Assembly: GCA_947630285.1 (NCBI GenBank)
Contig: CANRHD010000008.1
Coordinates: 1 to 64,000, forward strand
Origin: an uncultured Clostridia bacterium
GTDB taxonomy: Bacteria > Bacillota > Clostridia > Oscillospirales > Acutalibacteraceae
DNA length: 64,000 nucleotides
Reading direction: 5' to 3'
Position numbers and translations under genes: made by a program. The notes beneath the pieces are model-generated. The model was not told where the DNA came from. It did not search any database and was given only the letters and a program-made list of their open reading frames with translations. This document shows, piece by piece, positions 1 through 64,000 of this stretch; within the stretch, counting starts at the first letter, position 1, and the number at the start of each line of letters is the position of its first letter.

Positions 1-12
1 TATGTTTTTCAT
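1..12 (-). CDS. Start of a minus-strand CDS (MKN..) running off the left edge
   Basis: ATG (cat at 10-12) preceded on the minus strand by AAGGAGG Shine-Dalgarno at about 18-24; product unknown. Confidence 0.55.
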
Positions 13-355
13 CTTTTACCTCCTTATAAATCCCAAAAATATCACCCTCCCCTTTGCATTTATACAAAAAATATATTTTATACAATGCGGAAAACATTTG
101 CCGAAACCCAATAACATTTGCAAACATGCACGCCGCAAACAATAGAGAATGGGATCAAAATAGCTATCACTCTATATATTGATCTGCTACGGCAGGGTTC
201 AAAGCTACCGTTCACCGACAATGTTAAATATTTTTTTTGATAATTTCCGGGGGAATCAGCGATATATAGGAATGTGGTTACTCATTTTAAGCGATGGCGC
301 AAACCGATGTGGTGATGGCTTACGCCACCGCAAATAATATTAAATTAATTAACTA

Positions 356-3300
356 TTATTTAGTCTGAGCAACCTGAGTACCGCCGGAAGATGCAGTCTT
401 AATAGCGCCATAGTCTGTGACATCTATAAGGCCGTCACCTGAGGTGTCGCCGGCAGTTTCATAGACATTGAGGAGTGTGTCGAGACGGTTCATGTGTTTA
501 TCAACACCGAAGGTATCAAATCCGTCTACAGCACCGTCGCCGTTTACATCGCCATAGATTATAACGAAGTACTTGGCAACCTCAACATCACCGTCAGTAA
601 GCTTGACTGTTACAGTCGCACCAGTACCGAACATACCGTATTCGTTGGTCTTGCCCTCGATCTTAGTGCCGGGGGTCTTGCACTCAACTTTTGCGAGAAG
701 GTCGTCGATGGAGTCCATTGAACCGGGTGTGATACCCTGAATGAACCTGACATCCTGCTTAACCTGCTCAACAGCGTTTGCATCGGTAGACTCGATTGCA
801 ACATCAATCTTAAAGTTCTTGATAGCGTCACGAAGCTTCTCGGCAGCAGCGTCAACGGCTTTCTTATTCTTAACCGTGTTAAGCCTGTCATAGGCCTGGA
901 AAGTGATAGCCGATCTGCTGTAAAGTATGCCGGTGTATTCCTCGTCGCCGCCTGCAAGATTTGTAGCTACTTTGTCCACAGAACCTTCGCCCGTAGCGTT
1001 GTAAGCAACGCCGAGAGCTTCAAGAAGCTGTGCGAAAGCCTCTGCCTCGTCTTTGCTTTCATCGGCAAGCTGATACAATGAACCGTAACAGTCAATGATG
1101 TTGTTAGCCTGCGAGATGACTGCATTGAGCTCGAAATCAAGATAGCCGTTTTCCTTCATTGATTTTTCTTTCTCAAGAAGTTCGTTCTGCGCTACCATGA
1201 GTTCGTACTTAGCATCGAAGACTTCAGCCTCCGATTGGGACTTAAGCGCTTCCTGCGCAGCAGCAAGAGCCGCTGTGTAGCGTGCCCATGAATCCTTTGA
1301 ATACTTAGACTCATCATACTTCTGGTTAGTTGCATATGTGATTTCTTTTGTAAGGAAATCAGTATCAGCAGTCTTAGCGTTAGCTTTCATGAAGTCATAG
1401 TAATACTGGAGCTGGGCTTCCTGGTCATAGATCTCAAGGTCTGTATGCGTTGCAGGAACATAGTTTTCAAGCTCTTGGGCGTAAGCGTCCATATCGGGCT
1501 GAACAAGAGTCTTCTCGATAGCCGCCTTAACCTTTTCAGAATTTTTACCTGTTACTGCATTTTCAACAGCCTTGATAGTCTCATATGACGCGCCGTCGTT
1601 CTCAATATAAGCCTTGGGTTCTGCCGGAGGTGTAGCTGACTTAATCATGTTACGGGCCGCTGTTCTCTGTGCTTCATACTTGAAGTACTCGAAGAGCTTG
1701 TAGTCCTGATAGTTAATGTCTCTATTCGGGTCAGTCTCAAGAGAATTAAGCTTATTGGCTACAGTTTCAACCGTAACATCAGATGTAGCTCTCTTAAACT
1801 CGTTCAATGCCACGTAAGCTTCTTCAAGAGCCTGGATAGCAGGTTCTATCTGAGACTGTACGGTTTCAACATAGTCAGTTCTCTTTGCCACACCTGCGAG
1901 TTTAACTACCTTTTCCAAAGCCTGTTCGTAGGTTTCAAACGCAGAAGCTGCGCTCGGCTCGTAGTCAGAAGCCCTGAGGTTGAGGCCAACATACTCATTC
2001 GCTACATTGGCTATGTTAGAGTCGTTGTAGTAAATGAAGTCAACTTCGTAGTCTTTACCGGAATTACGGTATTTGATAGTGGTCATACCCATATCATAAA
2101 CGCCGTATTGAGCTTCCGCAGCAAAGCTTTCGGCAGTTACGCCGGCCTTTGCCCTGTAAAGACGACCTGTTGAGGACGATACCTGACCGTCTTTCGGGTT
2201 CTTATAAACGGTTACGAAGCCTGCTTCTCCAACCTTGTCGATATGCTCGAAATACTTGGCGGCTTCGCCGGAAATCGCTTTACCGTTAGTACCGATTGAA
2301 GCAGGATCTCTGCTACTAGGATCAAAAATAGTTCCTGCACCCTTATACGAAACAGTGGCTGTGTAGTTAGTAATTGTGTCAAAAGCGTCTTCTGTAAACT
2401 CGTACTTCTTGTACTTGTTGTTAACTGTGTAGTCCTTATCAACTTCGCCGGCCTCTTCATTGAGCTGGTCGGTTACATCGGATACATAAGCGTAAGCAAC
2501 CTTTGTACGTTCACCGCCGAGGTCTTTACCGTTCTTGCCGTTGAACTTATAGGTGATGGTAGCCTTGAAGGTACCTTCGCCGGCAACGGTAAGCGGAATG
2601 TCAGCCGTTTCACCGGGATTGACCTTAACCGGGAACTGAGCGGTCGTAGAAACGCCGTTTGTAAGCTCAACATTGGAAATGGTGATAGTATACGCACTGT
2701 CCTCTGTAGAAGAGTTCCTGTGTGTAAGAAGCATACCACTTGATGAGTTATACACTCTCAATTTCGGGTTGTTGGTTGAATGTTGATAAGTTGAACCCCA
2801 GTCATTTGTAATATAAGCAGTGGGCTCTTCGTACTTCTGCGGATCTACAGTCCAACCGATGAAGAAATTGGCTATAGGAAGTACAGTGTCGAGGAGACCG
2901 TTGTTATAAAGTGCGCCGAGGCTCTGAACAAGCTTTTTAACTACGGCTACAATGTTCTTGTGGGCGGTTTTTGCACCATCAATTTTAAGAAGTGAATCCA
3001 CAGAATTGATTGTGTTTGTATCAATAAGAGCACCGCCTGCAACCTTGCTTGTAATGCCGTTGAGAAGGCCTACTACGACCTTAACAAGGTTATCGGCAAT
3101 GTGATCCTGTGTAAATACGCCGTCCGGAATCTTGAGCATGCCCAAAAGCTTAGGTACATCAAGACCTGTGATTGCATCAACAAGGCCGCCCTTGAGGATC
3201 TTCTCAAGGAATGAATCTGAGCCGTAAGTACATGTAAGACCCGAGTCATTAAGAAGCTGGTTAAACGGAAGAAGCTTAAGAAGAATGGTATCAAGCTTAT

Positions 3301-5659
3301 TGAACGGGTTTTCATAAGAAGCGAGAGCTACCGTAGAACCGCAGTCAATAATATTGCTAAACTTCCATGTCCACTCGGTTTCAGTAGAGAGAGCCCAGTC
3401 GATAATCCAGTCAACCATGCGAAGCCATGATGCATTTTCCGGAGTCTCTGCGCCAATATACTGAGAGTTGGCCTTGAAAGTCATACCATCCGCTGTGTCT
3501 TCGGGAAGTGCGCCCATGGTCTTCATTACGCCGTAGTAGCCGTTAGCAGCGTCGTCTTCGCCCAAATCGGCAAGGTTACGGAGATAATAAACACCGAGGT
3601 TTACTCCCATATAAATTACTGTGTCAAGCCAGTAATTTGAATCTTTACCGGCGAGCATCGTTCTGTTTTCAGCCGTATAATCCGTATAAATCATAGCGTC
3701 GAAATCGTAAGTAGGCATAAGCTGTGTGCAAAGCTCACGAACTACTACCGCTCCGATAGCAAGCATAGGCTGATCGATGATGTCGTCGGAGAACTTAATC
3801 TGCGGCATTATGAGCTTAACAAGCTCGCAGATAAGTCCGTTGACAGCCTGTTCAGTCGTGCCGTTCATCATCTTGTCATAGAACTGAGCGTCCATGTAAT
3901 ACTCGTCAAGAATTTCCTCGGGAGCGAGAGCAAATACAGCCCTTGCGCCTTTCTTGATATTCTCGATAAGCTTGCTGTTGTCGCCCTTTGTCCAATTAAA
4001 GACTTCGTCACGCTTAACAGTCTTGCCTTTAACTTCCCACTCGCTGTTGATGAACAACTGAATGAGGTCATAAACGAAATCGTTAAGACCGCCGAGGATT
4101 GTGTTGTAACCTGCCTTGGAGGTACCGCCGACAGAGGTCGGGATATACTTATCCATAAAGCCGGTTGCAGGAATCTTATAATCCCAGTTGATCATGTTGT
4201 AGAAGGCAGAGATATTATTCGGGATTTCACCTACAAAGAAATCGTCCTGATACCTGTAGTAAGGTACGCCTTTGATTACTTTATAATCTGTGTACTCCCA
4301 GGTGTAATATTTCTGATCGCTTGTGAAGAAGTTGTCTGGGTTACCTGTTGATGAGACAAGCGCCTGAACTTCAGGGCTGCCTTTCTTACCAACCTTGGTA
4401 AAGGTTACATCAAATGCGCTTGCGATAGCCTTTTTAACAGAACCATTAAGAACTGTGGGAGCCATCTCGTTGAAAATATACGGAATGAACTTGTAAAGAA
4501 GTCCGGCTAAGGAATCTTTTCCGTTAATTTCAAGGGTAAGAGCGCCGCTGTCAAAGGCAGATTTAACTGAGGGAAGCCAATACGATGACTGAATGTTACC
4601 GTTAAGGTCGGTTTTGCCGTCAGCCTTATACCATTTAAGTGTCTGGTCGCCGTTATAGCCCTCGGGAGCTACATATAAATATGTACCCGAACCCTCGTAC
4701 TCTTCGGTTTCCGACTTGGTATAGGTAACTGTTTCTTTGAAGCCTGCTTCTTCCTTACCGAGCGCACTCTTGTAATTGTAGTCATACTGCGTTATGGTGT
4801 TGTCACCGATAACGAAGTACCTTGTTGTATCCTCCGGAGTGGTCGGAAGAGCTGCTGTGTAGCCAAGATCACTGCCGTCTGCGCCGACTCTGTATGAGGT
4901 CCAGCTCATGGGCTTTGTGAACAAGCCGTTTACAAAACTCTGTGCGGTTGTCATAAGGTCGGACTCGACATTGCCGAGAACAGTTCTCTGGTCGGCTTTG
5001 TCGTCGGGCCTTGAGAACAACGGCAATACAAAAGCGTTGATCATCTTGGGAAGGTCAACAATAAGCTTGTTGATACCGGAAAGGTCAAGACCCGTAATGA
5101 AGTTCTTGATCATACCAAGCTCGAGGCCGTTTGTGAAAACGGTGTCAATTACGGCGCCGTTGTCATCAAGAGTGTCCAAGATACCCTGGACTATCCTGAG
5201 CTGGTCGGTATTTTCCCTCGACATGCCGCTGTATGTGTTGTTCCAAGTTTTAAGGTTGACTTCTTCAACAATACCGAGATTAACAATACCCTTAGCGATT
5301 GAGCCGATAGTGCTTGTAAGCAAGCTTGCGGCGCTGTCTAAGGTCTTGCATATCTCGTTTACCGATGTAAGGTTAACATAGAGCTGAATCTTTGTAATCA
5401 AAAGGTTTACATTGACAAGGTAGCCCATATTAAGACTTGTCATCGGGGCAAGGAGATTGTCAAGCGAGTCAAACAGGATTGACATTCTCTCTTCTGTTGA
5501 AAGTCTTGTAACAGTACCGTAAGGTGAATAGGCTTGCAAGTCTTTCAAGTTCTGTACTGTCTGATAACTTGCCTTTGCAGCAGATGCACCAACAGATACA
5601 CTTGAGAAAATCATGAGCACTGTTAAGAGTACACTTAACAGCTTCATTGACTTTTTCAT
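356..5659 (-). CDS. Very large exported protein with C-terminal dockerin-like module
   Basis: 1767 aa; signal peptide MKKSMKLLSVLLTVLMIFSSVSVGASA; C-terminus has two Ca-binding-like repeats GDVNGDGAVDGFDTFGVDKHM and GDTSGDGLIDVTDYGAIKTA typical of type I dockerins. Confidence 0.85.
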   Translation of the reverse strand: MKKSMKLLSVLLTVLMIFSSVSVGASAAKASYQTVQNLKDLQAYSPYGTVTRLSTEERMSILFDSLDNLLAPMTSLNMGYLVNVNLLITKIQLYVNLTSVNEICKTLDSAASLLTSTIGSIAKGIVNLGIVEEVNLKTWNNTYSGMSRENTDQLRIVQGILDTLDDNGAVIDTVFTNGLELGMIKNFITGLDLSGINKLIVDLPKMINAFVLPLFSRPDDKADQRTVLGNVESDLMTTAQSFVNGLFTKPMSWTSYRVGADGSDLGYTAALPTTPEDTTRYFVIGDNTITQYDYNYKSALGKEEAGFKETVTYTKSETEEYEGSGTYLYVAPEGYNGDQTLKWYKADGKTDLNGNIQSSYWLPSVKSAFDSGALTLEINGKDSLAGLLYKFIPYIFNEMAPTVLNGSVKKAIASAFDVTFTKVGKKGSPEVQALVSSTGNPDNFFTSDQKYYTWEYTDYKVIKGVPYYRYQDDFFVGEIPNNISAFYNMINWDYKIPATGFMDKYIPTSVGGTSKAGYNTILGGLNDFVYDLIQLFINSEWEVKGKTVKRDEVFNWTKGDNSKLIENIKKGARAVFALAPEEILDEYYMDAQFYDKMMNGTTEQAVNGLICELVKLIMPQIKFSDDIIDQPMLAIGAVVVRELCTQLMPTYDFDAMIYTDYTAENRTMLAGKDSNYWLDTVIYMGVNLGVYYLRNLADLGEDDAANGYYGVMKTMGALPEDTADGMTFKANSQYIGAETPENASWLRMVDWIIDWALSTETEWTWKFSNIIDCGSTVALASYENPFNKLDTILLKLLPFNQLLNDSGLTCTYGSDSFLEKILKGGLVDAITGLDVPKLLGMLKIPDGVFTQDHIADNLVKVVVGLLNGITSKVAGGALIDTNTINSVDSLLKIDGAKTAHKNIVAVVKKLVQSLGALYNNGLLDTVLPIANFFIGWTVDPQKYEEPTAYITNDWGSTYQHSTNNPKLRVYNSSSGMLLTHRNSSTEDSAYTITISNVELTNGVSTTAQFPVKVNPGETADIPLTVAGEGTFKATITYKFNGKNGKDLGGERTKVAYAYVSDVTDQLNEEAGEVDKDYTVNNKYKKYEFTEDAFDTITNYTATVSYKGAGTIFDPSSRDPASIGTNGKAISGEAAKYFEHIDKVGEAGFVTVYKNPKDGQVSSSTGRLYRAKAGVTAESFAAEAQYGVYDMGMTTIKYRNSGKDYEVDFIYYNDSNIANVANEYVGLNLRASDYEPSAASAFETYEQALEKVVKLAGVAKRTDYVETVQSQIEPAIQALEEAYVALNEFKRATSDVTVETVANKLNSLETDPNRDINYQDYKLFEYFKYEAQRTAARNMIKSATPPAEPKAYIENDGASYETIKAVENAVTGKNSEKVKAAIEKTLVQPDMDAYAQELENYVPATHTDLEIYDQEAQLQYYYDFMKANAKTADTDFLTKEITYATNQKYDESKYSKDSWARYTAALAAAQEALKSQSEAEVFDAKYELMVAQNELLEKEKSMKENGYLDFELNAVISQANNIIDCYGSLYQLADESKDEAEAFAQLLEALGVAYNATGEGSVDKVATNLAGGDEEYTGILYSRSAITFQAYDRLNTVKNKKAVDAAAEKLRDAIKNFKIDVAIESTDANAVEQVKQDVRFIQGITPGSMDSIDDLLAKVECKTPGTKIEGKTNEYGMFGTGATVTVKLTDGDVEVAKYFVIIYGDVNGDGAVDGFDTFGVDKHMNRLDTLLNVYETAGDTSGDGLIDVTDYGAIKTASSGGTQVAQTK

Positions 5660-5689
5660 GTCTTTTCAATTCCTCCTACTTTTTTTGTT

Positions 5690-5960
5690 TTAATCCTTTG
5701 AAAAATGCCGTCGCATCCAGATACCAAATACCGATGGGATGCAGTCATCGGCGTTTGTGGACTGCGTTTGTTTCCGCCTCTGACCACCTTTAATAATATA
5801 AAGGAGGTTTCCGCAAACTTTTGTCCGGGTTGTTACTCGGTCTGCCCCCCACCATTCCCACAAGCATGTAAGCTGATGGGAGACGATGATACACACCCGA
5901 GTAAATTTATTACCAAAGGATGTGTATCAAACAGGGTGGCGTCTACGCAAAAATATGCGA
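5690..5960 (-). ncRNA. Candidate structured leader RNA upstream of the dockerin protein (class unassigned)
   Basis: On the minus strand: long hairpin GATACACATCC..GGGTGTGTATC, hairpin CCCATCAGC..GCTTGTGGG, hairpin CCTTTAATATTATTAAAGG enclosed by GTTTG..CAAAC, and terminal GCATCC..GGATGC stem with a short U-run just before the CDS. Confidence 0.5.
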
Positions 5961-6521
5961 GTTTGACAAATGCGGCTAAAAATTTAGTCACTTCGCCCTA
6001 TAACACCATTCCTATGGTTACTGTAATTATAAAATTTTCTCTCAAAAAAGTCAATAATTCATTCACACTTTTTTACCGTTTTTATAGTTTTCACAAATAT
6101 TTTTGTGATTTTTGGGCAAAATGAGCAAATAATTTTGTCAATTTTTAAATAAAATTATGAACAAACTGTTAATATTTTAAATATAGCCATTTTTTAGTCA
6201 GAGTTTTGAACATTTTTAATAAATTTTATAGTTTTTTACGGGTTTTGAACATTTTTTTGACATTTTCTATATATTGTTTTTTTGTTTATTTTTAATCAAA
6301 ATATTGTGTATGGTGAAATTTTTGCCATTTTTTTGGCTTTGCGCAGGGTTGCGGCGAGTCGGAGGGTGCGAACCTTGAAAATTGAACATGATATATCAGG
6401 TAAACAGCCGGTGAGAGGTTTTTCCTGCGCTTTTTGAAAATTGTTTTCCTCCTGCTTTTTTTGAAAATGATTTTCCTGCGCTATTTGAAAATGGTTTTCC
6501 TCATACACTTTTTTGAATATA

Positions 6522-6650
6522 GAATTTCGCAGTCTGCGGACTGCGACGGGGGCGTTGCCCCTCGGCCCTTACCCTTTTGTCCGCTGCGCAGACATTTCCC
6601 CTGACAGGGGAATTTTCTTTTTGAAAAAAGACGGACAAAAACTTTGAATG
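6522..6650 (-). repeat. Modular intergenic repeat, copy F (partial, reverse)
   Basis: CGCAGTCTGCGGACTGCG..GGGGGCGTTGCCCCTCG..GTCCGCTGCGCAGACATTTCCCCTGACAGGGGAA..CTTTTTGAAAAAAGACGGACAAAAACTTT. Confidence 0.85.
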
Positions 6651-6701
6651 TTTTTGGGGGGGAACTTTGAATGTTTGGCAAATCTATTTTGCGTCAAAAT
6701 A

Positions 6702-6727
6702 AGGGAGGTAGCTTTGCCGCCTCCCTC
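6702..6727 (-). terminator. Rho-independent terminator downstream of the 6749-7495 lipoprotein
   Basis: AGGGAGGTAGCTTTGCCGCCTCCCT hairpin. Confidence 0.6.
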
Positions 6728-6748
6728 TTTTATTAACATTTTCAGCCC

Positions 6749-7495
6749 TTATTTTACGGTAAGGCCGCTTTCCACAAGCGCATGGTCGTCAACGGTATCA
6801 AATGCGGTATTATCCTTGCACACATAGGAAATCTGAATAAGCGTGTCGCCGTTCTTAATATAATAAAGTCTTTGCATCGACTGAACATCTTTCTTATTGT
6901 CGGCAAGAAGCTGCATAAACACGGTTATACAATCCAACTCCTTATCGCCGATTTTAAGAATTTCCTCCTCGGTGCTGTATTTGAGTTTTCCCTTATACCC
7001 TTCCTCCTCCTCGTTGAGCTTTTTCATAAACTCAACCTGGGTACTGATAGCGTCATACAAGGTTCTGCCCTTTAAAGAAGATGCAACGGGCTGTTCAAAC
7101 ATAATATTTTCGTTGTTTTTATAAATAAAGTTGCCGTCATCGTCGGTCTTCCAATCCTCGGGAAGCTCAAAATTAAACTGCGGAGTTTCGATTTTCGCCT
7201 TTTTGCCGTCAACTACCTTATTTGGGAAAGTGATAAAGTTTGTCTGCTTTTCGCCGCCCTCATATGTGATAATTTCGCCGTTGCTGTCGGTGGGATACAC
7301 GGCAATATCGCCCTGGGCGTTCAAAACCGTATTGCCCTCTTCGTCCGTAACAAGCAAATGCTCACTGCCGTCCGCACCCTTTATTATAGCCGCCTTTCTC
7401 CCACAGGAGGCAAAGACGCTTATACAAATAATCAAAACACACACAACTGCGATTATTCTTTTTTCCATCGGTAAAAACTCCTTTTTACTAAACAA
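6749..7495 (-). CDS. Putative lipoprotein
   Basis: 248 aa; hydrophobic N-terminus with lipobox-like SVFASC. Confidence 0.65.
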   Translation of the reverse strand: MFSKKEFLPMEKRIIAVVCVLIICISVFASCGRKAAIIKGADGSEHLLVTDEEGNTVLNAQGDIAVYPTDSNGEIITYEGGEKQTNFITFPNKVVDGKKAKIETPQFNFELPEDWKTDDDGNFIYKNNENIMFEQPVASSLKGRTLYDAISTQVEFMKKLNEEEEGYKGKLKYSTEEEILKIGDKELDCITVFMQLLADNKKDVQSMQRLYYIKNGDTLIQISYVCKDNTAFDTVDDHALVESGLTVK

Positions 7496-7562
7496 GCTCC
7501 TATGCGTATTTTAATTATAATTTCTTATTAAAAAAAAGTCAATACAAATTGCCGGGCAAAGC

Positions 7563-7597
7563 AAAAAAGAAGGCTCACAGCCTGTGACCGTGAGCCG
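7563..7597 (-). terminator. Rho-independent terminator
   Basis: GGCTCACGGTCACAGGCTGTGAGCC followed by TTCTTTTTT on the minus strand. Confidence 0.7.
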
Positions 7598-7637
7598 TTG
7601 TATATTTATGGGGATATAAACTTAACAACTTTCTTTT

Positions 7638-8156
7638 TTATTCTGCTGACTCGGCAGGCTCTGTTGTGCTTACCTTATCGGCAATGTTATAGAAGAAATC
7701 CTTTGCGCTGGAGCCGATTCCCTCAATGGTATCGGCAGCACCCGACATATCAATTCCTCCGCTTAAGTTGTCGGTAAGACCGCCGAGCATATCAGTAATT
7801 GAGCCGAGTATATCGCTTCCGCCGTCCGAGCCGCTGTCCGCAGGAGGTGCGGCCGTTGTGGGAGCTTCCGTAGCGGCAGGAGCCTCGGTTGCCGGAGCTT
7901 CGGTAGCCGGAGCAGGAACAGTAACCGTTACGGTAACAGGCTGTGTAACAACCTTTTCTACAACATTATCTACAACAACCGCCTGGGGTTCTACTCTTTC
8001 TATCTTATGGCCGCCCTTGGAGCCGGCAAGATATACGCCTGCCGTAATTACGAGCGCCAAAACAACAGCGAAAAATCTCGCCCATTTTTTTCTGCCGTTG
8101 AGCTTCTTTTCTGCGATTTGCTCAGGGGTTAGCGGTGTTTTATTCTTTTTAGCCAT
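7638..8156 (-). CDS. Small membrane-anchored protein with Pro/Ala/Thr-rich tail; paralogue of the next two genes by N-terminus only
   Basis: Shared N-terminal LTPEQIAEKK..KKWARFFAVVLALVITAGVYLAG, then low-complexity tail. Confidence 0.6.
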   Translation of the reverse strand: MAKKNKTPLTPEQIAEKKLNGRKKWARFFAVVLALVITAGVYLAGSKGGHKIERVEPQAVVVDNVVEKVVTQPVTVTVTVPAPATEAPATEAPAATEAPTTAAPPADSGSDGGSDILGSITDMLGGLTDNLSGGIDMSGAADTIEGIGSSAKDFFYNIADKVSTTEPAESAE

Positions 8157-8201
8157 ATCGCTTTGTTTCCTTTCTAAATATTTTGGAAAGCATCTGTGCT
8201 A

Positions 8202-9212
8202 TTAATATTTGAAGTTGCTGTATGTAGCCTCAACCGTGCCGTAGCCCGTACCTGTTGCAACGCTAAGCTCAAGAGACTTAACATCCATATAATAGCTGTA
8301 ATGAAGCTCTTTAAGGTTTCCGTTTTCTATAGTTAATGTAACCGCTATGTTTTTAAACTCAACATCTGCCGACTTAACCGAAAGAAGTCTGCTAAGTCCG
8401 CCCAATGCGTTGGCAACGCCTTCCTGAACCTCAGCCAAGGTGATGAAGTCGTTAGTGAGCCTTGAAATAGGTGTTGAATTGTCCTTCTGCGGATTTGAAG
8501 CCGCCGCAAGTGTGAATGAATACTTGTTACCCTCAACCTTAAGACCCTGAAGATCCTCGGCCTTAAGAGCGGTAGCCTTAAGCGGATAGTTCTTGTTGCC
8601 TGTTATTTCCTCTGCGTTGCCGCCCTTGGGAACAGTCTCCTTCTTATTGCCTGCGCCGAGGAAATTGCCTACAACCGAATTGATTGAAGCGTTCTCGTCA
8701 ACCATGTGGATAATTCTGTTCAATGCGTCTGTAGCGTTGCCTACATCGACATTTTCTATGTTGCAAGTTCTTGCCCAGGTGTAGCCGGCCTTTGCCGCCT
8801 TAGCTGTTGCCGCATTAATTGCGTTTGCCGCAGTAGCCGCCGCATTTGTATCAGCGGCCGCACCGCCGTTATTTGCCGCCGCACCGCTGTTATTTGTAGC
8901 TGTGCCGCCTGAATTTGAGGTATCGCCGCCGACCGCCGCCGTATCTCCGCCGACTGTTGCGGTATCGCCGCCGGTTGAGCCTGAATCCCAACCTGCCGAT
9001 GAATCTGCATTTGCCGCAGTATCCGCCGAAGTTGTGGTTTCGCTCTTAATCTCAGCCGAAACCTTTTTGCCGTTCGTCTGTGCAACCGCAAAAACGCCGC
9101 ATACAAGGACGAGGGCAACTACTATAGCCCAAAAACGGGTCCAACCGTTTGATTTACGAATTTTCTTTGCTGCCAACTCTTCGGGAGTGAGCAATTTATC
9201 TTTTTTTGACAT
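8202..9212 (-). CDS. Membrane-anchored extracytoplasmic protein, paralogue of 9235-10284
   Basis: LTPEELAAKKIRK + TM + Gly/Ala/Thr linker + conserved C-terminal domain (YTWARTC.., NSVVGNFLGAG, EDLQGLKV, SNPQKDNSTPISRLTND, YSNFKY). Confidence 0.65.
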   Translation of the reverse strand: MSKKDKLLTPEELAAKKIRKSNGWTRFWAIVVALVLVCGVFAVAQTNGKKVSAEIKSETTTSADTAANADSSAGWDSGSTGGDTATVGGDTAAVGGDTSNSGGTATNNSGAAANNGGAAADTNAAATAANAINAATAKAAKAGYTWARTCNIENVDVGNATDALNRIIHMVDENASINSVVGNFLGAGNKKETVPKGGNAEEITGNKNYPLKATALKAEDLQGLKVEGNKYSFTLAAASNPQKDNSTPISRLTNDFITLAEVQEGVANALGGLSRLLSVKSADVEFKNIAVTLTIENGNLKELHYSYYMDVKSLELSVATGTGYGTVEATYSNFKY

Positions 9213-9234
9213 ATCTAATTACCCCTATCCTCTC

Positions 9235-10284
9235 TTAGTACTTGAAATTAGAGTACTTAACTGATGTCTGTATAGCGCCCGTACCTGTAATGCTTATACC
9301 GGCTTTAAGCTTAAGAGTTGCGTCTGCGTCATGTGAGAACGCAAGCGAAGTAAGCTTGTCGCCGTCAACGGTAACGGTAACCTTGATGTTTTTATAGTTT
9401 GCCTCAAGCTCGTTTACTACAACGGCAGTACCGACCTGCTCCTGGATTTCCTGGTTTACCTGTGAAAGAACTACTATATCGTTGGTAAGCCTTGAGAGCG
9501 GTGTGGAGTTATCCTTCTGAGGAGAGGTAACATTTGCTATTGAGAATGTGTATGTATTACCGTTTACCTGAAGACCCTGAAGATCCTCGGGCTTGAGCTG
9601 TGTTGCCTTGAGAGCAAAGTCGTCGGCATGGTAATTTGACATCTCTTCGGGGTGCTCGGGGTTGGGATACTCAAACTTGCCGCCCTTTGCGATAGTACCC
9701 TTCTTTTCGCCGACGCCGAGGAATCCGCCTACAACGGAGTTGAGGTCGTCGCCTTTGGAAACGCCCTGAATAATTCCGTTAAGGATAGCGGTAACTGTTG
9801 AACCGCCGACATCAACGGGTGTTGTCCATTTGCAGGTTCTTACCCAATCATAACCGGCTTTGCCGTTTGCGGCGGCCGCTGTCGCCTTGTTGATTTTATT
9901 GGCTACCGTAGCCGCATCTACAGCTGCCGCACTGCCGCCCGTTGAGCCGCCTGCCGCTGTGCCTGTGCCGCTTGCCGCCGTGCCTGTGCCGGTTGAAGCT
10001 GCGCCTGTGTCGGTTGAAGCCGCACCTGTGTCGGTTGAAGCATAGCCCGTGCCTGCCGAAGCAGAGCCCGAACCTGCGGCCGTGCCTGTTGCGGTAACCT
10101 TTTGCATAACGGTCATGCCCTGACCGAAGGCTACATAGACAACCGAATAAACAAATACGATTGCAAGCATTACTGCAATAGCCTTAAAAAATGTGTCGCC
10201 GAAAATCTTTCTTTTTTCTGATTTTCTTTCTTTCTTTGCCGCCAACTCCTCAGGAGTCAACGGAAGTGAATTCTTTTTTGCCAT
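9235..10284 (-). CDS. Membrane-anchored extracytoplasmic protein, paralogue of 8202-9212
   Basis: Same layout and motifs (YDWVRTC.., NSVVGGFLGVG, EDLQGLQV, TSPQKDNSTPLSRLTND, YSNFKY). Confidence 0.65.
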   Translation of the reverse strand: MAKKNSLPLTPEELAAKKERKSEKRKIFGDTFFKAIAVMLAIVFVYSVVYVAFGQGMTVMQKVTATGTAAGSGSASAGTGYASTDTGAASTDTGAASTGTGTAASGTGTAAGGSTGGSAAAVDAATVANKINKATAAAANGKAGYDWVRTCKWTTPVDVGGSTVTAILNGIIQGVSKGDDLNSVVGGFLGVGEKKGTIAKGGKFEYPNPEHPEEMSNYHADDFALKATQLKPEDLQGLQVNGNTYTFSIANVTSPQKDNSTPLSRLTNDIVVLSQVNQEIQEQVGTAVVVNELEANYKNIKVTVTVDGDKLTSLAFSHDADATLKLKAGISITGTGAIQTSVKYSNFKY

Positions 10285-10460
10285 CTGATTAATATCCCCT
10301 TTCAGACTGATAGCGTAGAATTGTGCATTTTCACACTTCTATACAACTACAAATTTACAATAAATTTCGCAAAATGTCAATGATAAATTATTTTTTATTC
10401 GACATTTTTTAATTTTTATATAATTTGTTCAAAAATTCCTGTCCGATTTTGGCTTGGTTA

Positions 10461-12803
10461 TCACCCGTTTTTTACCAGTCTTACCGCTATAACGGTAATA
10501 TCGTCGTTTCTTTTGCCTTTTCCTGCCTTTTTCGCACCGGCGGCGCTTCTCTCGGCTATCTCCTCGATTTTTTCGTCCACGGCTATGGCAAGTGAATTTT
10601 TAACAACCGCTTCGGAGTGTTCAAACGCCCCGTCCGAGGCGAGCAGGGCAATATCCCCCTGCTCCATATTTTCGTCCGTTTTGCTGAAATTTACCTCGTT
10701 GAGTATTCCTATGGGCATGGAAGCTCTCCTTATTTCGCTGACCGTTTCGTTCTTTTTTATGAACGACGCCGCCGCCCCTGCCTTGTAAAACCCGGTTTTG
10801 CCCGTGTATAAATTTATTTGCATTATGTCGAGCGTGGCAAGCGACTCCTCTGCGGATTTTAAAAGCAGGGCGCAGTTTGCAAGCCTTATCACCGAGTCAT
10901 AGTCAAAGCCTGCCCTGATAAGCTTTCCGCATACACACACCGCAAGCGAGGAATCGACGCAGGCTCTCATTCCCGTACCCATGCCGTCGCTCAAGATAAC
11001 CGTGTAATTGCCCTTGCCGTCGTAAAAGCTTTCAAAATTGTCTCCGCAATGCTTTTGCGAATCTGCCGCAACCCTTGCGGCGGCAACCTCGACCCTGTAC
11101 TGCGTTTTCTGGCAAATGCACAGGGTGACGCTTTTGCCGTTTTCGTTTACCACCGGCTTATCGAAGGAGGTTTCGCACACCTCCTCAAGCGCAGGCCTTA
11201 AATCCGATTCCCTTACCTTTGAGAGCTTTTCCCCAAAGGTGATTTCAAGCCTTAACTTATCGTTTTCGTCAACAAGGCAGAGCACGGACTTTGTTTTGAG
11301 CATAAATCTGTTCAAAAGCATTTCCGCCACCCTGTCCGCTCTTGCCGAGTCAAAGCGCACGCCCTTTTTCAAAGGCTGTGCCGCCTCGCCCAGCACCGTG
11401 TAAACGCAGTTAAACTGTTCTGCGGTTATCTGCCTTATTTTTTCTATCTTCTTCTGCCCTGCCTGGGCGGATATGTAATTGAGATAGCTCCTGTTAAAAA
11501 CATCAATCAGTTTTTCGGTATTAACGCAACAGCCCGACAGATATTTGGGCAAATTGCTCCTGTTTACCATTTGGAGATTTTTAAGCGTTTCGCCCATTTC
11601 GTCGAAAGCCCTTTTGCAATCGTCAAAATTTTTCTCCCAGCATCGCTCCCTGTGGCGGCAGTCATCGCACACCCTGTCCTTAATTGCGGAGTAAATGCTT
11701 ATATCGTTGTCGCTGTTTTCGTATTTAAGTATTCCCGACGCCGCCGAAACGGAATTTGACACGGACTCTATCGCCGCAGAGGAGGCCTTTAACCTGTCGG
11801 TGACAAGCTTTCTCTGAATTTCCGATGCCTGCGGCTCTTTCCTTATTAAAAGGAAATTTGAAATTTTCTCAAGGGCGCTGTTTTTTATCAGCACAAAAAT
11901 TACGCAGGCGGCAAGACTTTCAAGCAGTAAATTAATCTGGCCGTAGGACTCGTAATTTAGTATAAACATTATCAGATATGTAAGGAAATACACGCCGCTT
12001 ATGACGAACCTGCCCATATATGAAAAAATACCTGCCGCAAAGCCCGAAGCAGAGCTTATTACGGCAAGCACCCCGACCTCCCTGCTCATCGAAAAAACAA
12101 GCGTTGCCGCAACGGAGGTAATTGCTCCCCCGGACTCCTTATACACATACGCCATTGTGAGAATTGCCACAGACGCAAGTATTCTTGACACCGACGCTCC
12201 GAAAACCGTGATTTTTTCCACGCTCAGCAGCAGTGAAAAAAACGAGAGGGACAGGTACGCAATATCCTTGATATTAAACCCTCCCTGCGCCCGAAAAAGC
12301 TCCAGCGCTCCCAGGGCGGAAGAAAAAAAGTACGAACAGGCAAAGCCCAGGGCGGCCTCGCCGAAAAAAATCATAAACGACCTGAAATCCGACGGGTGGG
12401 AAAACAGCATTATAAAGCTTGTCAGGAACAAAGTCAAAAAAGTTACGAAGGACGGAATAAGCCTGAATTTTTTGATTTTTTCGTTATCGCTTATAAGCTT
12501 GATTATTACTGCGGCGCTGACTATTGCCGCAAGGTAGCGCAGAGCCGTGACGCTGTCCTGGGTCAGTATGTACCCTGCCGCCGCACCGGCCGCACAGGGA
12601 ATAAGGTACATATTTTTTACCGCCGTTACGAACGCAACGCCGAACGGGGAAAATGCGCCCATATCGTTAATTCCCGCCGCAAGGACGCCTGCGGCAAAAT
12701 ACAGCAGGATATAAACTGTCTTTTTTACGGTTTTGACAAAGCCGCTTTCGCTTTCCTGCGCCAAGGCGCTTTTTATTTCCGCCGCAGATTTCAAAAAAAT
12801 CAC
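10461..12803 (-). CDS. spoIIE: Stage II sporulation protein E, PP2C-type phosphatase
   Basis: 780 aa; N-terminal multi-TM region, C-terminal PP2C-like segment (LSDGMGTGMRA.., ALLASDGAFEH.., NDDITVIAVRL). Confidence 0.88.
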   Translation of the reverse strand: MIFLKSAAEIKSALAQESESGFVKTVKKTVYILLYFAAGVLAAGINDMGAFSPFGVAFVTAVKNMYLIPCAAGAAAGYILTQDSVTALRYLAAIVSAAVIIKLISDNEKIKKFRLIPSFVTFLTLFLTSFIMLFSHPSDFRSFMIFFGEAALGFACSYFFSSALGALELFRAQGGFNIKDIAYLSLSFFSLLLSVEKITVFGASVSRILASVAILTMAYVYKESGGAITSVAATLVFSMSREVGVLAVISSASGFAAGIFSYMGRFVISGVYFLTYLIMFILNYESYGQINLLLESLAACVIFVLIKNSALEKISNFLLIRKEPQASEIQRKLVTDRLKASSAAIESVSNSVSAASGILKYENSDNDISIYSAIKDRVCDDCRHRERCWEKNFDDCKRAFDEMGETLKNLQMVNRSNLPKYLSGCCVNTEKLIDVFNRSYLNYISAQAGQKKIEKIRQITAEQFNCVYTVLGEAAQPLKKGVRFDSARADRVAEMLLNRFMLKTKSVLCLVDENDKLRLEITFGEKLSKVRESDLRPALEEVCETSFDKPVVNENGKSVTLCICQKTQYRVEVAAARVAADSQKHCGDNFESFYDGKGNYTVILSDGMGTGMRACVDSSLAVCVCGKLIRAGFDYDSVIRLANCALLLKSAEESLATLDIMQINLYTGKTGFYKAGAAASFIKKNETVSEIRRASMPIGILNEVNFSKTDENMEQGDIALLASDGAFEHSEAVVKNSLAIAVDEKIEEIAERSAAGAKKAGKGKRNDDITVIAVRLVKNG

Positions 12804-12937
12804 CGTACCTCACAGATATAATTAGGTTTCCCTCTATCGGGTTACTCAAAAAAATTATATCTTCGGCACGGTGAATTGTATGTCATATTATGCTGTCAAA
12901 ATATAAATTATTGCGTTGTTACGGGTCGCAAGCTAAA

Positions 12938-13141
12938 TCATTCTACGGTAAACGGACCCTCCGGAATGATAATTGCGGCGACGATATAAATTATAACCGC
13001 CGGCATTACTGCGGTAAATACTGCGCCTATTGCATACACAAGCCTTACAAGGGTGGAGTCTATGCCGAAATATTCGCCTATTCCGCCGAGTACTCCGCAA
13101 AGCTTTTTATCCGTTGTGCTTCTGTAAAGTTTCTTTTCCAT
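12938..13141 (-). CDS. PspC domain protein
   Basis: 67 aa KKLYRSTTDKKLCGVLGGIGEYFGIDSTLVRLVYA, typical PspC. Confidence 0.9.
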   Translation of the reverse strand: MEKKLYRSTTDKKLCGVLGGIGEYFGIDSTLVRLVYAIGAVFTAVMPAVIIYIVAAIIIPEGPFTVE

Positions 13142-13187
13142 AATTTTGCTCCTTTGTTTTAATTTTAATATTTTTAATAAATTTATT

Positions 13188-14117
13188 TTAACCTATTTCG
13201 TTTTCAAATTCAATACTTCCCGTACCGACGGTCAAAATAATTTCGCAGGCGTTTTGGTCGGCGTTTTCGCTCTCAAGCCTGCCGCTTTTTGCAAGGGCGC
13301 CCGTCCTTTTGCCGTTTTCGTCATAGGCAACGAAGCCCGAAAGGCCGTCCTGAGCCGAGACTGAGCCGAGGTTTGCGCTGTAGCTTACTTTTATATTGCC
13401 GCCCTGCGCAAGCTCATACGAGATTTTTCCCGTGTCCCCGTTTGCCTCAAACCTTTTAAATTCGCACAGAGCGTCGATTTTTATTTTTCCTGTCTGCGCA
13501 TTTATTTTGCAGTCGTTTGCCTTTACCCTTTCAAGCTCGGTTTCGCCCGTCTGCATTTCAACAACAAGGCTCTCTGCGGCTATGTCTTTAATTTCCGCAT
13601 CGCCTGCGTCAACATCTATTTTAATATTCTTTACGCTTTCGGGCACAGACACCGTAACCTTGGCCTCGCCGCCGTCGTCAAGCTTTTTGATATAAAAATC
13701 ATAGCCGTTGACATTTTTCTGTATTTGAAAATGCTCGCCGCTTCCCTCTGCGGAATATTCGTTCAAATCCACGGAAAGACTGCCGCCGTCTGAGCGAACG
13801 ACCGTGATTTCCGCAGCGTCAAAGCCCAGGGCTACGCTCTCCTTATTCGCTTCAAGCTCGTCGTGCTTTGAAAGGGTCAGGGAAAAATCATCGTCAAAAT
13901 CAAAGTCCGAATGAAATTTATCGTCTATTTTGTCGTCCAAATCGTCGAATTTATCGTCAAGCTGTTCGGCCCTGTCTATCACTCTGTCGATATACGCCTC
14001 GGCCCTGCCGTCAAAAAGGCTTCTTATACCGCTTGCGCCCAGAGCTACCGCAAACACCACGGTTAAGACCGAAGAAACAAGGAACACCGCCGCAGTAACC
14101 GCTATCGCTTTTTTCAT
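13188..14117 (-). CDS. DUF4097-type adhesin-like protein
   Basis: N-terminal TM, beta-repeat extracellular part; located in PadR/DUF1700 context. Confidence 0.7.
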   Translation of the reverse strand: MKKAIAVTAAVFLVSSVLTVVFAVALGASGIRSLFDGRAEAYIDRVIDRAEQLDDKFDDLDDKIDDKFHSDFDFDDDFSLTLSKHDELEANKESVALGFDAAEITVVRSDGGSLSVDLNEYSAEGSGEHFQIQKNVNGYDFYIKKLDDGGEAKVTVSVPESVKNIKIDVDAGDAEIKDIAAESLVVEMQTGETELERVKANDCKINAQTGKIKIDALCEFKRFEANGDTGKISYELAQGGNIKVSYSANLGSVSAQDGLSGFVAYDENGKRTGALAKSGRLESENADQNACEIILTVGTGSIEFENEIG

Positions 14118-14129
14118 ACTTATACCTCC

Positions 14130-14666
14130 TTAAAATCCCGATCTTTTAAAGCTCATTTTCAAAAGCGCAGTCATTGCAAGGAAAATCAAGAGCCCTGCGG
14201 AAAACAGCGCAACCGAAAGACAGACGAGGAAGCCTGCCGCCGCCGCACTCCACGAAACGGCAAGCACAAACAGCGCAAGCAATGCGACCGCAATCGGGGA
14301 AAGCATAAGGCATACTGCCGTCGGATAAACGCCGAACGCACATATTACGAGGAATAAAAACATAATTGACCAAAGGAAGCGGTTTCTTCCGTCGTTGGGG
14401 TTTGCGCCCCCTTTTTTGACGCTTGGAACGGTATATGCCGCAGACCTGCCCTGACTGTACCGTTCGGCGGCGTTTGCGCCCTGCAAATACGAAGCGGCAC
14501 AGCTTTCGGGAGAGCCCAGCTCGGAGCAAATCTGCTCCTGCGTTTTGCCGTTTTCCAGACCTACCGAAAAATGCTCCTCAAAATCCTGTATTATCTCTTT
14601 CCTCTCCCCGTCCGAAAGCGGAGATAAATTATTGTAAAGCTGTTGCAAAAATTCTGTTTTTGTCAT
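14130..14666 (-). CDS. DUF1700 family membrane protein
   Basis: [33 protein letters not shown]..; next to padR. Confidence 0.8.
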
Positions 14667-14980
14667 TTCTGTCCTCCTCCCAAAACTCTGTCAACGCTGT
14701 GTGAAAATTCGTACCATTCTTTTTCGAGACTTTCCTGCATATCTATGCCCTTTGCGGTGAGCCTGTAATATTTTCTTGCCGGGCCGGTGGGCGACTCTTT
14801 AAGATAAACCTCAAAATAGCCCTCGTTTTTCAGCCTTTTCAACAGCGGATAAATACTGCCCTCGGAAATATCTATCTGCCTGCCGACGGTGTCGGCCAAT
14901 TCATACCCGTACTTGTCGCCCTGCTTTAATAAGGACAGCACGCACATTTCAAGCACGCCCTTTTTAAACTGAATATTCAT
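14663..14980 (-). CDS. PadR family transcriptional regulator
   Basis: [53 protein letters not shown]; 4-nt overlap with DUF1700 gene. Confidence 0.92.
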
Positions 14981-15077
14981 TGACGCTCCCCTTTCCGTTG
15001 TTGTATTATAAAGATGTAATTTTGTCGGGCTTTGCGCCGCATTATCTTTACTGTGTTAAATACAATATATCACACGC

Positions 15078-15105
15078 TACCTTGTAATGCAATATACCTT
15101 GCAAT
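15078..15105. promoter_or_regulatory. Candidate PadR operator: direct repeat TACCTTGTAAT / TACCTTGCAAT
   Basis: Two 11-mers with 10/11 identity, 17 bp apart start to start, upstream of padR. Confidence 0.35.
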
Positions 15106-15357
15106 ATTTTACAATTTGTTCACAAATGCTTAACCGCATCGGCTTTTGCTTAACCGCATCTGCTTTCAACGGCGGATTTGCTCTTGCCGCAGAGCCGTTT
15201 TCGTGTGGTTTTGCGTGCGGACGGGAAAGCCTTGACGGCTCAGGGCAATAAAAAGAAGCGTAAAAGCGCCGAAAAGAGCCTGAAGCGCTTGCAACACTTT
15301 TGCGCCTGTGACAGTCTAATATTATGAAAGGTCTTTCAAAAATGCCGGGCACGGCTT

Positions 15358-15903
15358 TTGGAAAAAGGAAGTGATTTTTTGCACAACGACGATTTTTTGT
15401 TTGAAAGCGCAAAGACCGGAAACGCCCGATCGTTTGCTATGCTGTACGAAAAATATGCAAAACAGCTTTATTTGTACGCCTATAAATTTTTGGAGAACCG
15501 CGAGGACGCAGAGGACGCCGTTTCCCAGGCGAGCCTGAGCGTTTACAGGAACATTAAAAACATCAGAAACAGCGGTTCTTTTAAGGCGTATTATTTTAAA
15601 GCCCTCTCAAACTGCTGTCGGGACATAATCTCAAAAAATAAATTTACCGTTGTCGGCCCGGAGGAGACGGAAAACCTGACGGACGGCGGCGGTACGGAGA
15701 GCTCGGTTATCGAAAAGAGTATGCTCGACAGCGCTCTGTCCTCTCTAAGCGAGGGCGAAAGGGAAATCGTCCTGCTCGCCGTGGTTTCCGGCTTCACTTC
15801 CGCAGAAATTTCCAAAATAACCGGCCTTACCGGCGGCTCTGTGCGTTCAAAGCTCTCACGCTCGCTCGCAAAGCTCAGAAGCCTGCTTGAAAAGGAGGTT
15901 TAG
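15358..15903 (+). CDS. ECF-type RNA polymerase sigma factor
   Basis: sigma-70 region 2 (YLYAYKFLENREDAEDAVSQASLSVYRNI) and region 4 (LSEGEREIVLLAVVSGFTSAEISKITGLTGGSVRSKLSRSLAKLR). Confidence 0.85.
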   Translation: MEKGSDFLHNDDFLFESAKTGNARSFAMLYEKYAKQLYLYAYKFLENREDAEDAVSQASLSVYRNIKNIRNSGSFKAYYFKALSNCCRDIISKNKFTVVGPEETENLTDGGGTESSVIEKSMLDSALSSLSEGEREIVLLAVVSGFTSAEISKITGLTGGSVRSKLSRSLAKLRSLLEKEV

Positions 15904-16059
15904 TGTGATAAACCGCATTAACAAGATTATATGCCCTCAAAAATTGCCTGCGCATAATTTTAAGACGGCTGAATTTACATCACGCCTTGTTCGGCTACAA
16001 CAAGGAATTACCGTGATATTTTATTACTGTTTGTAGTCGGAAAGGCTATGTGAATTAAT

Positions 16060-18072
16060 ATGAAAAACACAGACAGAGAATTTTTAAAAACGCTTCAAAA
16101 TAAAATCTCGGAAGAACCCGTAAGCCTGCCCGAAAAATTAAGCCCCGACAGCATATCGGAGCTTGTAGAGGGCGAGGCCTTAAATAAAAAGAGCCGTAAA
16201 ACGGTTAAGAGAATTTCCGCCGCAGCGGCGTGCGCCATTATTCTTTTTGCGGCGGCGGCAGTCGGTCTGCGGTTTTACGGACCGCAGATAAAGCCCGTTT
16301 CCCCGTCGGAGGAAAGCGGTCCGCAGGCAGGCACGGACGACTATGCCGAGATACGGGAGTTTTTCCATTCCGTCAGGGAAAAAAGCAAATCAAACAGCTT
16401 TTTTGACGAATACAATACAGCCGAAACAAGCGGTGCGGCCGACGACTCTGCCGACGGCGTCTCACAGGCGGAAAACCGTGCGATAAGCCAAACCGACGCC
16501 CAAACGCAGGGCGTGCAGGAGGCGGATATAATCAAAAACGACGGCAGGTATTTGTATATAGTTCACAGGGCAAATCCGAACAAAATTGTTATAGTGGACG
16601 CAATTAATCCAAACAAGCTTAAAACGGCCGCAAAAATAAGCCTGCCCGAAACAGACGACGAGTTTTACACGGCACGGGAGATATTTTTGTATGACGGCAA
16701 GCTGATAGCGCTTGCAGATACAAGCCCCAAATCAGACTCGGTCTATCCCGATATTTACGGGAATAACGGCGCTTATACGGTGTACGGCAACACGGGAGGC
16801 ACGGTAAACAGGTGCGGCGCATTAATTTACGATATAAGCGATGTCACCAAGCCGAAAAAGACCGCCGAATATATGCTTGACGGCTGTTACATCGGCTCAA
16901 GACTCACCGAGGGTACGCTGTTGGTCACCTCAAATTACACCGTTCCCCTATATAAGGACGATAAAAAGCTTGACAGCGCCTGTATTCCCTCCGGTTATAT
17001 AAACGGCATACAATATCAAATACCCGAAAAGCAAATTCACATTCTGCCCGATAACAGGGAAAATTCATATTCGGTCATTATGAAAATCGACTTAAAAGAC
17101 GGCGGCGCACAGCCGCAAACCTGTGCGGTTTTGGGCGGTTCAAGCGATCTGTATTGCAGTAAAACGGATATTTACCTTGCAAAACGCTCCTATGAAGAAA
17201 AAGAGGGCGAGTCCAAAAGCTTTACGCAGATTTTCCGCTTCAGCTTTGAAAACGGGCTTGAGTACAAATCCGAGGTCAAACTGCCGGGAGAATTTTTAAA
17301 CCAATTTTCCATGGACGAGTACAACGGATTTTTCCGAATAGCCACCTGCGAGCGTAACCTGCAAAGCTATGTAACCGTGCTTGACAAGAGCCTCAGCGTT
17401 ATAGGCAGTCTTGGCGGCATTGCAAAGGGCGAGTCGGTATATGCCGCAAGGTTCATCGGGAACAAGGCGTACATTGTGACCTTTTACCAAACGGACCCGT
17501 TGTTTGTTATTGACCTGTCAAATCCGTCTTCGCCGAAAATAGAGGGAGAGCTTAAAATACCGGGCTTTTCAAATATGCTTTATCCGTATTCCGATACGCT
17601 CCTGATAGGCGTCGGCACGGACGGCAATGAAAGCGGAACAAACGGAAAGCTTAAAATCTCGCTGTTTGACATAAGCGACAAAAGCAATCCCAAAGAGATA
17701 AGCAAGGCTGTAAGCGGCACTTCGGCTTATTCAATCGCCTCATATGAACACAAAGCCTATATGAAATTCGGTGATACGGGGGATTTTGCGATACCGATAT
17801 TAAGCTACGGCGCAAGCTCCGAAAGCGAAGAAGAACCCTTTATCTGTGCGTTCAGGGTAGACAACGGCAGTATATCCGTGCTGAAAAAATACAAGGCGGA
17901 CAGTTCCGAAAACGGTATGTTTATCAGGGGAGCTTATACGGGCGGTACGGTTTTTGCGATAAATACAAACGAGCTGTATGCCTTTGACCGTGAGACAGGA
18001 GAAAAGATTGACAAAATCACCCTGCTTGACAGCTCGGAGCTTCCCGGCGGAAATGTAGTTGTGTTTAATTAA
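16060..18072 (+). CDS. Single-pass membrane protein with extracellular C-terminal beta-propeller domain; possible anti-sigma/sensor
   Basis: 670 aa; cytoplasmic N-terminus, TM AAAACAIILFAAAAVGL, then TQGVQEADIIKNDGRYLYIV signature of the secreted beta-propeller family (COG4880-like). Confidence 0.75.
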   Translation: MKNTDREFLKTLQNKISEEPVSLPEKLSPDSISELVEGEALNKKSRKTVKRISAAAACAIILFAAAAVGLRFYGPQIKPVSPSEESGPQAGTDDYAEIREFFHSVREKSKSNSFFDEYNTAETSGAADDSADGVSQAENRAISQTDAQTQGVQEADIIKNDGRYLYIVHRANPNKIVIVDAINPNKLKTAAKISLPETDDEFYTAREIFLYDGKLIALADTSPKSDSVYPDIYGNNGAYTVYGNTGGTVNRCGALIYDISDVTKPKKTAEYMLDGCYIGSRLTEGTLLVTSNYTVPLYKDDKKLDSACIPSGYINGIQYQIPEKQIHILPDNRENSYSVIMKIDLKDGGAQPQTCAVLGGSSDLYCSKTDIYLAKRSYEEKEGESKSFTQIFRFSFENGLEYKSEVKLPGEFLNQFSMDEYNGFFRIATCERNLQSYVTVLDKSLSVIGSLGGIAKGESVYAARFIGNKAYIVTFYQTDPLFVIDLSNPSSPKIEGELKIPGFSNMLYPYSDTLLIGVGTDGNESGTNGKLKISLFDISDKSNPKEISKAVSGTSAYSIASYEHKAYMKFGDTGDFAIPILSYGASSESEEEPFICAFRVDNGSISVLKKYKADSSENGMFIRGAYTGGTVFAINTNELYAFDRETGEKIDKITLLDSSELPGGNVVVFN

Positions 18073-18075
18073 TAA

Positions 18076-18357
18076 TTCAGCCTGTCGATAAACTGTTTTG
18101 CGATAGCAAAATGTCCAAAAGTTTTCGCCCGAATTTCCGAAAAATTAAGGGAACCCCCGGCGAGGGTTCCCCTCCGTCAAACAGTCCCCCGGACTGTTTG
18201 ACGCCCCTCCTGCGCTTTTTGAAGTATAAGTTTTTCGCAGTCTGCGGACTGCGCCGGGGGCGTTGCCCCTCGACCCTTACCCTTTTGTCCGCTGCGCAGA
18301 CATTTCCCCTGGCAGGGGAATCTTCTTTTTGAAAAAAGACGGACAAAAACTTTTAAT
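18076..18357 (-). repeat. Modular intergenic repeat, copy A (chimeric orientation)
   Basis: TTCAGCCTGTCGATAAACTG head in + orientation followed by the remaining modules in reverse. Confidence 0.88.
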
Positions 18358-18377
18358 ATCGAAAAGCATTTTTAGAC

Positions 18378-18417
18378 AAACAAGGGAACCCTTTTTCGGA
18401 GTTCCCTTGTTCATTTT
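18378..18417 (-). terminator. Rho-independent terminator downstream of asnB
   Basis: AAGGGAACCC..GAGTTCCCTTG hairpin with flanking A/T tracts. Confidence 0.5.
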
Positions 18418-18424
18418 AAAGAAT

Positions 18425-20269
18425 TTAATTTTCAACAAAATATTTTTCGTACCAAAGCAAAAACGAATATACCGACCAGATTTTTTTCATATTGTGCGCC
18501 GCACCCGATTTATGCTCGTCAAGCAATTTCATAATGTAGCCTCGGTTAAAGAACAGAGCCGCTTCGTCCGATTCAAACTTTTCCTTAACCATGGCGTAAA
18601 ACTCATCACGCTTTAGCCAGTCGTTGAGCGGCGTGAGGAAGCCCGTTTTTCTCATTTCGGAGGTTTCTCTGGGCAGTTCCTTTGCCGCCGCACCCCTTAG
18701 CGCCGCCTTGGTGGTTTCATCGGTTATCCTGTATTTTGCAGGGATCTCAAGCGCAATTTTCAGCATTTCCCTGTCAAGGAACGGAACCCGAAGCTCAAGC
18801 GAATTTGCCATACTCATTCTGTCCGCCTTGACAAGTATATCCTGAACAAGCCATGTCCTGATGTCGGCGTACTGCATTTTTGTAATATCGTCCTCGTTTT
18901 TTACCTCGTCAAAAACATCAAGCGTGTAAGTCCAAGGCTCTTTTGAGGGGATATTCTTTGAAAGCAGTTTATCCACTTCGCTGTGGTTAAAAACATAGTT
19001 ACATCTGATATATCTTTTTTCAATGGGGTATCTGCCCCTTGTCAAAAACCTTTTTCCGTGGAAAGCGGGCATTTTCTGAGCGATATTTCCCAAAGCGTTT
19101 CTGACGCCCTGCGGAAGCCGCATATATTTTTCAAAGTCAAGCGGCTCTCTGTAATAGTGATAGCCGCCGAAAAGCTCGTCTGCGCCCTCGCCCGAAAGCA
19201 CTACCTTGACCTGCTCGGAGGCAAGCCGTGCCAAAAAGTACAGCGCTATTGCCGACGGGTTGGGAAGCGGTTCGTCCATATAATACTGGACTGTGGGGGC
19301 TATGTTAAAATATTCTTCCGCAGTAATTTTTTTCGTAAAATTGGGAACTCCCTCATGCTCGGCGAATTTTACCGCCCTGTCAAGCTCGGAATATTTTTCC
19401 TCCGCATAGCCTACGGAAAAGGTTTTAACCTTGTTCCTTTTTGCCATTTCATGCACAACATAGCTTGAGTCCACGCCGCTTGAGAGGAAACAGCCGACTT
19501 CAACATCGGCTATGCCGTGCGCAACCGTCGAGCCCTTAAAGGTTTCGTCGATAAGCTTTTCCCAGTATTCAATATCCTTCGCTTCGTCTATGTTGTATTC
19601 GGGAGTAAAATATCTCTGCGTAATCAGCTCGCCGTCGGTGTACTCAAAATAACTTCCCGGCTCCATTTTATATACATTTTTGAAAAGGGTCTGCGTTGTC
19701 GGGATATATTCAAAACAGAGGTAATCGGGTATTCTCTCCTCGTTTAACTCCTTTTTGAAATAGGGGTTTGAAAGGAAAGCCTTTATTTCCGACCCGAAAA
19801 GGAATTTGCCGTCGTTGATATAATAGAAAAACGGCTTTATGCCGAAAATATCCCTTGCGCCGAAAAGCTTTTTTGCCCTGCTGTCCCAAATGACGAAGGC
19901 GAACATACCTCTGAGCATATTGAGTATATCTTTTCCGTATTCCTCAAAGCCGTGGAGTATGACTTCCGTATCGGCCTTTGTTTTGAAAATATGCCCCTTT
20001 TTGATAAGCTCTTCTCTGATTTCCCTGTAATTGTAAATTTCTCCGTTAAAGACTATGACCTTGGTGCCGTCCTCGTTGCTTATCGGCTGGCTTCCGCCCT
20101 CAAGGTCGATGATTGAAAGCCTGCGAAAGCCCAGCGAAACGGCGTCGTCAACATAATAGTCGTCCTGGTCGGGCCCTCGGTGGACTATTCTGTCCGCCAT
20201 AGCCCTTATGATCTTTTGATTTTTTTCGCTGTCATTTTCAGCGTTTACATAGCCTACAAACCCACACAT
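18425..20269 (-). CDS. asnB: Glutamine-hydrolysing asparagine synthetase (AsnB/AsnH-like)
   Basis: MCGFVGYVNAEND class II amidotransferase N-terminus; SSGVDSSYV PP-loop. Confidence 0.93.
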   Translation of the reverse strand: MCGFVGYVNAENDSEKNQKIIRAMADRIVHRGPDQDDYYVDDAVSLGFRRLSIIDLEGGSQPISNEDGTKVIVFNGEIYNYREIREELIKKGHIFKTKADTEVILHGFEEYGKDILNMLRGMFAFVIWDSRAKKLFGARDIFGIKPFFYYINDGKFLFGSEIKAFLSNPYFKKELNEERIPDYLCFEYIPTTQTLFKNVYKMEPGSYFEYTDGELITQRYFTPEYNIDEAKDIEYWEKLIDETFKGSTVAHGIADVEVGCFLSSGVDSSYVVHEMAKRNKVKTFSVGYAEEKYSELDRAVKFAEHEGVPNFTKKITAEEYFNIAPTVQYYMDEPLPNPSAIALYFLARLASEQVKVVLSGEGADELFGGYHYYREPLDFEKYMRLPQGVRNALGNIAQKMPAFHGKRFLTRGRYPIEKRYIRCNYVFNHSEVDKLLSKNIPSKEPWTYTLDVFDEVKNEDDITKMQYADIRTWLVQDILVKADRMSMANSLELRVPFLDREMLKIALEIPAKYRITDETTKAALRGAAAKELPRETSEMRKTGFLTPLNDWLKRDEFYAMVKEKFESDEAALFFNRGYIMKLLDEHKSGAAHNMKKIWSVYSFLLWYEKYFVEN

Positions 20270-20281
20270 ACGCTTACCTCG

Positions 20282-20992
20282 TCATTGCTTTAATTTCTTG
20301 CCGCAGGCCAGAATACTCGCCCGTGCAAGACATTCCATTGAATCCACTATATCTTTTCTGCTTATTTTAAAATCTTTTTTTATTATGGAAAGCTCCGTAC
20401 AGCCCAAAACTACGGCGTCACAGCCGAGATTTTTAAGACTGCCTATGATTCTGTGGAATTCAAAAATATCCACTTCTCTGCCGGCCTTTACCTGGTTGTA
20501 AATAATATTCATCACGGACTGTTGCTCCTCCTTTTCGGGAACAACACATTCAAGGCCGTGTTTTTTTATGATGTTCTGATATGCCTGCGACTTGATTGTG
20601 CCGTCCGTGGCAAGCACCCCGATTTTTTTGATGCCGGGGATAGTCCGCTCGCAGTATTTGACCGTTTCCTCAAGTATATTTATAATGGGCACGCTGACGC
20701 TTTTTTGGATTTCGTCATAAAAATAATGCGCCGTGTTGCAGGGGATTACAATGTAATCGCAGTTATCCTCTTCAAGCATTTTTGCGTCGTTTATCATGAC
20801 CGGGAGAGGATTGGGCTTGGTTTTGTCTATAATGTACTCCGTTCGGTCGGGAATAGACGAGTGGTTGAGTATAACCATCGCAATATGCTCCTGATCGGTT
20901 GCGGCGTCGGTCATTTTAACTACCAGGTCCGCAAAATATATTGTAGCCAAAGGGCCTACGCCGCCCAAAACGCCTAAAACTTTTTCTTTCAT
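20282..20992 (-). CDS. Aspartate/glutamate racemase family protein
   Basis: VLGGVGPLATIYFADLVVKMTDAATDQEH..., VIPCNTAHYF and LGCTELSI catalytic Cys motifs. Confidence 0.92.
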   Translation of the reverse strand: MKEKVLGVLGGVGPLATIYFADLVVKMTDAATDQEHIAMVILNHSSIPDRTEYIIDKTKPNPLPVMINDAKMLEEDNCDYIVIPCNTAHYFYDEIQKSVSVPIINILEETVKYCERTIPGIKKIGVLATDGTIKSQAYQNIIKKHGLECVVPEKEEQQSVMNIIYNQVKAGREVDIFEFHRIIGSLKNLGCDAVVLGCTELSIIKKDFKISRKDIVDSMECLARASILACGKKLKQ

Positions 20993-21008
20993 TTTTTCAC
21001 ATTCTCAA

Positions 21009-22229
21009 TTAAAAATATTTGTCAAACTTCCTGTACTGGTTTATCAGGGCCGCCCTTGCATAGAAATTGTGCTTGATATTTTTATCCGCCTTGTAAATAA
21101 GGGGATAGGTAACCTTTCCCTCTCTGAAAAGCTTTTTGGCAAGCTCTTTAAAATCGCCCTCGGGAACATATTTCATAATAACGCCCTTGGGAACGACGGA
21201 ATAGAGGTTTATATTGTCGGCAACCGTATAGTCTTCAAGGTTGTCGTAAATATAGTCGTTTACTATCCATTTAACGGTGTTAAAGCCGCTGCCCGTAACA
21301 TAGAAATTGCTTCTTCCCAGGCGGACATTTATCTCGAAAAATTTATATTTCCCGTCCCGCTCGTCGTACTTAATATCAAAATTTGCGAACCCGACATAGC
21401 CTATGTGCTCAAGGAATTTTGTTGCCGCCGCTACAATTTCGGGGTTCACCTCGTTAATAATGGCGACGGGGTTGCCTATGGCCGTGGGCGTATGGTCCTC
21501 AAGCAGAGTCCTGCCCAAAGACGCAAACCTCACCTTTGAGTTTTTGTCGCAGTAACAGGTAAGCACCCTCATATAGCTGTCGTCGCCGGGGATTTTGTCC
21601 TGAATAAGGAACTTATAGTTGTAGCTTGACTTTTCAAGGCGGTCAAGCATGGCTCTTAAATCTTTTTCGTTGTCAAAAGAAAAGACCTTCTTTTTGCCCT
21701 CAAACTTTGCGTAATGGTACATGGCGGAATTTGCGGGCTTCGCTATAACGGGATAGTTAAAATCAAATTTCAGATCGTTTTCCCTGCCGCATTCATAGAC
21801 ATAGGTTTTGGGATAATCAAGCCCCAGCTCCTCAAAGATTTCGTAAAACTTATCCTTCAGAACTATTTTGTTGAGTAAATCCTCATCTATGTACGGCACG
21901 ATATAGTAAGGCTCAAGCTGTTTTTTGGACTCTATCAGCGCACGGACATACCAGTCGCCGCAGCCCAGGACTATAAGCTTCTTTTTGCCCTCAAACTCCC
22001 TGCCTATTTCAAGCAGTTTTTCGATAAGAACCTCTTTTTTTTCAAGCCCCGGAAAAATTCGGTTTTCTATTATATCGGAGTTGGCTATATAGCCGCCCTT
22101 TGACATACTCAATACAAGAGATTTGATGTGATATTCCTCATGAAAGCTTCTCGCAAGCGAATAAGCGGTAATATCCGCACCGAGTATTACGGGGAGAAAT
22201 TCTCTTTCTTCAAAACGCATAAAAACCAC
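21009..22229 (-). CDS. ATP-grasp ligase, predicted D-aspartate ligase (Asl-type)
   Basis: N-terminus FLPVILGADITAYSLARSFHEEY resembles Aslfm-type D-Asp ligases; ATP-grasp core; co-operonic with Asp racemase and AsnB. Confidence 0.72.
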   Translation of the reverse strand: MVFMRFEEREFLPVILGADITAYSLARSFHEEYHIKSLVLSMSKGGYIANSDIIENRIFPGLEKKEVLIEKLLEIGREFEGKKKLIVLGCGDWYVRALIESKKQLEPYYIVPYIDEDLLNKIVLKDKFYEIFEELGLDYPKTYVYECGRENDLKFDFNYPVIAKPANSAMYHYAKFEGKKKVFSFDNEKDLRAMLDRLEKSSYNYKFLIQDKIPGDDSYMRVLTCYCDKNSKVRFASLGRTLLEDHTPTAIGNPVAIINEVNPEIVAAATKFLEHIGYVGFANFDIKYDERDGKYKFFEINVRLGRSNFYVTGSGFNTVKWIVNDYIYDNLEDYTVADNINLYSVVPKGVIMKYVPEGDFKELAKKLFREGKVTYPLIYKADKNIKHNFYARAALINQYRKFDKYF

Positions 22230-22312
22230 CTCTTTTTTACCTTATTAACACAATATATATACTGGTTAATTATAGAATATTACAATATCTGTGTCAAGAG
22301 AAAGAGCCAATA

Positions 22313-22345
22313 AAAACATCGGACGGGACGCAAAGTCCCGTCCTC
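22313..22345 (-). terminator. Rho-independent terminator
   Basis: GGACGGGACTTTGCGTCCCGTCC then GATGTTTTTAT on the minus strand. Confidence 0.7.
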
Positions 22346-22382
22346 CGAAAAATATAAAGGCGGTATAATCAAAATAAAGTAA

Positions 22383-22823
22383 TCAGCCCAAAAACTGCTT
22401 CATTCTCTGCGAACCGTCCTCTTCAAGCTTAATGAGCTTTTCGGCAATTTTTTTGTAATTGTCGGGTATATCGGAATACTCCTTCATAAGCCTTGATAGG
22501 TCGATTATGCCCATTGTGCTGCCCTGTATCATCATTTCGGCGATTTTGTCGCTGCTTCTGTCGGTTAAAGTGTTCATCTGCACGCCCGACCAAAGGCCCA
22601 TCTTTGAAATGGGGCTCTGCTTTTTCGGCACGGCTTTTTCCTGTGCGAGTGCCTGCACCGTGTCGCCGGCAATTTTCGTGTACTCGTTGTGCTGGCGCTG
22701 TAATTCAAGCAAAACGCCCTTGTCCTCCGCTTTTTCCGAAAGCATTGATATTGACTCGCCGCCCATGGTTGCGTTTTCATAGACCTTGTTTAAAAATTCC
22801 ACGCTTCTGTTTTCTTCGCTCAT
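22383..22823 (-). CDS. Small helical, possibly ferritin-like (DUF2383-like) protein
   Basis: 146 aa, all-helical appearance; weak family assignment. Confidence 0.5.
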   Translation of the reverse strand: MSEENRSVEFLNKVYENATMGGESISMLSEKAEDKGVLLELQRQHNEYTKIAGDTVQALAQEKAVPKKQSPISKMGLWSGVQMNTLTDRSSDKIAEMMIQGSTMGIIDLSRLMKEYSDIPDNYKKIAEKLIKLEEDGSQRMKQFLG

Positions 22824-22953
22824 TTCTTCAACTCCTTTTTCCTATTATAGGCAGAAGACGGCGTTTTATACTCATTATACTGTTTACTTTTTCGGTTTTT
22901 TATTGTATAATTATTGAATTAATTAATATAAACTTAAATTAGGGGGATGCGTC

Positions 22954-23808
22954 ATGAAAAAATTAAACAGGTTTGAAGCGTTTGTCGGTTACAAGTTTTC
23001 GCCTCTTGTAAGTAAATTGGTTTATAAGAGTATGCGTAAAAAGGCGATTGAGCCGCTGGAGCTTAAAAACGCAAGCGATTTGACGGACAGAAGTCTTGAG
23101 GGCGTTAAATTTGTCGCTCACAGAGGGCTTTCGGGCGTAAACCCCGAAAATACCGTTCCCTCGTTTGTTGCGGCAGGCGAACAGGGCGGCTATTACGGCT
23201 TTGAGTGCGACACCCATATGACAAAGGACGGCGTTTGGGTGGTAATTCACGACCCGAACCTCGACTCGCTCTACAACGGCGAGGGCGATGTCAAGGAAAA
23301 AACCTACGACGAGCTTTTAACTCTTAAAATGCTCAGGGGCGCAAACATTGGCAAGCACCTCGGCGTTAAAATCTGCACCTTGCAGGAATATGTTGATATT
23401 TGCAAAAAATATGATGTCAGGCCGATAATTGAAATTAAAGACCCCAGACCCGAAACCATGAAGAGCTTTTATGAGTTTTTGCAGAAAAACGAACTTGTTG
23501 AAAGGGCTGTCGTCATTTCATTTATTATAGAAGATTTGAGAGAGCTTCACAAAATAGACGAAAACATTGAAATGTGGTATCTTGTCGATTACCTTGACAA
23601 TAAAAATATACAGCAGGCGCTTGACGCAGGCTGTAAGGGTATGGATTTTTCGGAAACCTTTAACGCAGGCCGTCCCGATTACATAAAAAAGGTAATCGAC
23701 GCAGGTTTGACGGCCGCCTGCTGGACGGTTGACAAAAAGGAACAGCTTGAATATATGCTTTCCGCAGGCGTCAGCGTTATCACGACAAATTCAATTCTTC
23801 CGAGATAA
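22954..23808 (+). CDS. Glycerophosphodiester phosphodiesterase family protein
   Basis: VAHRGLSGVNPENTVPSFVAAGEQGGYYGFECDTHMTKDGVWVVIHD. Confidence 0.92.
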   Translation: MKKLNRFEAFVGYKFSPLVSKLVYKSMRKKAIEPLELKNASDLTDRSLEGVKFVAHRGLSGVNPENTVPSFVAAGEQGGYYGFECDTHMTKDGVWVVIHDPNLDSLYNGEGDVKEKTYDELLTLKMLRGANIGKHLGVKICTLQEYVDICKKYDVRPIIEIKDPRPETMKSFYEFLQKNELVERAVVISFIIEDLRELHKIDENIEMWYLVDYLDNKNIQQALDAGCKGMDFSETFNAGRPDYIKKVIDAGLTAACWTVDKKEQLEYMLSAGVSVITTNSILPR

Positions 23809-23832
23809 AAAATTCAGCATTAAGGAGAAAGT

Positions 23833-24630
23833 ATGGCAAAGTTCTGTCCCCTGTTTTCCTCATCGGGCGGCAACAGCGTATATGTCGGCTGCGGTGAGGA
23901 CGGAGTGCTTATCGATGTCGGTATGAGCGCAAAGCAAACCGATATAGCGCTTCACAATATAGGCGTTGACCCCGACTCTATAAGGGCGATTTTCATTACG
24001 CACGAACATTCCGACCATGTAAAGGGTCTGCGTGTGTTTGCCGCAAAGCACAAAATTAAAATTTACGCCACAAAGGGCACGGCGTTTTACCTTGACAATT
24101 ATGAGCTCTCCACCGCCAAGGACAGCCTTAAATGCGAAGTCATGGGCGAGGACGGCGTCGAGGCCGGCGAAATTTTCGTCAAGCCCTTCAGAACCTCGCA
24201 CGACGCAAGGGAGAGCTGCGGCTATACGCTTGATACTCCCGACGGGAGAAAAATCGCCGTTGCGACCGACCTGGGCTATGTTTCGGAAACCGTACACAAC
24301 GCAATATCCGGCTGTGATCTTGTAATGCTTGAAAGCAATCACGATATTAAAATGCTTGAAAACGGGCCTTATCCCTATCAGCTCAAGGAGAGGATACTTT
24401 CAGGCAAGGGGCATCTTTCAAACGACGCCTGCGCCGAGGAGGCCGTAAAGCTTATAGGAAGCGGAACTACGAGGCTTTTTTTGGGGCATTTGAGCAGGGA
24501 AAACAATTTCCCCGAGCTTGCCTACCAGACCACCCACGCAATGCTGACGCAGGCAGGTATGCAGGAGGACAGCGATTACATACTTAAGGTTGCCAAACCC
24601 GTTTGGGAAGACAGGGCCATAATGCTATGA
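23833..24630 (+). CDS. MBL-fold metallohydrolase, WalJ/YycJ-like
   Basis: FITHEHSDHVKGLRVFAAKH, SSSGGNSVYVGCGEDGVLIDVGMS; adjacent to rlmH. Confidence 0.88.
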   Translation: MAKFCPLFSSSGGNSVYVGCGEDGVLIDVGMSAKQTDIALHNIGVDPDSIRAIFITHEHSDHVKGLRVFAAKHKIKIYATKGTAFYLDNYELSTAKDSLKCEVMGEDGVEAGEIFVKPFRTSHDARESCGYTLDTPDGRKIAVATDLGYVSETVHNAISGCDLVMLESNHDIKMLENGPYPYQLKERILSGKGHLSNDACAEEAVKLIGSGTTRLFLGHLSRENNFPELAYQTTHAMLTQAGMQEDSDYILKVAKPVWEDRAIML

Positions 24631-25106
24631 ACATAACGATAATCGCCTTGGGAAAGCTAAAGGAAAAATATATGAGGGATTTTTCCGAGGAATACCAAAA
24701 AAGGCTTTCCGCCTACTGTAGGCTAAACATAATCGAATTGAGCCCCAAAAAGCTCCCCGACAGCCCCTCGCAGAGTGAAATTAACAATGCGCTTGAAGCG
24801 GAGGCAAGGCAGATTAAGGCCAAAATTCCGAGCGGAGCGTATGTTTTTTCGATGTGCATTGAGGGAAAGCAAATGTCCAGCACAGAGTTTAGTCAAAAAA
24901 TATCTAATCTTGCCGTTGACGGAAAGAGCAACATAGTTTTTATACTCGGAAGCTCGTTCGGATTAAGCGAAGAAATTAAAGAGCTGTCGGACAGCAAATT
25001 TTCGCTCAGCGAGATGACTTTTCCGCATCAAATGGCGAGAGTTATGCTCCTTGAACAGCTTTACAGAGCGTTTCAAATTTCATCGGGCGGTAAATATCAT
25101 AAATAA
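24627..25106 (+). CDS. rlmH: 23S rRNA (pseudouridine1915-N3)-methyltransferase RlmH
   Basis: MNITIIALGKLKEKYMRDFSEEYQKRL...FILGSSFGLSEEI...YHK; ATGA overlap with preceding gene (track start 24603 looks too early). Confidence 0.93.
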   Translation: MNITIIALGKLKEKYMRDFSEEYQKRLSAYCRLNIIELSPKKLPDSPSQSEINNALEAEARQIKAKIPSGAYVFSMCIEGKQMSSTEFSQKISNLAVDGKSNIVFILGSSFGLSEEIKELSDSKFSLSEMTFPHQMARVMLLEQLYRAFQISSGGKYHK

Positions 25107-25121
25107 GTAAAAATAAACGAT

Positions 25122-25154
25122 AAAAAACGGCTCTCTGCAATAGAGGGCCGTTTT
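25122..25154 (+). terminator. Terminator hairpin downstream of rlmH
   Basis: AAAACGGCTCTCTGCAATAGAGGGCCGTTTT. Confidence 0.65.
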
Positions 25155-25414
25155 CAGCCTGTCGATAAACTGTTTTGCGATAGCAAAATATCCAAAGTTT
25201 TCGGCCGCCTTTTACAAAAGGCGGTGGGGTCGAGGGGCAAAGCCCCCGGCGCAGTCCGCAGACTGCGAAACACCTGTGCTTCAAAAAGCGCAGGAGGGGC
25301 GAAAAACAGTCCGGTGGACTGTTTTTCGGTGGGGAATCCTCGCCGGGGGTTCACCATAATCTTATTCCTTTTGTGCATATTGCCAAGTGAAACATACTCT
25401 TTCTGCATACTGAA
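25153..25414 (+). repeat. Modular intergenic repeat, copy B (full length, about 262 bp)
   Basis: TTCAGCCTGTCGATAAACTG..ATACTGAA with internal hairpin modules. Confidence 0.9.
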
Positions 25415-25446
25415 ACGGCTCCCTGCAACAGAGAGCCGTTTTTCTT
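25412..25446. terminator. Second near-identical terminator hairpin, on the serS side
   Basis: GAAACGGCTCCCTGCAACAGAGAGCCGTTTTTCTTTTT. Confidence 0.6.
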
Positions 25447-25471
25447 TTTCTGTCAGACACATGCCCGAAAA

Positions 25472-26752
25472 TTACTTTTCGATTTTGTCCTTGCCGCCCA
25501 TATACATTCTGAGAGGTTCGGGAATATTGACCGAGCCGTCCTCGTTGAGGTTGTTTTCAAGGAACGCTATCAACATTCTCGGCGGTGCGACAACGGTATT
25601 GTTAAGCGTGTGAGCAAAGTAATTTCCGTCCTTGCCCTTAATCCTTATGCCAAGCCTTCTCGCCTGTGCGTCGCCGAGATTTGAGCATGAACCGACCTCA
25701 AAATATTTTTTCTGACGGGGACTCCACGCCTCGACATCAAGGCTCTTGACCTTTAAATCCGCAAGGTCGCCCGAGCAACATTCAAGCGTTCTTACGGGTA
25801 TGTCAAGACTGCGGAAGAAATCAACCGTGTTGTTCCAAAGCCTGTCGTACCAAATATCGCTCTCCTCGGGCTTGCAGACAACTACCATTTCCTGCTTTTC
25901 AAACTGATGTATTCTGTAAACGCCTCTCTCCTCGATACCGTGTGCGCCTACCTCCTTGCGGAAACACGGCGAATAAGAGGTGAGCGCCTTGGGAAGCTCG
26001 GCTTCGGGAATGATGGTGTCAATGAATTTGCCTATCATCGAATGTTCGCTTGTACCTATAAGATAAAGGTCCTCGCCCTCTATCTTATACATCATATTTT
26101 CCATTTCGGCAAAGCTCATAACGCCCGTTACGACCTCGCCCCTTATCATAAACGGCGGAATGTAATAGGTAAATCCCCTGTCTATCATAAAATCCCTTGC
26201 GTATGAGAGGATTGAAGAGTGTAATCTCGCAATGTCGCCGCAAAGATAATAAAAGCCGTTGCCGCTTGTCTTTCTTGCGCTGTCAAGGTCGATACCGTTG
26301 AGATTTTCCATTATATCAACATGGTACGGAACTTCAAAATTGGGTACTGCCGGTTCGCCGAACTTTTGAAGCTCTACATTCTCGCTGTCGTCCCTGCCGA
26401 TAGGCACGCTCTCGCCTATCATCTGCGGAATAACCATCATTCTCTTTTTAAGCTCCGCCTCAAGCTCCGTCTCGCTGGCCTCAAGCGAAACCAATTCGTC
26501 GTTGATTTCCTTTACCTTTGCCTTTGCGGCCTCGGCGTCGTCCTTTTGGCCCTTAGCCATAAACGCCCCTATCTGTTTGCTTATGCGGTTGCGGTCGCCC
26601 CTGAGCGTGTCCGCCTTGTTCTTGGACTCCCTGAACTGCCTGTCAATTTCAATTACCTCGTCAACAAGCACAAGCTTTTCGTCCTGAAATTTCTTTTTGA
26701 TGTTTTCCTTTACCGCTTCGGGATTTTCCCTTACAAATTTTATATCGAGCAT
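25472..26752 (-). CDS. serS: Seryl-tRNA synthetase
   Basis: MLDIKFVRENPEAVKENIKKK..., class II motifs FRKEVGAHGIEERGVYRIHQFEKQE, GSCSNLGDAQARRLGIR. Confidence 0.97.
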   Translation of the reverse strand: MLDIKFVRENPEAVKENIKKKFQDEKLVLVDEVIEIDRQFRESKNKADTLRGDRNRISKQIGAFMAKGQKDDAEAAKAKVKEINDELVSLEASETELEAELKKRMMVIPQMIGESVPIGRDDSENVELQKFGEPAVPNFEVPYHVDIMENLNGIDLDSARKTSGNGFYYLCGDIARLHSSILSYARDFMIDRGFTYYIPPFMIRGEVVTGVMSFAEMENMMYKIEGEDLYLIGTSEHSMIGKFIDTIIPEAELPKALTSYSPCFRKEVGAHGIEERGVYRIHQFEKQEMVVVCKPEESDIWYDRLWNNTVDFFRSLDIPVRTLECCSGDLADLKVKSLDVEAWSPRQKKYFEVGSCSNLGDAQARRLGIRIKGKDGNYFAHTLNNTVVAPPRMLIAFLENNLNEDGSVNIPEPLRMYMGGKDKIEK

Positions 26753-26773
26753 TTTCTTCCTCCAAAGTATTTA

Positions 26774-27637
26774 TTAGTCAAGCTCTTCAAGCTGTTTTGT
26801 AAGCTTTTCAAGGTCGGATTTTGAGAAAAATTCTATTTCAAGCGTGCCGCTTCCGCCCTTTGAAACAAAAACCTTTGTTTTTCTGCCGAGTACCTGCGTA
26901 AGGGCAAGCTCTGCCTCGTCATAAAAGCTGTCCCGTTTTTTTTGGCGCTTTTCGGGGCTTTTCTTTGTCTTCTGCGCACTCTTTGCAAGGCGCTCCACAT
27001 CACGCACCGAAATGCCGTCCTTAATAACCATACGGGCAACCTTTACCGCCTCGTCCTTATCCTCAAAGCTCAGAAGCGCCCTGGCGTGCCCCATTGTTAT
27101 TTTGCCCTGCTTAACATATTCGGAAATTTCCTCGGGAAGCTTCAAAAGCCTTAAAATGTTCGTCACGGCCTCCCTTGACTTGCCGACCCTTTTGGCCGCT
27201 TCCTCCTGGGTCAGGCCGAAGTTGTCAATAAGCGCCTTAATGCCCTGAGCTTCCTCAATAATATTAAGGTCCTCCCTGTGCAGGTTTTCGATAAGGGCAA
27301 ATAGGCTCTCCTCCTCGTCCGTCATCTCCCTTATTGTTACGGGAACCTCGTTCAGGCCGGCCATTCTCGCCGCACGGTATCTTCTTTCGCCGGCTACGAG
27401 CCTGTAGCTTCCGTCCGCCATGGGCCTTACAAGCAGAGGCTGTAAAATGCCGTGTTCCTTTATTGATTTTGAAAGCTCCGAAAGAGCCTCCGGCTGAAAG
27501 CTTTTTCTCGGCTGGTCGTGATTGGGCTCTATTTCGTTTATGGAGAGCATAACGCTCTCCCCCGGGCCGCTGTCTACGGAATTGTCATAGATCAAAGCGT
27601 CAATGCCCTTTCCCAGTCCGCCTTTTTTTACTGCCAT
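26774..27637 (-). CDS. parB: Chromosome partitioning protein ParB/Spo0J
   Basis: GLGKGIDALI..., NHDQPRKSF, AGERRYRAARMAG, HTH GKSREAVTNILRLLKLP, TMGHARALL. Confidence 0.94.
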   Translation of the reverse strand: MAVKKGGLGKGIDALIYDNSVDSGPGESVMLSINEIEPNHDQPRKSFQPEALSELSKSIKEHGILQPLLVRPMADGSYRLVAGERRYRAARMAGLNEVPVTIREMTDEEESLFALIENLHREDLNIIEEAQGIKALIDNFGLTQEEAAKRVGKSREAVTNILRLLKLPEEISEYVKQGKITMGHARALLSFEDKDEAVKVARMVIKDGISVRDVERLAKSAQKTKKSPEKRQKKRDSFYDEAELALTQVLGRKTKVFVSKGGSGTLEIEFFSKSDLEKLTKQLEELD

Positions 27638-27648
27638 TATCCCTCTCC

Positions 27649-28242
27649 TTATTTGTTATATGCCTTATATTCCTCCGGATTATTCTGCTTAAAATAATCC
27701 TCGCCGAAGTATGTAATTGCGTTCCTGCCCGTGGAAGTAACGGTTATGAGTATATAATCGCCCTTATAATACCAGATATAATTTTCCTTATCCTCTTTTT
27801 TGAGTACGGCGTGCCTGCCGTATAATTCGTCGAAGCGTTTTATTGCGCTGTCAAGCTTAAAGCCCGCTTCCTCGCTTGTTTCGTACTGAACCTCGCAAAG
27901 ATTTGCGGTTAAATCAAAAATAAAATACACGGTGGATTTTGTACCGCTTTTTACAAAGTCCAGATTTTCCTTTTCCATTACAAAGTAATACCGGCCGCTG
28001 TTGCTAAGCAAAATATTTATTTCCTGCCCTACCGCCTTTTGCGTTTCCTCAACGCTCATACCCATTTGCGTATTAAAGACCTTGTACTCGCTGAGAGGCA
28101 CAACGGGTTTAGTCGTAGTCTCACGGGTAGTGGTGATAATCGGGGCAGGCTCAAAGGTCTGCGGTTTGCGGCATGACGCAAATGCAGCGGTTATAACAAT
28201 TATAAAAATCAATACAACAGGAATTATCTTTTTAATATCCAT
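27649..28242 (-). CDS. Putative lipoprotein located between parA and parB
   Basis: Lipobox AAFASC, Thr-rich linker, about 140-aa domain. Confidence 0.65.
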   Translation of the reverse strand: MDIKKIIPVVLIFIIVITAAFASCRKPQTFEPAPIITTTRETTTKPVVPLSEYKVFNTQMGMSVEETQKAVGQEINILLSNSGRYYFVMEKENLDFVKSGTKSTVYFIFDLTANLCEVQYETSEEAGFKLDSAIKRFDELYGRHAVLKKEDKENYIWYYKGDYILITVTSTGRNAITYFGEDYFKQNNPEEYKAYNK

Positions 28243-28255
28243 ACCGTAACCTCCG

Positions 28256-29017
28256 TTACTGTTTGTCTAAAAATTCCTTTGCAAAATTCTCATATGCGGC
28301 AGCGCCCTTGGAGCTCCTGTCATAATACATTACGGGTTCGCCGAAGCTCGGAGCCTCGGACAGCCTGACATTCCTCGGAATTGCACAGGAGTAAACCTTT
28401 TTCGGGAAGAATTTTTTAACCTCGTCAACAACCTGTCCGGTAAGGTTCAGCCTGCCGTCATACATGGTCAGCAGAACCCCTTCCAGCTCAAGCTGCGGAT
28501 TATAGAGCCTTTTTATCTGCCTGACGGTCGCCATAAGCTGCGCCAAGCCCTCAAGCGCATAGTATTCGCACTGTATGGGAACCAAAAACGAATCGCTCGC
28601 ACAAAGGGCGTTTATGGTAATTAAGCCCAGAGACGGCGGACAGTCAAGAAATATAAAATCATAATTATCCCATATTTCCGCCAAAGCCATTTTAACAAGG
28701 CTTTCACGCCTGTTAAGCCCTATCATCTCAACCTCTGCGCCGGCAAGGTTTATGTCGGCCGGCAGTAAATCAACATTTTTAAACTTTGTTTTTATCACAA
28801 TTTCCGACGCTTTAACGGAATTTATAAGCATATCGTAGGTGGAGTTTTCAATCTCCCTTTTATTTATTCCGTAACCGCTTGTGGAATTGCCCTGGGGGTC
28901 AATGTCAACAAGCAAAACCTTTTTGCCCAAAGCGCCTATTGCCGCAGAGAGGTTTACCGCCGTGGTGGTTTTGCCCACTCCGCCCTTTTGGTTTATTACA
29001 GAAACGGTCTTTGCCAA
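28256..29017 (-). CDS. parA: Chromosome partitioning ATPase ParA/Soj
   Basis: VINQKGGVGKTTTAVNLSAAIGALGKKVLLVDIDPQGN. Confidence 0.96.
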   Translation of the reverse strand: MAKTVSVINQKGGVGKTTTAVNLSAAIGALGKKVLLVDIDPQGNSTSGYGINKREIENSTYDMLINSVKASEIVIKTKFKNVDLLPADINLAGAEVEMIGLNRRESLVKMALAEIWDNYDFIFLDCPPSLGLITINALCASDSFLVPIQCEYYALEGLAQLMATVRQIKRLYNPQLELEGVLLTMYDGRLNLTGQVVDEVKKFFPKKVYSCAIPRNVRLSEAPSFGEPVMYYDRSSKGAAAYENFAKEFLDKQ

Positions 29018-29121
29018 ATTTATTCACTCCGATAACATTTCTTAGCGTATATGCAGTAGTATAACATAAATATCTACAAAATTAAATACTTTTTGTCAAA
29101 TTTTATGAGATTATTGCAAAA

Positions 29122-29137
29122 TGTTTCATGTGAAACA
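29122..29137. promoter_or_regulatory. parS site (TGTTTCATGTGAAACA)
   Basis: 15/16 match to TGTTTCACGTGAAACA, upstream of parA. Confidence 0.85.
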
Positions 29138-29273
29138 ATGCAAAACGACGGCATCGGTAAATATTCCGATAACCGTCGTCCTGCTTGTGGATGTGGGGTG
29201 TGAAAGAGAAGGATATGGGTATTTAAAACGGGACGCCCTAACAGGGGTATTAAAGCGCACCTGTTTTAACTTG

Positions 29274-30110
29274 TTAAACCGCCTCCCCCGAATCTCCGGG
29301 AAGACTTATGCGAAGCTGTTCGAGCTTCGGTATTCTTACGATATATTCTATATATTCGGCAGTCTCGCTCTTGGCTGTGTCTGCGTCTACGCCGGCACGC
29401 CTTATGGTGTCAACCGCATGGTTAAGCGTGTTTATAAAAAGCCTTATATCCCTTATGCCCTTTATTGCGCTTTTGGGCTTGCGGCTTCTTGAAATCATCT
29501 GTTCGATGAGCCTTTCGGTCTCGGTCACATTGAGGCGCCTGTCTATTATAATGGAGAGCGCCCTCGCCCTCTGAACATCGTCGGGGAGCATTAAAAGCGC
29601 CCTGGCGTGCCTTTCGGTAAGTCCTGCCCTTGAAAGCTTAAATCTCATTTCCTCGGGCAGTTTTAAAATCCTGAGCTTGTTTGAAATTGTCGATTGCGCC
29701 AGACCGAGCCTTTTTGCAACGGCTTCCCTGCTCATTGAAAAATCATTTATGAGCCTCTCTATCGCTTCGGCCTCTTCAAAGAAGTCGAGGCCCTGCCTTT
29801 GCAGGTTTTCAAGCAGAGAAAATACCGCGGAGTCCTTTTCGTCGATGTCAACGACTATCGCAGGGATTTTTGAAAAGCCTACAAGCCTTGCCGCCCTGAG
29901 CCTTCTCTCGCCGGTAACGAGCTCAAAGCGCTTGTCGCCGGCCCTTTTTACGGTAATCGGCTGTAAGATGCCGTTTTCCCTTATCGACTGCGCCAGACCC
30001 TCAAGCTCGTCGAAGTCAAATCTTCTTCTTGGCTGGTCGGGATTGGGGTCAATCAAATCCTGCGGAATGTTATAGACCTCGGCCGCACATTTTATTTTTT
30101 CTGTTTTCAT
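29274..30110 (-). CDS. noc: Nucleoid occlusion protein Noc (ParB paralogue)
   Basis: QPRRRFDFDEL, TGERRLRAARLVG, HTH AQSTISNKLRILKLP, TERHARALL; start at 30110 favoured by GGGGAGGTG SD over the track start 30209. Confidence 0.88.
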   Translation of the reverse strand: MKTEKIKCAAEVYNIPQDLIDPNPDQPRRRFDFDELEGLAQSIRENGILQPITVKRAGDKRFELVTGERRLRAARLVGFSKIPAIVVDIDEKDSAVFSLLENLQRQGLDFFEEAEAIERLINDFSMSREAVAKRLGLAQSTISNKLRILKLPEEMRFKLSRAGLTERHARALLMLPDDVQRARALSIIIDRRLNVTETERLIEQMISRSRKPKSAIKGIRDIRLFINTLNHAVDTIRRAGVDADTAKSETAEYIEYIVRIPKLEQLRISLPGDSGEAV

Positions 30111-30220
30111 AAAAACACCTCCCCGGTGCTTGTCCTCTGAACATAGAATAACACCGAAGAGGTTAATTTGTAAAGAAAATTCGTTCGTCCGAAAACGACG
30201 CCGTATCATGGGTTTCGTGA

Positions 30221-30934
30221 TTATTTTATGGGTTTTTTTGCAATCTTGGCGGACGCTCTCGGGTATTTTGTCGGAGTTTGCGAAATCTTTTTTATCACTA
30301 AAATCCTACGGGAAACATTTTCGACCAAATCAAACAAATTATCGCCGCAAATTTCTCCGCCGAGAAGCGAAACGGCCTTCTTCGCCTGCAAAATCTCATC
30401 GTCCGCCGCCGCAGATTTCATTGAGACAAACCTGCCGCCGACCTTGACGAACGGCAGACAGTACTCGGAAAGGTTAGTCAGGTTTGCCACCGCTCTCGCC
30501 GCCGCAAAATCAAATTTTTCCCGATATTCGGGCATTTTTCCTGCTTCCTCCGCCCTTGCGTGAACGGTTTGGGCGTTCAGACCGGTTCCTTTCAGCACGC
30601 TTTCGATAAAGCCGAGCTTCTTTTTTGTCGAGTCGAGGAGCGTAACCTTTAAATCGGGTCTTGCAATGAGCAGAACAAGCCCCGGAAAGCCTGCGCCGGT
30701 GCCGATGTCGATAAGACTTGAGTTTTCGGGAAAATCGACATATTTAAAAACTGCAAGGCAGTCGGCAAAATGCTTTACCGTGACCTCTTCGGGCTGTGTG
30801 ATGGCCGTCAGATTAAAGCTTTTGTTTGTTTCGACAAGCAGTTCGGCGTAGCGTTCAAGCCTTTCATACGCTTTTTCGCCAAGCGGCGCATTAAATTTTT
30901 CTATTGTGTCATACAGCAGTTTTTTATTTAACAT
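30221..30934 (-). CDS. rsmG: 16S rRNA (guanine527-N7)-methyltransferase RsmG
   Basis: SLIDIGTGAGFPGLVLLIARPDLKVTLLDSTKKKLGF. Confidence 0.95.
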   Translation of the reverse strand: MLNKKLLYDTIEKFNAPLGEKAYERLERYAELLVETNKSFNLTAITQPEEVTVKHFADCLAVFKYVDFPENSSLIDIGTGAGFPGLVLLIARPDLKVTLLDSTKKKLGFIESVLKGTGLNAQTVHARAEEAGKMPEYREKFDFAAARAVANLTNLSEYCLPFVKVGGRFVSMKSAAADDEILQAKKAVSLLGGEICGDNLFDLVENVSRRILVIKKISQTPTKYPRASAKIAKKPIK

Positions 30935-30942
30935 ATGAACCT

Positions 30943-32814
30943 CTATTTTCCCGTTTTGTTTAAATAGATAAGCAACACGGAAATATCGGACGGGGAAACG
31001 CCCGAAATTCTCGACGCCTGGCCTACGCTGTGCGGTCTGATTTTTGTAAGCTTTTCTCTCGCCTCAAGGCGCAGACCCTCGATGCTGTTATAATCTATAT
31101 CGTCGGGAAGCTTTTTTACCTCAAGTCTTCTCATTTCGTTTATCTGCGCCTGCTGACGCCTGATATAGCCCTCATATTTAAGCTCTATTTCCACCTGCTC
31201 AAAGACTTCAGGGGGCAAATCCGGCCTTTCGCTGTCAAACGGCGCCAAATCCGCATAGCTCAACTGCGGCCTCTTTAAAAGCTCCGCAAGCTTAACGCCC
31301 TTTTCAAGCGGAGAAGTTCCGTGCGAAACGAGCAAATTCTGCAACTCGCCGCTTATGTGGACGGTGGTTTGCGTAACCCTGCGCTTTTCTTCCTCTATCT
31401 GTTTAAGCTTGTTTAAAAACGCCCCGTATCTCTCTTCGGAAATAAGCCCCAGCCTGTACCCGTAAGGGGTCAGCCTTATATCGGCGTTATCCTGCCTGAG
31501 CAAAAGCCTGTATTCGCTCCTCGATGTCATCATTCTGTAGGGGTCCATACAGCCCTTTGTAACCAAATCGTCTATAAGCGTACCTATATACGATGAAGCT
31601 CTGTCAAGTATAAACGGCTCTTCGCCCTTAACCTTTAAAGCGGCGTTAATGCCTGCAATAAGCCCCTGCGCCGCCGCCTCCTCGTAGCCCGACGAGCCGT
31701 TAAACTGCCCTGCGCCGAAAAGGCCCTCAAGGTCAAGAAATTCAAGGCTCGGTTTCAGCGCCAAGGGATCGACACAGTCATATTCTATGGCGTATGCCGT
31801 CCGCATAACCTCAACTTTTTCAAGACCCTTAATTGTTTTCAGGAATTTAAGCTGTATCTCCTCGGGAAGCGACGACGACATTCCCTGCAAATAAAGCTCC
31901 TCGGTATCAAGTCCGCAGGGCTCTATAAAGAACTGATGCCTTTGCTTTTCGGGAAATCGAACGATTTTATCCTCAAAGCTCGGACAGTACCTCGGGCCTA
32001 TGCCCTCGATTTTACCGCTGTACATGGGCGATCTGTCAAGGTTTTCAAGTATGACCTTTTTCGTCTCATCGTTCGTATATGCTATATAGCAAAACGACTT
32101 GTTTTCGGGCGGCCGTTTGGTTTCAAACGAAAAAGCGGTGTCGGTTTCGTCGCCCTCCTGCTTTTCGAGAACGGAAAAGTCAACGCTTCTCCTGTTCACC
32201 CTTGACGGAGTACCCGTTTTAAATCTTCTAAGCGGAATATTCAGCTTTTTAAGGCTTTCGGAAAGCTTTGCCGCAGGGAACATACCGTCGGGGCCGCTCT
32301 CAAAGGATACTTCGCCTATGTATATTTTACCGCCCAAAAAGGTGCCCGTTGCAAGCACTACGCATTTTGCGGTGTAAACGGCTTCGAGCATTGTTCTCAA
32401 CTGCCATTTGCCCTCACCGGTTTTCCTTATATCGACTATTTCCGCCTGCTTGACATCAAGATTTTCCTGTAATTCAAGCGCATGCTTCATATATTTTGAA
32501 TATTCCCGTCTGTCGATTTGCGCACGCAGAGAGTGAACGGCGGGACCCTTGCCCCTGTTGAGCATTCTCGTCTGAATTTGGGTTTTGTCCGCCGCCTTTC
32601 CCATTTCACCGCCGAGGGCGTCCACCTCACGGACAAGATGCCCCTTGGAAGTCCCTCCTATAGACGGATTGCAAGGCATATTGCCGATAGAGTCAAGGTT
32701 TATCGCAAAAACAACGGTTTTCACTCCCAGCCGTGCGGACGCAAGGGCGGCCTCTATCCCGGCATGTCCGGCGCCGATTACCGCAACATCATATTCCTTT
32801 GCAAAATATTCCAT
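30943..32814 (-). CDS. mnmG: tRNA uridine-5-carboxymethylaminomethyl modification enzyme MnmG
   Basis: YDVAVIGAGHAGIEAALASARLG..., NPSIGGTSKGHLVREVDALGGEMG. Confidence 0.97.
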   Translation of the reverse strand: MEYFAKEYDVAVIGAGHAGIEAALASARLGVKTVVFAINLDSIGNMPCNPSIGGTSKGHLVREVDALGGEMGKAADKTQIQTRMLNRGKGPAVHSLRAQIDRREYSKYMKHALELQENLDVKQAEIVDIRKTGEGKWQLRTMLEAVYTAKCVVLATGTFLGGKIYIGEVSFESGPDGMFPAAKLSESLKKLNIPLRRFKTGTPSRVNRRSVDFSVLEKQEGDETDTAFSFETKRPPENKSFCYIAYTNDETKKVILENLDRSPMYSGKIEGIGPRYCPSFEDKIVRFPEKQRHQFFIEPCGLDTEELYLQGMSSSLPEEIQLKFLKTIKGLEKVEVMRTAYAIEYDCVDPLALKPSLEFLDLEGLFGAGQFNGSSGYEEAAAQGLIAGINAALKVKGEEPFILDRASSYIGTLIDDLVTKGCMDPYRMMTSRSEYRLLLRQDNADIRLTPYGYRLGLISEERYGAFLNKLKQIEEEKRRVTQTTVHISGELQNLLVSHGTSPLEKGVKLAELLKRPQLSYADLAPFDSERPDLPPEVFEQVEIELKYEGYIRRQQAQINEMRRLEVKKLPDDIDYNSIEGLRLEAREKLTKIRPHSVGQASRISGVSPSDISVLLIYLNKTGK

Positions 32815-32828
32815 ATCAATACCTCAAA

Positions 32829-32844
32829 TGTTTCATGTGAAACA
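32829..32844. promoter_or_regulatory. parS site (TGTTTCATGTGAAACA)
   Basis: Same 16-mer as at 29122; lies in the mnmE-mnmG gap. Confidence 0.85.
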
Positions 32845-32847
32845 ATT

Positions 32848-34209
32848 TTATTTCCCTACGCAAAATTGCGAAAAAATCTCGTTTACTACGCTTTGCGTCG
32901 CCTTTTCTCCCGTTAAAATATCAAGATTTTCTATTGCGGAGTCTATGCTGACGCTTATTGCGTCCCTTGTCATACCTGCCTGCACGGCCCGAACCGCCTC
33001 GCATATGCCCTCATAAGCAAGCTTACAGCAGGAATACTGCCTCTCGTTCATTAAAGTGGCGGCGGAAGCGTCAAATTCATCTGTACCCAAAACCTTTTCG
33101 ATTTCCCTTTCAAGCTCCGCCATGCCCTTTTTCTGCTTTGCGCTTATAAACACAACATTTTTAAAGCTGTTTTTTATGGCGTCGGCGTCAATTTTCCGAA
33201 CAAGATCCGTTTTGTTTATCACGGCTACGGCGTTTTTGCCCTCGCACAGCCTGATAATTTCCCCGTCTTCGGCGGTCAGGCTCTCCGAAAAATCGAAAAC
33301 CGCAAGTATAAGCGACGCCCTGCCCGTTTTTTGTTTGGTTCTGTCAACGCCGATTTTCTCTACCGTATCCTGCGTTTCGTGAAGCCCTGCCGTATCTGCA
33401 AGGCGCAGAACCGTGCCGCCGAGAACGACGGTTTCCTCGACTATATCCCTGGTAGTTCCGGCAACGGAGGTCACTATTGATTTTTCGTACCCGGTAAGCA
33501 TATTCATCAGGGCGGATTTTCCCACATTCGGCCTGCCGATTATAACGGTTTCAACGCCCTCGATTACGGCCTGTCCCACATCGAAGCGTGAAATAAGCCG
33601 CTTCAGCTTTTCGCCGTTGCTTTTCAGCGAAAAAAGCAAATTTTCATCGCTTAAATCCTCTATCTCGTCGTCGGGGTAATCCACCCATGCCGCCATTTGT
33701 GCCGCCCTCTTTTTAAGAGAATTTGAAATTTCCGAAATGTTTTTGTATAAAGCCCCGTCAAGGGTGTTGAGCGCCGCCGCTTTTGCCTGCTCGGACTTTG
33801 CGCTTATAATATTCATAACGGATTCGGCGCTCGTAAGATCCATCTTTCCGTTTAAAAAAGCCCTTTTTGTAAACTCGCCGGGCTGTGCGGCGACTGCGCC
33901 CGAGGACAGAGCCGCCCTAAGCAGCTGCTTTGTCACAAGCAAGCCTCCGTGGCAGGAGATTTCAACAACATCTTCGCCGGTATAGCTTTTCGGCGCCCTG
34001 AAAACAAGTGCAACCGCCTCGTCTATCTCTTCGTTTTCAAAATACGCCTTTCCGTATGCCGCCGTGTAGCCTTTCATTTTGTCTAATTTTACGCCCGATA
34101 CGCTTTTAAAAATTCTGTCGGCCACGGTCAGGGCGTTTTCGCCCGAAATTCTGACTATCCCGATGCCGCCGGCGGCCTGTCCTGTTGAAATAGCGGCGAT
34201 TGTACTCAT
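32848..34209 (-). CDS. mnmE: tRNA modification GTPase MnmE
   Basis: G domain GRPNVGKSALMN, DTAG, NKTD; C-terminal FCVGK. Confidence 0.96.
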   Translation of the reverse strand: MSTIAAISTGQAAGGIGIVRISGENALTVADRIFKSVSGVKLDKMKGYTAAYGKAYFENEEIDEAVALVFRAPKSYTGEDVVEISCHGGLLVTKQLLRAALSSGAVAAQPGEFTKRAFLNGKMDLTSAESVMNIISAKSEQAKAAALNTLDGALYKNISEISNSLKKRAAQMAAWVDYPDDEIEDLSDENLLFSLKSNGEKLKRLISRFDVGQAVIEGVETVIIGRPNVGKSALMNMLTGYEKSIVTSVAGTTRDIVEETVVLGGTVLRLADTAGLHETQDTVEKIGVDRTKQKTGRASLILAVFDFSESLTAEDGEIIRLCEGKNAVAVINKTDLVRKIDADAIKNSFKNVVFISAKQKKGMAELEREIEKVLGTDEFDASAATLMNERQYSCCKLAYEGICEAVRAVQAGMTRDAISVSIDSAIENLDILTGEKATQSVVNEIFSQFCVGK

Positions 34210-34290
34210 TTTATCACCTCTTTAAAGTAAAATAAAATCGGGAGGGAAACCCACCCGATTTACACCAGAGGGAGCACCCTCTTATTTTTT

Positions 34291-34460
34291 TCAGCCTGTC
34301 GATAAACTGTTTTGCAATAGCAAAATGTTCAAAAGTTTTTGTCCGTCTTTTTTCAAAAAGAAGATTCCCCTGCCAGGGGAAATGTCTGCGAAGCAGACAA
34401 AAGGGTAAGGGTCGAGGGGCAAAGCCCCCGGCGCAGTCCGCAGACTGCGAAAAACTTACG
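34291..34460 (+). repeat. Modular intergenic repeat, copy C (3' truncated)
   Basis: TCAGCCTGTCGATAAACTGTTTTGCAATAGCAAAATG..CGCAGTCCGCAGACTGCGAAAAACTTACGCTT. Confidence 0.88.
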
Positions 34461-34461
34461 C

Positions 34462-35403
34462 TTATTCTTCGTCATTTTTAACTTCAACCTTGCCGTAAAG
34501 GGAAGCGGAAGAGTAATCGCTCCTCTTTTCACGGTTTTCCGAAATTTCCGGAACATAGGCTTCCCTCTTGGGTCTTCTGTCCCTTGAGCCTCTGCCCCTG
34601 TCCTTATAGCCGTAGTTTCCCTTTCCGCCGTTTTCGGGAGCAATTATAACCCGTCTGTCAAGGTCCTCCCCGGTTGAATATGAAGTTGCGCCCTTGATTT
34701 CCTGAACCGCCGTGTGGATTATTCTTCTCTCGTAGGGGTTCATAGGTTCAAGCGCAACGCTTCTGCCTGTTTTAACCGCACGGACAGCGGTTCTTTTTGC
34801 AAGGTTTTCCAAAACGGCAACTCTTTTTTCACGGTAATTGCCGACATTGATGAACACCCTTTTAAAGCCTGCGCCGCCCTTGTTTGCGGACATTCTTGCA
34901 AGATACTGTATAGCGTCGAGCGTTTCGCCCCTTCTGCCGATTACTATGCCGTAATCCTCGCCGCACTCAAGCTCAAAATAAATTTCCTCGTCGTCGGCAA
35001 GAACCTTTATATCGCACTGCTCTATACCGAGGCCCAAAATAATTGACTTGATGTAATCCGCCGTATCGTTATATTCGTCGGTCGGCTTTAAGGAGTCTCT
35101 CTTTTCCTCGGGCGCAACGGCCTTTACTTCCCTCGGCGCTCTGTTCTCTGCGGTTTTTGCGGATTTTTTGCCGTTTTCCCTTTCGCCCTTAGCCTTTTCT
35201 TCTTTTACGGGTTTTTCGTCGGGAATTTCAACTGTAACCTTTACCTGAGCCGGAGAGCCGCCGAAAAGGCCGAATTTCTTTTTCTCCGGAACTTTCAAAA
35301 CCTCAAGATTATAAAGATCCATTTCGGTAAGGCCCAACTCAAGCAGAGCCGCATTTTTTGCTTCCTCGATGGTAGAAGCTGTTTTAATACTTTCTTTAAT
35401 CAT
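34462..35403 (-). CDS. jag: Jag/KhpB RNA-binding protein
   Basis: Jag_N KFGLFGGSPAQVKVTV, KH GIVIGRRGETLDAIQYL, R3H NPYERRIIHTAVQEIKGATSYSTG. Confidence 0.92.
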   Translation of the reverse strand: MIKESIKTASTIEEAKNAALLELGLTEMDLYNLEVLKVPEKKKFGLFGGSPAQVKVTVEIPDEKPVKEEKAKGERENGKKSAKTAENRAPREVKAVAPEEKRDSLKPTDEYNDTADYIKSIILGLGIEQCDIKVLADDEEIYFELECGEDYGIVIGRRGETLDAIQYLARMSANKGGAGFKRVFINVGNYREKRVAVLENLAKRTAVRAVKTGRSVALEPMNPYERRIIHTAVQEIKGATSYSTGEDLDRRVIIAPENGGKGNYGYKDRGRGSRDRRPKREAYVPEISENREKRSDYSSASLYGKVEVKNDEE

Positions 35404-35423
35404 TTTTTACACCTGCTGTAAGC

Positions 35424-36368
35424 TTATTTTTTAAACTCGTTAATTTTTTTCGTGTTTTCTTCCTTTGAACGGCGATAAACGGTTTCATCAATCATTGCTT
35501 TTGCCAAAACCTTTTTCGGCTCGTAAACATGGTTCAAAATTATCATTTGAACAAACGACAATAACGAAGACAATATAATATAAATACCGATGCTTATCGG
35601 GAAAAGGAATGCAAAATAAATCTGCATTATCGGTGAAAAGAGCATCATACAGCCCATTGACGGATTTTTTGCCATATCGGGATTGGTCTTTTTCTGACGG
35701 TACATAGAATAAAAGCTCGTCGCAAAAGCGATAAGACCCGAAACAATGGGAATTATCCAAAAAATATCAAAGTGTTTGAAATCCGGAGTTTTTGCAAGGT
35801 CAAGGCCGAATAAATTAAATTTGCTTATGAAAAGCTCTATACTCTTAATATGCTCCTGCGTAAGGCCGGAGACGGACGCCAAATCAAGCTTATCCCAATT
35901 CATCAATGCGGTAAGCTCCGCCCTGTAGTTGTTCTTTTCATAAACATTTGTGCCAAAGGCGATACCCATGGTTTTAAGCTGTTCAACAACCGACGAGGGT
36001 ATTCTCAAAACCATTGAAAACGGGTGAAGGTTTACCTGATAAAGACCGAGCATTACGGGAAGCTGAATAATCAAAGGCAAACAGCCGCCGCCCATTGCGG
36101 AAAAGCCCTCTCTCTGATACAGCTCCTGCGTCTCCTGCTGGATTTTTTGCTGATCGTTGCCGTATTTTTCTCTTATTCTTCTGAGCTTCGGCTGAAGGCG
36201 CTGCTGCATCGCTATGCTTTTCTGCTGTTTGATTGCAGAGGGAAGCAGGCAAAATTTAACTACCAACAGCAAGCAAAAAATTGACAAAATATAATTGTCT
36301 GTCAGGGCATAAAATATTGAAATGACAAACCCGAAAGGGATACCCAATATTTCATAAATTCTTGTCAT
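35424..36368 (-). CDS. yidC: Membrane protein insertase YidC/OxaA
   Basis: 60KD_IMP motifs, QQKTNPDMAKNPSMGCMMLFSPIMQIYFAFLFPISIGIYIILSSLL; position between yidD and jag. Confidence 0.93.
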   Translation of the reverse strand: MTRIYEILGIPFGFVISIFYALTDNYILSIFCLLLVVKFCLLPSAIKQQKSIAMQQRLQPKLRRIREKYGNDQQKIQQETQELYQREGFSAMGGGCLPLIIQLPVMLGLYQVNLHPFSMVLRIPSSVVEQLKTMGIAFGTNVYEKNNYRAELTALMNWDKLDLASVSGLTQEHIKSIELFISKFNLFGLDLAKTPDFKHFDIFWIIPIVSGLIAFATSFYSMYRQKKTNPDMAKNPSMGCMMLFSPIMQIYFAFLFPISIGIYIILSSLLSFVQMIILNHVYEPKKVLAKAMIDETVYRRSKEENTKKINEFKK

Positions 36369-36400
36369 TTATGTTCCTCCGAACAAAATGCCTGCGCATT

Positions 36401-36634
36401 TTATTTTTTTAATTTTTCCTTTTTTTCGGGCACTAAATCCACTCCTCCGGGGAAAAGGGGATTGCACCTTAACAAACGCCGTACTGCGAGTAAACCGCCC
36501 TTTAATACGCCGAACCTTTCTATGGCTGTAAGCGCATACTGAGAGCAGGTGGGGTAATACCTGCATCTCGGCGGAAAAAGCGGTGAAATTTTACGCTGAT
36601 AAAATTTTATCATTTTAATAGCATATTCTTTCAT
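36401..36634 (-). CDS. yidD: Membrane protein insertion efficiency factor YidD
   Basis: [37 protein letters not shown]. Confidence 0.95.
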
Positions 36635-36963
36635 TTAACGGCACCCGCTTTTTGGAGCATTTCAAACAAAACTTTTTCAATATCCGTGCTTTTTAAATAC
36701 TTGGTTTTTGACCTTGAAACAAAAATAAAATCCCAATTACCTTTGATCTGCGGCGAAACATTTCTGTACGCCGCTCTGATAATTCTTTTACAGCGGTTTC
36801 TTTCAACTGCGTTACCGATTTTTTTGCTTACGGTTATACCTATACGACAAATTCCCGCACCGTTAGGCTTCAAATAAACAACCAGTGCAGGATTTGTATA
36901 GGATCTGCCCTTATAGTAAAGGCGTTTAAAATCACAATTACGATTTAAAGTTACCGTTTTCAT
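36631..36963 (-). CDS. rnpA: Ribonuclease P protein component
   Basis: [47 protein letters not shown]; 4-nt overlap with yidD. Confidence 0.95.
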
Positions 36964-36975
36964 TTAAGAAAATTA

Positions 36976-37110
36976 TTAATAAGATAACTGCTTTCTGCCC
37001 TTGGCTCTGCGGCGGGCAAGTACTTTTCTTCCGTTTCTTGTGGACATTCTTTTACGGAAACCGTGTTCCATCTTGCGATGGCGCTTTTTCGGCTGATATG
37101 TTCTTTTCAT
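36976..37110 (-). CDS. rpmH: 50S ribosomal protein L34
   Basis: Translated by eye: [44 protein letters not shown] (44 aa, missing from the ORF track). Confidence 0.97.
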
Positions 37111-37501
37111 CACGCTACCTCCGTTTCATTACAAAAATAATCTGCGGAAAGATATTATATACTAAAAACACTTAAAAAGTCAAGATTTTTCACAATTTTA
37201 AGGGCTTTTTAATTTTTCAACTATTTATAGTGAAAAAAATTTTTTTAAAACAAAATATAGTGCATTTTTTCTTTTATTTTTAAAATTTTAAGTAAATTTA
37301 TTTAAAAAATTTTTTCTTTAAGTATTTAAAAATTTTAAAATTTGAATTTTTTATGGTTTAAGTCTGCTTTTTGCAGGCTGATTTTATTTATATATAATAA
37401 ATAACTATAATAGTTAATATTTTACCTTATATTTCGTCGAACAATAAAATGCGGTCGAAAACCTTAAATGTTGTTATTGTGAAAATTAGTACAAGATTGC
37501 A

Positions 37502-37666
37502 GGGGAACCCCCGGCGAGGGTTCCCCTCCGTCAAACAGTTCACTGAACTGTTTGGCGCCCCTCCTGCGCTTTTTGAAGCGCAAGAATTTCGCAGTCTGCG
37601 GACTGCGCCGGGGGCTTTGCCCCTCGACCCCACCGTCTTTTTGAAAAAAGACGGACAAAAACTTTT
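37502..37666 (-). repeat. Modular intergenic repeat, copy D (partial, reverse), inside the oriC region
   Basis: GGGGAACCCCCGGCGAGGGTTCCCC..AAACAGTTCACTGAACTGTTT..CGCAGTCTGCGGACTGCG..GACGGACAAAAACTTTT. Confidence 0.88.
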
Positions 37667-37723
37667 AATTTTTTCAAATAAATTTTTTTAAATTGAATAT
37701 TAAATATTTTGCCAATATTTATA

Positions 37724-37752
37724 TTGATATTTATAAAAATATATGCTAAAAT
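37724..37752 (+). promoter_or_regulatory. Candidate dnaA promoter TTGATA-17 nt-TAAAAT with extended -10 (TGCTAAAAT)
   Basis: -35 TTGATA 37724-37729, -10 TAAAAT 37747-37752. Confidence 0.6.
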
Positions 37753-37854
37753 GATAATTGCTGTATTTTTAATTATTTTGGCGTTATATCGCCTTTTTAT
37801 TCTTTTACGGTAATTAAGTCAATTTTTCAATAATTGATTTTAGCATATGTTTTT
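37735..37854. repeat. 18-bp inverted repeat AAAAA(T/C)ATATGCTAAAAT around the dnaA promoter/leader
   Basis: Left arm 37735-37752, right arm 37837-37854, 17/18 identical as reverse complements. Confidence 0.8.
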
Positions 37855-37929
37855 AAATAATTTTAAATTTTTATATTAAATATGCCTTTTTATACACCGT
37901 TTAATTTTTTGTGAGATTGGAGTGTTTTT

Positions 37930-39249
37930 ATGGAATCGCTTAATGATATGTGGAAAGCGGTTTGCGCCTATGCGAGGGAAAACCTTAATGTAAGCGACAG
38001 CGCTTTCAGATTATGGTTTGAGCCCATTTCTTTAAAATCCTTTGACGGTCAAAAAGCAATTCTTTCGGTATCAAACGAATTTCTTTTTCCTTTAATAGTT
38101 AACAGATATACGGAAACCATAAACACCGCTTTTAAAGAGGTATTGGGCTTTGAGGTTGAAATTGAATTTATTTACGAGCAGTTAAAGGACGGGGAATTTG
38201 AACAAAATTCCGAAAACTCGCAGGTTTCCGAAAGAACCTTGGGCGACAACTTTGAAAACTTCGTTGTCGGCAAGTCGAACAATTATGCCTATGCCGCCGC
38301 AAAGAAAGTTGCGGAAGATCCCGGAAAATCATATAATCCGCTCTATATTTACGGAAAATCGGGTCTGGGTAAAACTCATCTTTTAAAGGCTATCGAAAAC
38401 GAGATGAAAAAAAGAAATCCCGGGTCGTATATAATTTACACCACAAGCGAAAATTTTACAAACGATTTAATTTATCACATCAGAAACAAGACTACATATG
38501 AATTTCACGAAAAATACAGAACCGCAGACGCCCTTTTAATGGACGATATTCAGTTTATCGCAAAAAAGGAACAGACGGAGGAGGAATTTTTCCACACCTT
38601 CAATGCTTTGACCGAATACGGGCGGCAGATTGTTCTGACCTCGGACAGGCCGCCCAACGAAATTCAAATTTTGCAGGAAAGGCTGAAAACAAGATTTGAA
38701 TGGGGTTTAATGGCAGATATTCAGCCGCCGGACTTTGAAACAAGAATGGCAATTATTAAAAACAAAGCAGAGCAATTTGAACTTGAGCTTGACAACGAAA
38801 TTATAGAATTTTTTGCTTCGGAGCTTAAAAACAATGTACGCCAGCTTGAAAGCGCAGTAATAAAAATTAAATCGCTCTGCTCGCTTGTAAACGCTTCGCC
38901 GTCTCTTGAGCTTGCAAAAAAAGCTATTAAGGAGCTTACCAACAACAGCCAGCCGGTTACCGTAATAAATTCAAAAATTATAGACAACATCGCAAATACC
39001 TTCGGAATATCGGCAGAAAATATTATGTCGGAAAAAAGAGACAAAAATATTAAAGACGCAAGACAGGTCGCAATGTATATTATGAGGGAGATTACGGGTC
39101 TTTCTCTGGTGGAAATAGGAAACTATTTCGGCGGCAAACAACACTCGACCGTAAAACATTCCATTGATATGACGAGAAAAAAAATGGACGAGGATTTTCT
39201 TTTCAGAAAAACGGTTGAAGATATTATAAAAAATGTTCAGGAGTATTAA
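37930..39249 (+). CDS. dnaA: Chromosomal replication initiator DnaA
   Basis: AAA+ Walker A IYGKSGLGKTHLLKAIENE, domain IV SLVEIGNYFGGKQHSTVKHSIDMTRKK. Confidence 0.97.
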   Translation: MESLNDMWKAVCAYARENLNVSDSAFRLWFEPISLKSFDGQKAILSVSNEFLFPLIVNRYTETINTAFKEVLGFEVEIEFIYEQLKDGEFEQNSENSQVSERTLGDNFENFVVGKSNNYAYAAAKKVAEDPGKSYNPLYIYGKSGLGKTHLLKAIENEMKKRNPGSYIIYTTSENFTNDLIYHIRNKTTYEFHEKYRTADALLMDDIQFIAKKEQTEEEFFHTFNALTEYGRQIVLTSDRPPNEIQILQERLKTRFEWGLMADIQPPDFETRMAIIKNKAEQFELELDNEIIEFFASELKNNVRQLESAVIKIKSLCSLVNASPSLELAKKAIKELTNNSQPVTVINSKIIDNIANTFGISAENIMSEKRDKNIKDARQVAMYIMREITGLSLVEIGNYFGGKQHSTVKHSIDMTRKKMDEDFLFRKTVEDIIKNVQEY

Positions 39250-39256
39250 AAAAGTT

Positions 39257-39423
39257 TTAGACAAGTTTTTGTTTTAAACATTCGGGTTTTGAACAGTTAA
39301 AAACTGTCTTAAAATTTATGTTTAAAATATTTACTTTTTGAACAATTATTAGACGGTTTAATTTTTCGGTTTTCCCTTTTATTTAAACGGTTTAAGCGGG
39401 ATTTAAACAATTTCGTAAACGCC
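39257..39423 (+). promoter_or_regulatory. Array of TTRRACRRT-like 9-mers, candidate non-canonical DnaA boxes
   Basis: TTAGACAAG 39257, TTAAACATT 39274, TTGAACAGT 39289, TTGAACAAT 39338, TTAGACGGT 39349, TTAAACGGT 39383, TTAAACAAT 39403, GTAAACGCC 39415 (weak); all on the same strand. Confidence 0.55.
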
Positions 39424-39478
39424 TAATACTAATGCTTAATTAATTTATATTTATTTATTTTTTTGAAAGGAAAAAAAT

Positions 39479-40579
39479 ATGAAATTTATCTGTGACACTC
39501 AAAAATTTGCTGAAATATGTTCAAATGTCCAAAGGGCGGTATCAAGCAAGTCAACGATACCTGCAATAGAGGGTATTTTGCTTACCACCACCGAAAACAC
39601 AATAACCGTAACGGGCTATGACCTTGAGGTCGGCGTTATAACCTCAATCGGCGCAAGGGTAGAGGAGCAGGGAAGCATTATTTTAAATGCAAAGGTACTC
39701 TGCGATATTTTAAGAAGTCTTCCGGCGCAGACGGTAAGGGTTGAGGCCGATGAAAGAATGTCAACTACGATAAAGAGCGGCGACGCCGAATTTTCGCTTA
39801 TCGGAATAAGCGCACAGGAATATCCCGAGCTTCCGTCCGTAAACAGCAGCTTCCCTATAGTTGTAAAGGGCGAAATATTAAAGGATATGATAAGGAAAAC
39901 GATTTTTGCCGCCGCCGAAAACGATACCAAAGTGGTACACACGGGCGTAAGGTTTGAGATAGGTGAAAATTCAATAAGACTTGTTGCGGTTGACGGCTTC
40001 AGGCTTGCAATAAGAAACGAAGCTATTGACTATCAGGGCGAGGAGCAGATTTTTGTAGTTCCCAAAAAAGCTCTCAACGAGGTTATAAAGCTTATTACGG
40101 ACGACGAAGTATCGGTTTCGCTCAATATAGGAAAAAGGCATATAGTTTTTGAGATAGGCAATTATATTTTGGTTTCAAGACTGCTTGACGGCGAATTTTT
40201 GAATTATAAATCCGCCATCGCCATAAACGAAACTGCGGTGGTAGAAGTAAATACAAGAATGCTGATAAGCAGTATCGAAAGAACTTCTCTGATTATTACC
40301 GACAGGGCAAAAAGTCCTATAAAATGTATATTTGACAGCGATTTTATAAAAATTTCATCTACAACTTCCCTGGGAAGCGCAAACGATAAAATACCGGCAA
40401 AAATTCAGGGAAATAAAATTGAAATCGGTTTTAACAACAGATTTTTGCTCGACGCTTTAAAGGTTTGCGATACCGACGAGGTAATTATTAAACTCGGAAG
40501 TCCCGTTCTTCCCATAATAATTGTACCGAAACAGGGCGATAATTTCTTATTCCTTGTTCTGCCCGTTAAGTTAAAATGA
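39479..40579 (+). CDS. dnaN: DNA polymerase III beta sliding clamp
   Basis: MKFICDTQKFAEICSNVQRAVSSKSTIPAIEGILL... Confidence 0.96.
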   Translation: MKFICDTQKFAEICSNVQRAVSSKSTIPAIEGILLTTTENTITVTGYDLEVGVITSIGARVEEQGSIILNAKVLCDILRSLPAQTVRVEADERMSTTIKSGDAEFSLIGISAQEYPELPSVNSSFPIVVKGEILKDMIRKTIFAAAENDTKVVHTGVRFEIGENSIRLVAVDGFRLAIRNEAIDYQGEEQIFVVPKKALNEVIKLITDDEVSVSLNIGKRHIVFEIGNYILVSRLLDGEFLNYKSAIAINETAVVEVNTRMLISSIERTSLIITDRAKSPIKCIFDSDFIKISSTTSLGSANDKIPAKIQGNKIEIGFNNRFLLDALKVCDTDEVIIKLGSPVLPIIIVPKQGDNFLFLVLPVKLK

Positions 40580-40824
40580 AAAAATTAAAGTTTACGGTAC
40601 GGGTTGCCGAAAAAAATAAGGTACAGTTGAAAATAGATACCGATTTTATCAGGCTTGACTCGGCATTAAAATATGCCGACATTGCGGCGACGGGCGGCCA
40701 TGCCAAGGTTATAATCGGAAACGGGGAAGTTAAAATTGACGGAAAACCCTGCGCCGTCAGGGGAAAAAAACTGAGACGGGGCGACAGCTTTGAATACAAT
40801 AACACGGTCTACGAGATTATTTAA
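40576..40824 (+). CDS. S4-domain RNA-binding protein (YaaA/RlbA-like)
   Basis: FIRLDSALKYADIAATGGHAKVIIGNGEVKIDGKPCAVRGKKLRRGD; ATGA overlap with dnaN. Confidence 0.9.
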   Translation: MKKLKFTVRVAEKNKVQLKIDTDFIRLDSALKYADIAATGGHAKVIIGNGEVKIDGKPCAVRGKKLRRGDSFEYNNTVYEII

Positions 40825-40835
40825 CAGGGGAAAAA

Positions 40836-41924
40836 ATGTTTATTAACAGTCTTTCGATTTCGGATTTCAGAAATATTGATTATATTCAAATTTCGCCGTC
40901 TAAAAGCGTTAATATAATTTTCGGGGAAAACGCCCAGGGCAAAACCAACCTTATTGAAAGCATATGGCTTTTTACCGGCTGTAAAAGCTTCCGTTCAAAG
41001 CGTGACAGCGAGCTTGTCAGGTTTCAAAAGGAATACGCCAAAAACGAAATTAATTATTTTTCTTACGGCAGGGATCAAACCGCCCGGCTGATAATTGACA
41101 GGACAAGGCACGCCAAAAAAAACGGGGCTGAAATGAAAAGCCCATCACAGCTTATAGGCGAATTTTACGCCGTAATTTTTTCCCCCTCGCATCTGTGTTT
41201 AATTCAGGAGGGGCCGGTAAACAGAAGAAAATTTTTGGATACCGCCCTGTGTCAGTTAAGGCCCTTTTATGCAAAGGGTCTTGCAAGATATATGCACACG
41301 CTCGAGCAGAGAAACGCTTTGCTCAAAGATATTCAGTTTCATTCGGAGTTGTACGATACCCTTGACATTTGGGACGAAAAATTGGCCTCTTACGGTGCGG
41401 CCGTAGTTTGCGACAGAATTAAATATGTAAAGCTTTTGTCGGAAAACGCCGGTCAAATTTATAACGGTCTGTCGTCGGGCAGGGAAGCTTTAAGTATAGA
41501 ATATGTAAATAATATAGGGCTTTACAGCGAGGATTTTAACGAAATACAGGCATTTCTTTTAAAAAGATTGAGAGAAACTCGTCGGGAAGATATTTATAAC
41601 AAAATAACCGGCGTCGGCCCTCAAAGAGATGATTTGGATATTAAAATAAACGGAATTTCCGCAAGAAAATTCGGTTCTCAGGGTCAGCAGAGATCCTGTG
41701 CGCTGGCTCTGAAGCTCAGCGAAGCAAACATAATAAAGGAAAAAACCGGCGAAGAACCGGTAATTTTGCTTGATGATGTAATGAGCGAGCTTGATTTGAA
41801 CCGTCAGGACTATATTTTAAACCATCTTGACGGCAGGCAGGTATTTATAACCTGCTGTGACCCTACCGTTTTAAATTTGAGCGGAGGGAAAACATTTCAT
41901 ATCGAAAAAGGGTGTCTTATCTGA
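40836..41924 (+). CDS. recF: DNA replication/repair protein RecF
   Basis: LSISDFRNIDYI..., GENAQGKTNLIESIWLFTG, LLDDVMSELD. Confidence 0.96.
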   Translation: MFINSLSISDFRNIDYIQISPSKSVNIIFGENAQGKTNLIESIWLFTGCKSFRSKRDSELVRFQKEYAKNEINYFSYGRDQTARLIIDRTRHAKKNGAEMKSPSQLIGEFYAVIFSPSHLCLIQEGPVNRRKFLDTALCQLRPFYAKGLARYMHTLEQRNALLKDIQFHSELYDTLDIWDEKLASYGAAVVCDRIKYVKLLSENAGQIYNGLSSGREALSIEYVNNIGLYSEDFNEIQAFLLKRLRETRREDIYNKITGVGPQRDDLDIKINGISARKFGSQGQQRSCALALKLSEANIIKEKTGEEPVILLDDVMSELDLNRQDYILNHLDGRQVFITCCDPTVLNLSGGKTFHIEKGCLI

Positions 41925-42169
41925 TGTATCTGCAAATAGGTACGGAAAAATTTATAAAAGACAGCGATATTCTCGGAATTTTTGATCTTGACAACACGAC
42001 GGTTTCAAAGCAGACGAGGGAATACCTTAACTGCGCCGAGGCAAACGGGGAGGCCGTCGCCGTTTCTTACGATTTACCTAAATCTTTTATAGTTACGGTT
42101 GAGAAAAACAAAAAGACAGTTTATATTTCCGCTTATTCAACGACCACGCTGTTTAAGAGAATTGATTAA
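41924..42169 (+). CDS. remB: Extracellular matrix regulator RemB-like (DUF370)
   Basis: MYLQIGTEKFIKDSDILGIFDLDNTTVSKQTREYL; TGATG stop/start overlap with recF. Confidence 0.85.
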   Translation: MYLQIGTEKFIKDSDILGIFDLDNTTVSKQTREYLNCAEANGEAVAVSYDLPKSFIVTVEKNKKTVYISAYSTTTLFKRID

Positions 42170-42210
42170 TAAAGGGATTACAAAAACGCTTATATATCGT
42201 TTTTTAATAA

Positions 42211-44181
<1,971 letters not shown>

Positions 44182-44195
44182 AAAGAGGTAAAGAA

Positions 44196-46757
44196 ATGGC
44201 AGAGAAACACAATCACTCTTTGGGCGAATATATACCGCTTGAAGCACAAAACATAGTAAATGTTGAAATAAACAGGGAAATGCGTAATTCTTTCCTTGAT
44301 TATTCCATGTCTGTTATTACATCAAGAGCGCTTCCCGATGTTCGTGACGGCTTAAAGCCCGTTCACAGAAGAATACTTTACACGATGTATGAAAACAGTC
44401 TTTATCCCGACAAGCCTTACCGTAAATGCGCCGATACCGTCGGTTCGGTGCTGGGCAGATACCATCCGCACGGCGACGCTTCGGTTTACGACGCAATGGT
44501 TCGTTTGGCGCAGACCTTTTCAATGAGATATATACTCGTTGACGGGCACGGAAACTTCGGCTCCATTGACGGAGATCCGCCTGCCGCTTACCGTTATACG
44601 GAATCGAGAATGAGCAAAATTGCCCTTGAGATGCTCACAAACATCGACAGGGACACGGTTGATTTTACTACAAACTACGACGACCGTCTCAAAGAACCCA
44701 CCGTTCTGCCGTCGAGATACCCCAATCTTCTTGTAAACGGTTCAACGGGTATTGCGGTCGGTATGGCGACAAATATCCCCCCTCACAATATGGGCGAGGT
44801 CATTGACGGCATCTGCTGTGTAATCGACAATCCCGACGCCACGCTTGAGGAAATTATGGAACACATTAAGGGTCCCGATTTCCCGACGCAGGGCATAATT
44901 ATGGGTAAGGCCGGAATAAGGGCCGCCTACGCCACCGGCAGGGGAAAAATCACCCTCAGGGGCAGGGCGGAAATAGTTGAAAACGAGAAAAACGGAAAAT
45001 TCCAAATAATCATCACAGAGCTTCCCTATCAGGTAAACAAGGCCCGTCTAATCGAGTCGATGGCGGAGCTACACAAGGAAAAGAAAATCGAGGGTATGTC
45101 GGATATAAACGATTACTCCTCACAGCGCGGCGGCGGCATCAGAATAGTTATTGACTTAAAGCGCGACGCAAATCCGCAGGTCATTTTAAACCAGCTTTAT
45201 CAGATGACGCAGCTTCAAATTTCTTACGGTATAATTCAGCTTGCCCTTGTAAACGGCGAGCCGAAAATCCTTACCCTTAAAGAAATAATCGAGCAGTATA
45301 TCAAATTCCAGTGTGAGGTCATTACAAGGAGAACCCGTTACGATCTCAAAAAGGCTCAGGCGAGGGAGCATATCCTTGAGGGTCTTGCCAGGGCCATTGA
45401 TATTGTTGACGATATAATTGCCACGATCCGTGCCTGCAAAGGCGGAAAGCCCGAGGCAAAGGCGGCAATTATGGAAAAATTCGGTTTTGACGACCCACAG
45501 GCGACGGCAATCGTCAATTTCCAGTTGGGACAGCTTGCAGGTCTTGAAATTAACAAAATAATCAGCGAACGGGACGAATTAAGGCAGAAGATAAGCGAAT
45601 ACCTTGAAATTCTCTCTTCCGAGGCCAGGGTTAAGGAAATTGTAAAGACGGAGCTTTCCGCCCTTGGACAGAAATTTGCCGACGAGAGAAAGACGGAAAT
45701 TTCAAGCGTCGCCGGCGAGGTTGACATAGAGGACCTTATACCCGAGGAGGACTGCGTTTACACTCTCACAAAAATGGGATATATCAAACGCCAGTCGGCT
45801 TCCGCATACCAGAGCCAGCGCAGAGGCGGCAAGGGCATTAAGGGTATGTCAAGGCGTGAGGAGGACTATGCGGAAACAATGTTCACCTGCTCCTCGCACG
45901 ACTATATTATGTTCTTTACCTCCCTTGGCAAGGTCTACAGGCTTAAAGGATATGAAATTCCCGAGGGCAGCCGTTCAAGCAAGGGTATGAATGTTGTAAA
46001 CATTTTACCCATTGAGGCAAACGAAAAAATAACGGCGATGATCCGTGTGCCCGATTTTAACGAAGAAGAAAATTATTATCTGTGTATGCTGACGCTAAAC
46101 GGCATCATTAAGAGAACGCCTCTCAACGCCTACCGCAATATACGCAAAACGGGCATTTTGGCGATTAATCTTGACGAGGGCGACGAGCTTCGCTGGGTTG
46201 CGCTTACGGACGGCACAAGGGATATTATGGTAGCAACAAAGCACGGCTTTGCAATAACCTTTAACGAAGCGGACGCCAGGGTAATCGGCAGGACCGCAAG
46301 GGGAGTTAAGGCCATAGCGCTCAGAAGCGGCGACAGGGTAACGGGTATGTGTATTCTTGACCCGAGCAAAAAGGTTCTCACCGTTTCCGAAACGGGATAC
46401 GGCAGAAGAAGCACCATTGACAATTACCGTGTTCAGAACAGGGGCGGCAAGGGAATTACAAACTATAAGACGGAGCTTTACGGTGATGTCACCGCAGTTT
46501 CGATGATTGACGACGACCAGGATATTATCATAATTTCCTCCGACGGTATAATCATAAGAATAAAGGCGTCCGATATAAGCACTTTCTCAAGAACATCAAA
46601 GGGCGTCAGGGTAATGAGGGTGTCAAACGGCGAAAAGGTTGCCGCATTCTCCATAGTTGACCATGACGACGGGGAGGAGCTTACCGAGGTTAAAGACGCC
46701 GTCGGGGAGACTTCGGATAATTCCGAAAACGCCGAAAACGCCGAAAGCGGCGAATAA
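44196..46757 (+). CDS. gyrA: DNA gyrase subunit A
   Basis: [39 protein letters not shown] box. Confidence 0.97.
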
Positions 46758-46842
46758 TGATACAGTTTGTTTTTTCTTTGGTAACAAATTGTTAATTTTA
46801 AAGTGATATATTTTTTCAAAACAGATAAAAGGGAAAAGATAT

Positions 46843-47859
46843 ATGTTTTATCAGCAAAATTATGATTATCAGCGGTTTATGGCATATAAGCAAAGCGAAA
46901 AAAGGAGGCTTTCCGCAATAGGAAGAACCTGCGGAATGTCCGTAGTGGCGTTTTCGGTTTCGGGCGTGTTGATAGGCTTTTTGCTCGGCCTTTTGTTCCT
47001 GCGTATAAAGAGCCTCGCAAGGCTTTATTACGGTGATCCGAACTTTGTCACCCTGCTTGAGGGCATACTTTCTTTGGTAACCCTGTTTTTGCCGTTTTTG
47101 GCGGCCTATTCGTCGCTCAAAAAAAGGCGGCTGTTGAAAGAGCTTCCGTTTGCAAGGCCGAGGGACGCAAAGGATTTTATCCTGCTTATCCCCATAGCGT
47201 TTATGATATGTATTTTGGGCAATATGTTTACGGGCGCATTTTCACAGGCGGTAAATTCCCTGTTCGGCATAGAATTTATCCAGCCCGACGATAACTCGGA
47301 CTACACCACCGTTACGGGGGCGCTGATTTCTCTGTTTTCGTCTGCGCTCATTCCGGCTTTTTCGGAGGAATTTGCCATAAGGGGCGTAGTGCTCCAGTCG
47401 CTGAGAAAATACGGCGACGGCTATGCAATTTTAATGTCGTCGTTCGTCTTTGCGCTCATGCACGGCAATATGATTCAGATACCCTTTGCGTTTATCGCCG
47501 GCATAGGGCTCGGCTATATCGCAATAAAGACGCACAGTCTGTGGACGGGAATTTTGGTGCATTTTCTTAACAATGCTTTTGCGGTATTGTTAATGTGCCT
47601 GTCCGAAAGGCTGTCGAGCGGAGCGTATTTTCTGTTTGTGGAAGTGTCGTATGCGGTTATATTTGTCATCGGCGTAATTTGCTGCGTGCTGTTTTACCTT
47701 AAAAACGGGAACGCTCTGTCGCATCTGTCACGGGGCAGGGTGAGCTGTCTTGGGACAAATGAAAAAATTACGGGCTTTTTGGGTAATATGCCCATGCTGT
47801 GCGCTATGATAATACTTTTGGTTCGCACGGCTACCTATATTAAGACGATAAATGGATAA
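46843..47859 (+). CDS. CPBP-family intramembrane metalloprotease
   Basis: FSEEFAIRGVVLQSL and HFLNNAFAV motifs, multi-TM. Confidence 0.9.
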   Translation: MFYQQNYDYQRFMAYKQSEKRRLSAIGRTCGMSVVAFSVSGVLIGFLLGLLFLRIKSLARLYYGDPNFVTLLEGILSLVTLFLPFLAAYSSLKKRRLLKELPFARPRDAKDFILLIPIAFMICILGNMFTGAFSQAVNSLFGIEFIQPDDNSDYTTVTGALISLFSSALIPAFSEEFAIRGVVLQSLRKYGDGYAILMSSFVFALMHGNMIQIPFAFIAGIGLGYIAIKTHSLWTGILVHFLNNAFAVLLMCLSERLSSGAYFLFVEVSYAVIFVIGVICCVLFYLKNGNALSHLSRGRVSCLGTNEKITGFLGNMPMLCAMIILLVRTATYIKTING

Positions 47860-48304
47860 ATTTGATTTTATGAGGCTTGCCCTCGAACAGGCAAAAAAAG
47901 CATATGACGAGGGCGAGGTTCCCGTAGGAGCCGTAATCGTCAGAAAAGGCGAGGTCGTTTCCACGGGAAGGAACCGCAGGGAAAAGGAAAAAAACGCTCT
48001 GTGCCACGCCGAGCTGGAGGCAATAGCTTCCGCCTGTAAAAAGCTTGGCGGCTGGCGGCTTTGGGAGTGCGAAATGTTCGTCACCCTTGAGCCCTGTCCG
48101 ATGTGCGCAGGGGCGGCAATCAATTCAAGGCTGATTAAGCTTACATACGGCGCAAGGGATTATAAAAACGGTGCGGTGGAGTCGGTTGGGCAAATGTTCA
48201 GCCTGCCTTTTACGCATATACCCGAAATTGAGGGCGGCGTATTGGAAGAGGAGTGTTCCGGCATACTTTCGGATTTTTTTAAAAAGCTCAGGCAGGATAA
48301 ATAG
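47852..48304 (+). CDS. tadA: tRNA-specific adenosine deaminase TadA
   Basis: HAELEAIASACKKLGGWRLWECEMFVTLEPCPMCAGAAINSR. Confidence 0.93.
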   Translation: MDKFDFMRLALEQAKKAYDEGEVPVGAVIVRKGEVVSTGRNRREKEKNALCHAELEAIASACKKLGGWRLWECEMFVTLEPCPMCAGAAINSRLIKLTYGARDYKNGAVESVGQMFSLPFTHIPEIEGGVLEEECSGILSDFFKKLRQDK

Positions 48305-48405
48305 AGCCAGAAAACAGCCGAAAGGGACTGCTTTTCTCCCTTTTTATTTTTGCGGCAAACGGACGGCAAAGGTCTTTTTGTTCGGTTTGAAAGGAGATTT
48401 TATCA

Positions 48406-49221
48406 ATGAGTGAGTGTAATCACGATTGTTCAAGCTGTTCTTCAAAATGCAGTGAGGAAAAGCAGGATATGAGACTGCCTGCAAACGAGTACAGCAGTGT
48501 AAAAAAGGTCATAGGCGTTGTCAGCGGCAAAGGCGGAGTGGGCAAAAGCACGGTAACCTCTCTGCTTGCGGTTGCGGCGCAGGCAAAGGGCTTACAGACA
48601 GCCATACTTGACGCCGATGTTACAGGCCCGTCAATTCCCAAGGCCTTCGGCGTAAATCAGAGGGCGCAGGGCGACGAACAGGGGCTTTTCCCTGTCGAAA
48701 CAAAGCTCGGCATTAGAATAATGAGCGTAAATCTTTTGCTTGAAAAGGAGGACGCTCCCGTTGTCTGGAGAGGTCCCGTAATTTCCGGCATTATCAATCA
48801 GTTTTGGCAGGAGGTTGTCTGGGGCGATGTTGACTGTATGTTTGTCGATATGCCTCCCGGCACGGGCGATGTTCCGCTCACCGTTTTCCAGGGGCTTCCG
48901 CTTGACGGCATTGTAATTGTCACAACTCCGCAGGACCTTGTTACAATGATTGTAAAAAAGGCCTATAATATGGCTAAGCTTATGAATATACCGATTTTGG
49001 GCATTATCGAAAATATGAGCTATTTTGAATGTCCCGACTGCGGCAGGAAGCATGAGATTTTCGGCAAGAGCAAAATAGAGGAAACCGCAAAGGAGCTTGG
49101 GGTTCCCGTTCTTGCCCGTTTGCCTGTTGACCCGAAAACGGCGGGACTTGTCGATAAGGGCGCAGTAGAGCTTGCCGATACCGATATTTTAAACCCGATT
49201 ATAGATAAATTGGCAGATTAA
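48406..49221 (+). CDS. Mrp/NBP35 family P-loop ATPase (Fe-S carrier)
   Basis: CNHDCSSCSSKC N-terminus, VVSGKGGVGKSTVTSLLAVAAQAKG, NMSYFECPDCGRKHEIFG. Confidence 0.93.
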   Translation: MSECNHDCSSCSSKCSEEKQDMRLPANEYSSVKKVIGVVSGKGGVGKSTVTSLLAVAAQAKGLQTAILDADVTGPSIPKAFGVNQRAQGDEQGLFPVETKLGIRIMSVNLLLEKEDAPVVWRGPVISGIINQFWQEVVWGDVDCMFVDMPPGTGDVPLTVFQGLPLDGIVIVTTPQDLVTMIVKKAYNMAKLMNIPILGIIENMSYFECPDCGRKHEIFGKSKIEETAKELGVPVLARLPVDPKTAGLVDKGAVELADTDILNPIIDKLAD

Positions 49222-49237
49222 ATAAAAATTTAAGATA

Positions 49238-49269
49238 AACACCTGTAATATTTACGGGTGTTTTTTAAA
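49238..49269 (+). terminator. Rho-independent terminator after mrp
   Basis: AACACCTGTAATATTTACGGGTGTTTTTT. Confidence 0.75.
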
Positions 49270-49360
49270 TATCTATTGAATTAACAGGTAATTAAATGTT
49301 ATAATCTACTGTGTAAAATGGACAGATATGTATTTTTCTAAAGAAAGGAATTTTCAGCAA

Positions 49361-50611
49361 ATGTATAATGAGGTCTTTAATTCGGCGGAATTTGTTTCAC
49401 GCTTTGACGCCGAGGTCGGCGAGGCAATGGGAGAGGAGCTTGCAAGGCAGAAGAGAAACATTGAGCTTATCGCAAGCGAAAACATTGTTTCTCCGGCGGT
49501 TATGGCGGCAATGGGCAGCGTGCTTACAAACAAGTACGCCGAGGGTTACCCGGCTCACCGTTACTACGGCGGCTGCGAATGTGTTGACATTGTGGAAAAC
49601 ATCGCTATTGAAAGGGTTAAAAAGCTGTTTTCGGCAAACTATGCCAATGTTCAGCCCCATTCGGGCGCACAGGCAAACATTGCGGTTTACTTTGCGCTTC
49701 TTGAACCGGGCGACACGGTAATGGGTATGAATCTTAACGAGGGCGGCCACTTGACTCACGGCAGTCCCGTCAATATGTCGGGCAAATACTTTAACTTTGT
49801 CCCCTACGGCATAAACGGGGACGGTTTTCTCGACTATGACGCATTGGAGAAAAAGGCAAAGGAGTGCAAACCCAAGCTTATCGTGGCAGGCGCTTCGGCT
49901 TATCCGAGAATAATTGATTTTAAACGCATTTCACAGATAGCCAAGGAGGTCGGCGCATATCTTATGGTTGATATGGCGCACATTGCCGGCCTTATCGCCG
50001 CAGGGCTTCACCCGTCGCCCGTACCGTATGCCGATGTCGTCACCTCGACAACTCACAAAACCCTGAGGGGTCCGAGGGGCGGCCTTATTCTCACAAACGA
50101 CGAGGAATTGGGCAAGAAATTTAACAAGGCGATTTTCCCGGGAACTCAGGGCGGTCCGCTTATGCACATTATTGCCGGCAAGGCCGTCTGCTTCGGCGAG
50201 GCCCTTAAACCCGAATTTAAGGAATATCAGCAAAGGGTCATTGACAACTGCCAAGCGCTTGCAAAGGCCATGCTTGACAACGGCTTTAACCTTGTTTCGG
50301 GCGGAAGCGACAATCACCTTATGCTTGTCGATCTGCGCTCAAAGCACATTACGGGCAAGGAGCTTGAACAGAGGCTTGACAAGGTATTTATCACGGCAAA
50401 CAAGAACGCAATCCCGAACGACCCCGAAAAGCCGTTTGTCACAAGCGGTCTTAGGCTCGGAACGCCTGCCGTTACAACGAGGGGCTTCGGTGCGCAGGAA
50501 ATGGTTAAAATCGCAGAATACATTTCCCTTGCCGCAACGGATTTTGACGCCAAGGCGGATTACATACGCAGCGGCGTTACGGAGATTTGCAATAAATATA
50601 CTCTTTATTAA
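49361..50611 (+). CDS. glyA: Serine hydroxymethyltransferase
   Basis: [48 protein letters not shown]; start 49361 favoured by AAAGGAA SD. Confidence 0.96.
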
Positions 50612-50688
50612 TACAGCTTTAATCCGCATTTCGGCAGGCATTTGATTTTGCCGTAAAACGGCTGTACCGCAGGAAAGGGAGGTTCGTT

Positions 50689-51525
50689 ATGAGGTTTACA
50701 AAAATGCACGGCGCAGGCAACGACTATATTTATGTCAACTGCTTTAAAGAGAGCGTGAAAAATCCCGAAAAATTTTCCGTCAAGGTAAGCGACAGGCATT
50801 TCGGCGTCGGTTCGGACGGCCTTGTGCTTATTTGCCCGAGTGAGGTCGCCGATTTTAAAATGGCGATGTATAATGCCGACGGCTCGCAGGGCAAAATGTG
50901 CGGAAACGCCGCCCGATGCGTTGCCAAATATGTTTACGACAACAAAATGACGGACAAGAAAAATATTTCACTCGAAACCCTCAGCGGAATTAAGTATATT
51001 GAGCTTCGGGTTGAAAACTCTGTTGCCGTTGCCGCAAAGGTGAATATGGGAAGCCCCATATTAAAGGGCAGGGAAATCCCCACAAAATTTGACGGCGACA
51101 CGGTTGTTAGACAAAAATTAACTATCGGCGAAAAAGAATACGAGGTCACCTGCGTTTCCATGGGAAATCCTCACTGCGTGGTGTTTGTTGACGATGTAAA
51201 CGGGCTTGAGCTTGAGAAAATCGGCCCCCTGTTTGAGAACTGCGAGGCGTTCCCCGAAAGGATAAACACGGAGTTTGTCCGCATTGTAAGCGACAGAGAG
51301 TTTGATATGAGGGTCTGGGAACGGGGCTCCGGAGAAACTCTCGCCTGCGGAACGGGGGCGTGCGCCTCTGCGGTGGCTTCGGTACTTAACGGTTACTGCG
51401 GCAGGGACACGGATATAAAGGTAAATTTGAGAGGCGGAACTCTTTATATAAATTGGAGCGCCGGGGGCGATGTTTTTATGACGGGCCCGGCCGAAAAAAT
51501 TTGCGACGGAGAAACAGAAGAATAA
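50689..51525 (+). CDS. dapF: Diaminopimelate epimerase
   Basis: MRFTKMHGAGNDYIYVNCF, CGNAARC, ACGTGACAS. Confidence 0.96.
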   Translation: MRFTKMHGAGNDYIYVNCFKESVKNPEKFSVKVSDRHFGVGSDGLVLICPSEVADFKMAMYNADGSQGKMCGNAARCVAKYVYDNKMTDKKNISLETLSGIKYIELRVENSVAVAAKVNMGSPILKGREIPTKFDGDTVVRQKLTIGEKEYEVTCVSMGNPHCVVFVDDVNGLELEKIGPLFENCEAFPERINTEFVRIVSDREFDMRVWERGSGETLACGTGACASAVASVLNGYCGRDTDIKVNLRGGTLYINWSAGGDVFMTGPAEKICDGETEE

Positions 51526-51543
51526 AACAGACGGAGGAAGATT

Positions 51544-52767
51544 ATGAAAATTAACGAAAACTTTTTAAAAATCGAAAGCAGTTATCTTTTTTCAAACATA
51601 GCAAAAAAGGTTAAGGAATATTCGCAGGCAAACCCCGAAAAGGCCAAAAACATAATAAGGCTCGGAATAGGCGATGTAACCCGTCCTCTTGCGCCGGCCT
51701 GCATCGAGGCCATGCACAAGGCCGTAGACGAGATGTCAAGGGGCGAGACCTTCAGGGGCTATCCGCCGGAGTACGGCTATGATTTTTTGCTTGAGGCGAT
51801 AAGGGACAACGATTATAAGGCGAGGGGCGTGGAAATTGATGTCTCCGAGATATTCGTAAGCGACGGCGCAAAGAGCGACACGGGAAATATCGGCGATATT
51901 TTCTCGCTTCAAAACAAGGTTGCCATCTGCGATCCAGTTTACCCCGTTTATGTTGACACAAATGTTATGTCCGGCCGTTCGGGGGATAAAAAGGACGGAA
52001 AATGGTCAAACATTTACTATATGCCCTGCCTTGCGGAGAATAATTTTCTTCCCCGTATTCCCGAGGAAAAGGTGGATTTGATTTACCTTTGCTTCCCCAA
52101 CAATCCCACGGGTATGGCGATTACAAAGGAACAGCTTAAAAAGTGGGTTGACTACGCAAACGAAAACAATGCGGTAATACTCTATGACGCCGCCTATGAG
52201 GCGTTTATAACCGAGGACGATGTACCGCATACGATTTATGAAATAGAGGGCGCAAAAACCTGCGCCATTGAGTTTAAATCATTTTCCAAAACAGCCGGCT
52301 TTACGGGCGTGCGCTGCGGCTACACGGTTGTTCCGCACGAGCTGAAGACTGCCGACGGCGCTGAGCTCAACAAGCTTTGGGCAAGGCGTCAGGCGACAAA
52401 ATTCAACGGCGTTTCCTACATAACGCAGAGAGCTGCCGAAGCTGTCTATTCACCGCAGGGCAAACAGCAGGTAAGGGAAATAATCAGCTATTATCAGCAT
52501 AACGCCAAGACAATTTACGAGGGACTTAAATCCTGCGGCTTCGAGGTCTACGGTGCAAAAAATTCCCCCTATGTATGGCTTAAAACGCCCGAAAATATGG
52601 GAAGCTGGGAGTTCTTTGATATGCTTCTTGACAAATTGCAGGTGGTAGGCACTCCCGGCGAGGGCTTCGGCCCCAACGGCGAGGGATACTTCAGGCTCAC
52701 CGCATTCGGCTCCAGGGAAAATACCGAGAAAGCGGTCGAGAGGATTAAAAATTATTTTGCAAAATAA
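51544..52767 (+). CDS. dapL: LL-diaminopimelate aminotransferase
   Basis: [43 protein letters not shown]. Confidence 0.95.
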
Positions 52768-52802
52768 CTTTTGCTTTTGGAAAGACTAAACAAAAGGAGA
52801 AT

Positions 52803-54236
52803 ATGATGAAGGATATTTACGAAAGCCCCTTAAATTCGAGGTATTCAAGCGCCGAGATGAAATTTGTTTTTTCTCCCGATTTTAAATTCAGAACCTGGAG
52901 AAAGCTTTGGATAGCCCTTGCCGAGAGCGAAAAGGAGCTGGGTCTTAATATTACAGACGAACAGATTGCCGAATTAAAGGCCCATGCCGACGATATAAAT
53001 TACGAGGTTGCCGAGGAGAGGGAAAAGCTTGTTCGCCACGATGTAATGAGCCATGTTTACGCCTACGGCGTGCAATGCCCCGGCGCAAAGGGCATAATTC
53101 ACCTGGGCGCAACCTCCTGCTATGTGGGCGATAACACCGATGTCATTATTATGACGACCGCCCTGAAAATCGTCCGCAAAAAGCTTGTAAACCTTATAAA
53201 CGGGCTTTCGGAATTTGCGCTTAAATATAAGGATATGCCCTGCCTTGCATATACGCACTATCAGCCGGCACAGCCTACAACGGTCGGCAAGCGTGCATCG
53301 CTTTGGCTTTCCGACCTTGTAATGGATATGCGCTCGCTTGAATTTCAGCTTTCCCAGATGCGTCTGCTCGGCTCAAAGGGCACAACGGGAACGCAGGCTT
53401 CGTTTGTCGAGCTGTTTAACGGTGATTCGGAAAAAATAAAGGAGCTTGATAAAAAAATAGCCCGTAAAATGGGCTTTGAAAGCTGTTTTGCCGTCTCCGG
53501 CCAGACCTATTCGAGGAAGCTTGACTACAATGTGCTTTCCGTGCTTTCGCAGATTGCGCAGTCGGCGTATAAGTTTTCGGGCGACCTGAGAATGTTACAG
53601 CACGAAAAGGAAATCGAAGAGCCGTTTGAAAAAAATCAGATAGGCTCGTCCGCCATGGCATATAAGAGGAACCCGATGAGAAGCGAGCGAATTTCATCGC
53701 TTGCAAGGTATGTAATCGCCGATTCAATAAACCCTGCGATTACGGCCTCCACCCAATGGTTCGAGAGAACGCTTGACGACTCGGCAAACAAGAGAATAAG
53801 CGTACCCGAGGCCTTCCTTGCCATCGACGCCGTGCTGGAGCTTTACATTAATGTTGTCGACGGTCTTGTGGTTTACCCGAAAATGATAGAAAAGCACCTC
53901 CTGGCGGAGCTTCCGTTTATGGCTACCGAAAACATTATGATGGCGGCGGTAAAAAAGGGCGGCGACAGGCAGGAACTGCACGAGAGAATAAGGGTACATT
54001 CCATGGACGCAGGCAGGGTCGTCAAGGTTGAGGGCAAGCCCAACGATTTAATTGACAGAATTGCCGCAGACGAGATGTTCTCGCTTACAAAAGAGGAAAT
54101 TCTCGCCCAGATGAAGCCCTCCAACTTTGTCGGCAGAGCGCCCGAGCAGGTTGAGGATTTTATCGAGGCGGAGGTTAAGCCCATAATCGAAAAATATAAA
54201 GACGAGCTTGGCTTGAGCGTGGAAATAAAGGTCTGA
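52803..54236 (+). CDS. purB: Adenylosuccinate lyase
   Basis: GSSAMAYKRNPMRSERI, HLGATSCYVGDNTD. Confidence 0.95.
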   Translation: MMKDIYESPLNSRYSSAEMKFVFSPDFKFRTWRKLWIALAESEKELGLNITDEQIAELKAHADDINYEVAEEREKLVRHDVMSHVYAYGVQCPGAKGIIHLGATSCYVGDNTDVIIMTTALKIVRKKLVNLINGLSEFALKYKDMPCLAYTHYQPAQPTTVGKRASLWLSDLVMDMRSLEFQLSQMRLLGSKGTTGTQASFVELFNGDSEKIKELDKKIARKMGFESCFAVSGQTYSRKLDYNVLSVLSQIAQSAYKFSGDLRMLQHEKEIEEPFEKNQIGSSAMAYKRNPMRSERISSLARYVIADSINPAITASTQWFERTLDDSANKRISVPEAFLAIDAVLELYINVVDGLVVYPKMIEKHLLAELPFMATENIMMAAVKKGGDRQELHERIRVHSMDAGRVVKVEGKPNDLIDRIAADEMFSLTKEEILAQMKPSNFVGRAPEQVEDFIEAEVKPIIEKYKDELGLSVEIKV

Positions 54237-54262
54237 AAAATCTTTTATAAGAAGTTGATTTT

Positions 54263-55228
54263 ATGAATTATTTAAAAGAAAAATGCCCCGTTTGCGAAAA
54301 AGAATTTACACAGGAGGACGATACGGTTGTCTGTCCAGTTTGCGGCACTCCTCATCACAGGGAATGTTACGAAAGTCTCGGCAGATGTAAAAACGAGGCG
54401 CTCCATTCGGAGGGCTTTGAGTGGACGCCGTCTAATACAAACGAGACGGTGCAGGCGGAAAACGACGGTCATCAAATTATATTTTGTCCCAACTGCGGCA
54501 GAGAGAACCCCGCTTCCGAGCCCGTGTGCTTAAACTGCGGCGAAAGGCTTTACAACAATTTGAACGGCTCCGCACCCCGTCCCGTAATGCTTCCGAATAT
54601 GCAAAACGAGCAGTTTTCCGACAATGTCATAAGAATTTCGCCCGACGATACAATCGGCGGCAACAAGGTGTCCGATGTTGCCGAGTTTGTTCAGTTAAAC
54701 GCAAACAGGTATATTCCCAAGTTTTATAAAATGGAAAAGACGGGCAAAAAGCTGAGCTTTAACTGGGCGTCGTTTTTCTTTTCCCCGTACTGGTTCTTTT
54801 TCAGAAAAATGCATGTTACCGGGTTTATTATAATGCTTATTTCTATTTTGATTACGGGCGTCTGCACCACCGATAGGGTAACCGCTTTCACAAAGGAATA
54901 CACCAATGCGGTCGAGCAGTATTATGCAGGCGAAATAAGCGACGAGGAGTTTGCGGAAATTTCAAACAAGATAGCAGAGCTTCCCGAGATTGCGGTTATG
55001 AGCGTTTCGGGTTTTGCAATAAAGCTTTTCTGCGGAATGTTTGGAAATTATCTTTACAAGAAAAAGGTTGAAAAGGAAATAGGCGATTGCTGGCAAAATG
55101 CGTCCTCCCCGGAGGAATACAGGTTTATGCTGTTTAAACGGGGCGGCATATCGGGAATTATGTGCGGACTTTCCATAGTCGGCTACTTCTGTGCGGATCA
55201 AATTCTGACAATGCTTTTATTAAGGTAA
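54263..55228 (+). CDS. Prokaryotic RING-finger/zinc-ribbon protein with DUF2628-like membrane domain
   Basis: CPVCEKEFTQEDDTVVCPVCGTPHHRECYESLGRC, FCPNCGRENPASEPVCLNCGERL, FNWASFFFSPYWFFFRKMHVTG. Confidence 0.8.
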   Translation: MNYLKEKCPVCEKEFTQEDDTVVCPVCGTPHHRECYESLGRCKNEALHSEGFEWTPSNTNETVQAENDGHQIIFCPNCGRENPASEPVCLNCGERLYNNLNGSAPRPVMLPNMQNEQFSDNVIRISPDDTIGGNKVSDVAEFVQLNANRYIPKFYKMEKTGKKLSFNWASFFFSPYWFFFRKMHVTGFIIMLISILITGVCTTDRVTAFTKEYTNAVEQYYAGEISDEEFAEISNKIAELPEIAVMSVSGFAIKLFCGMFGNYLYKKKVEKEIGDCWQNASSPEEYRFMLFKRGGISGIMCGLSIVGYFCADQILTMLLLR

Positions 55229-55241
55229 AGGAGAACAGATT

Positions 55242-56126
55242 ATGAAAATTACAAAGGCCATTATTCCGGCCGCCGGACTCGGAACGAGGGTGCTTCCGGC
55301 GTCGAAATCCGTTCCCAAGGAGATGCTCAATATTGTAGATAAGCCGGCAATTCAGTATATTGTAGAGGAAGCGGTTGCCGCCGGCATTACGGATATTTTG
55401 ATAATCACGAACAGGGGAAAGGGCGCTATCGAGGATCACTTTGACCACTCCTTTGAGCTTGAGGCAAACCTTAAGGGCAATGCGTCAAAGAAGAAAATTT
55501 ATGACGATGTGGTTTACCCGTCCAATCTTGCAAATATTTATTTTATCAGGCAAAAGGAAACTAAAGGCCTGGCAAACGCCATCGCCTGCGCCGAAAAATT
55601 CATAGGCGGCGAGCCCTTTGCGATACTTTACGGCGACGATGTAATTGCTTCGCCCGAGGGAAAGCCCGTAATCGGCCAGCTCATCGACGCTTACGAAAAA
55701 TACGGGGTCGGCTGTGTAGGGGTAAAGGAGGTTCCGAGAGCAGAGGTTCCAAAATACTGTTCGCTTGATGTTACGCCGCTTGAGGAAAACATTATGAGCG
55801 TTCACAACATTATAGAAAAGCCTGCGCCCGAGCAGATAGTATCATGTTATTCGATACTCGGCAGGGTGGTTATGCCGCCCTCGATTTTCGACTACATCAG
55901 GCGTACCCCGACCGATGAAAAGCACGGAGAGGTACTTTTTACCGATTCCATGGTAATGCTCGCAAGGGACGGCAGTCTGAACGCCGTTGACTTTGACGGC
56001 AAGCGTTACGATATGGGCAATAAGCTCGGAATTATGAAGGCGAATTGCGAATTTGCTTTGAACCATGAGGAAATAGGAGAAGATTTTAAGGAATATCTGA
56101 AGCAGTTGGTAAAGGATTTTGATTGA
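55242..56126 (+). CDS. galU: UTP-glucose-1-phosphate uridylyltransferase
   Basis: KAIIPAAGLGTRVLPASKSVPKEMLNIVDKPAIQYIVEEAV. Confidence 0.96.
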   Translation: MKITKAIIPAAGLGTRVLPASKSVPKEMLNIVDKPAIQYIVEEAVAAGITDILIITNRGKGAIEDHFDHSFELEANLKGNASKKKIYDDVVYPSNLANIYFIRQKETKGLANAIACAEKFIGGEPFAILYGDDVIASPEGKPVIGQLIDAYEKYGVGCVGVKEVPRAEVPKYCSLDVTPLEENIMSVHNIIEKPAPEQIVSCYSILGRVVMPPSIFDYIRRTPTDEKHGEVLFTDSMVMLARDGSLNAVDFDGKRYDMGNKLGIMKANCEFALNHEEIGEDFKEYLKQLVKDFD

Positions 56127-56167
56127 TAAGGATTTGCAGATATTTAATTTAATTCATTTTCATATTG

Positions 56168-56199
56168 AAAAATGTGCGTCCTGCTCGGGCGCACATTTT
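56168..56199 (+). terminator. Rho-independent terminator after galU
   Basis: AAAATGTGCGTCCTGCTCGGGCGCACATTTTC. Confidence 0.75.
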
Positions 56200-56239
56200 C
56201 TTGTTGTATAAAAGTTCCGTAAATTAAAAAAACCGAGAA

Positions 56240-56493
56240 TTCAGCCTGTCGATAAACTGTTTTGCGAAGCAAAATGTCAAAAGTTTTCGGCCGCCTTTTT
56301 CAAAAGGCGGTGAGGTCGAGGGGCAAAGCCCCCGTCGCAGTCCGCAGACTGCGAAATTCTTGTGCCTAAGGCGAGGGGCGCAAAACAGTCCGGTGGACTG
56401 TTTTGCGGTGGGGAACCCACGCATGGGGTTCACCATAATCTTACTACTTTAGTGCATATTGCAAAGCGATACATACTTTTTCTACACACTGAA
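56240..56493 (+). repeat. Modular intergenic repeat, copy E (full length, about 254 bp)
   Basis: TTCAGCCTGTCGATAAACTG..CACACTGAA; colinear with copy B. Confidence 0.9.
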
Positions 56494-56519
56494 TTAAAGC
56501 TTATTGTTAATTGCGTCTT

Positions 56520-59500
56520 TTATTCTTTGGGCAAAGGTTTTTTGCCGTGCTTTTTACGCCATTTGTCGGATAAGATATTAAGCGCTATCAGCAGGGGAAC
56601 GGTAACACATACCCAAACAGCGGTTTCGGATAACGGCTCGTCTGCGCCGGTTTTCGGAATGGAATGTGCTGTATGATTGCCGCCTTTAATATCTTCGCCC
56701 TTGTTTTCGGGGGCGCTTTGAGATGCAGAGCCGCCTGTTTGTTCGGTAAAATCGCCGTCTGTCGGCGTTTCGGTGTTGTTCGGCCCTTTTGTGTCCGTGT
56801 CGGAAGCGTCTGTGTTTTTGTCGGGTTCTGCCGGAGTTTCGCTGTCGGAATTTTCGCCGCCATTGATTTCCCCTTTATCGGGGCTGTCCGTCCCGTCGTC
56901 CTGTGCGGCATAAATTTCATATTCCAGCCGTTCCAAACCGCTGTAGTTGCCAATGCCCTCTACGGTCAGATATGCCGTGCCGACGCCCGTATTGTTATAG
57001 TACCTGACGGTATAATCTTTGCCGTTTTCAAGCACCCTGCCGTCTTTATATACCGTTACAACGGGTTCAACCGCCGAACCGTTGTACTGCGTACTGCCCT
57101 CCACGGTTATATCGTCGGCAGTAAACGGGCAGGGTCTTATTGTAAAGTTGTACGAGCGCTCGCCCTCATAGCGGCCTATACCGCAGACGGTTACGGTCGC
57201 CGTGCCGGCGTTTACATTGTTTTCAAGGCGCACCGTGTAGTCTACGCCCTCTTTCAAAAGCTCAGAGCCGAAGTAGACCTCCATTTTCGGCTTCAGCGGA
57301 GAGCCGTTATAGGTTTCGGTCATATTCGTTTCGGAGAAAACGGTAAACGAGTAAACGCTGTTTTTGTAAATCCTAAACGATTTTTCTGTAACTCCGCTGT
57401 AATTGCCTATGCCCCTTATGATTACCGACGCCGTACCGCTCTCAATATTGTTTAGGTATTCAACGGTGTAATCGACATTTTCTCTAAGCTCTTTGCCGTC
57501 CGAGGTTACGGTTATTTCGGGTCTTATTTCACCGCCGGTATATTCTCTGTCGGCAATTTCCGAAACGGTTGCACGGGAAATATCTTTACCGAAAATTTTA
57601 AACTGCACACGAACCGTGCCGTCGAAATTGCCCAGACCGTAAATTACCGCAGTACCGAAACCGACATCTGTATTCTCAAACCATTTCACCTCGTAATCCT
57701 TGCCGTAGACGAGCGTAAAACCGTTCCATGTAAGCGTGGGAACGGGTCTGATTTCCTCGCCCGTATATACGCTGTCGGGAATTTTGAGAACCTTTGCTTC
57801 CGAGATGTCACGGCGCACAATGTTGTAAAAGTATTTGTTCGAGCCCGTGTAATTGCCTATGCCCGTAAGAGTAAAGAACATTGTGCCGTAATCGGATTTT
57901 GAGCTGTATTTTATGTTGTAATCAACGCCCTCCACCAAAAGAACATCTCCGTTTTTGACCGTGACGGCAGGTCTTATCTCTTCGCCGGAATACATATTGT
58001 CTTCAACATACTCCACCGTGAGCTGTGCAATATCGCACTTTGTTATCGTAAAGGGTTTACCCATTTCGGGCAGGCCCTCAAAATCGCCGATAAAATTAAT
58101 TGTGACAAGGCCCGTGCCGACCGCCCTGTTGTCGCTGTATTTAACGGTGTAATCCTTTTCGGGGGTTAGCGTCATTCCGCTTATGCTGACAATTATACTC
58201 GGGCATACAGCCTTGCCCGTGTAGGGGAATTGAGCCTTATTCGGAATGTCAATATTAATAACATTTAAGGGAATGTTGTTTTCTGTCGCAAAGGCGTAGG
58301 GCGTGGACAGCTCGCTGCAATAGAAGGTTATTTTGCCGTCCTTTTCAAACGCCTCGTCGGAGATAAACAGGCCGTCGTAACCGAAAATCGCAATTTTAAG
58401 CGACGGGCAGTTTGCAAAGGCCCTGTCGCCTAAGAACTTGCACTTTAAGAGGTTGATTTTTTCAAGCCTTTGGCAGTTTTCAAAAGCGCAGTCGCCTATG
58501 GAGGTAATGTTGCGCAGGTCGATTTCACGGATTTGACTGCCCCTGAACATATTGTCGGCAATCAGGTTAAAATCTCCGTCACGGAAAGTAATTTTTTCGA
58601 CCGAGGAGTTTTCAAAGGCGCAGTATCCCCTGTACGGCGAGGAGGTTTGGCTTGAAGAGGCAAGGGTTACTTTGCCCGTAAGCTCCAGCTCTTTTAGATT
58701 TTTAACGCCGCTGAAGGAAAAGTTGAAAATTTTGAGAACCTTGTCGGGGCTTGCCGCCGCATTTTCGGTCGAATACGAGCCGCCGTTTTTGCAGGCAGGG
58801 TATTTAATCAGCGCAATACCGTCGGTATCACGGTAATAAAGCACGCCGTTATCGGAAAAATATTTTTGATTGTTCGGCGAAACCTCCACGGCTTCGAGCG
58901 ACGGGAGATTTTCAAGCCCTATCGATTCGGGCGTATCGGCAAAGCTTTCGCCCAGGCGCAGACGCTTTAGTCCGGTGCAGCCGCCGAATACGCTTTCCGT
59001 ATAGCTGACGCTGTCAAAGGTCTTAAGGCGGTCGGGCAGAGTGATAACCTGAAGCCCCGTGCAGTCCGCAAACGCTCGGCTTTCAATGTAACAATAGCTG
59101 TTTTTCAGCCTGTCAAAATCAAAATGCGTAAGCGCCGAACAGCCCCGTAACGCCTGACCGCCTATCTTGTCAAGACGGTCATAGTTAATGATATTGTCAA
59201 GCGCTTCGTTCGTGAGCTTTTTACAGCCGTTAAAAACATTTGACGGCAGGCTTGTAAATTTATTTGCGCTGTTGACCGTTTCAAGACTTTCACAGCCGGA
59301 GAACATACCTGTCGCCAAAAGCTTTACGCTCGCCTCTTTAAGAGCCGTGCAGGCGCTGAAAGCGTAATACTGCTGTCCGCTTTGGGTGTCGAGAACGGCG
59401 GTTTTGAGCCTGTCACAGCCGTAGAATACATTTGACCTCAGACTTACGCCCTCGGGAACATACAGCTGCTTAATGCCGCACTGTGAAAAGGCGTAATTAT

Positions 59501-59870
59501 ACACATTGCAGGTTATACCGTCCGCAAAGGAAATTTCTTCAAGCGTGGGGTTGTATGCAAAGGCGTTTTCGCGGATTTCCGTTACGCTTTTCGGAATATA
59601 TACGGATTTAAGCGGCTGTCCGCTGAATACGGAGGAATTGATTTTACAGACCGCCGTTTCGTCAATGGTGTCGGGTATGACAAGGTCAATATCCGTATTT
59701 GCCGAGGAAAAGCCCGTTATAGTTATCTTTGAGCCTGAATTTACATATTTGTATGTGTTGCCGTCTTTGTCGGTGTATGTTAAATCCTCGCCGAAGCAGG
59801 CAAGCGTAAAAACCGACATTATCAAGGTTATAAATATTACCGTAAGCGAATACTTTAAAGTCTTTTTCAT
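56520..59870 (-). CDS. BspA-like leucine-rich repeat surface protein with about six GNY-type repeats and C-terminal anchor
   Basis: LRR_5-type repeats, about six copies of (Y.G..I.P...DYTV.Y.NN...GTA.V...GIGNY.G), IPKTG + TM + basic tail. Confidence 0.85.
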   Translation of the reverse strand: MKKTLKYSLTVIFITLIMSVFTLACFGEDLTYTDKDGNTYKYVNSGSKITITGFSSANTDIDLVIPDTIDETAVCKINSSVFSGQPLKSVYIPKSVTEIRENAFAYNPTLEEISFADGITCNVYNYAFSQCGIKQLYVPEGVSLRSNVFYGCDRLKTAVLDTQSGQQYYAFSACTALKEASVKLLATGMFSGCESLETVNSANKFTSLPSNVFNGCKKLTNEALDNIINYDRLDKIGGQALRGCSALTHFDFDRLKNSYCYIESRAFADCTGLQVITLPDRLKTFDSVSYTESVFGGCTGLKRLRLGESFADTPESIGLENLPSLEAVEVSPNNQKYFSDNGVLYYRDTDGIALIKYPACKNGGSYSTENAAASPDKVLKIFNFSFSGVKNLKELELTGKVTLASSSQTSSPYRGYCAFENSSVEKITFRDGDFNLIADNMFRGSQIREIDLRNITSIGDCAFENCQRLEKINLLKCKFLGDRAFANCPSLKIAIFGYDGLFISDEAFEKDGKITFYCSELSTPYAFATENNIPLNVINIDIPNKAQFPYTGKAVCPSIIVSISGMTLTPEKDYTVKYSDNRAVGTGLVTINFIGDFEGLPEMGKPFTITKCDIAQLTVEYVEDNMYSGEEIRPAVTVKNGDVLLVEGVDYNIKYSSKSDYGTMFFTLTGIGNYTGSNKYFYNIVRRDISEAKVLKIPDSVYTGEEIRPVPTLTWNGFTLVYGKDYEVKWFENTDVGFGTAVIYGLGNFDGTVRVQFKIFGKDISRATVSEIADREYTGGEIRPEITVTSDGKELRENVDYTVEYLNNIESGTASVIIRGIGNYSGVTEKSFRIYKNSVYSFTVFSETNMTETYNGSPLKPKMEVYFGSELLKEGVDYTVRLENNVNAGTATVTVCGIGRYEGERSYNFTIRPCPFTADDITVEGSTQYNGSAVEPVVTVYKDGRVLENGKDYTVRYYNNTGVGTAYLTVEGIGNYSGLERLEYEIYAAQDDGTDSPDKGEINGGENSDSETPAEPDKNTDASDTDTKGPNNTETPTDGDFTEQTGGSASQSAPENKGEDIKGGNHTAHSIPKTGADEPLSETAVWVCVTVPLLIALNILSDKWRKKHGKKPLPKE

Positions 59871-59872
59871 AA

Positions 59873-60871
59873 TTATGCCTCCTCTACTCTTATAAGAAAG
59901 CTGAACGAACAGCCCTCATATGTTACGGTTACAATCCTGTTTACGGGGCTTTCGGTAGAAAAGCCGTGTATATCGCAGGAAGATACGGGGATCTGCTTCC
60001 GACTGCCGTTATCGTAAAGCGCCGTTATGGTAAGGCCGCTGAAATCCGCCGCTTCCCCGACCTTGTAATCCCGTTTAAAATCGGACCCGTATGACGGCGA
60101 AAGCTTGATTATTTGCGGCGCCGCCGTCTCGTACTCGTCCTCCCTGATAAACGGCTTTTTCGTTGTGGTTTCGGCAGGCTCGGAAGTGGGAGGCTCCTCC
60201 GGGGAAAGAACCTGATGCAGGCTCGGGTCCTTGGGCTTCACCGAACTCTGCGAGGGACTGCCTGTCGTTTCCGGGGGATTTTTTGTATGCGAATTTTTTA
60301 CTGCGGCTTCGGTTGCGGTTACGGCGTCCGAAGCGGCATCGGCGGACGGGATAGTCCGAATTTCGGTCTTATCCCCGAAAGGCTCGGAGACGGGTTCGGA
60401 AGCCTTTTTGGTAACGCTCCCGTCAGTAGTTGAGGGCGAGTCGGGCGTTGGGTCCTGCCGCTCCCCGATGAAGATACTGCGGACCGCCCTCGCAACATTT
60501 GCCAGCACATCTACGCCCGTGGTTTTTTCCGTTACCGTGTTCGCCGTAAAAATTAACGCCAGCACCGCACAGGCGGCGATTGCCGTTTGAAGCGTGCGCC
60601 TTATGTATTTCCGCTTTTGAATATCGGAAACACGGTTTAAAAATTCGTCCGAGCTTTGCAGTTTGCCGAGAACACGCAGAACGCCGTATTCGCTTTGCAT
60701 ATCGTTGAGCAAATCGCAGTATTCGTCTATCAAATCAAAATCCGCTTCGCCGTCCGCTTTCATAAGCTCGTCGTCTATCAGAGCGTTTAACAGTTCGGCA
60801 AGCTCGTTTTTAAGCGGGCCGTCGTTAAAAATACGAAGCGCAATTTCTCTGTTAAAAACAATCGTATTCAT
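59873..60871 (-). CDS. Single-pass membrane protein with C-terminal bacterial Ig-like domain; probable anti-sigma/sensor
   Basis: About 95-aa cytoplasmic N-terminus, TM AIAACAVLALIFTANTV, Pro/Thr linker, Ig-like DFSGLTITALYDNGSRKQIPVSS..VTVTYEG; adjacent to ECF sigma gene. Confidence 0.65.
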   Translation of the reverse strand: MNTIVFNREIALRIFNDGPLKNELAELLNALIDDELMKADGEADFDLIDEYCDLLNDMQSEYGVLRVLGKLQSSDEFLNRVSDIQKRKYIRRTLQTAIAACAVLALIFTANTVTEKTTGVDVLANVARAVRSIFIGERQDPTPDSPSTTDGSVTKKASEPVSEPFGDKTEIRTIPSADAASDAVTATEAAVKNSHTKNPPETTGSPSQSSVKPKDPSLHQVLSPEEPPTSEPAETTTKKPFIREDEYETAAPQIIKLSPSYGSDFKRDYKVGEAADFSGLTITALYDNGSRKQIPVSSCDIHGFSTESPVNRIVTVTYEGCSFSFLIRVEEA

Positions 60872-60885
60872 CTAATTCCGCCTTT

Positions 60886-61404
60886 CTAAATAATAAGCTC
60901 TTCAAGCTCTTTTTTAAGCTTTTTACGCAGTCTTGACAGCCTCATGGTAACTGCGCCGACCGAAAGACCGGCCTCTTTTGCTATCTGTTCAATCTTTTTC
61001 CCGTTTACATATTTTTCGGTATAGAAAAACAGTTCCTGTTTATCGAGCTTTTCCTCCAACAGCCTGATATATTTTTCGTAATCGACGGCCTCCTGCGCCG
61101 CCAGGTCGATATGTATATCGGGATCGTCGAGAGAAAGCGTATATTTTTCTTCCGTTGAAATTTTTGACTGTTGCTTTTTGATTATTTGGTCGAGAGTTCG
61201 GTACAAAAACGCCCTCGGATACTCAAAGCGTTCGCCGGATTTCAGTCTGTTATAAAACACCATAAACGCCTCCTGCACGCAGTCCTCCGAACAGTCTCTT
61301 TTGTTGCGAAGTCGGGCACAGGCAAAGTTTACGAGGCTTTTGGCATATTCGTCATAGCATTGTCGAAAAAATTCCACGGCATCTTTTTCGATGCCCTTTG
61401 CCAT
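60886..61404 (-). CDS. ECF-type RNA polymerase sigma factor
   Basis: Sigma region 2 (CSEDCVQEAFMVFYNRL) and region 4 (KKIEQIAKEAGLSVGAVTMRLSRLRKKLKKELEE); SD-supported start at 61404. Confidence 0.88.
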   Translation of the reverse strand: MAKGIEKDAVEFFRQCYDEYAKSLVNFACARLRNKRDCSEDCVQEAFMVFYNRLKSGERFEYPRAFLYRTLDQIIKKQQSKISTEEKYTLSLDDPDIHIDLAAQEAVDYEKYIRLLEEKLDKQELFFYTEKYVNGKKIEQIAKEAGLSVGAVTMRLSRLRKKLKKELEELII

Positions 61405-61611
61405 ACAATCTCCCCTTTGCTGTAATTTGTCCTTCGCAATGTAGTGCCTGAAATCGGCAAAACCTAACAAAAAATTTTTTATTTTCGGAAAATTTTATCA
61501 TAATACAAGTATATAGTCTTTTTGAAATTGCCGCAAGCGTGCGTTATATTGTTCCGCCTACCGTAAATTTGAGCCGTTTTTCGGCAACAAAAAATAAAAG
61601 CCTTCGGCCGC

Positions 61612-61640
61612 CTTAAAAAAGACAGCCGAAAGCTTCGGCT
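61612..61640 (-). terminator. Rho-independent terminator of the DUF1836 gene
   Basis: AGCCGAAGCTTTCGGCT followed by GTCTTTTTT on the minus strand. Confidence 0.65.
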
Positions 61641-61705
61641 ATACCGATTATTTTCAGAGGAATAAAGCCGTAACCCCTTTTTTGCAGGAAAGGGAACAGG
61701 GCGTT

Positions 61706-62278
61706 TTAATCGAACAATTTTGAAAATTCCAAATCGGACTCCCTCTTTACCTCCGAGGCGATAAAGCCCAGGGTCATACACAGCAGAGCGCCCTCAAGCT
61801 TTTGCTTTGAGTCGGAATTCGGGCCCGTGTAGTCCTTAAGCTCGTTTTCGATTACCGCCATAATCTGCTGTTTGTCGGTTGTGCTTATTTCGCTTATCTG
61901 TGAAATGACAGAGCACAAGAGGTTAAAAAGCTCCCTGTCGGGTATAATATCGTCGCTCCTGTCGTCAACCTTGCCGTTTATGTAGCCCATAAGCGCAATT
62001 ATCTTTTCAAGCTGCATGGCGTTGCGAAGCATATTTATAAGTATTATGCGTACAACCTGCTGCTCTGCGTACCGCTTGCCGGAGGGACGCTCGACCCAGC
62101 CTCGCTTTACCCAGTTTTGAATTGTGTAGCCCTCTAATCCTGTCAATTCTTTTAATTGACTTAGGGTAAGCCCCTTTGTGACGGACATTACGGGCGAAAG
62201 TACCGCAAAAGCGTTTTTGCTGAGTCCCTCGGTCCACTCAAGCGCCGTGCCGGGTATATTCTTTAATATAATCATCAC
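61706..62278 (-). CDS. DUF1836 (MerR-like HTH) regulator
   Basis: LTLSQLKELTGLEGYTIQNWVKRGWVERPSGKRYAEQQVVRIILINMLRNAMQLEKI. Confidence 0.75.
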   Translation of the reverse strand: MMIILKNIPGTALEWTEGLSKNAFAVLSPVMSVTKGLTLSQLKELTGLEGYTIQNWVKRGWVERPSGKRYAEQQVVRIILINMLRNAMQLEKIIALMGYINGKVDDRSDDIIPDRELFNLLCSVISQISEISTTDKQQIMAVIENELKDYTGPNSDSKQKLEGALLCMTLGFIASEVKRESDLEFSKLFD

Positions 62279-62495
62279 TCCCTATTCTTTGTAATATGAT
62301 TATATAATAAGTTCAGACGAACTCCAAATGTCGTTTTTTGACGATTTTAACCGTTTTGGCTTAATTTTTTCCGCTTTTGACACAAAGGGCGTATTTTTTA
62401 AAGCTTTTCAAGGGGTATTTTGAATTTTCAATATTTATTTATTGCGGAAATTATGCTATACTTAAAATATTCTCAATACGCAGGAAGGACCAAGA

Positions 62496-64000
62496 ATGGA
62501 TATTGTACCCTTTAATTCCCGTGACAGCTTTTACAAAAGCAAATTCGGAGCTGTAAAATCGGGTGAAAGCATTAAATTCAGAATTATTATTGCCCGTTCG
62601 TTTATGGCAAACGGCGCTTCTTTTGAAATACGCAACGACTCCCGTGAGGAATTTACCCATATGCCTATGTATTGGGCAGGTATGTATTGTGACGACAGCG
62701 AGATTTGGGATATTGAAATCACTGCGCCCGAGGAGGGTCTTTATTGGTACCATTTTAATTTGTACTCCCCCTGGGGCGAGTTTTCGCTGTATAACGACGG
62801 AAGCTCCAAGGGTGTTATCAATACGGCAAATGCCTATTGCTCCGAGTGGCAGCTTACGGTCTTTTCCGCCGATTTTTCAACCCCCGATTGGCTAAAGGGC
62901 GGAATTATATATCAGATTTTTCCCGACAGGTTCTATAATTCGGGAAAAATAAAGAGGGGCGTTCCCAAGGACAGAATTATAAGAACAGATGTTGAAAACC
63001 TGCCGTATTGGCGGCCGAACGAAGAGGGCAAGGTATTAAATAACGACTATTTCTGCGGCGACCTTAAGGGCATAGAGCAAAAACTGCCGTATCTTGAGGA
63101 CTTGGGCGTAAGCTGTATTTACCTCAACCCGATTTTTGAGGCGCACTCAAATCACAGGTACAACACCGCAGATTACTCTAAAATAGATCCGCTTCTGGGC
63201 ACACAAAAGGACTTTGAAAGCCTCTGTGCGGCGGCGCATAAAATGGGTATAAAAATTATACTTGACGGCGTTTTTTCGCACACGGGCGACGACAGCGTTT
63301 ACTTTAACAAGTACCGCCGATACGGAAATTCGGGAGCGTATAACGACAAAAACTCGCCGTATTGCAAGTGGTTCAAGTTTGAGGAATATCCCGACAAATA
63401 CAAAAGCTGGTGGGGCTTTGACACCCTGCCCGAGGTTGTGGAGGAGAGCGAGGAGTACCTTGAATTTATAACGGGAAAAAACGGAATAGTCAGGAAATGG
63501 ATAAGGCTTGGCGCAGACGGCTGGAGGCTCGATGTTGCCGACGAACTGCCCGACATCTTTATTGACGAGGTGAGAAAAGCGGTAAAGGCGGAAAATCCGC
63601 AGGCTGTTCTTTTGGGCGAGGTATGGGAGGACGCAACAAACAAGTTCTCATACGGACGGCGCAGGCGCTTCCTTTTGGGCAGACAGTTTGACAGCATTAT
63701 GAATTACCCCTTTGCAAACGCCGTGCTCGACTTTGCGAGATACGGCATAGCGGAGGATTTTGAAAAGCAGGTTATGAATATAACGGAAAACTATCCGGCT
63801 GCGGCGCTCAATGTTATGATGAACCATATAGGCACCCACGATACGGAGAGAGCCATTACAAGAATAGCCGGCGAGAGCTGTGAATTTACCGACCGTGACT
63901 GGCAGGAAAAGCATAACAGGCTTCCCGAGGAGGCGTATAAACAGGGTGTTAAGCTTTTAAAGCTTGCCGCTTCAATACAGTATTTGCTTCCGGGAGTTCC
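62496..64000 (+). CDS. Glycoside hydrolase family 13 (neopullulanase/alpha-amylase-like), truncated by window edge
   Basis: Read by eye: WLKGGIIYQIFPDRFYNSG, YLNPIFEAHSNHRYNTADY, KIILDGVFSHTG, GWRLDVADELP, LGEVWEDA, NHIGTHDTERA. Confidence 0.92.
   Translation, partial: MDIVPFNSRDSFYKSKFGAVKSGESIKFRIIIARSFMANGASFEIRNDSREEFTHMPMYWAGMYCDDSEIWDIEITAPEEGLYWYHFNLYSPWGEFSLYNDGSSKGVINTANAYCSEWQLTVFSADFSTPDWLKGGIIYQIFPDRFYNSGKIKRGVPKDRIIRTDVENLPYWRPNEEGKVLNNDYFCGDLKGIEQKLPYLEDLGVSCIYLNPIFEAHSNHRYNTADYSKIDPLLGTQKDFESLCAAAHKMGIKIILDGVFSHTGDDSVYFNKYRRYGNSGAYNDKNSPYCKWFKFEEYPDKYKSWWGFDTLPEVVEESEEYLEFITGKNGIVRKWIRLGADGWRLDVADELPDIFIDEVRKAVKAENPQAVLLGEVWEDATNKFSYGRRRRFLLGRQFDSIMNYPFANAVLDFARYGIAEDFEKQVMNITENYPAAALNVMMNHIGTHDTERAITRIAGESCEFTDRDWQEKHNRLPEEAYKQGVKLLKLAASIQYLLPGV

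Follow-up and report, generated by a model that had tools for sequence, protein, structure and literature searches.

Predicted altered DnaA boxes beside dnaA in an uncultured Clostridia bacterium and their covariation with DnaA residue 433 in its family

Introduction

Which box does the replication initiator DnaA recognise in a bacterium whose DNA-binding domain departs from the usual sequence? This question is raised by a stretch of 64,000 nucleotides from an uncultured Clostridia bacterium (contig CANRHD010000008.1; this whole stretch is referred to as the window), in which the gap between dnaA and dnaN carries an array of repeated 9-mers. An earlier note on this DNA had proposed that protein and origin changed together towards a new box, TTRRACRRT. 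Here the locus is analysed in detail and compared with the dnaA loci of its relatives.

DnaA protein and recognition helix

The dnaA gene (37930-39249, plus strand) encodes an initiator of 439 aa, in which domains I, III and IV were recognised. The Pfam models DnaA_N, Bac_DnaA and Bac_DnaA_C (PF11638, PF00308 and PF08299) and TIGR00362 (464 bits) scored above their cut-offs, and dnaN lies downstream, which places the protein in the DnaA family. Alignment to the E. coli DnaA-DNA structure 1J1V confirmed the four substitutions described before, P423V, R432K, D433Q and T435S (E. coli numbering throughout), and revealed L438K as a further change. Pattern match and the same alignment located the codons of the recognition helix start, G431-K432-Q433-H434-S435-T436-V437-K438-H439, at 39133-39159 on the plus strand, including those of Gln433 (39139-39141) and Lys438 (39154-39156). 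R399, H434, T436 and H439 are unchanged with respect to E. coli. The E. coli-type set of base contacts (R399, P423, R432, D433, H434, T435, L438 and H439) is thus incomplete, with R399, H434 and H439 kept and V423, K432, Q433, S435 and K438 differing. The changed contact residues bear on box specificity, not on membership of the DnaA family.

Among 399 sampled genomes of the phylum, no dnaA besides that of the window encodes Lys or Gln at residue 433 in a GG-[KR] context. A pattern search of 397 genomes of the order found GKxHSTVKH-type helices only in genus g1; genera g63 and g86 have a helix of this type as well.

Box array in the dnaA-dnaN gap

The gap between dnaA and dnaN, an ORF for a sliding clamp of 366 aa (39479-40579, plus strand), is 229 bp long with 22% G+C. 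All seven 9-mers listed in the earlier note are present there, five as exact TTRRACRRT (39289, 39338, 39349, 39383 and 39403) and two with one base off (39257 and 39274), and TTAAACGGT was found on the minus strand at 37896. A pattern search of both the rpmH-dnaA and the dnaA-dnaN gap confirmed that neither contains TTATCCACA. In 5000 first-order and 5000 second-order Markov sequences of the gap, exact TTRRACRRT occurred with means of 0.11 and 0.27, and no sequence reached five. The third-order model gave a mean of 2.4 and at least five matches in 424 of 5000 sequences, which is less telling because this model largely absorbs the repeats and retains the motif itself. According to genome-wide pattern counts, TTRRACRRT is present 244 times in 2.03 Mb and its backwards-pattern control 248 times; the motif is therefore not enriched globally, and the enrichment is local to the gap, where it is about 180-fold denser than genome-wide. 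Neither is it equally dense in other AT-rich DNA, where 229-bp stretches of the window hold at most two matches to TTTTRRACA, the corrected form of the motif.

This correction concerns the register, in which the earlier reading did not hold. DNA alignment with relatives of the same genus, whose DnaA proteins are 46-92% identical, gave G-TTTT-NR-ACA as the conserved unit. The unit TTTTRRACA starts 2 bp upstream of TTRRACRRT, whose final RRT varies among relatives, and the TTRRACRRT register was abandoned because its 3' part is not conserved. In the corrected register the boxes of the window read TTTT-RR-ACA, with positions 3, 5 and 6 departing from TTATCCACA. The frame TTxTxxACA of the canonical TTWTNCACA is kept, with five exact matches in the gap counting both strands, and purines replace the central CC of TTATCCACA. 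C6 and the CACA end of the canonical box are missing, position 6 being A or G in all exact boxes of the window. Since the frame is kept, the unit is a modified version of the 9-mer and not an entirely new box.

Five predicted DnaA boxes match exactly: TTTTAGACA (39255-39263, plus strand), in an alignment block that part of the genus has conserved; TTTTAAACA (39272-39280, plus strand) and TTTTGAACA (39287-39295, plus strand), both in conserved blocks; a second TTTTAAACA on the minus strand (39319-39327), common to locus L002; and a second, partly conserved TTTTGAACA (39336-39344, plus strand). Two weak box-like sites on the plus strand, TATTAGACG (39347-39355) and ATTTAAACG (39381-39389), have two mismatches each and are doubtful. 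The last predicted box, ATTTAAACA (39401-39409, plus strand), has one mismatch and is the counterpart of B. subtilis box 6. The other genome with a KQHS-type DnaA (L002) has boxes of the same kind and lacks TTATCCACA, in keeping with an altered box. The search for related loci returned one relative, an uncultured Clostridia MAG.

Two more close TTTTGAACA pairs are located within about 35 kb of the origin, one at 6204-6262 of the window and one 0.8 kb past it (contig C8:64790-64810). Box pairs at most 40 bp apart occur 12 times in the genome versus once for the backwards control. The two additional TTTTGAACA pairs are possible DnaA-titrating or regulatory clusters. Six places of the window hold all or part of a dispersed repeat, about 170 bp long, palindromic and GC-rich (6521-6645, 18149-18353, 25194-25355, 34332-34463, 37496-37665 and 56280-56434), one copy lying between rpmH and dnaA. 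Related copies are present in other genera (loci L025, L044, L155 and L158); in L008, L009 and L025 they lie in a lengthened dnaA-dnaN gap. Elsewhere in the window, a reading frame of 1767 aa (356-5659, minus strand), known as ORF only, starts like a signal peptide and resembles a dockerin in a C-terminal stretch (DVNGDGAVDGFD).

Origin anatomy

Next to the last predicted box lies a 13-bp spacer, ATTTCGTAAACGC (39410-39422, plus strand), within which a second box position is degenerate (ATTTCGTAA; relatives have, for example, ATTTAGACA). It is followed by the DnaA-trio CTA-ATA-CTA-ATG-CTT (39423-39437, plus strand), of the 3'-GAT-5' type on the other strand, and by an AT-rich stretch (39438-39469) that, from its sequence, is probably the unwinding region. 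The gap thus shows the arrangement of a basal unwinding system (BUS), in which at least three DnaA-trios follow a box at a distance of about 10-13 bp. The box-spacer-trio order, with the same trio layout, was found in most dnaA-dnaN gaps of the family. CTACTACT or CTAATACT was among the most enriched 8-mers of the family gaps, so that the trio was recovered without an assumed frame. The cumulative GC skew has its minimum at 36-38 kb and its sign switches at dnaA. Because the array adjoins a DnaA-trio and an AT-rich stretch, the gap is very probably the origin, and judging from this anatomy it would be the working one. Location, trio and family comparison also support the view of the earlier note that the repeats form a DnaA-box array at oriC departing from TTATCCACA.

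The order and orientation of these elements are the same as in the dnaA-dnaN gap of B. subtilis, whose basal unwinding system consists of boxes 6/7 and the trio (PMC8287927, PMC10721633), and the spacer falls within the published box-trio peak of 10-13 bp (PMC8287927). In contrast to B. subtilis, the boxes of the window are TTTTRRACA and not TTATCCACA-like, and the second box on the trio side is degenerate. With a box array, a trio-proximal box, a short spacer, a trio and AT-rich DNA, the gap would work in a similar way: domain IV would bind the boxes and load an ATP-DnaA oligomer, which would then capture the trio strand and open the duplex.

Covariation of residue 433 and the boxes

For the family comparison, 183 distinct dnaA loci were used, covering the window's genus, about 100 other genera of the same family and more species in selected genera; dnaN as blastp query located dnaN downstream of dnaA in the relatives. 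Residue 433, reported elsewhere as a highly conserved Asp, is polymorphic in these loci, and it covaries with box positions 5 and 6 across the family. Loci with Asp433 have TTTTC(A/C)ACA boxes, those with Asn433 have TTTTC(A/G)ACA, and those with Thr, Gln, Lys or Ser have TTTT(G/A)AACA. Scanning both strands for TTWTNNACA boxes gave purine to pyrimidine counts at position 5 of 39:179 for Asp, 6:34 for His and 24:92 for Asn, and of 42:26 for Thr, 10:0 for Gln, 110:32 for Lys and 7:0 for Ser. When genus-by-residue units were compared, purines formed the majority in all eight Thr/Gln/Lys/Ser units versus 3 of the 73 Asp/Asn/His units (Fisher p = 5e-9), and the Asn units alone (1 of 10) differed as well from Thr/Gln/Lys/Ser (p = 4e-4). 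At position 6, 80 C and 7 G were counted with Asp or His, and 6 C and 26 G with Asn (Asp/His versus the rest at unit level, p = 1e-6).

The same three consensus boxes were recovered by unbiased, frame-free 8-mer enrichment, which returned TTTCAACA and TTTCCACA for Asp, TTTCAACA and TTTCGACA for Asn, and TTTGAACA and TTTAAACA for Thr/Gln/Lys/Ser. The canonical TTATCCACA is absent from the dnaA-dnaN gaps of all 50 Thr/Gln/Lys/Ser loci. A reversed scaffold was tried as negative control and rejected as not neutral, since it runs across the ACA-AG-TTTT junction between adjacent boxes.

The proposal that protein and origin changed together therefore stands as far as residue 433 is concerned, and falls for the original box register and for the roles assigned to P423V, R432K and T435S. 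In a scan of domain IV columns for association with the boxes, column 433 came first of the top columns by deviance per degree of freedom (12.5, against 6.8 for the runner-up) and second by raw deviance (75, after 81 for column 443 with its 15 residue types), and columns 423, 432 and 435 ranked 16th, 66th and 103rd. Ser435 is the rule in the family, also beside boxes with C at position 5 (C5); Lys432 also occurs with Asp433, beside C5 boxes; and residue 423 is variable, again also beside C5 boxes. As these states coexist with C5 boxes, residue 433 is left, out of the four residues held responsible in the earlier note, as the covarying contact residue.

His434 is another conserved box-contacting residue of DnaA. 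Several genera of the family have Tyr in its place (RHYS, KNYS and RNYS types; loci L065, L071, L082, L083, L087, L091, L097, L101, L110 and L140), and the boxes of these genera keep C5.

History of the switches

On a tree built from DnaA with domain IV removed, lineages switch into the Thr/Gln/Lys/Ser group about five to six times, several times beside Asn sisters with C5. Ser genus g37 is placed beside Asn genus g9, Lys genera g63 and g86 beside an Asn genome of g60, Lys genus g70 beside Asn genus g43, and Lys genus g48 together with basal Asn members. The boxes on the Asn side of these switches have mostly C5, or are too few to tell. With only 4-6 independent pairs, the pair tests are below the reach of significance, and deep branches are weakly supported; recurrence of the paired change is thus suggestive, not proven, as a series of independent events. 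On balance, we lean towards residue 433 being a specificity switch, which about five times would have passed from Asp, apparently via Asn, to Lys, Thr, Ser or Gln, with box positions 5 and 6 shifting in the same direction each time. Such a history would have produced a set of altered pairs of initiator and origin, and with them a natural code from residue to base for a bacterial initiator that is highly conserved.

Proposed recognition mechanism and alternative explanations

In the reading that we consider likely, the gap forms the unwinding half of oriC, and its altered boxes are read through a recognition code with residue 433 at its centre. Located where the recognition helix starts, the carboxylate of Asp433 would accept hydrogen bonds from the amino groups of C5, C6 and A7, and would disfavour purine acceptors at those bases. 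Asn433 would take the charge away, and Thr, Gln, Lys or Ser would then allow or favour G or A at position 5. Published E. coli data (PMC8235120) assign D433 and L438 to base pair 7 instead of 5-6, and A7 is invariant in the boxes of the family, which counts against a direct contact of residue 433 with bases 5-6. We infer from the sequences a direct contact, a binding preference and an origin function, the contact being possibly shared or shifted across positions 5-7.

Loss of Asp433 could instead simply drop the preference for C at positions 5-6, leaving the boxes to drift with local AT-richness. Thr433 genomes do keep C5 and T5 in part (strict-frame counts at position 5: A 23, G 24, C 7, T 9), and one Thr433 subclade of the window's genus (9 genomes) has mixed boxes (19:22). 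Nonetheless, G is at least as frequent as A at position 5 although A is about twice as common as G in the gaps (0.34 and 0.16 on the plus strand), and AT drift would yield A and T alike, unlike the strict-frame counts of Lys/Ser genomes (G 48, A 25, C 2, T 3). Such relaxation may explain Thr433 in part and is unlikely for Lys/Ser; as a general account we give it a small chance. Slightly better, though still improbable, is the idea that another change in domain IV, for example at 438 or at the flanking residues 442-443, sets the preference and residue 433 merely travels along. Lys438 accompanies Gln, Thr or Lys433 in g1, g63 and g86, the same E. coli data have D433 and L438 acting at one base pair (PMC8235120), and column 443 is strongly associated with the boxes. 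Lys438 was rejected as the cause, however, since purine boxes occur without it in g48 (Ile/Leu438), g37 (His438) and g70 (Ile438), and column 438 ranks 17th in the scan; the deviance per degree of freedom of column 443 is low because of its many residue types.

That the repeats bind another origin-acting regulator such as Spo0A, and not DnaA, appears very improbable. Spo0A is encoded in all 12 genomes tested, and the Asn-class box TTTTCGACA in reverse contains TGTCGAA, which we take to be the 0A box of Spo0A. The boxes of the window in reverse (TGTTCAAAA, TGTTTAAAA and TGTCTAAAA) are nevertheless without a TGNCGAA core, and a Spo0A site would have no reason to lie at a fixed distance from the DnaA-trio and to vary with residue 433. 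Chance repetition in AT-rich DNA, which the third-order shuffles alone would allow, has a next to negligible probability given the lower-order shuffles, the comparable AT-rich stretches described above and the box blocks conserved among relatives.

In the Asn433 gaps of L020-L030 and L142-L147, TTTTCGACA holds the reversed TGTCGAA, and the tested genomes have spo0A; at these origins the sites of DnaA and Spo0A may therefore coincide.

Comparison with known DnaA boxes

Canonical boxes (TTATCCACA/TTWTNCACA) with Asp433, as in E. coli, B. subtilis and C. difficile (PMC5742627, PMC7561715), have the frame, Arg399, His434, Thr436 and His439 in common with the window, which differs in having purines for C5C6, Gln for Asp433 and Lys for Leu438. 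The earlier note had pointed to Thermotoga as precedent. Similar to the window, the T. maritima system combines divergent contact residues with a divergent box (AAACCTACCACC/ACCTACCAC; PMC10316083), but this box has another core and was a 12-mer in the original description, whereas the window keeps the canonical 9-mer frame. The ACCTACCAC core is absent from the enriched 8-mers and from the gap. Closer to the window is a box proposed for mollicutes, TT(T/A)TCAACA (PMC3322544), which shares T3 and A6 with the Asp433 members of the family; their TTTTCAACA is already known as a proposed mollicute box. Position 5 of the mollicute box is C, in contrast to G or A in the window, where Asp433 is lost. 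Epsilonproteobacterial boxes (TCATTCACA type; PMC5043019, PMC4285127) likewise combine a lineage-specific change at position 5 with proposed changes in the recognition helix, although there position 5 is T, Asp433 is kept and the changes are proposed at 435, 438 and 439. According to a review of 2015 (PMC4285127), all analysed nine-mer origin boxes outside Thermotoga stay within two mismatches of TTATCCACA; TTTTGAACA and TTTTAAACA have three. Among the best-ranked matches of our literature searches, no earlier report of TTTTGAACA as a DnaA box was found.

Implications

Origin finders that use TTATCCACA with at most two mismatches would miss most such boxes or score them poorly. The altered pairs would be ready-made material for tests of DnaA specificity and for orthogonal origins. 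DnaA and its box are thought to be slow to change because many boxes must change along with the protein. A conserved contact residue that was repeatedly replaced in this family, together with matching boxes, would show how an essential protein-DNA contact evolves.
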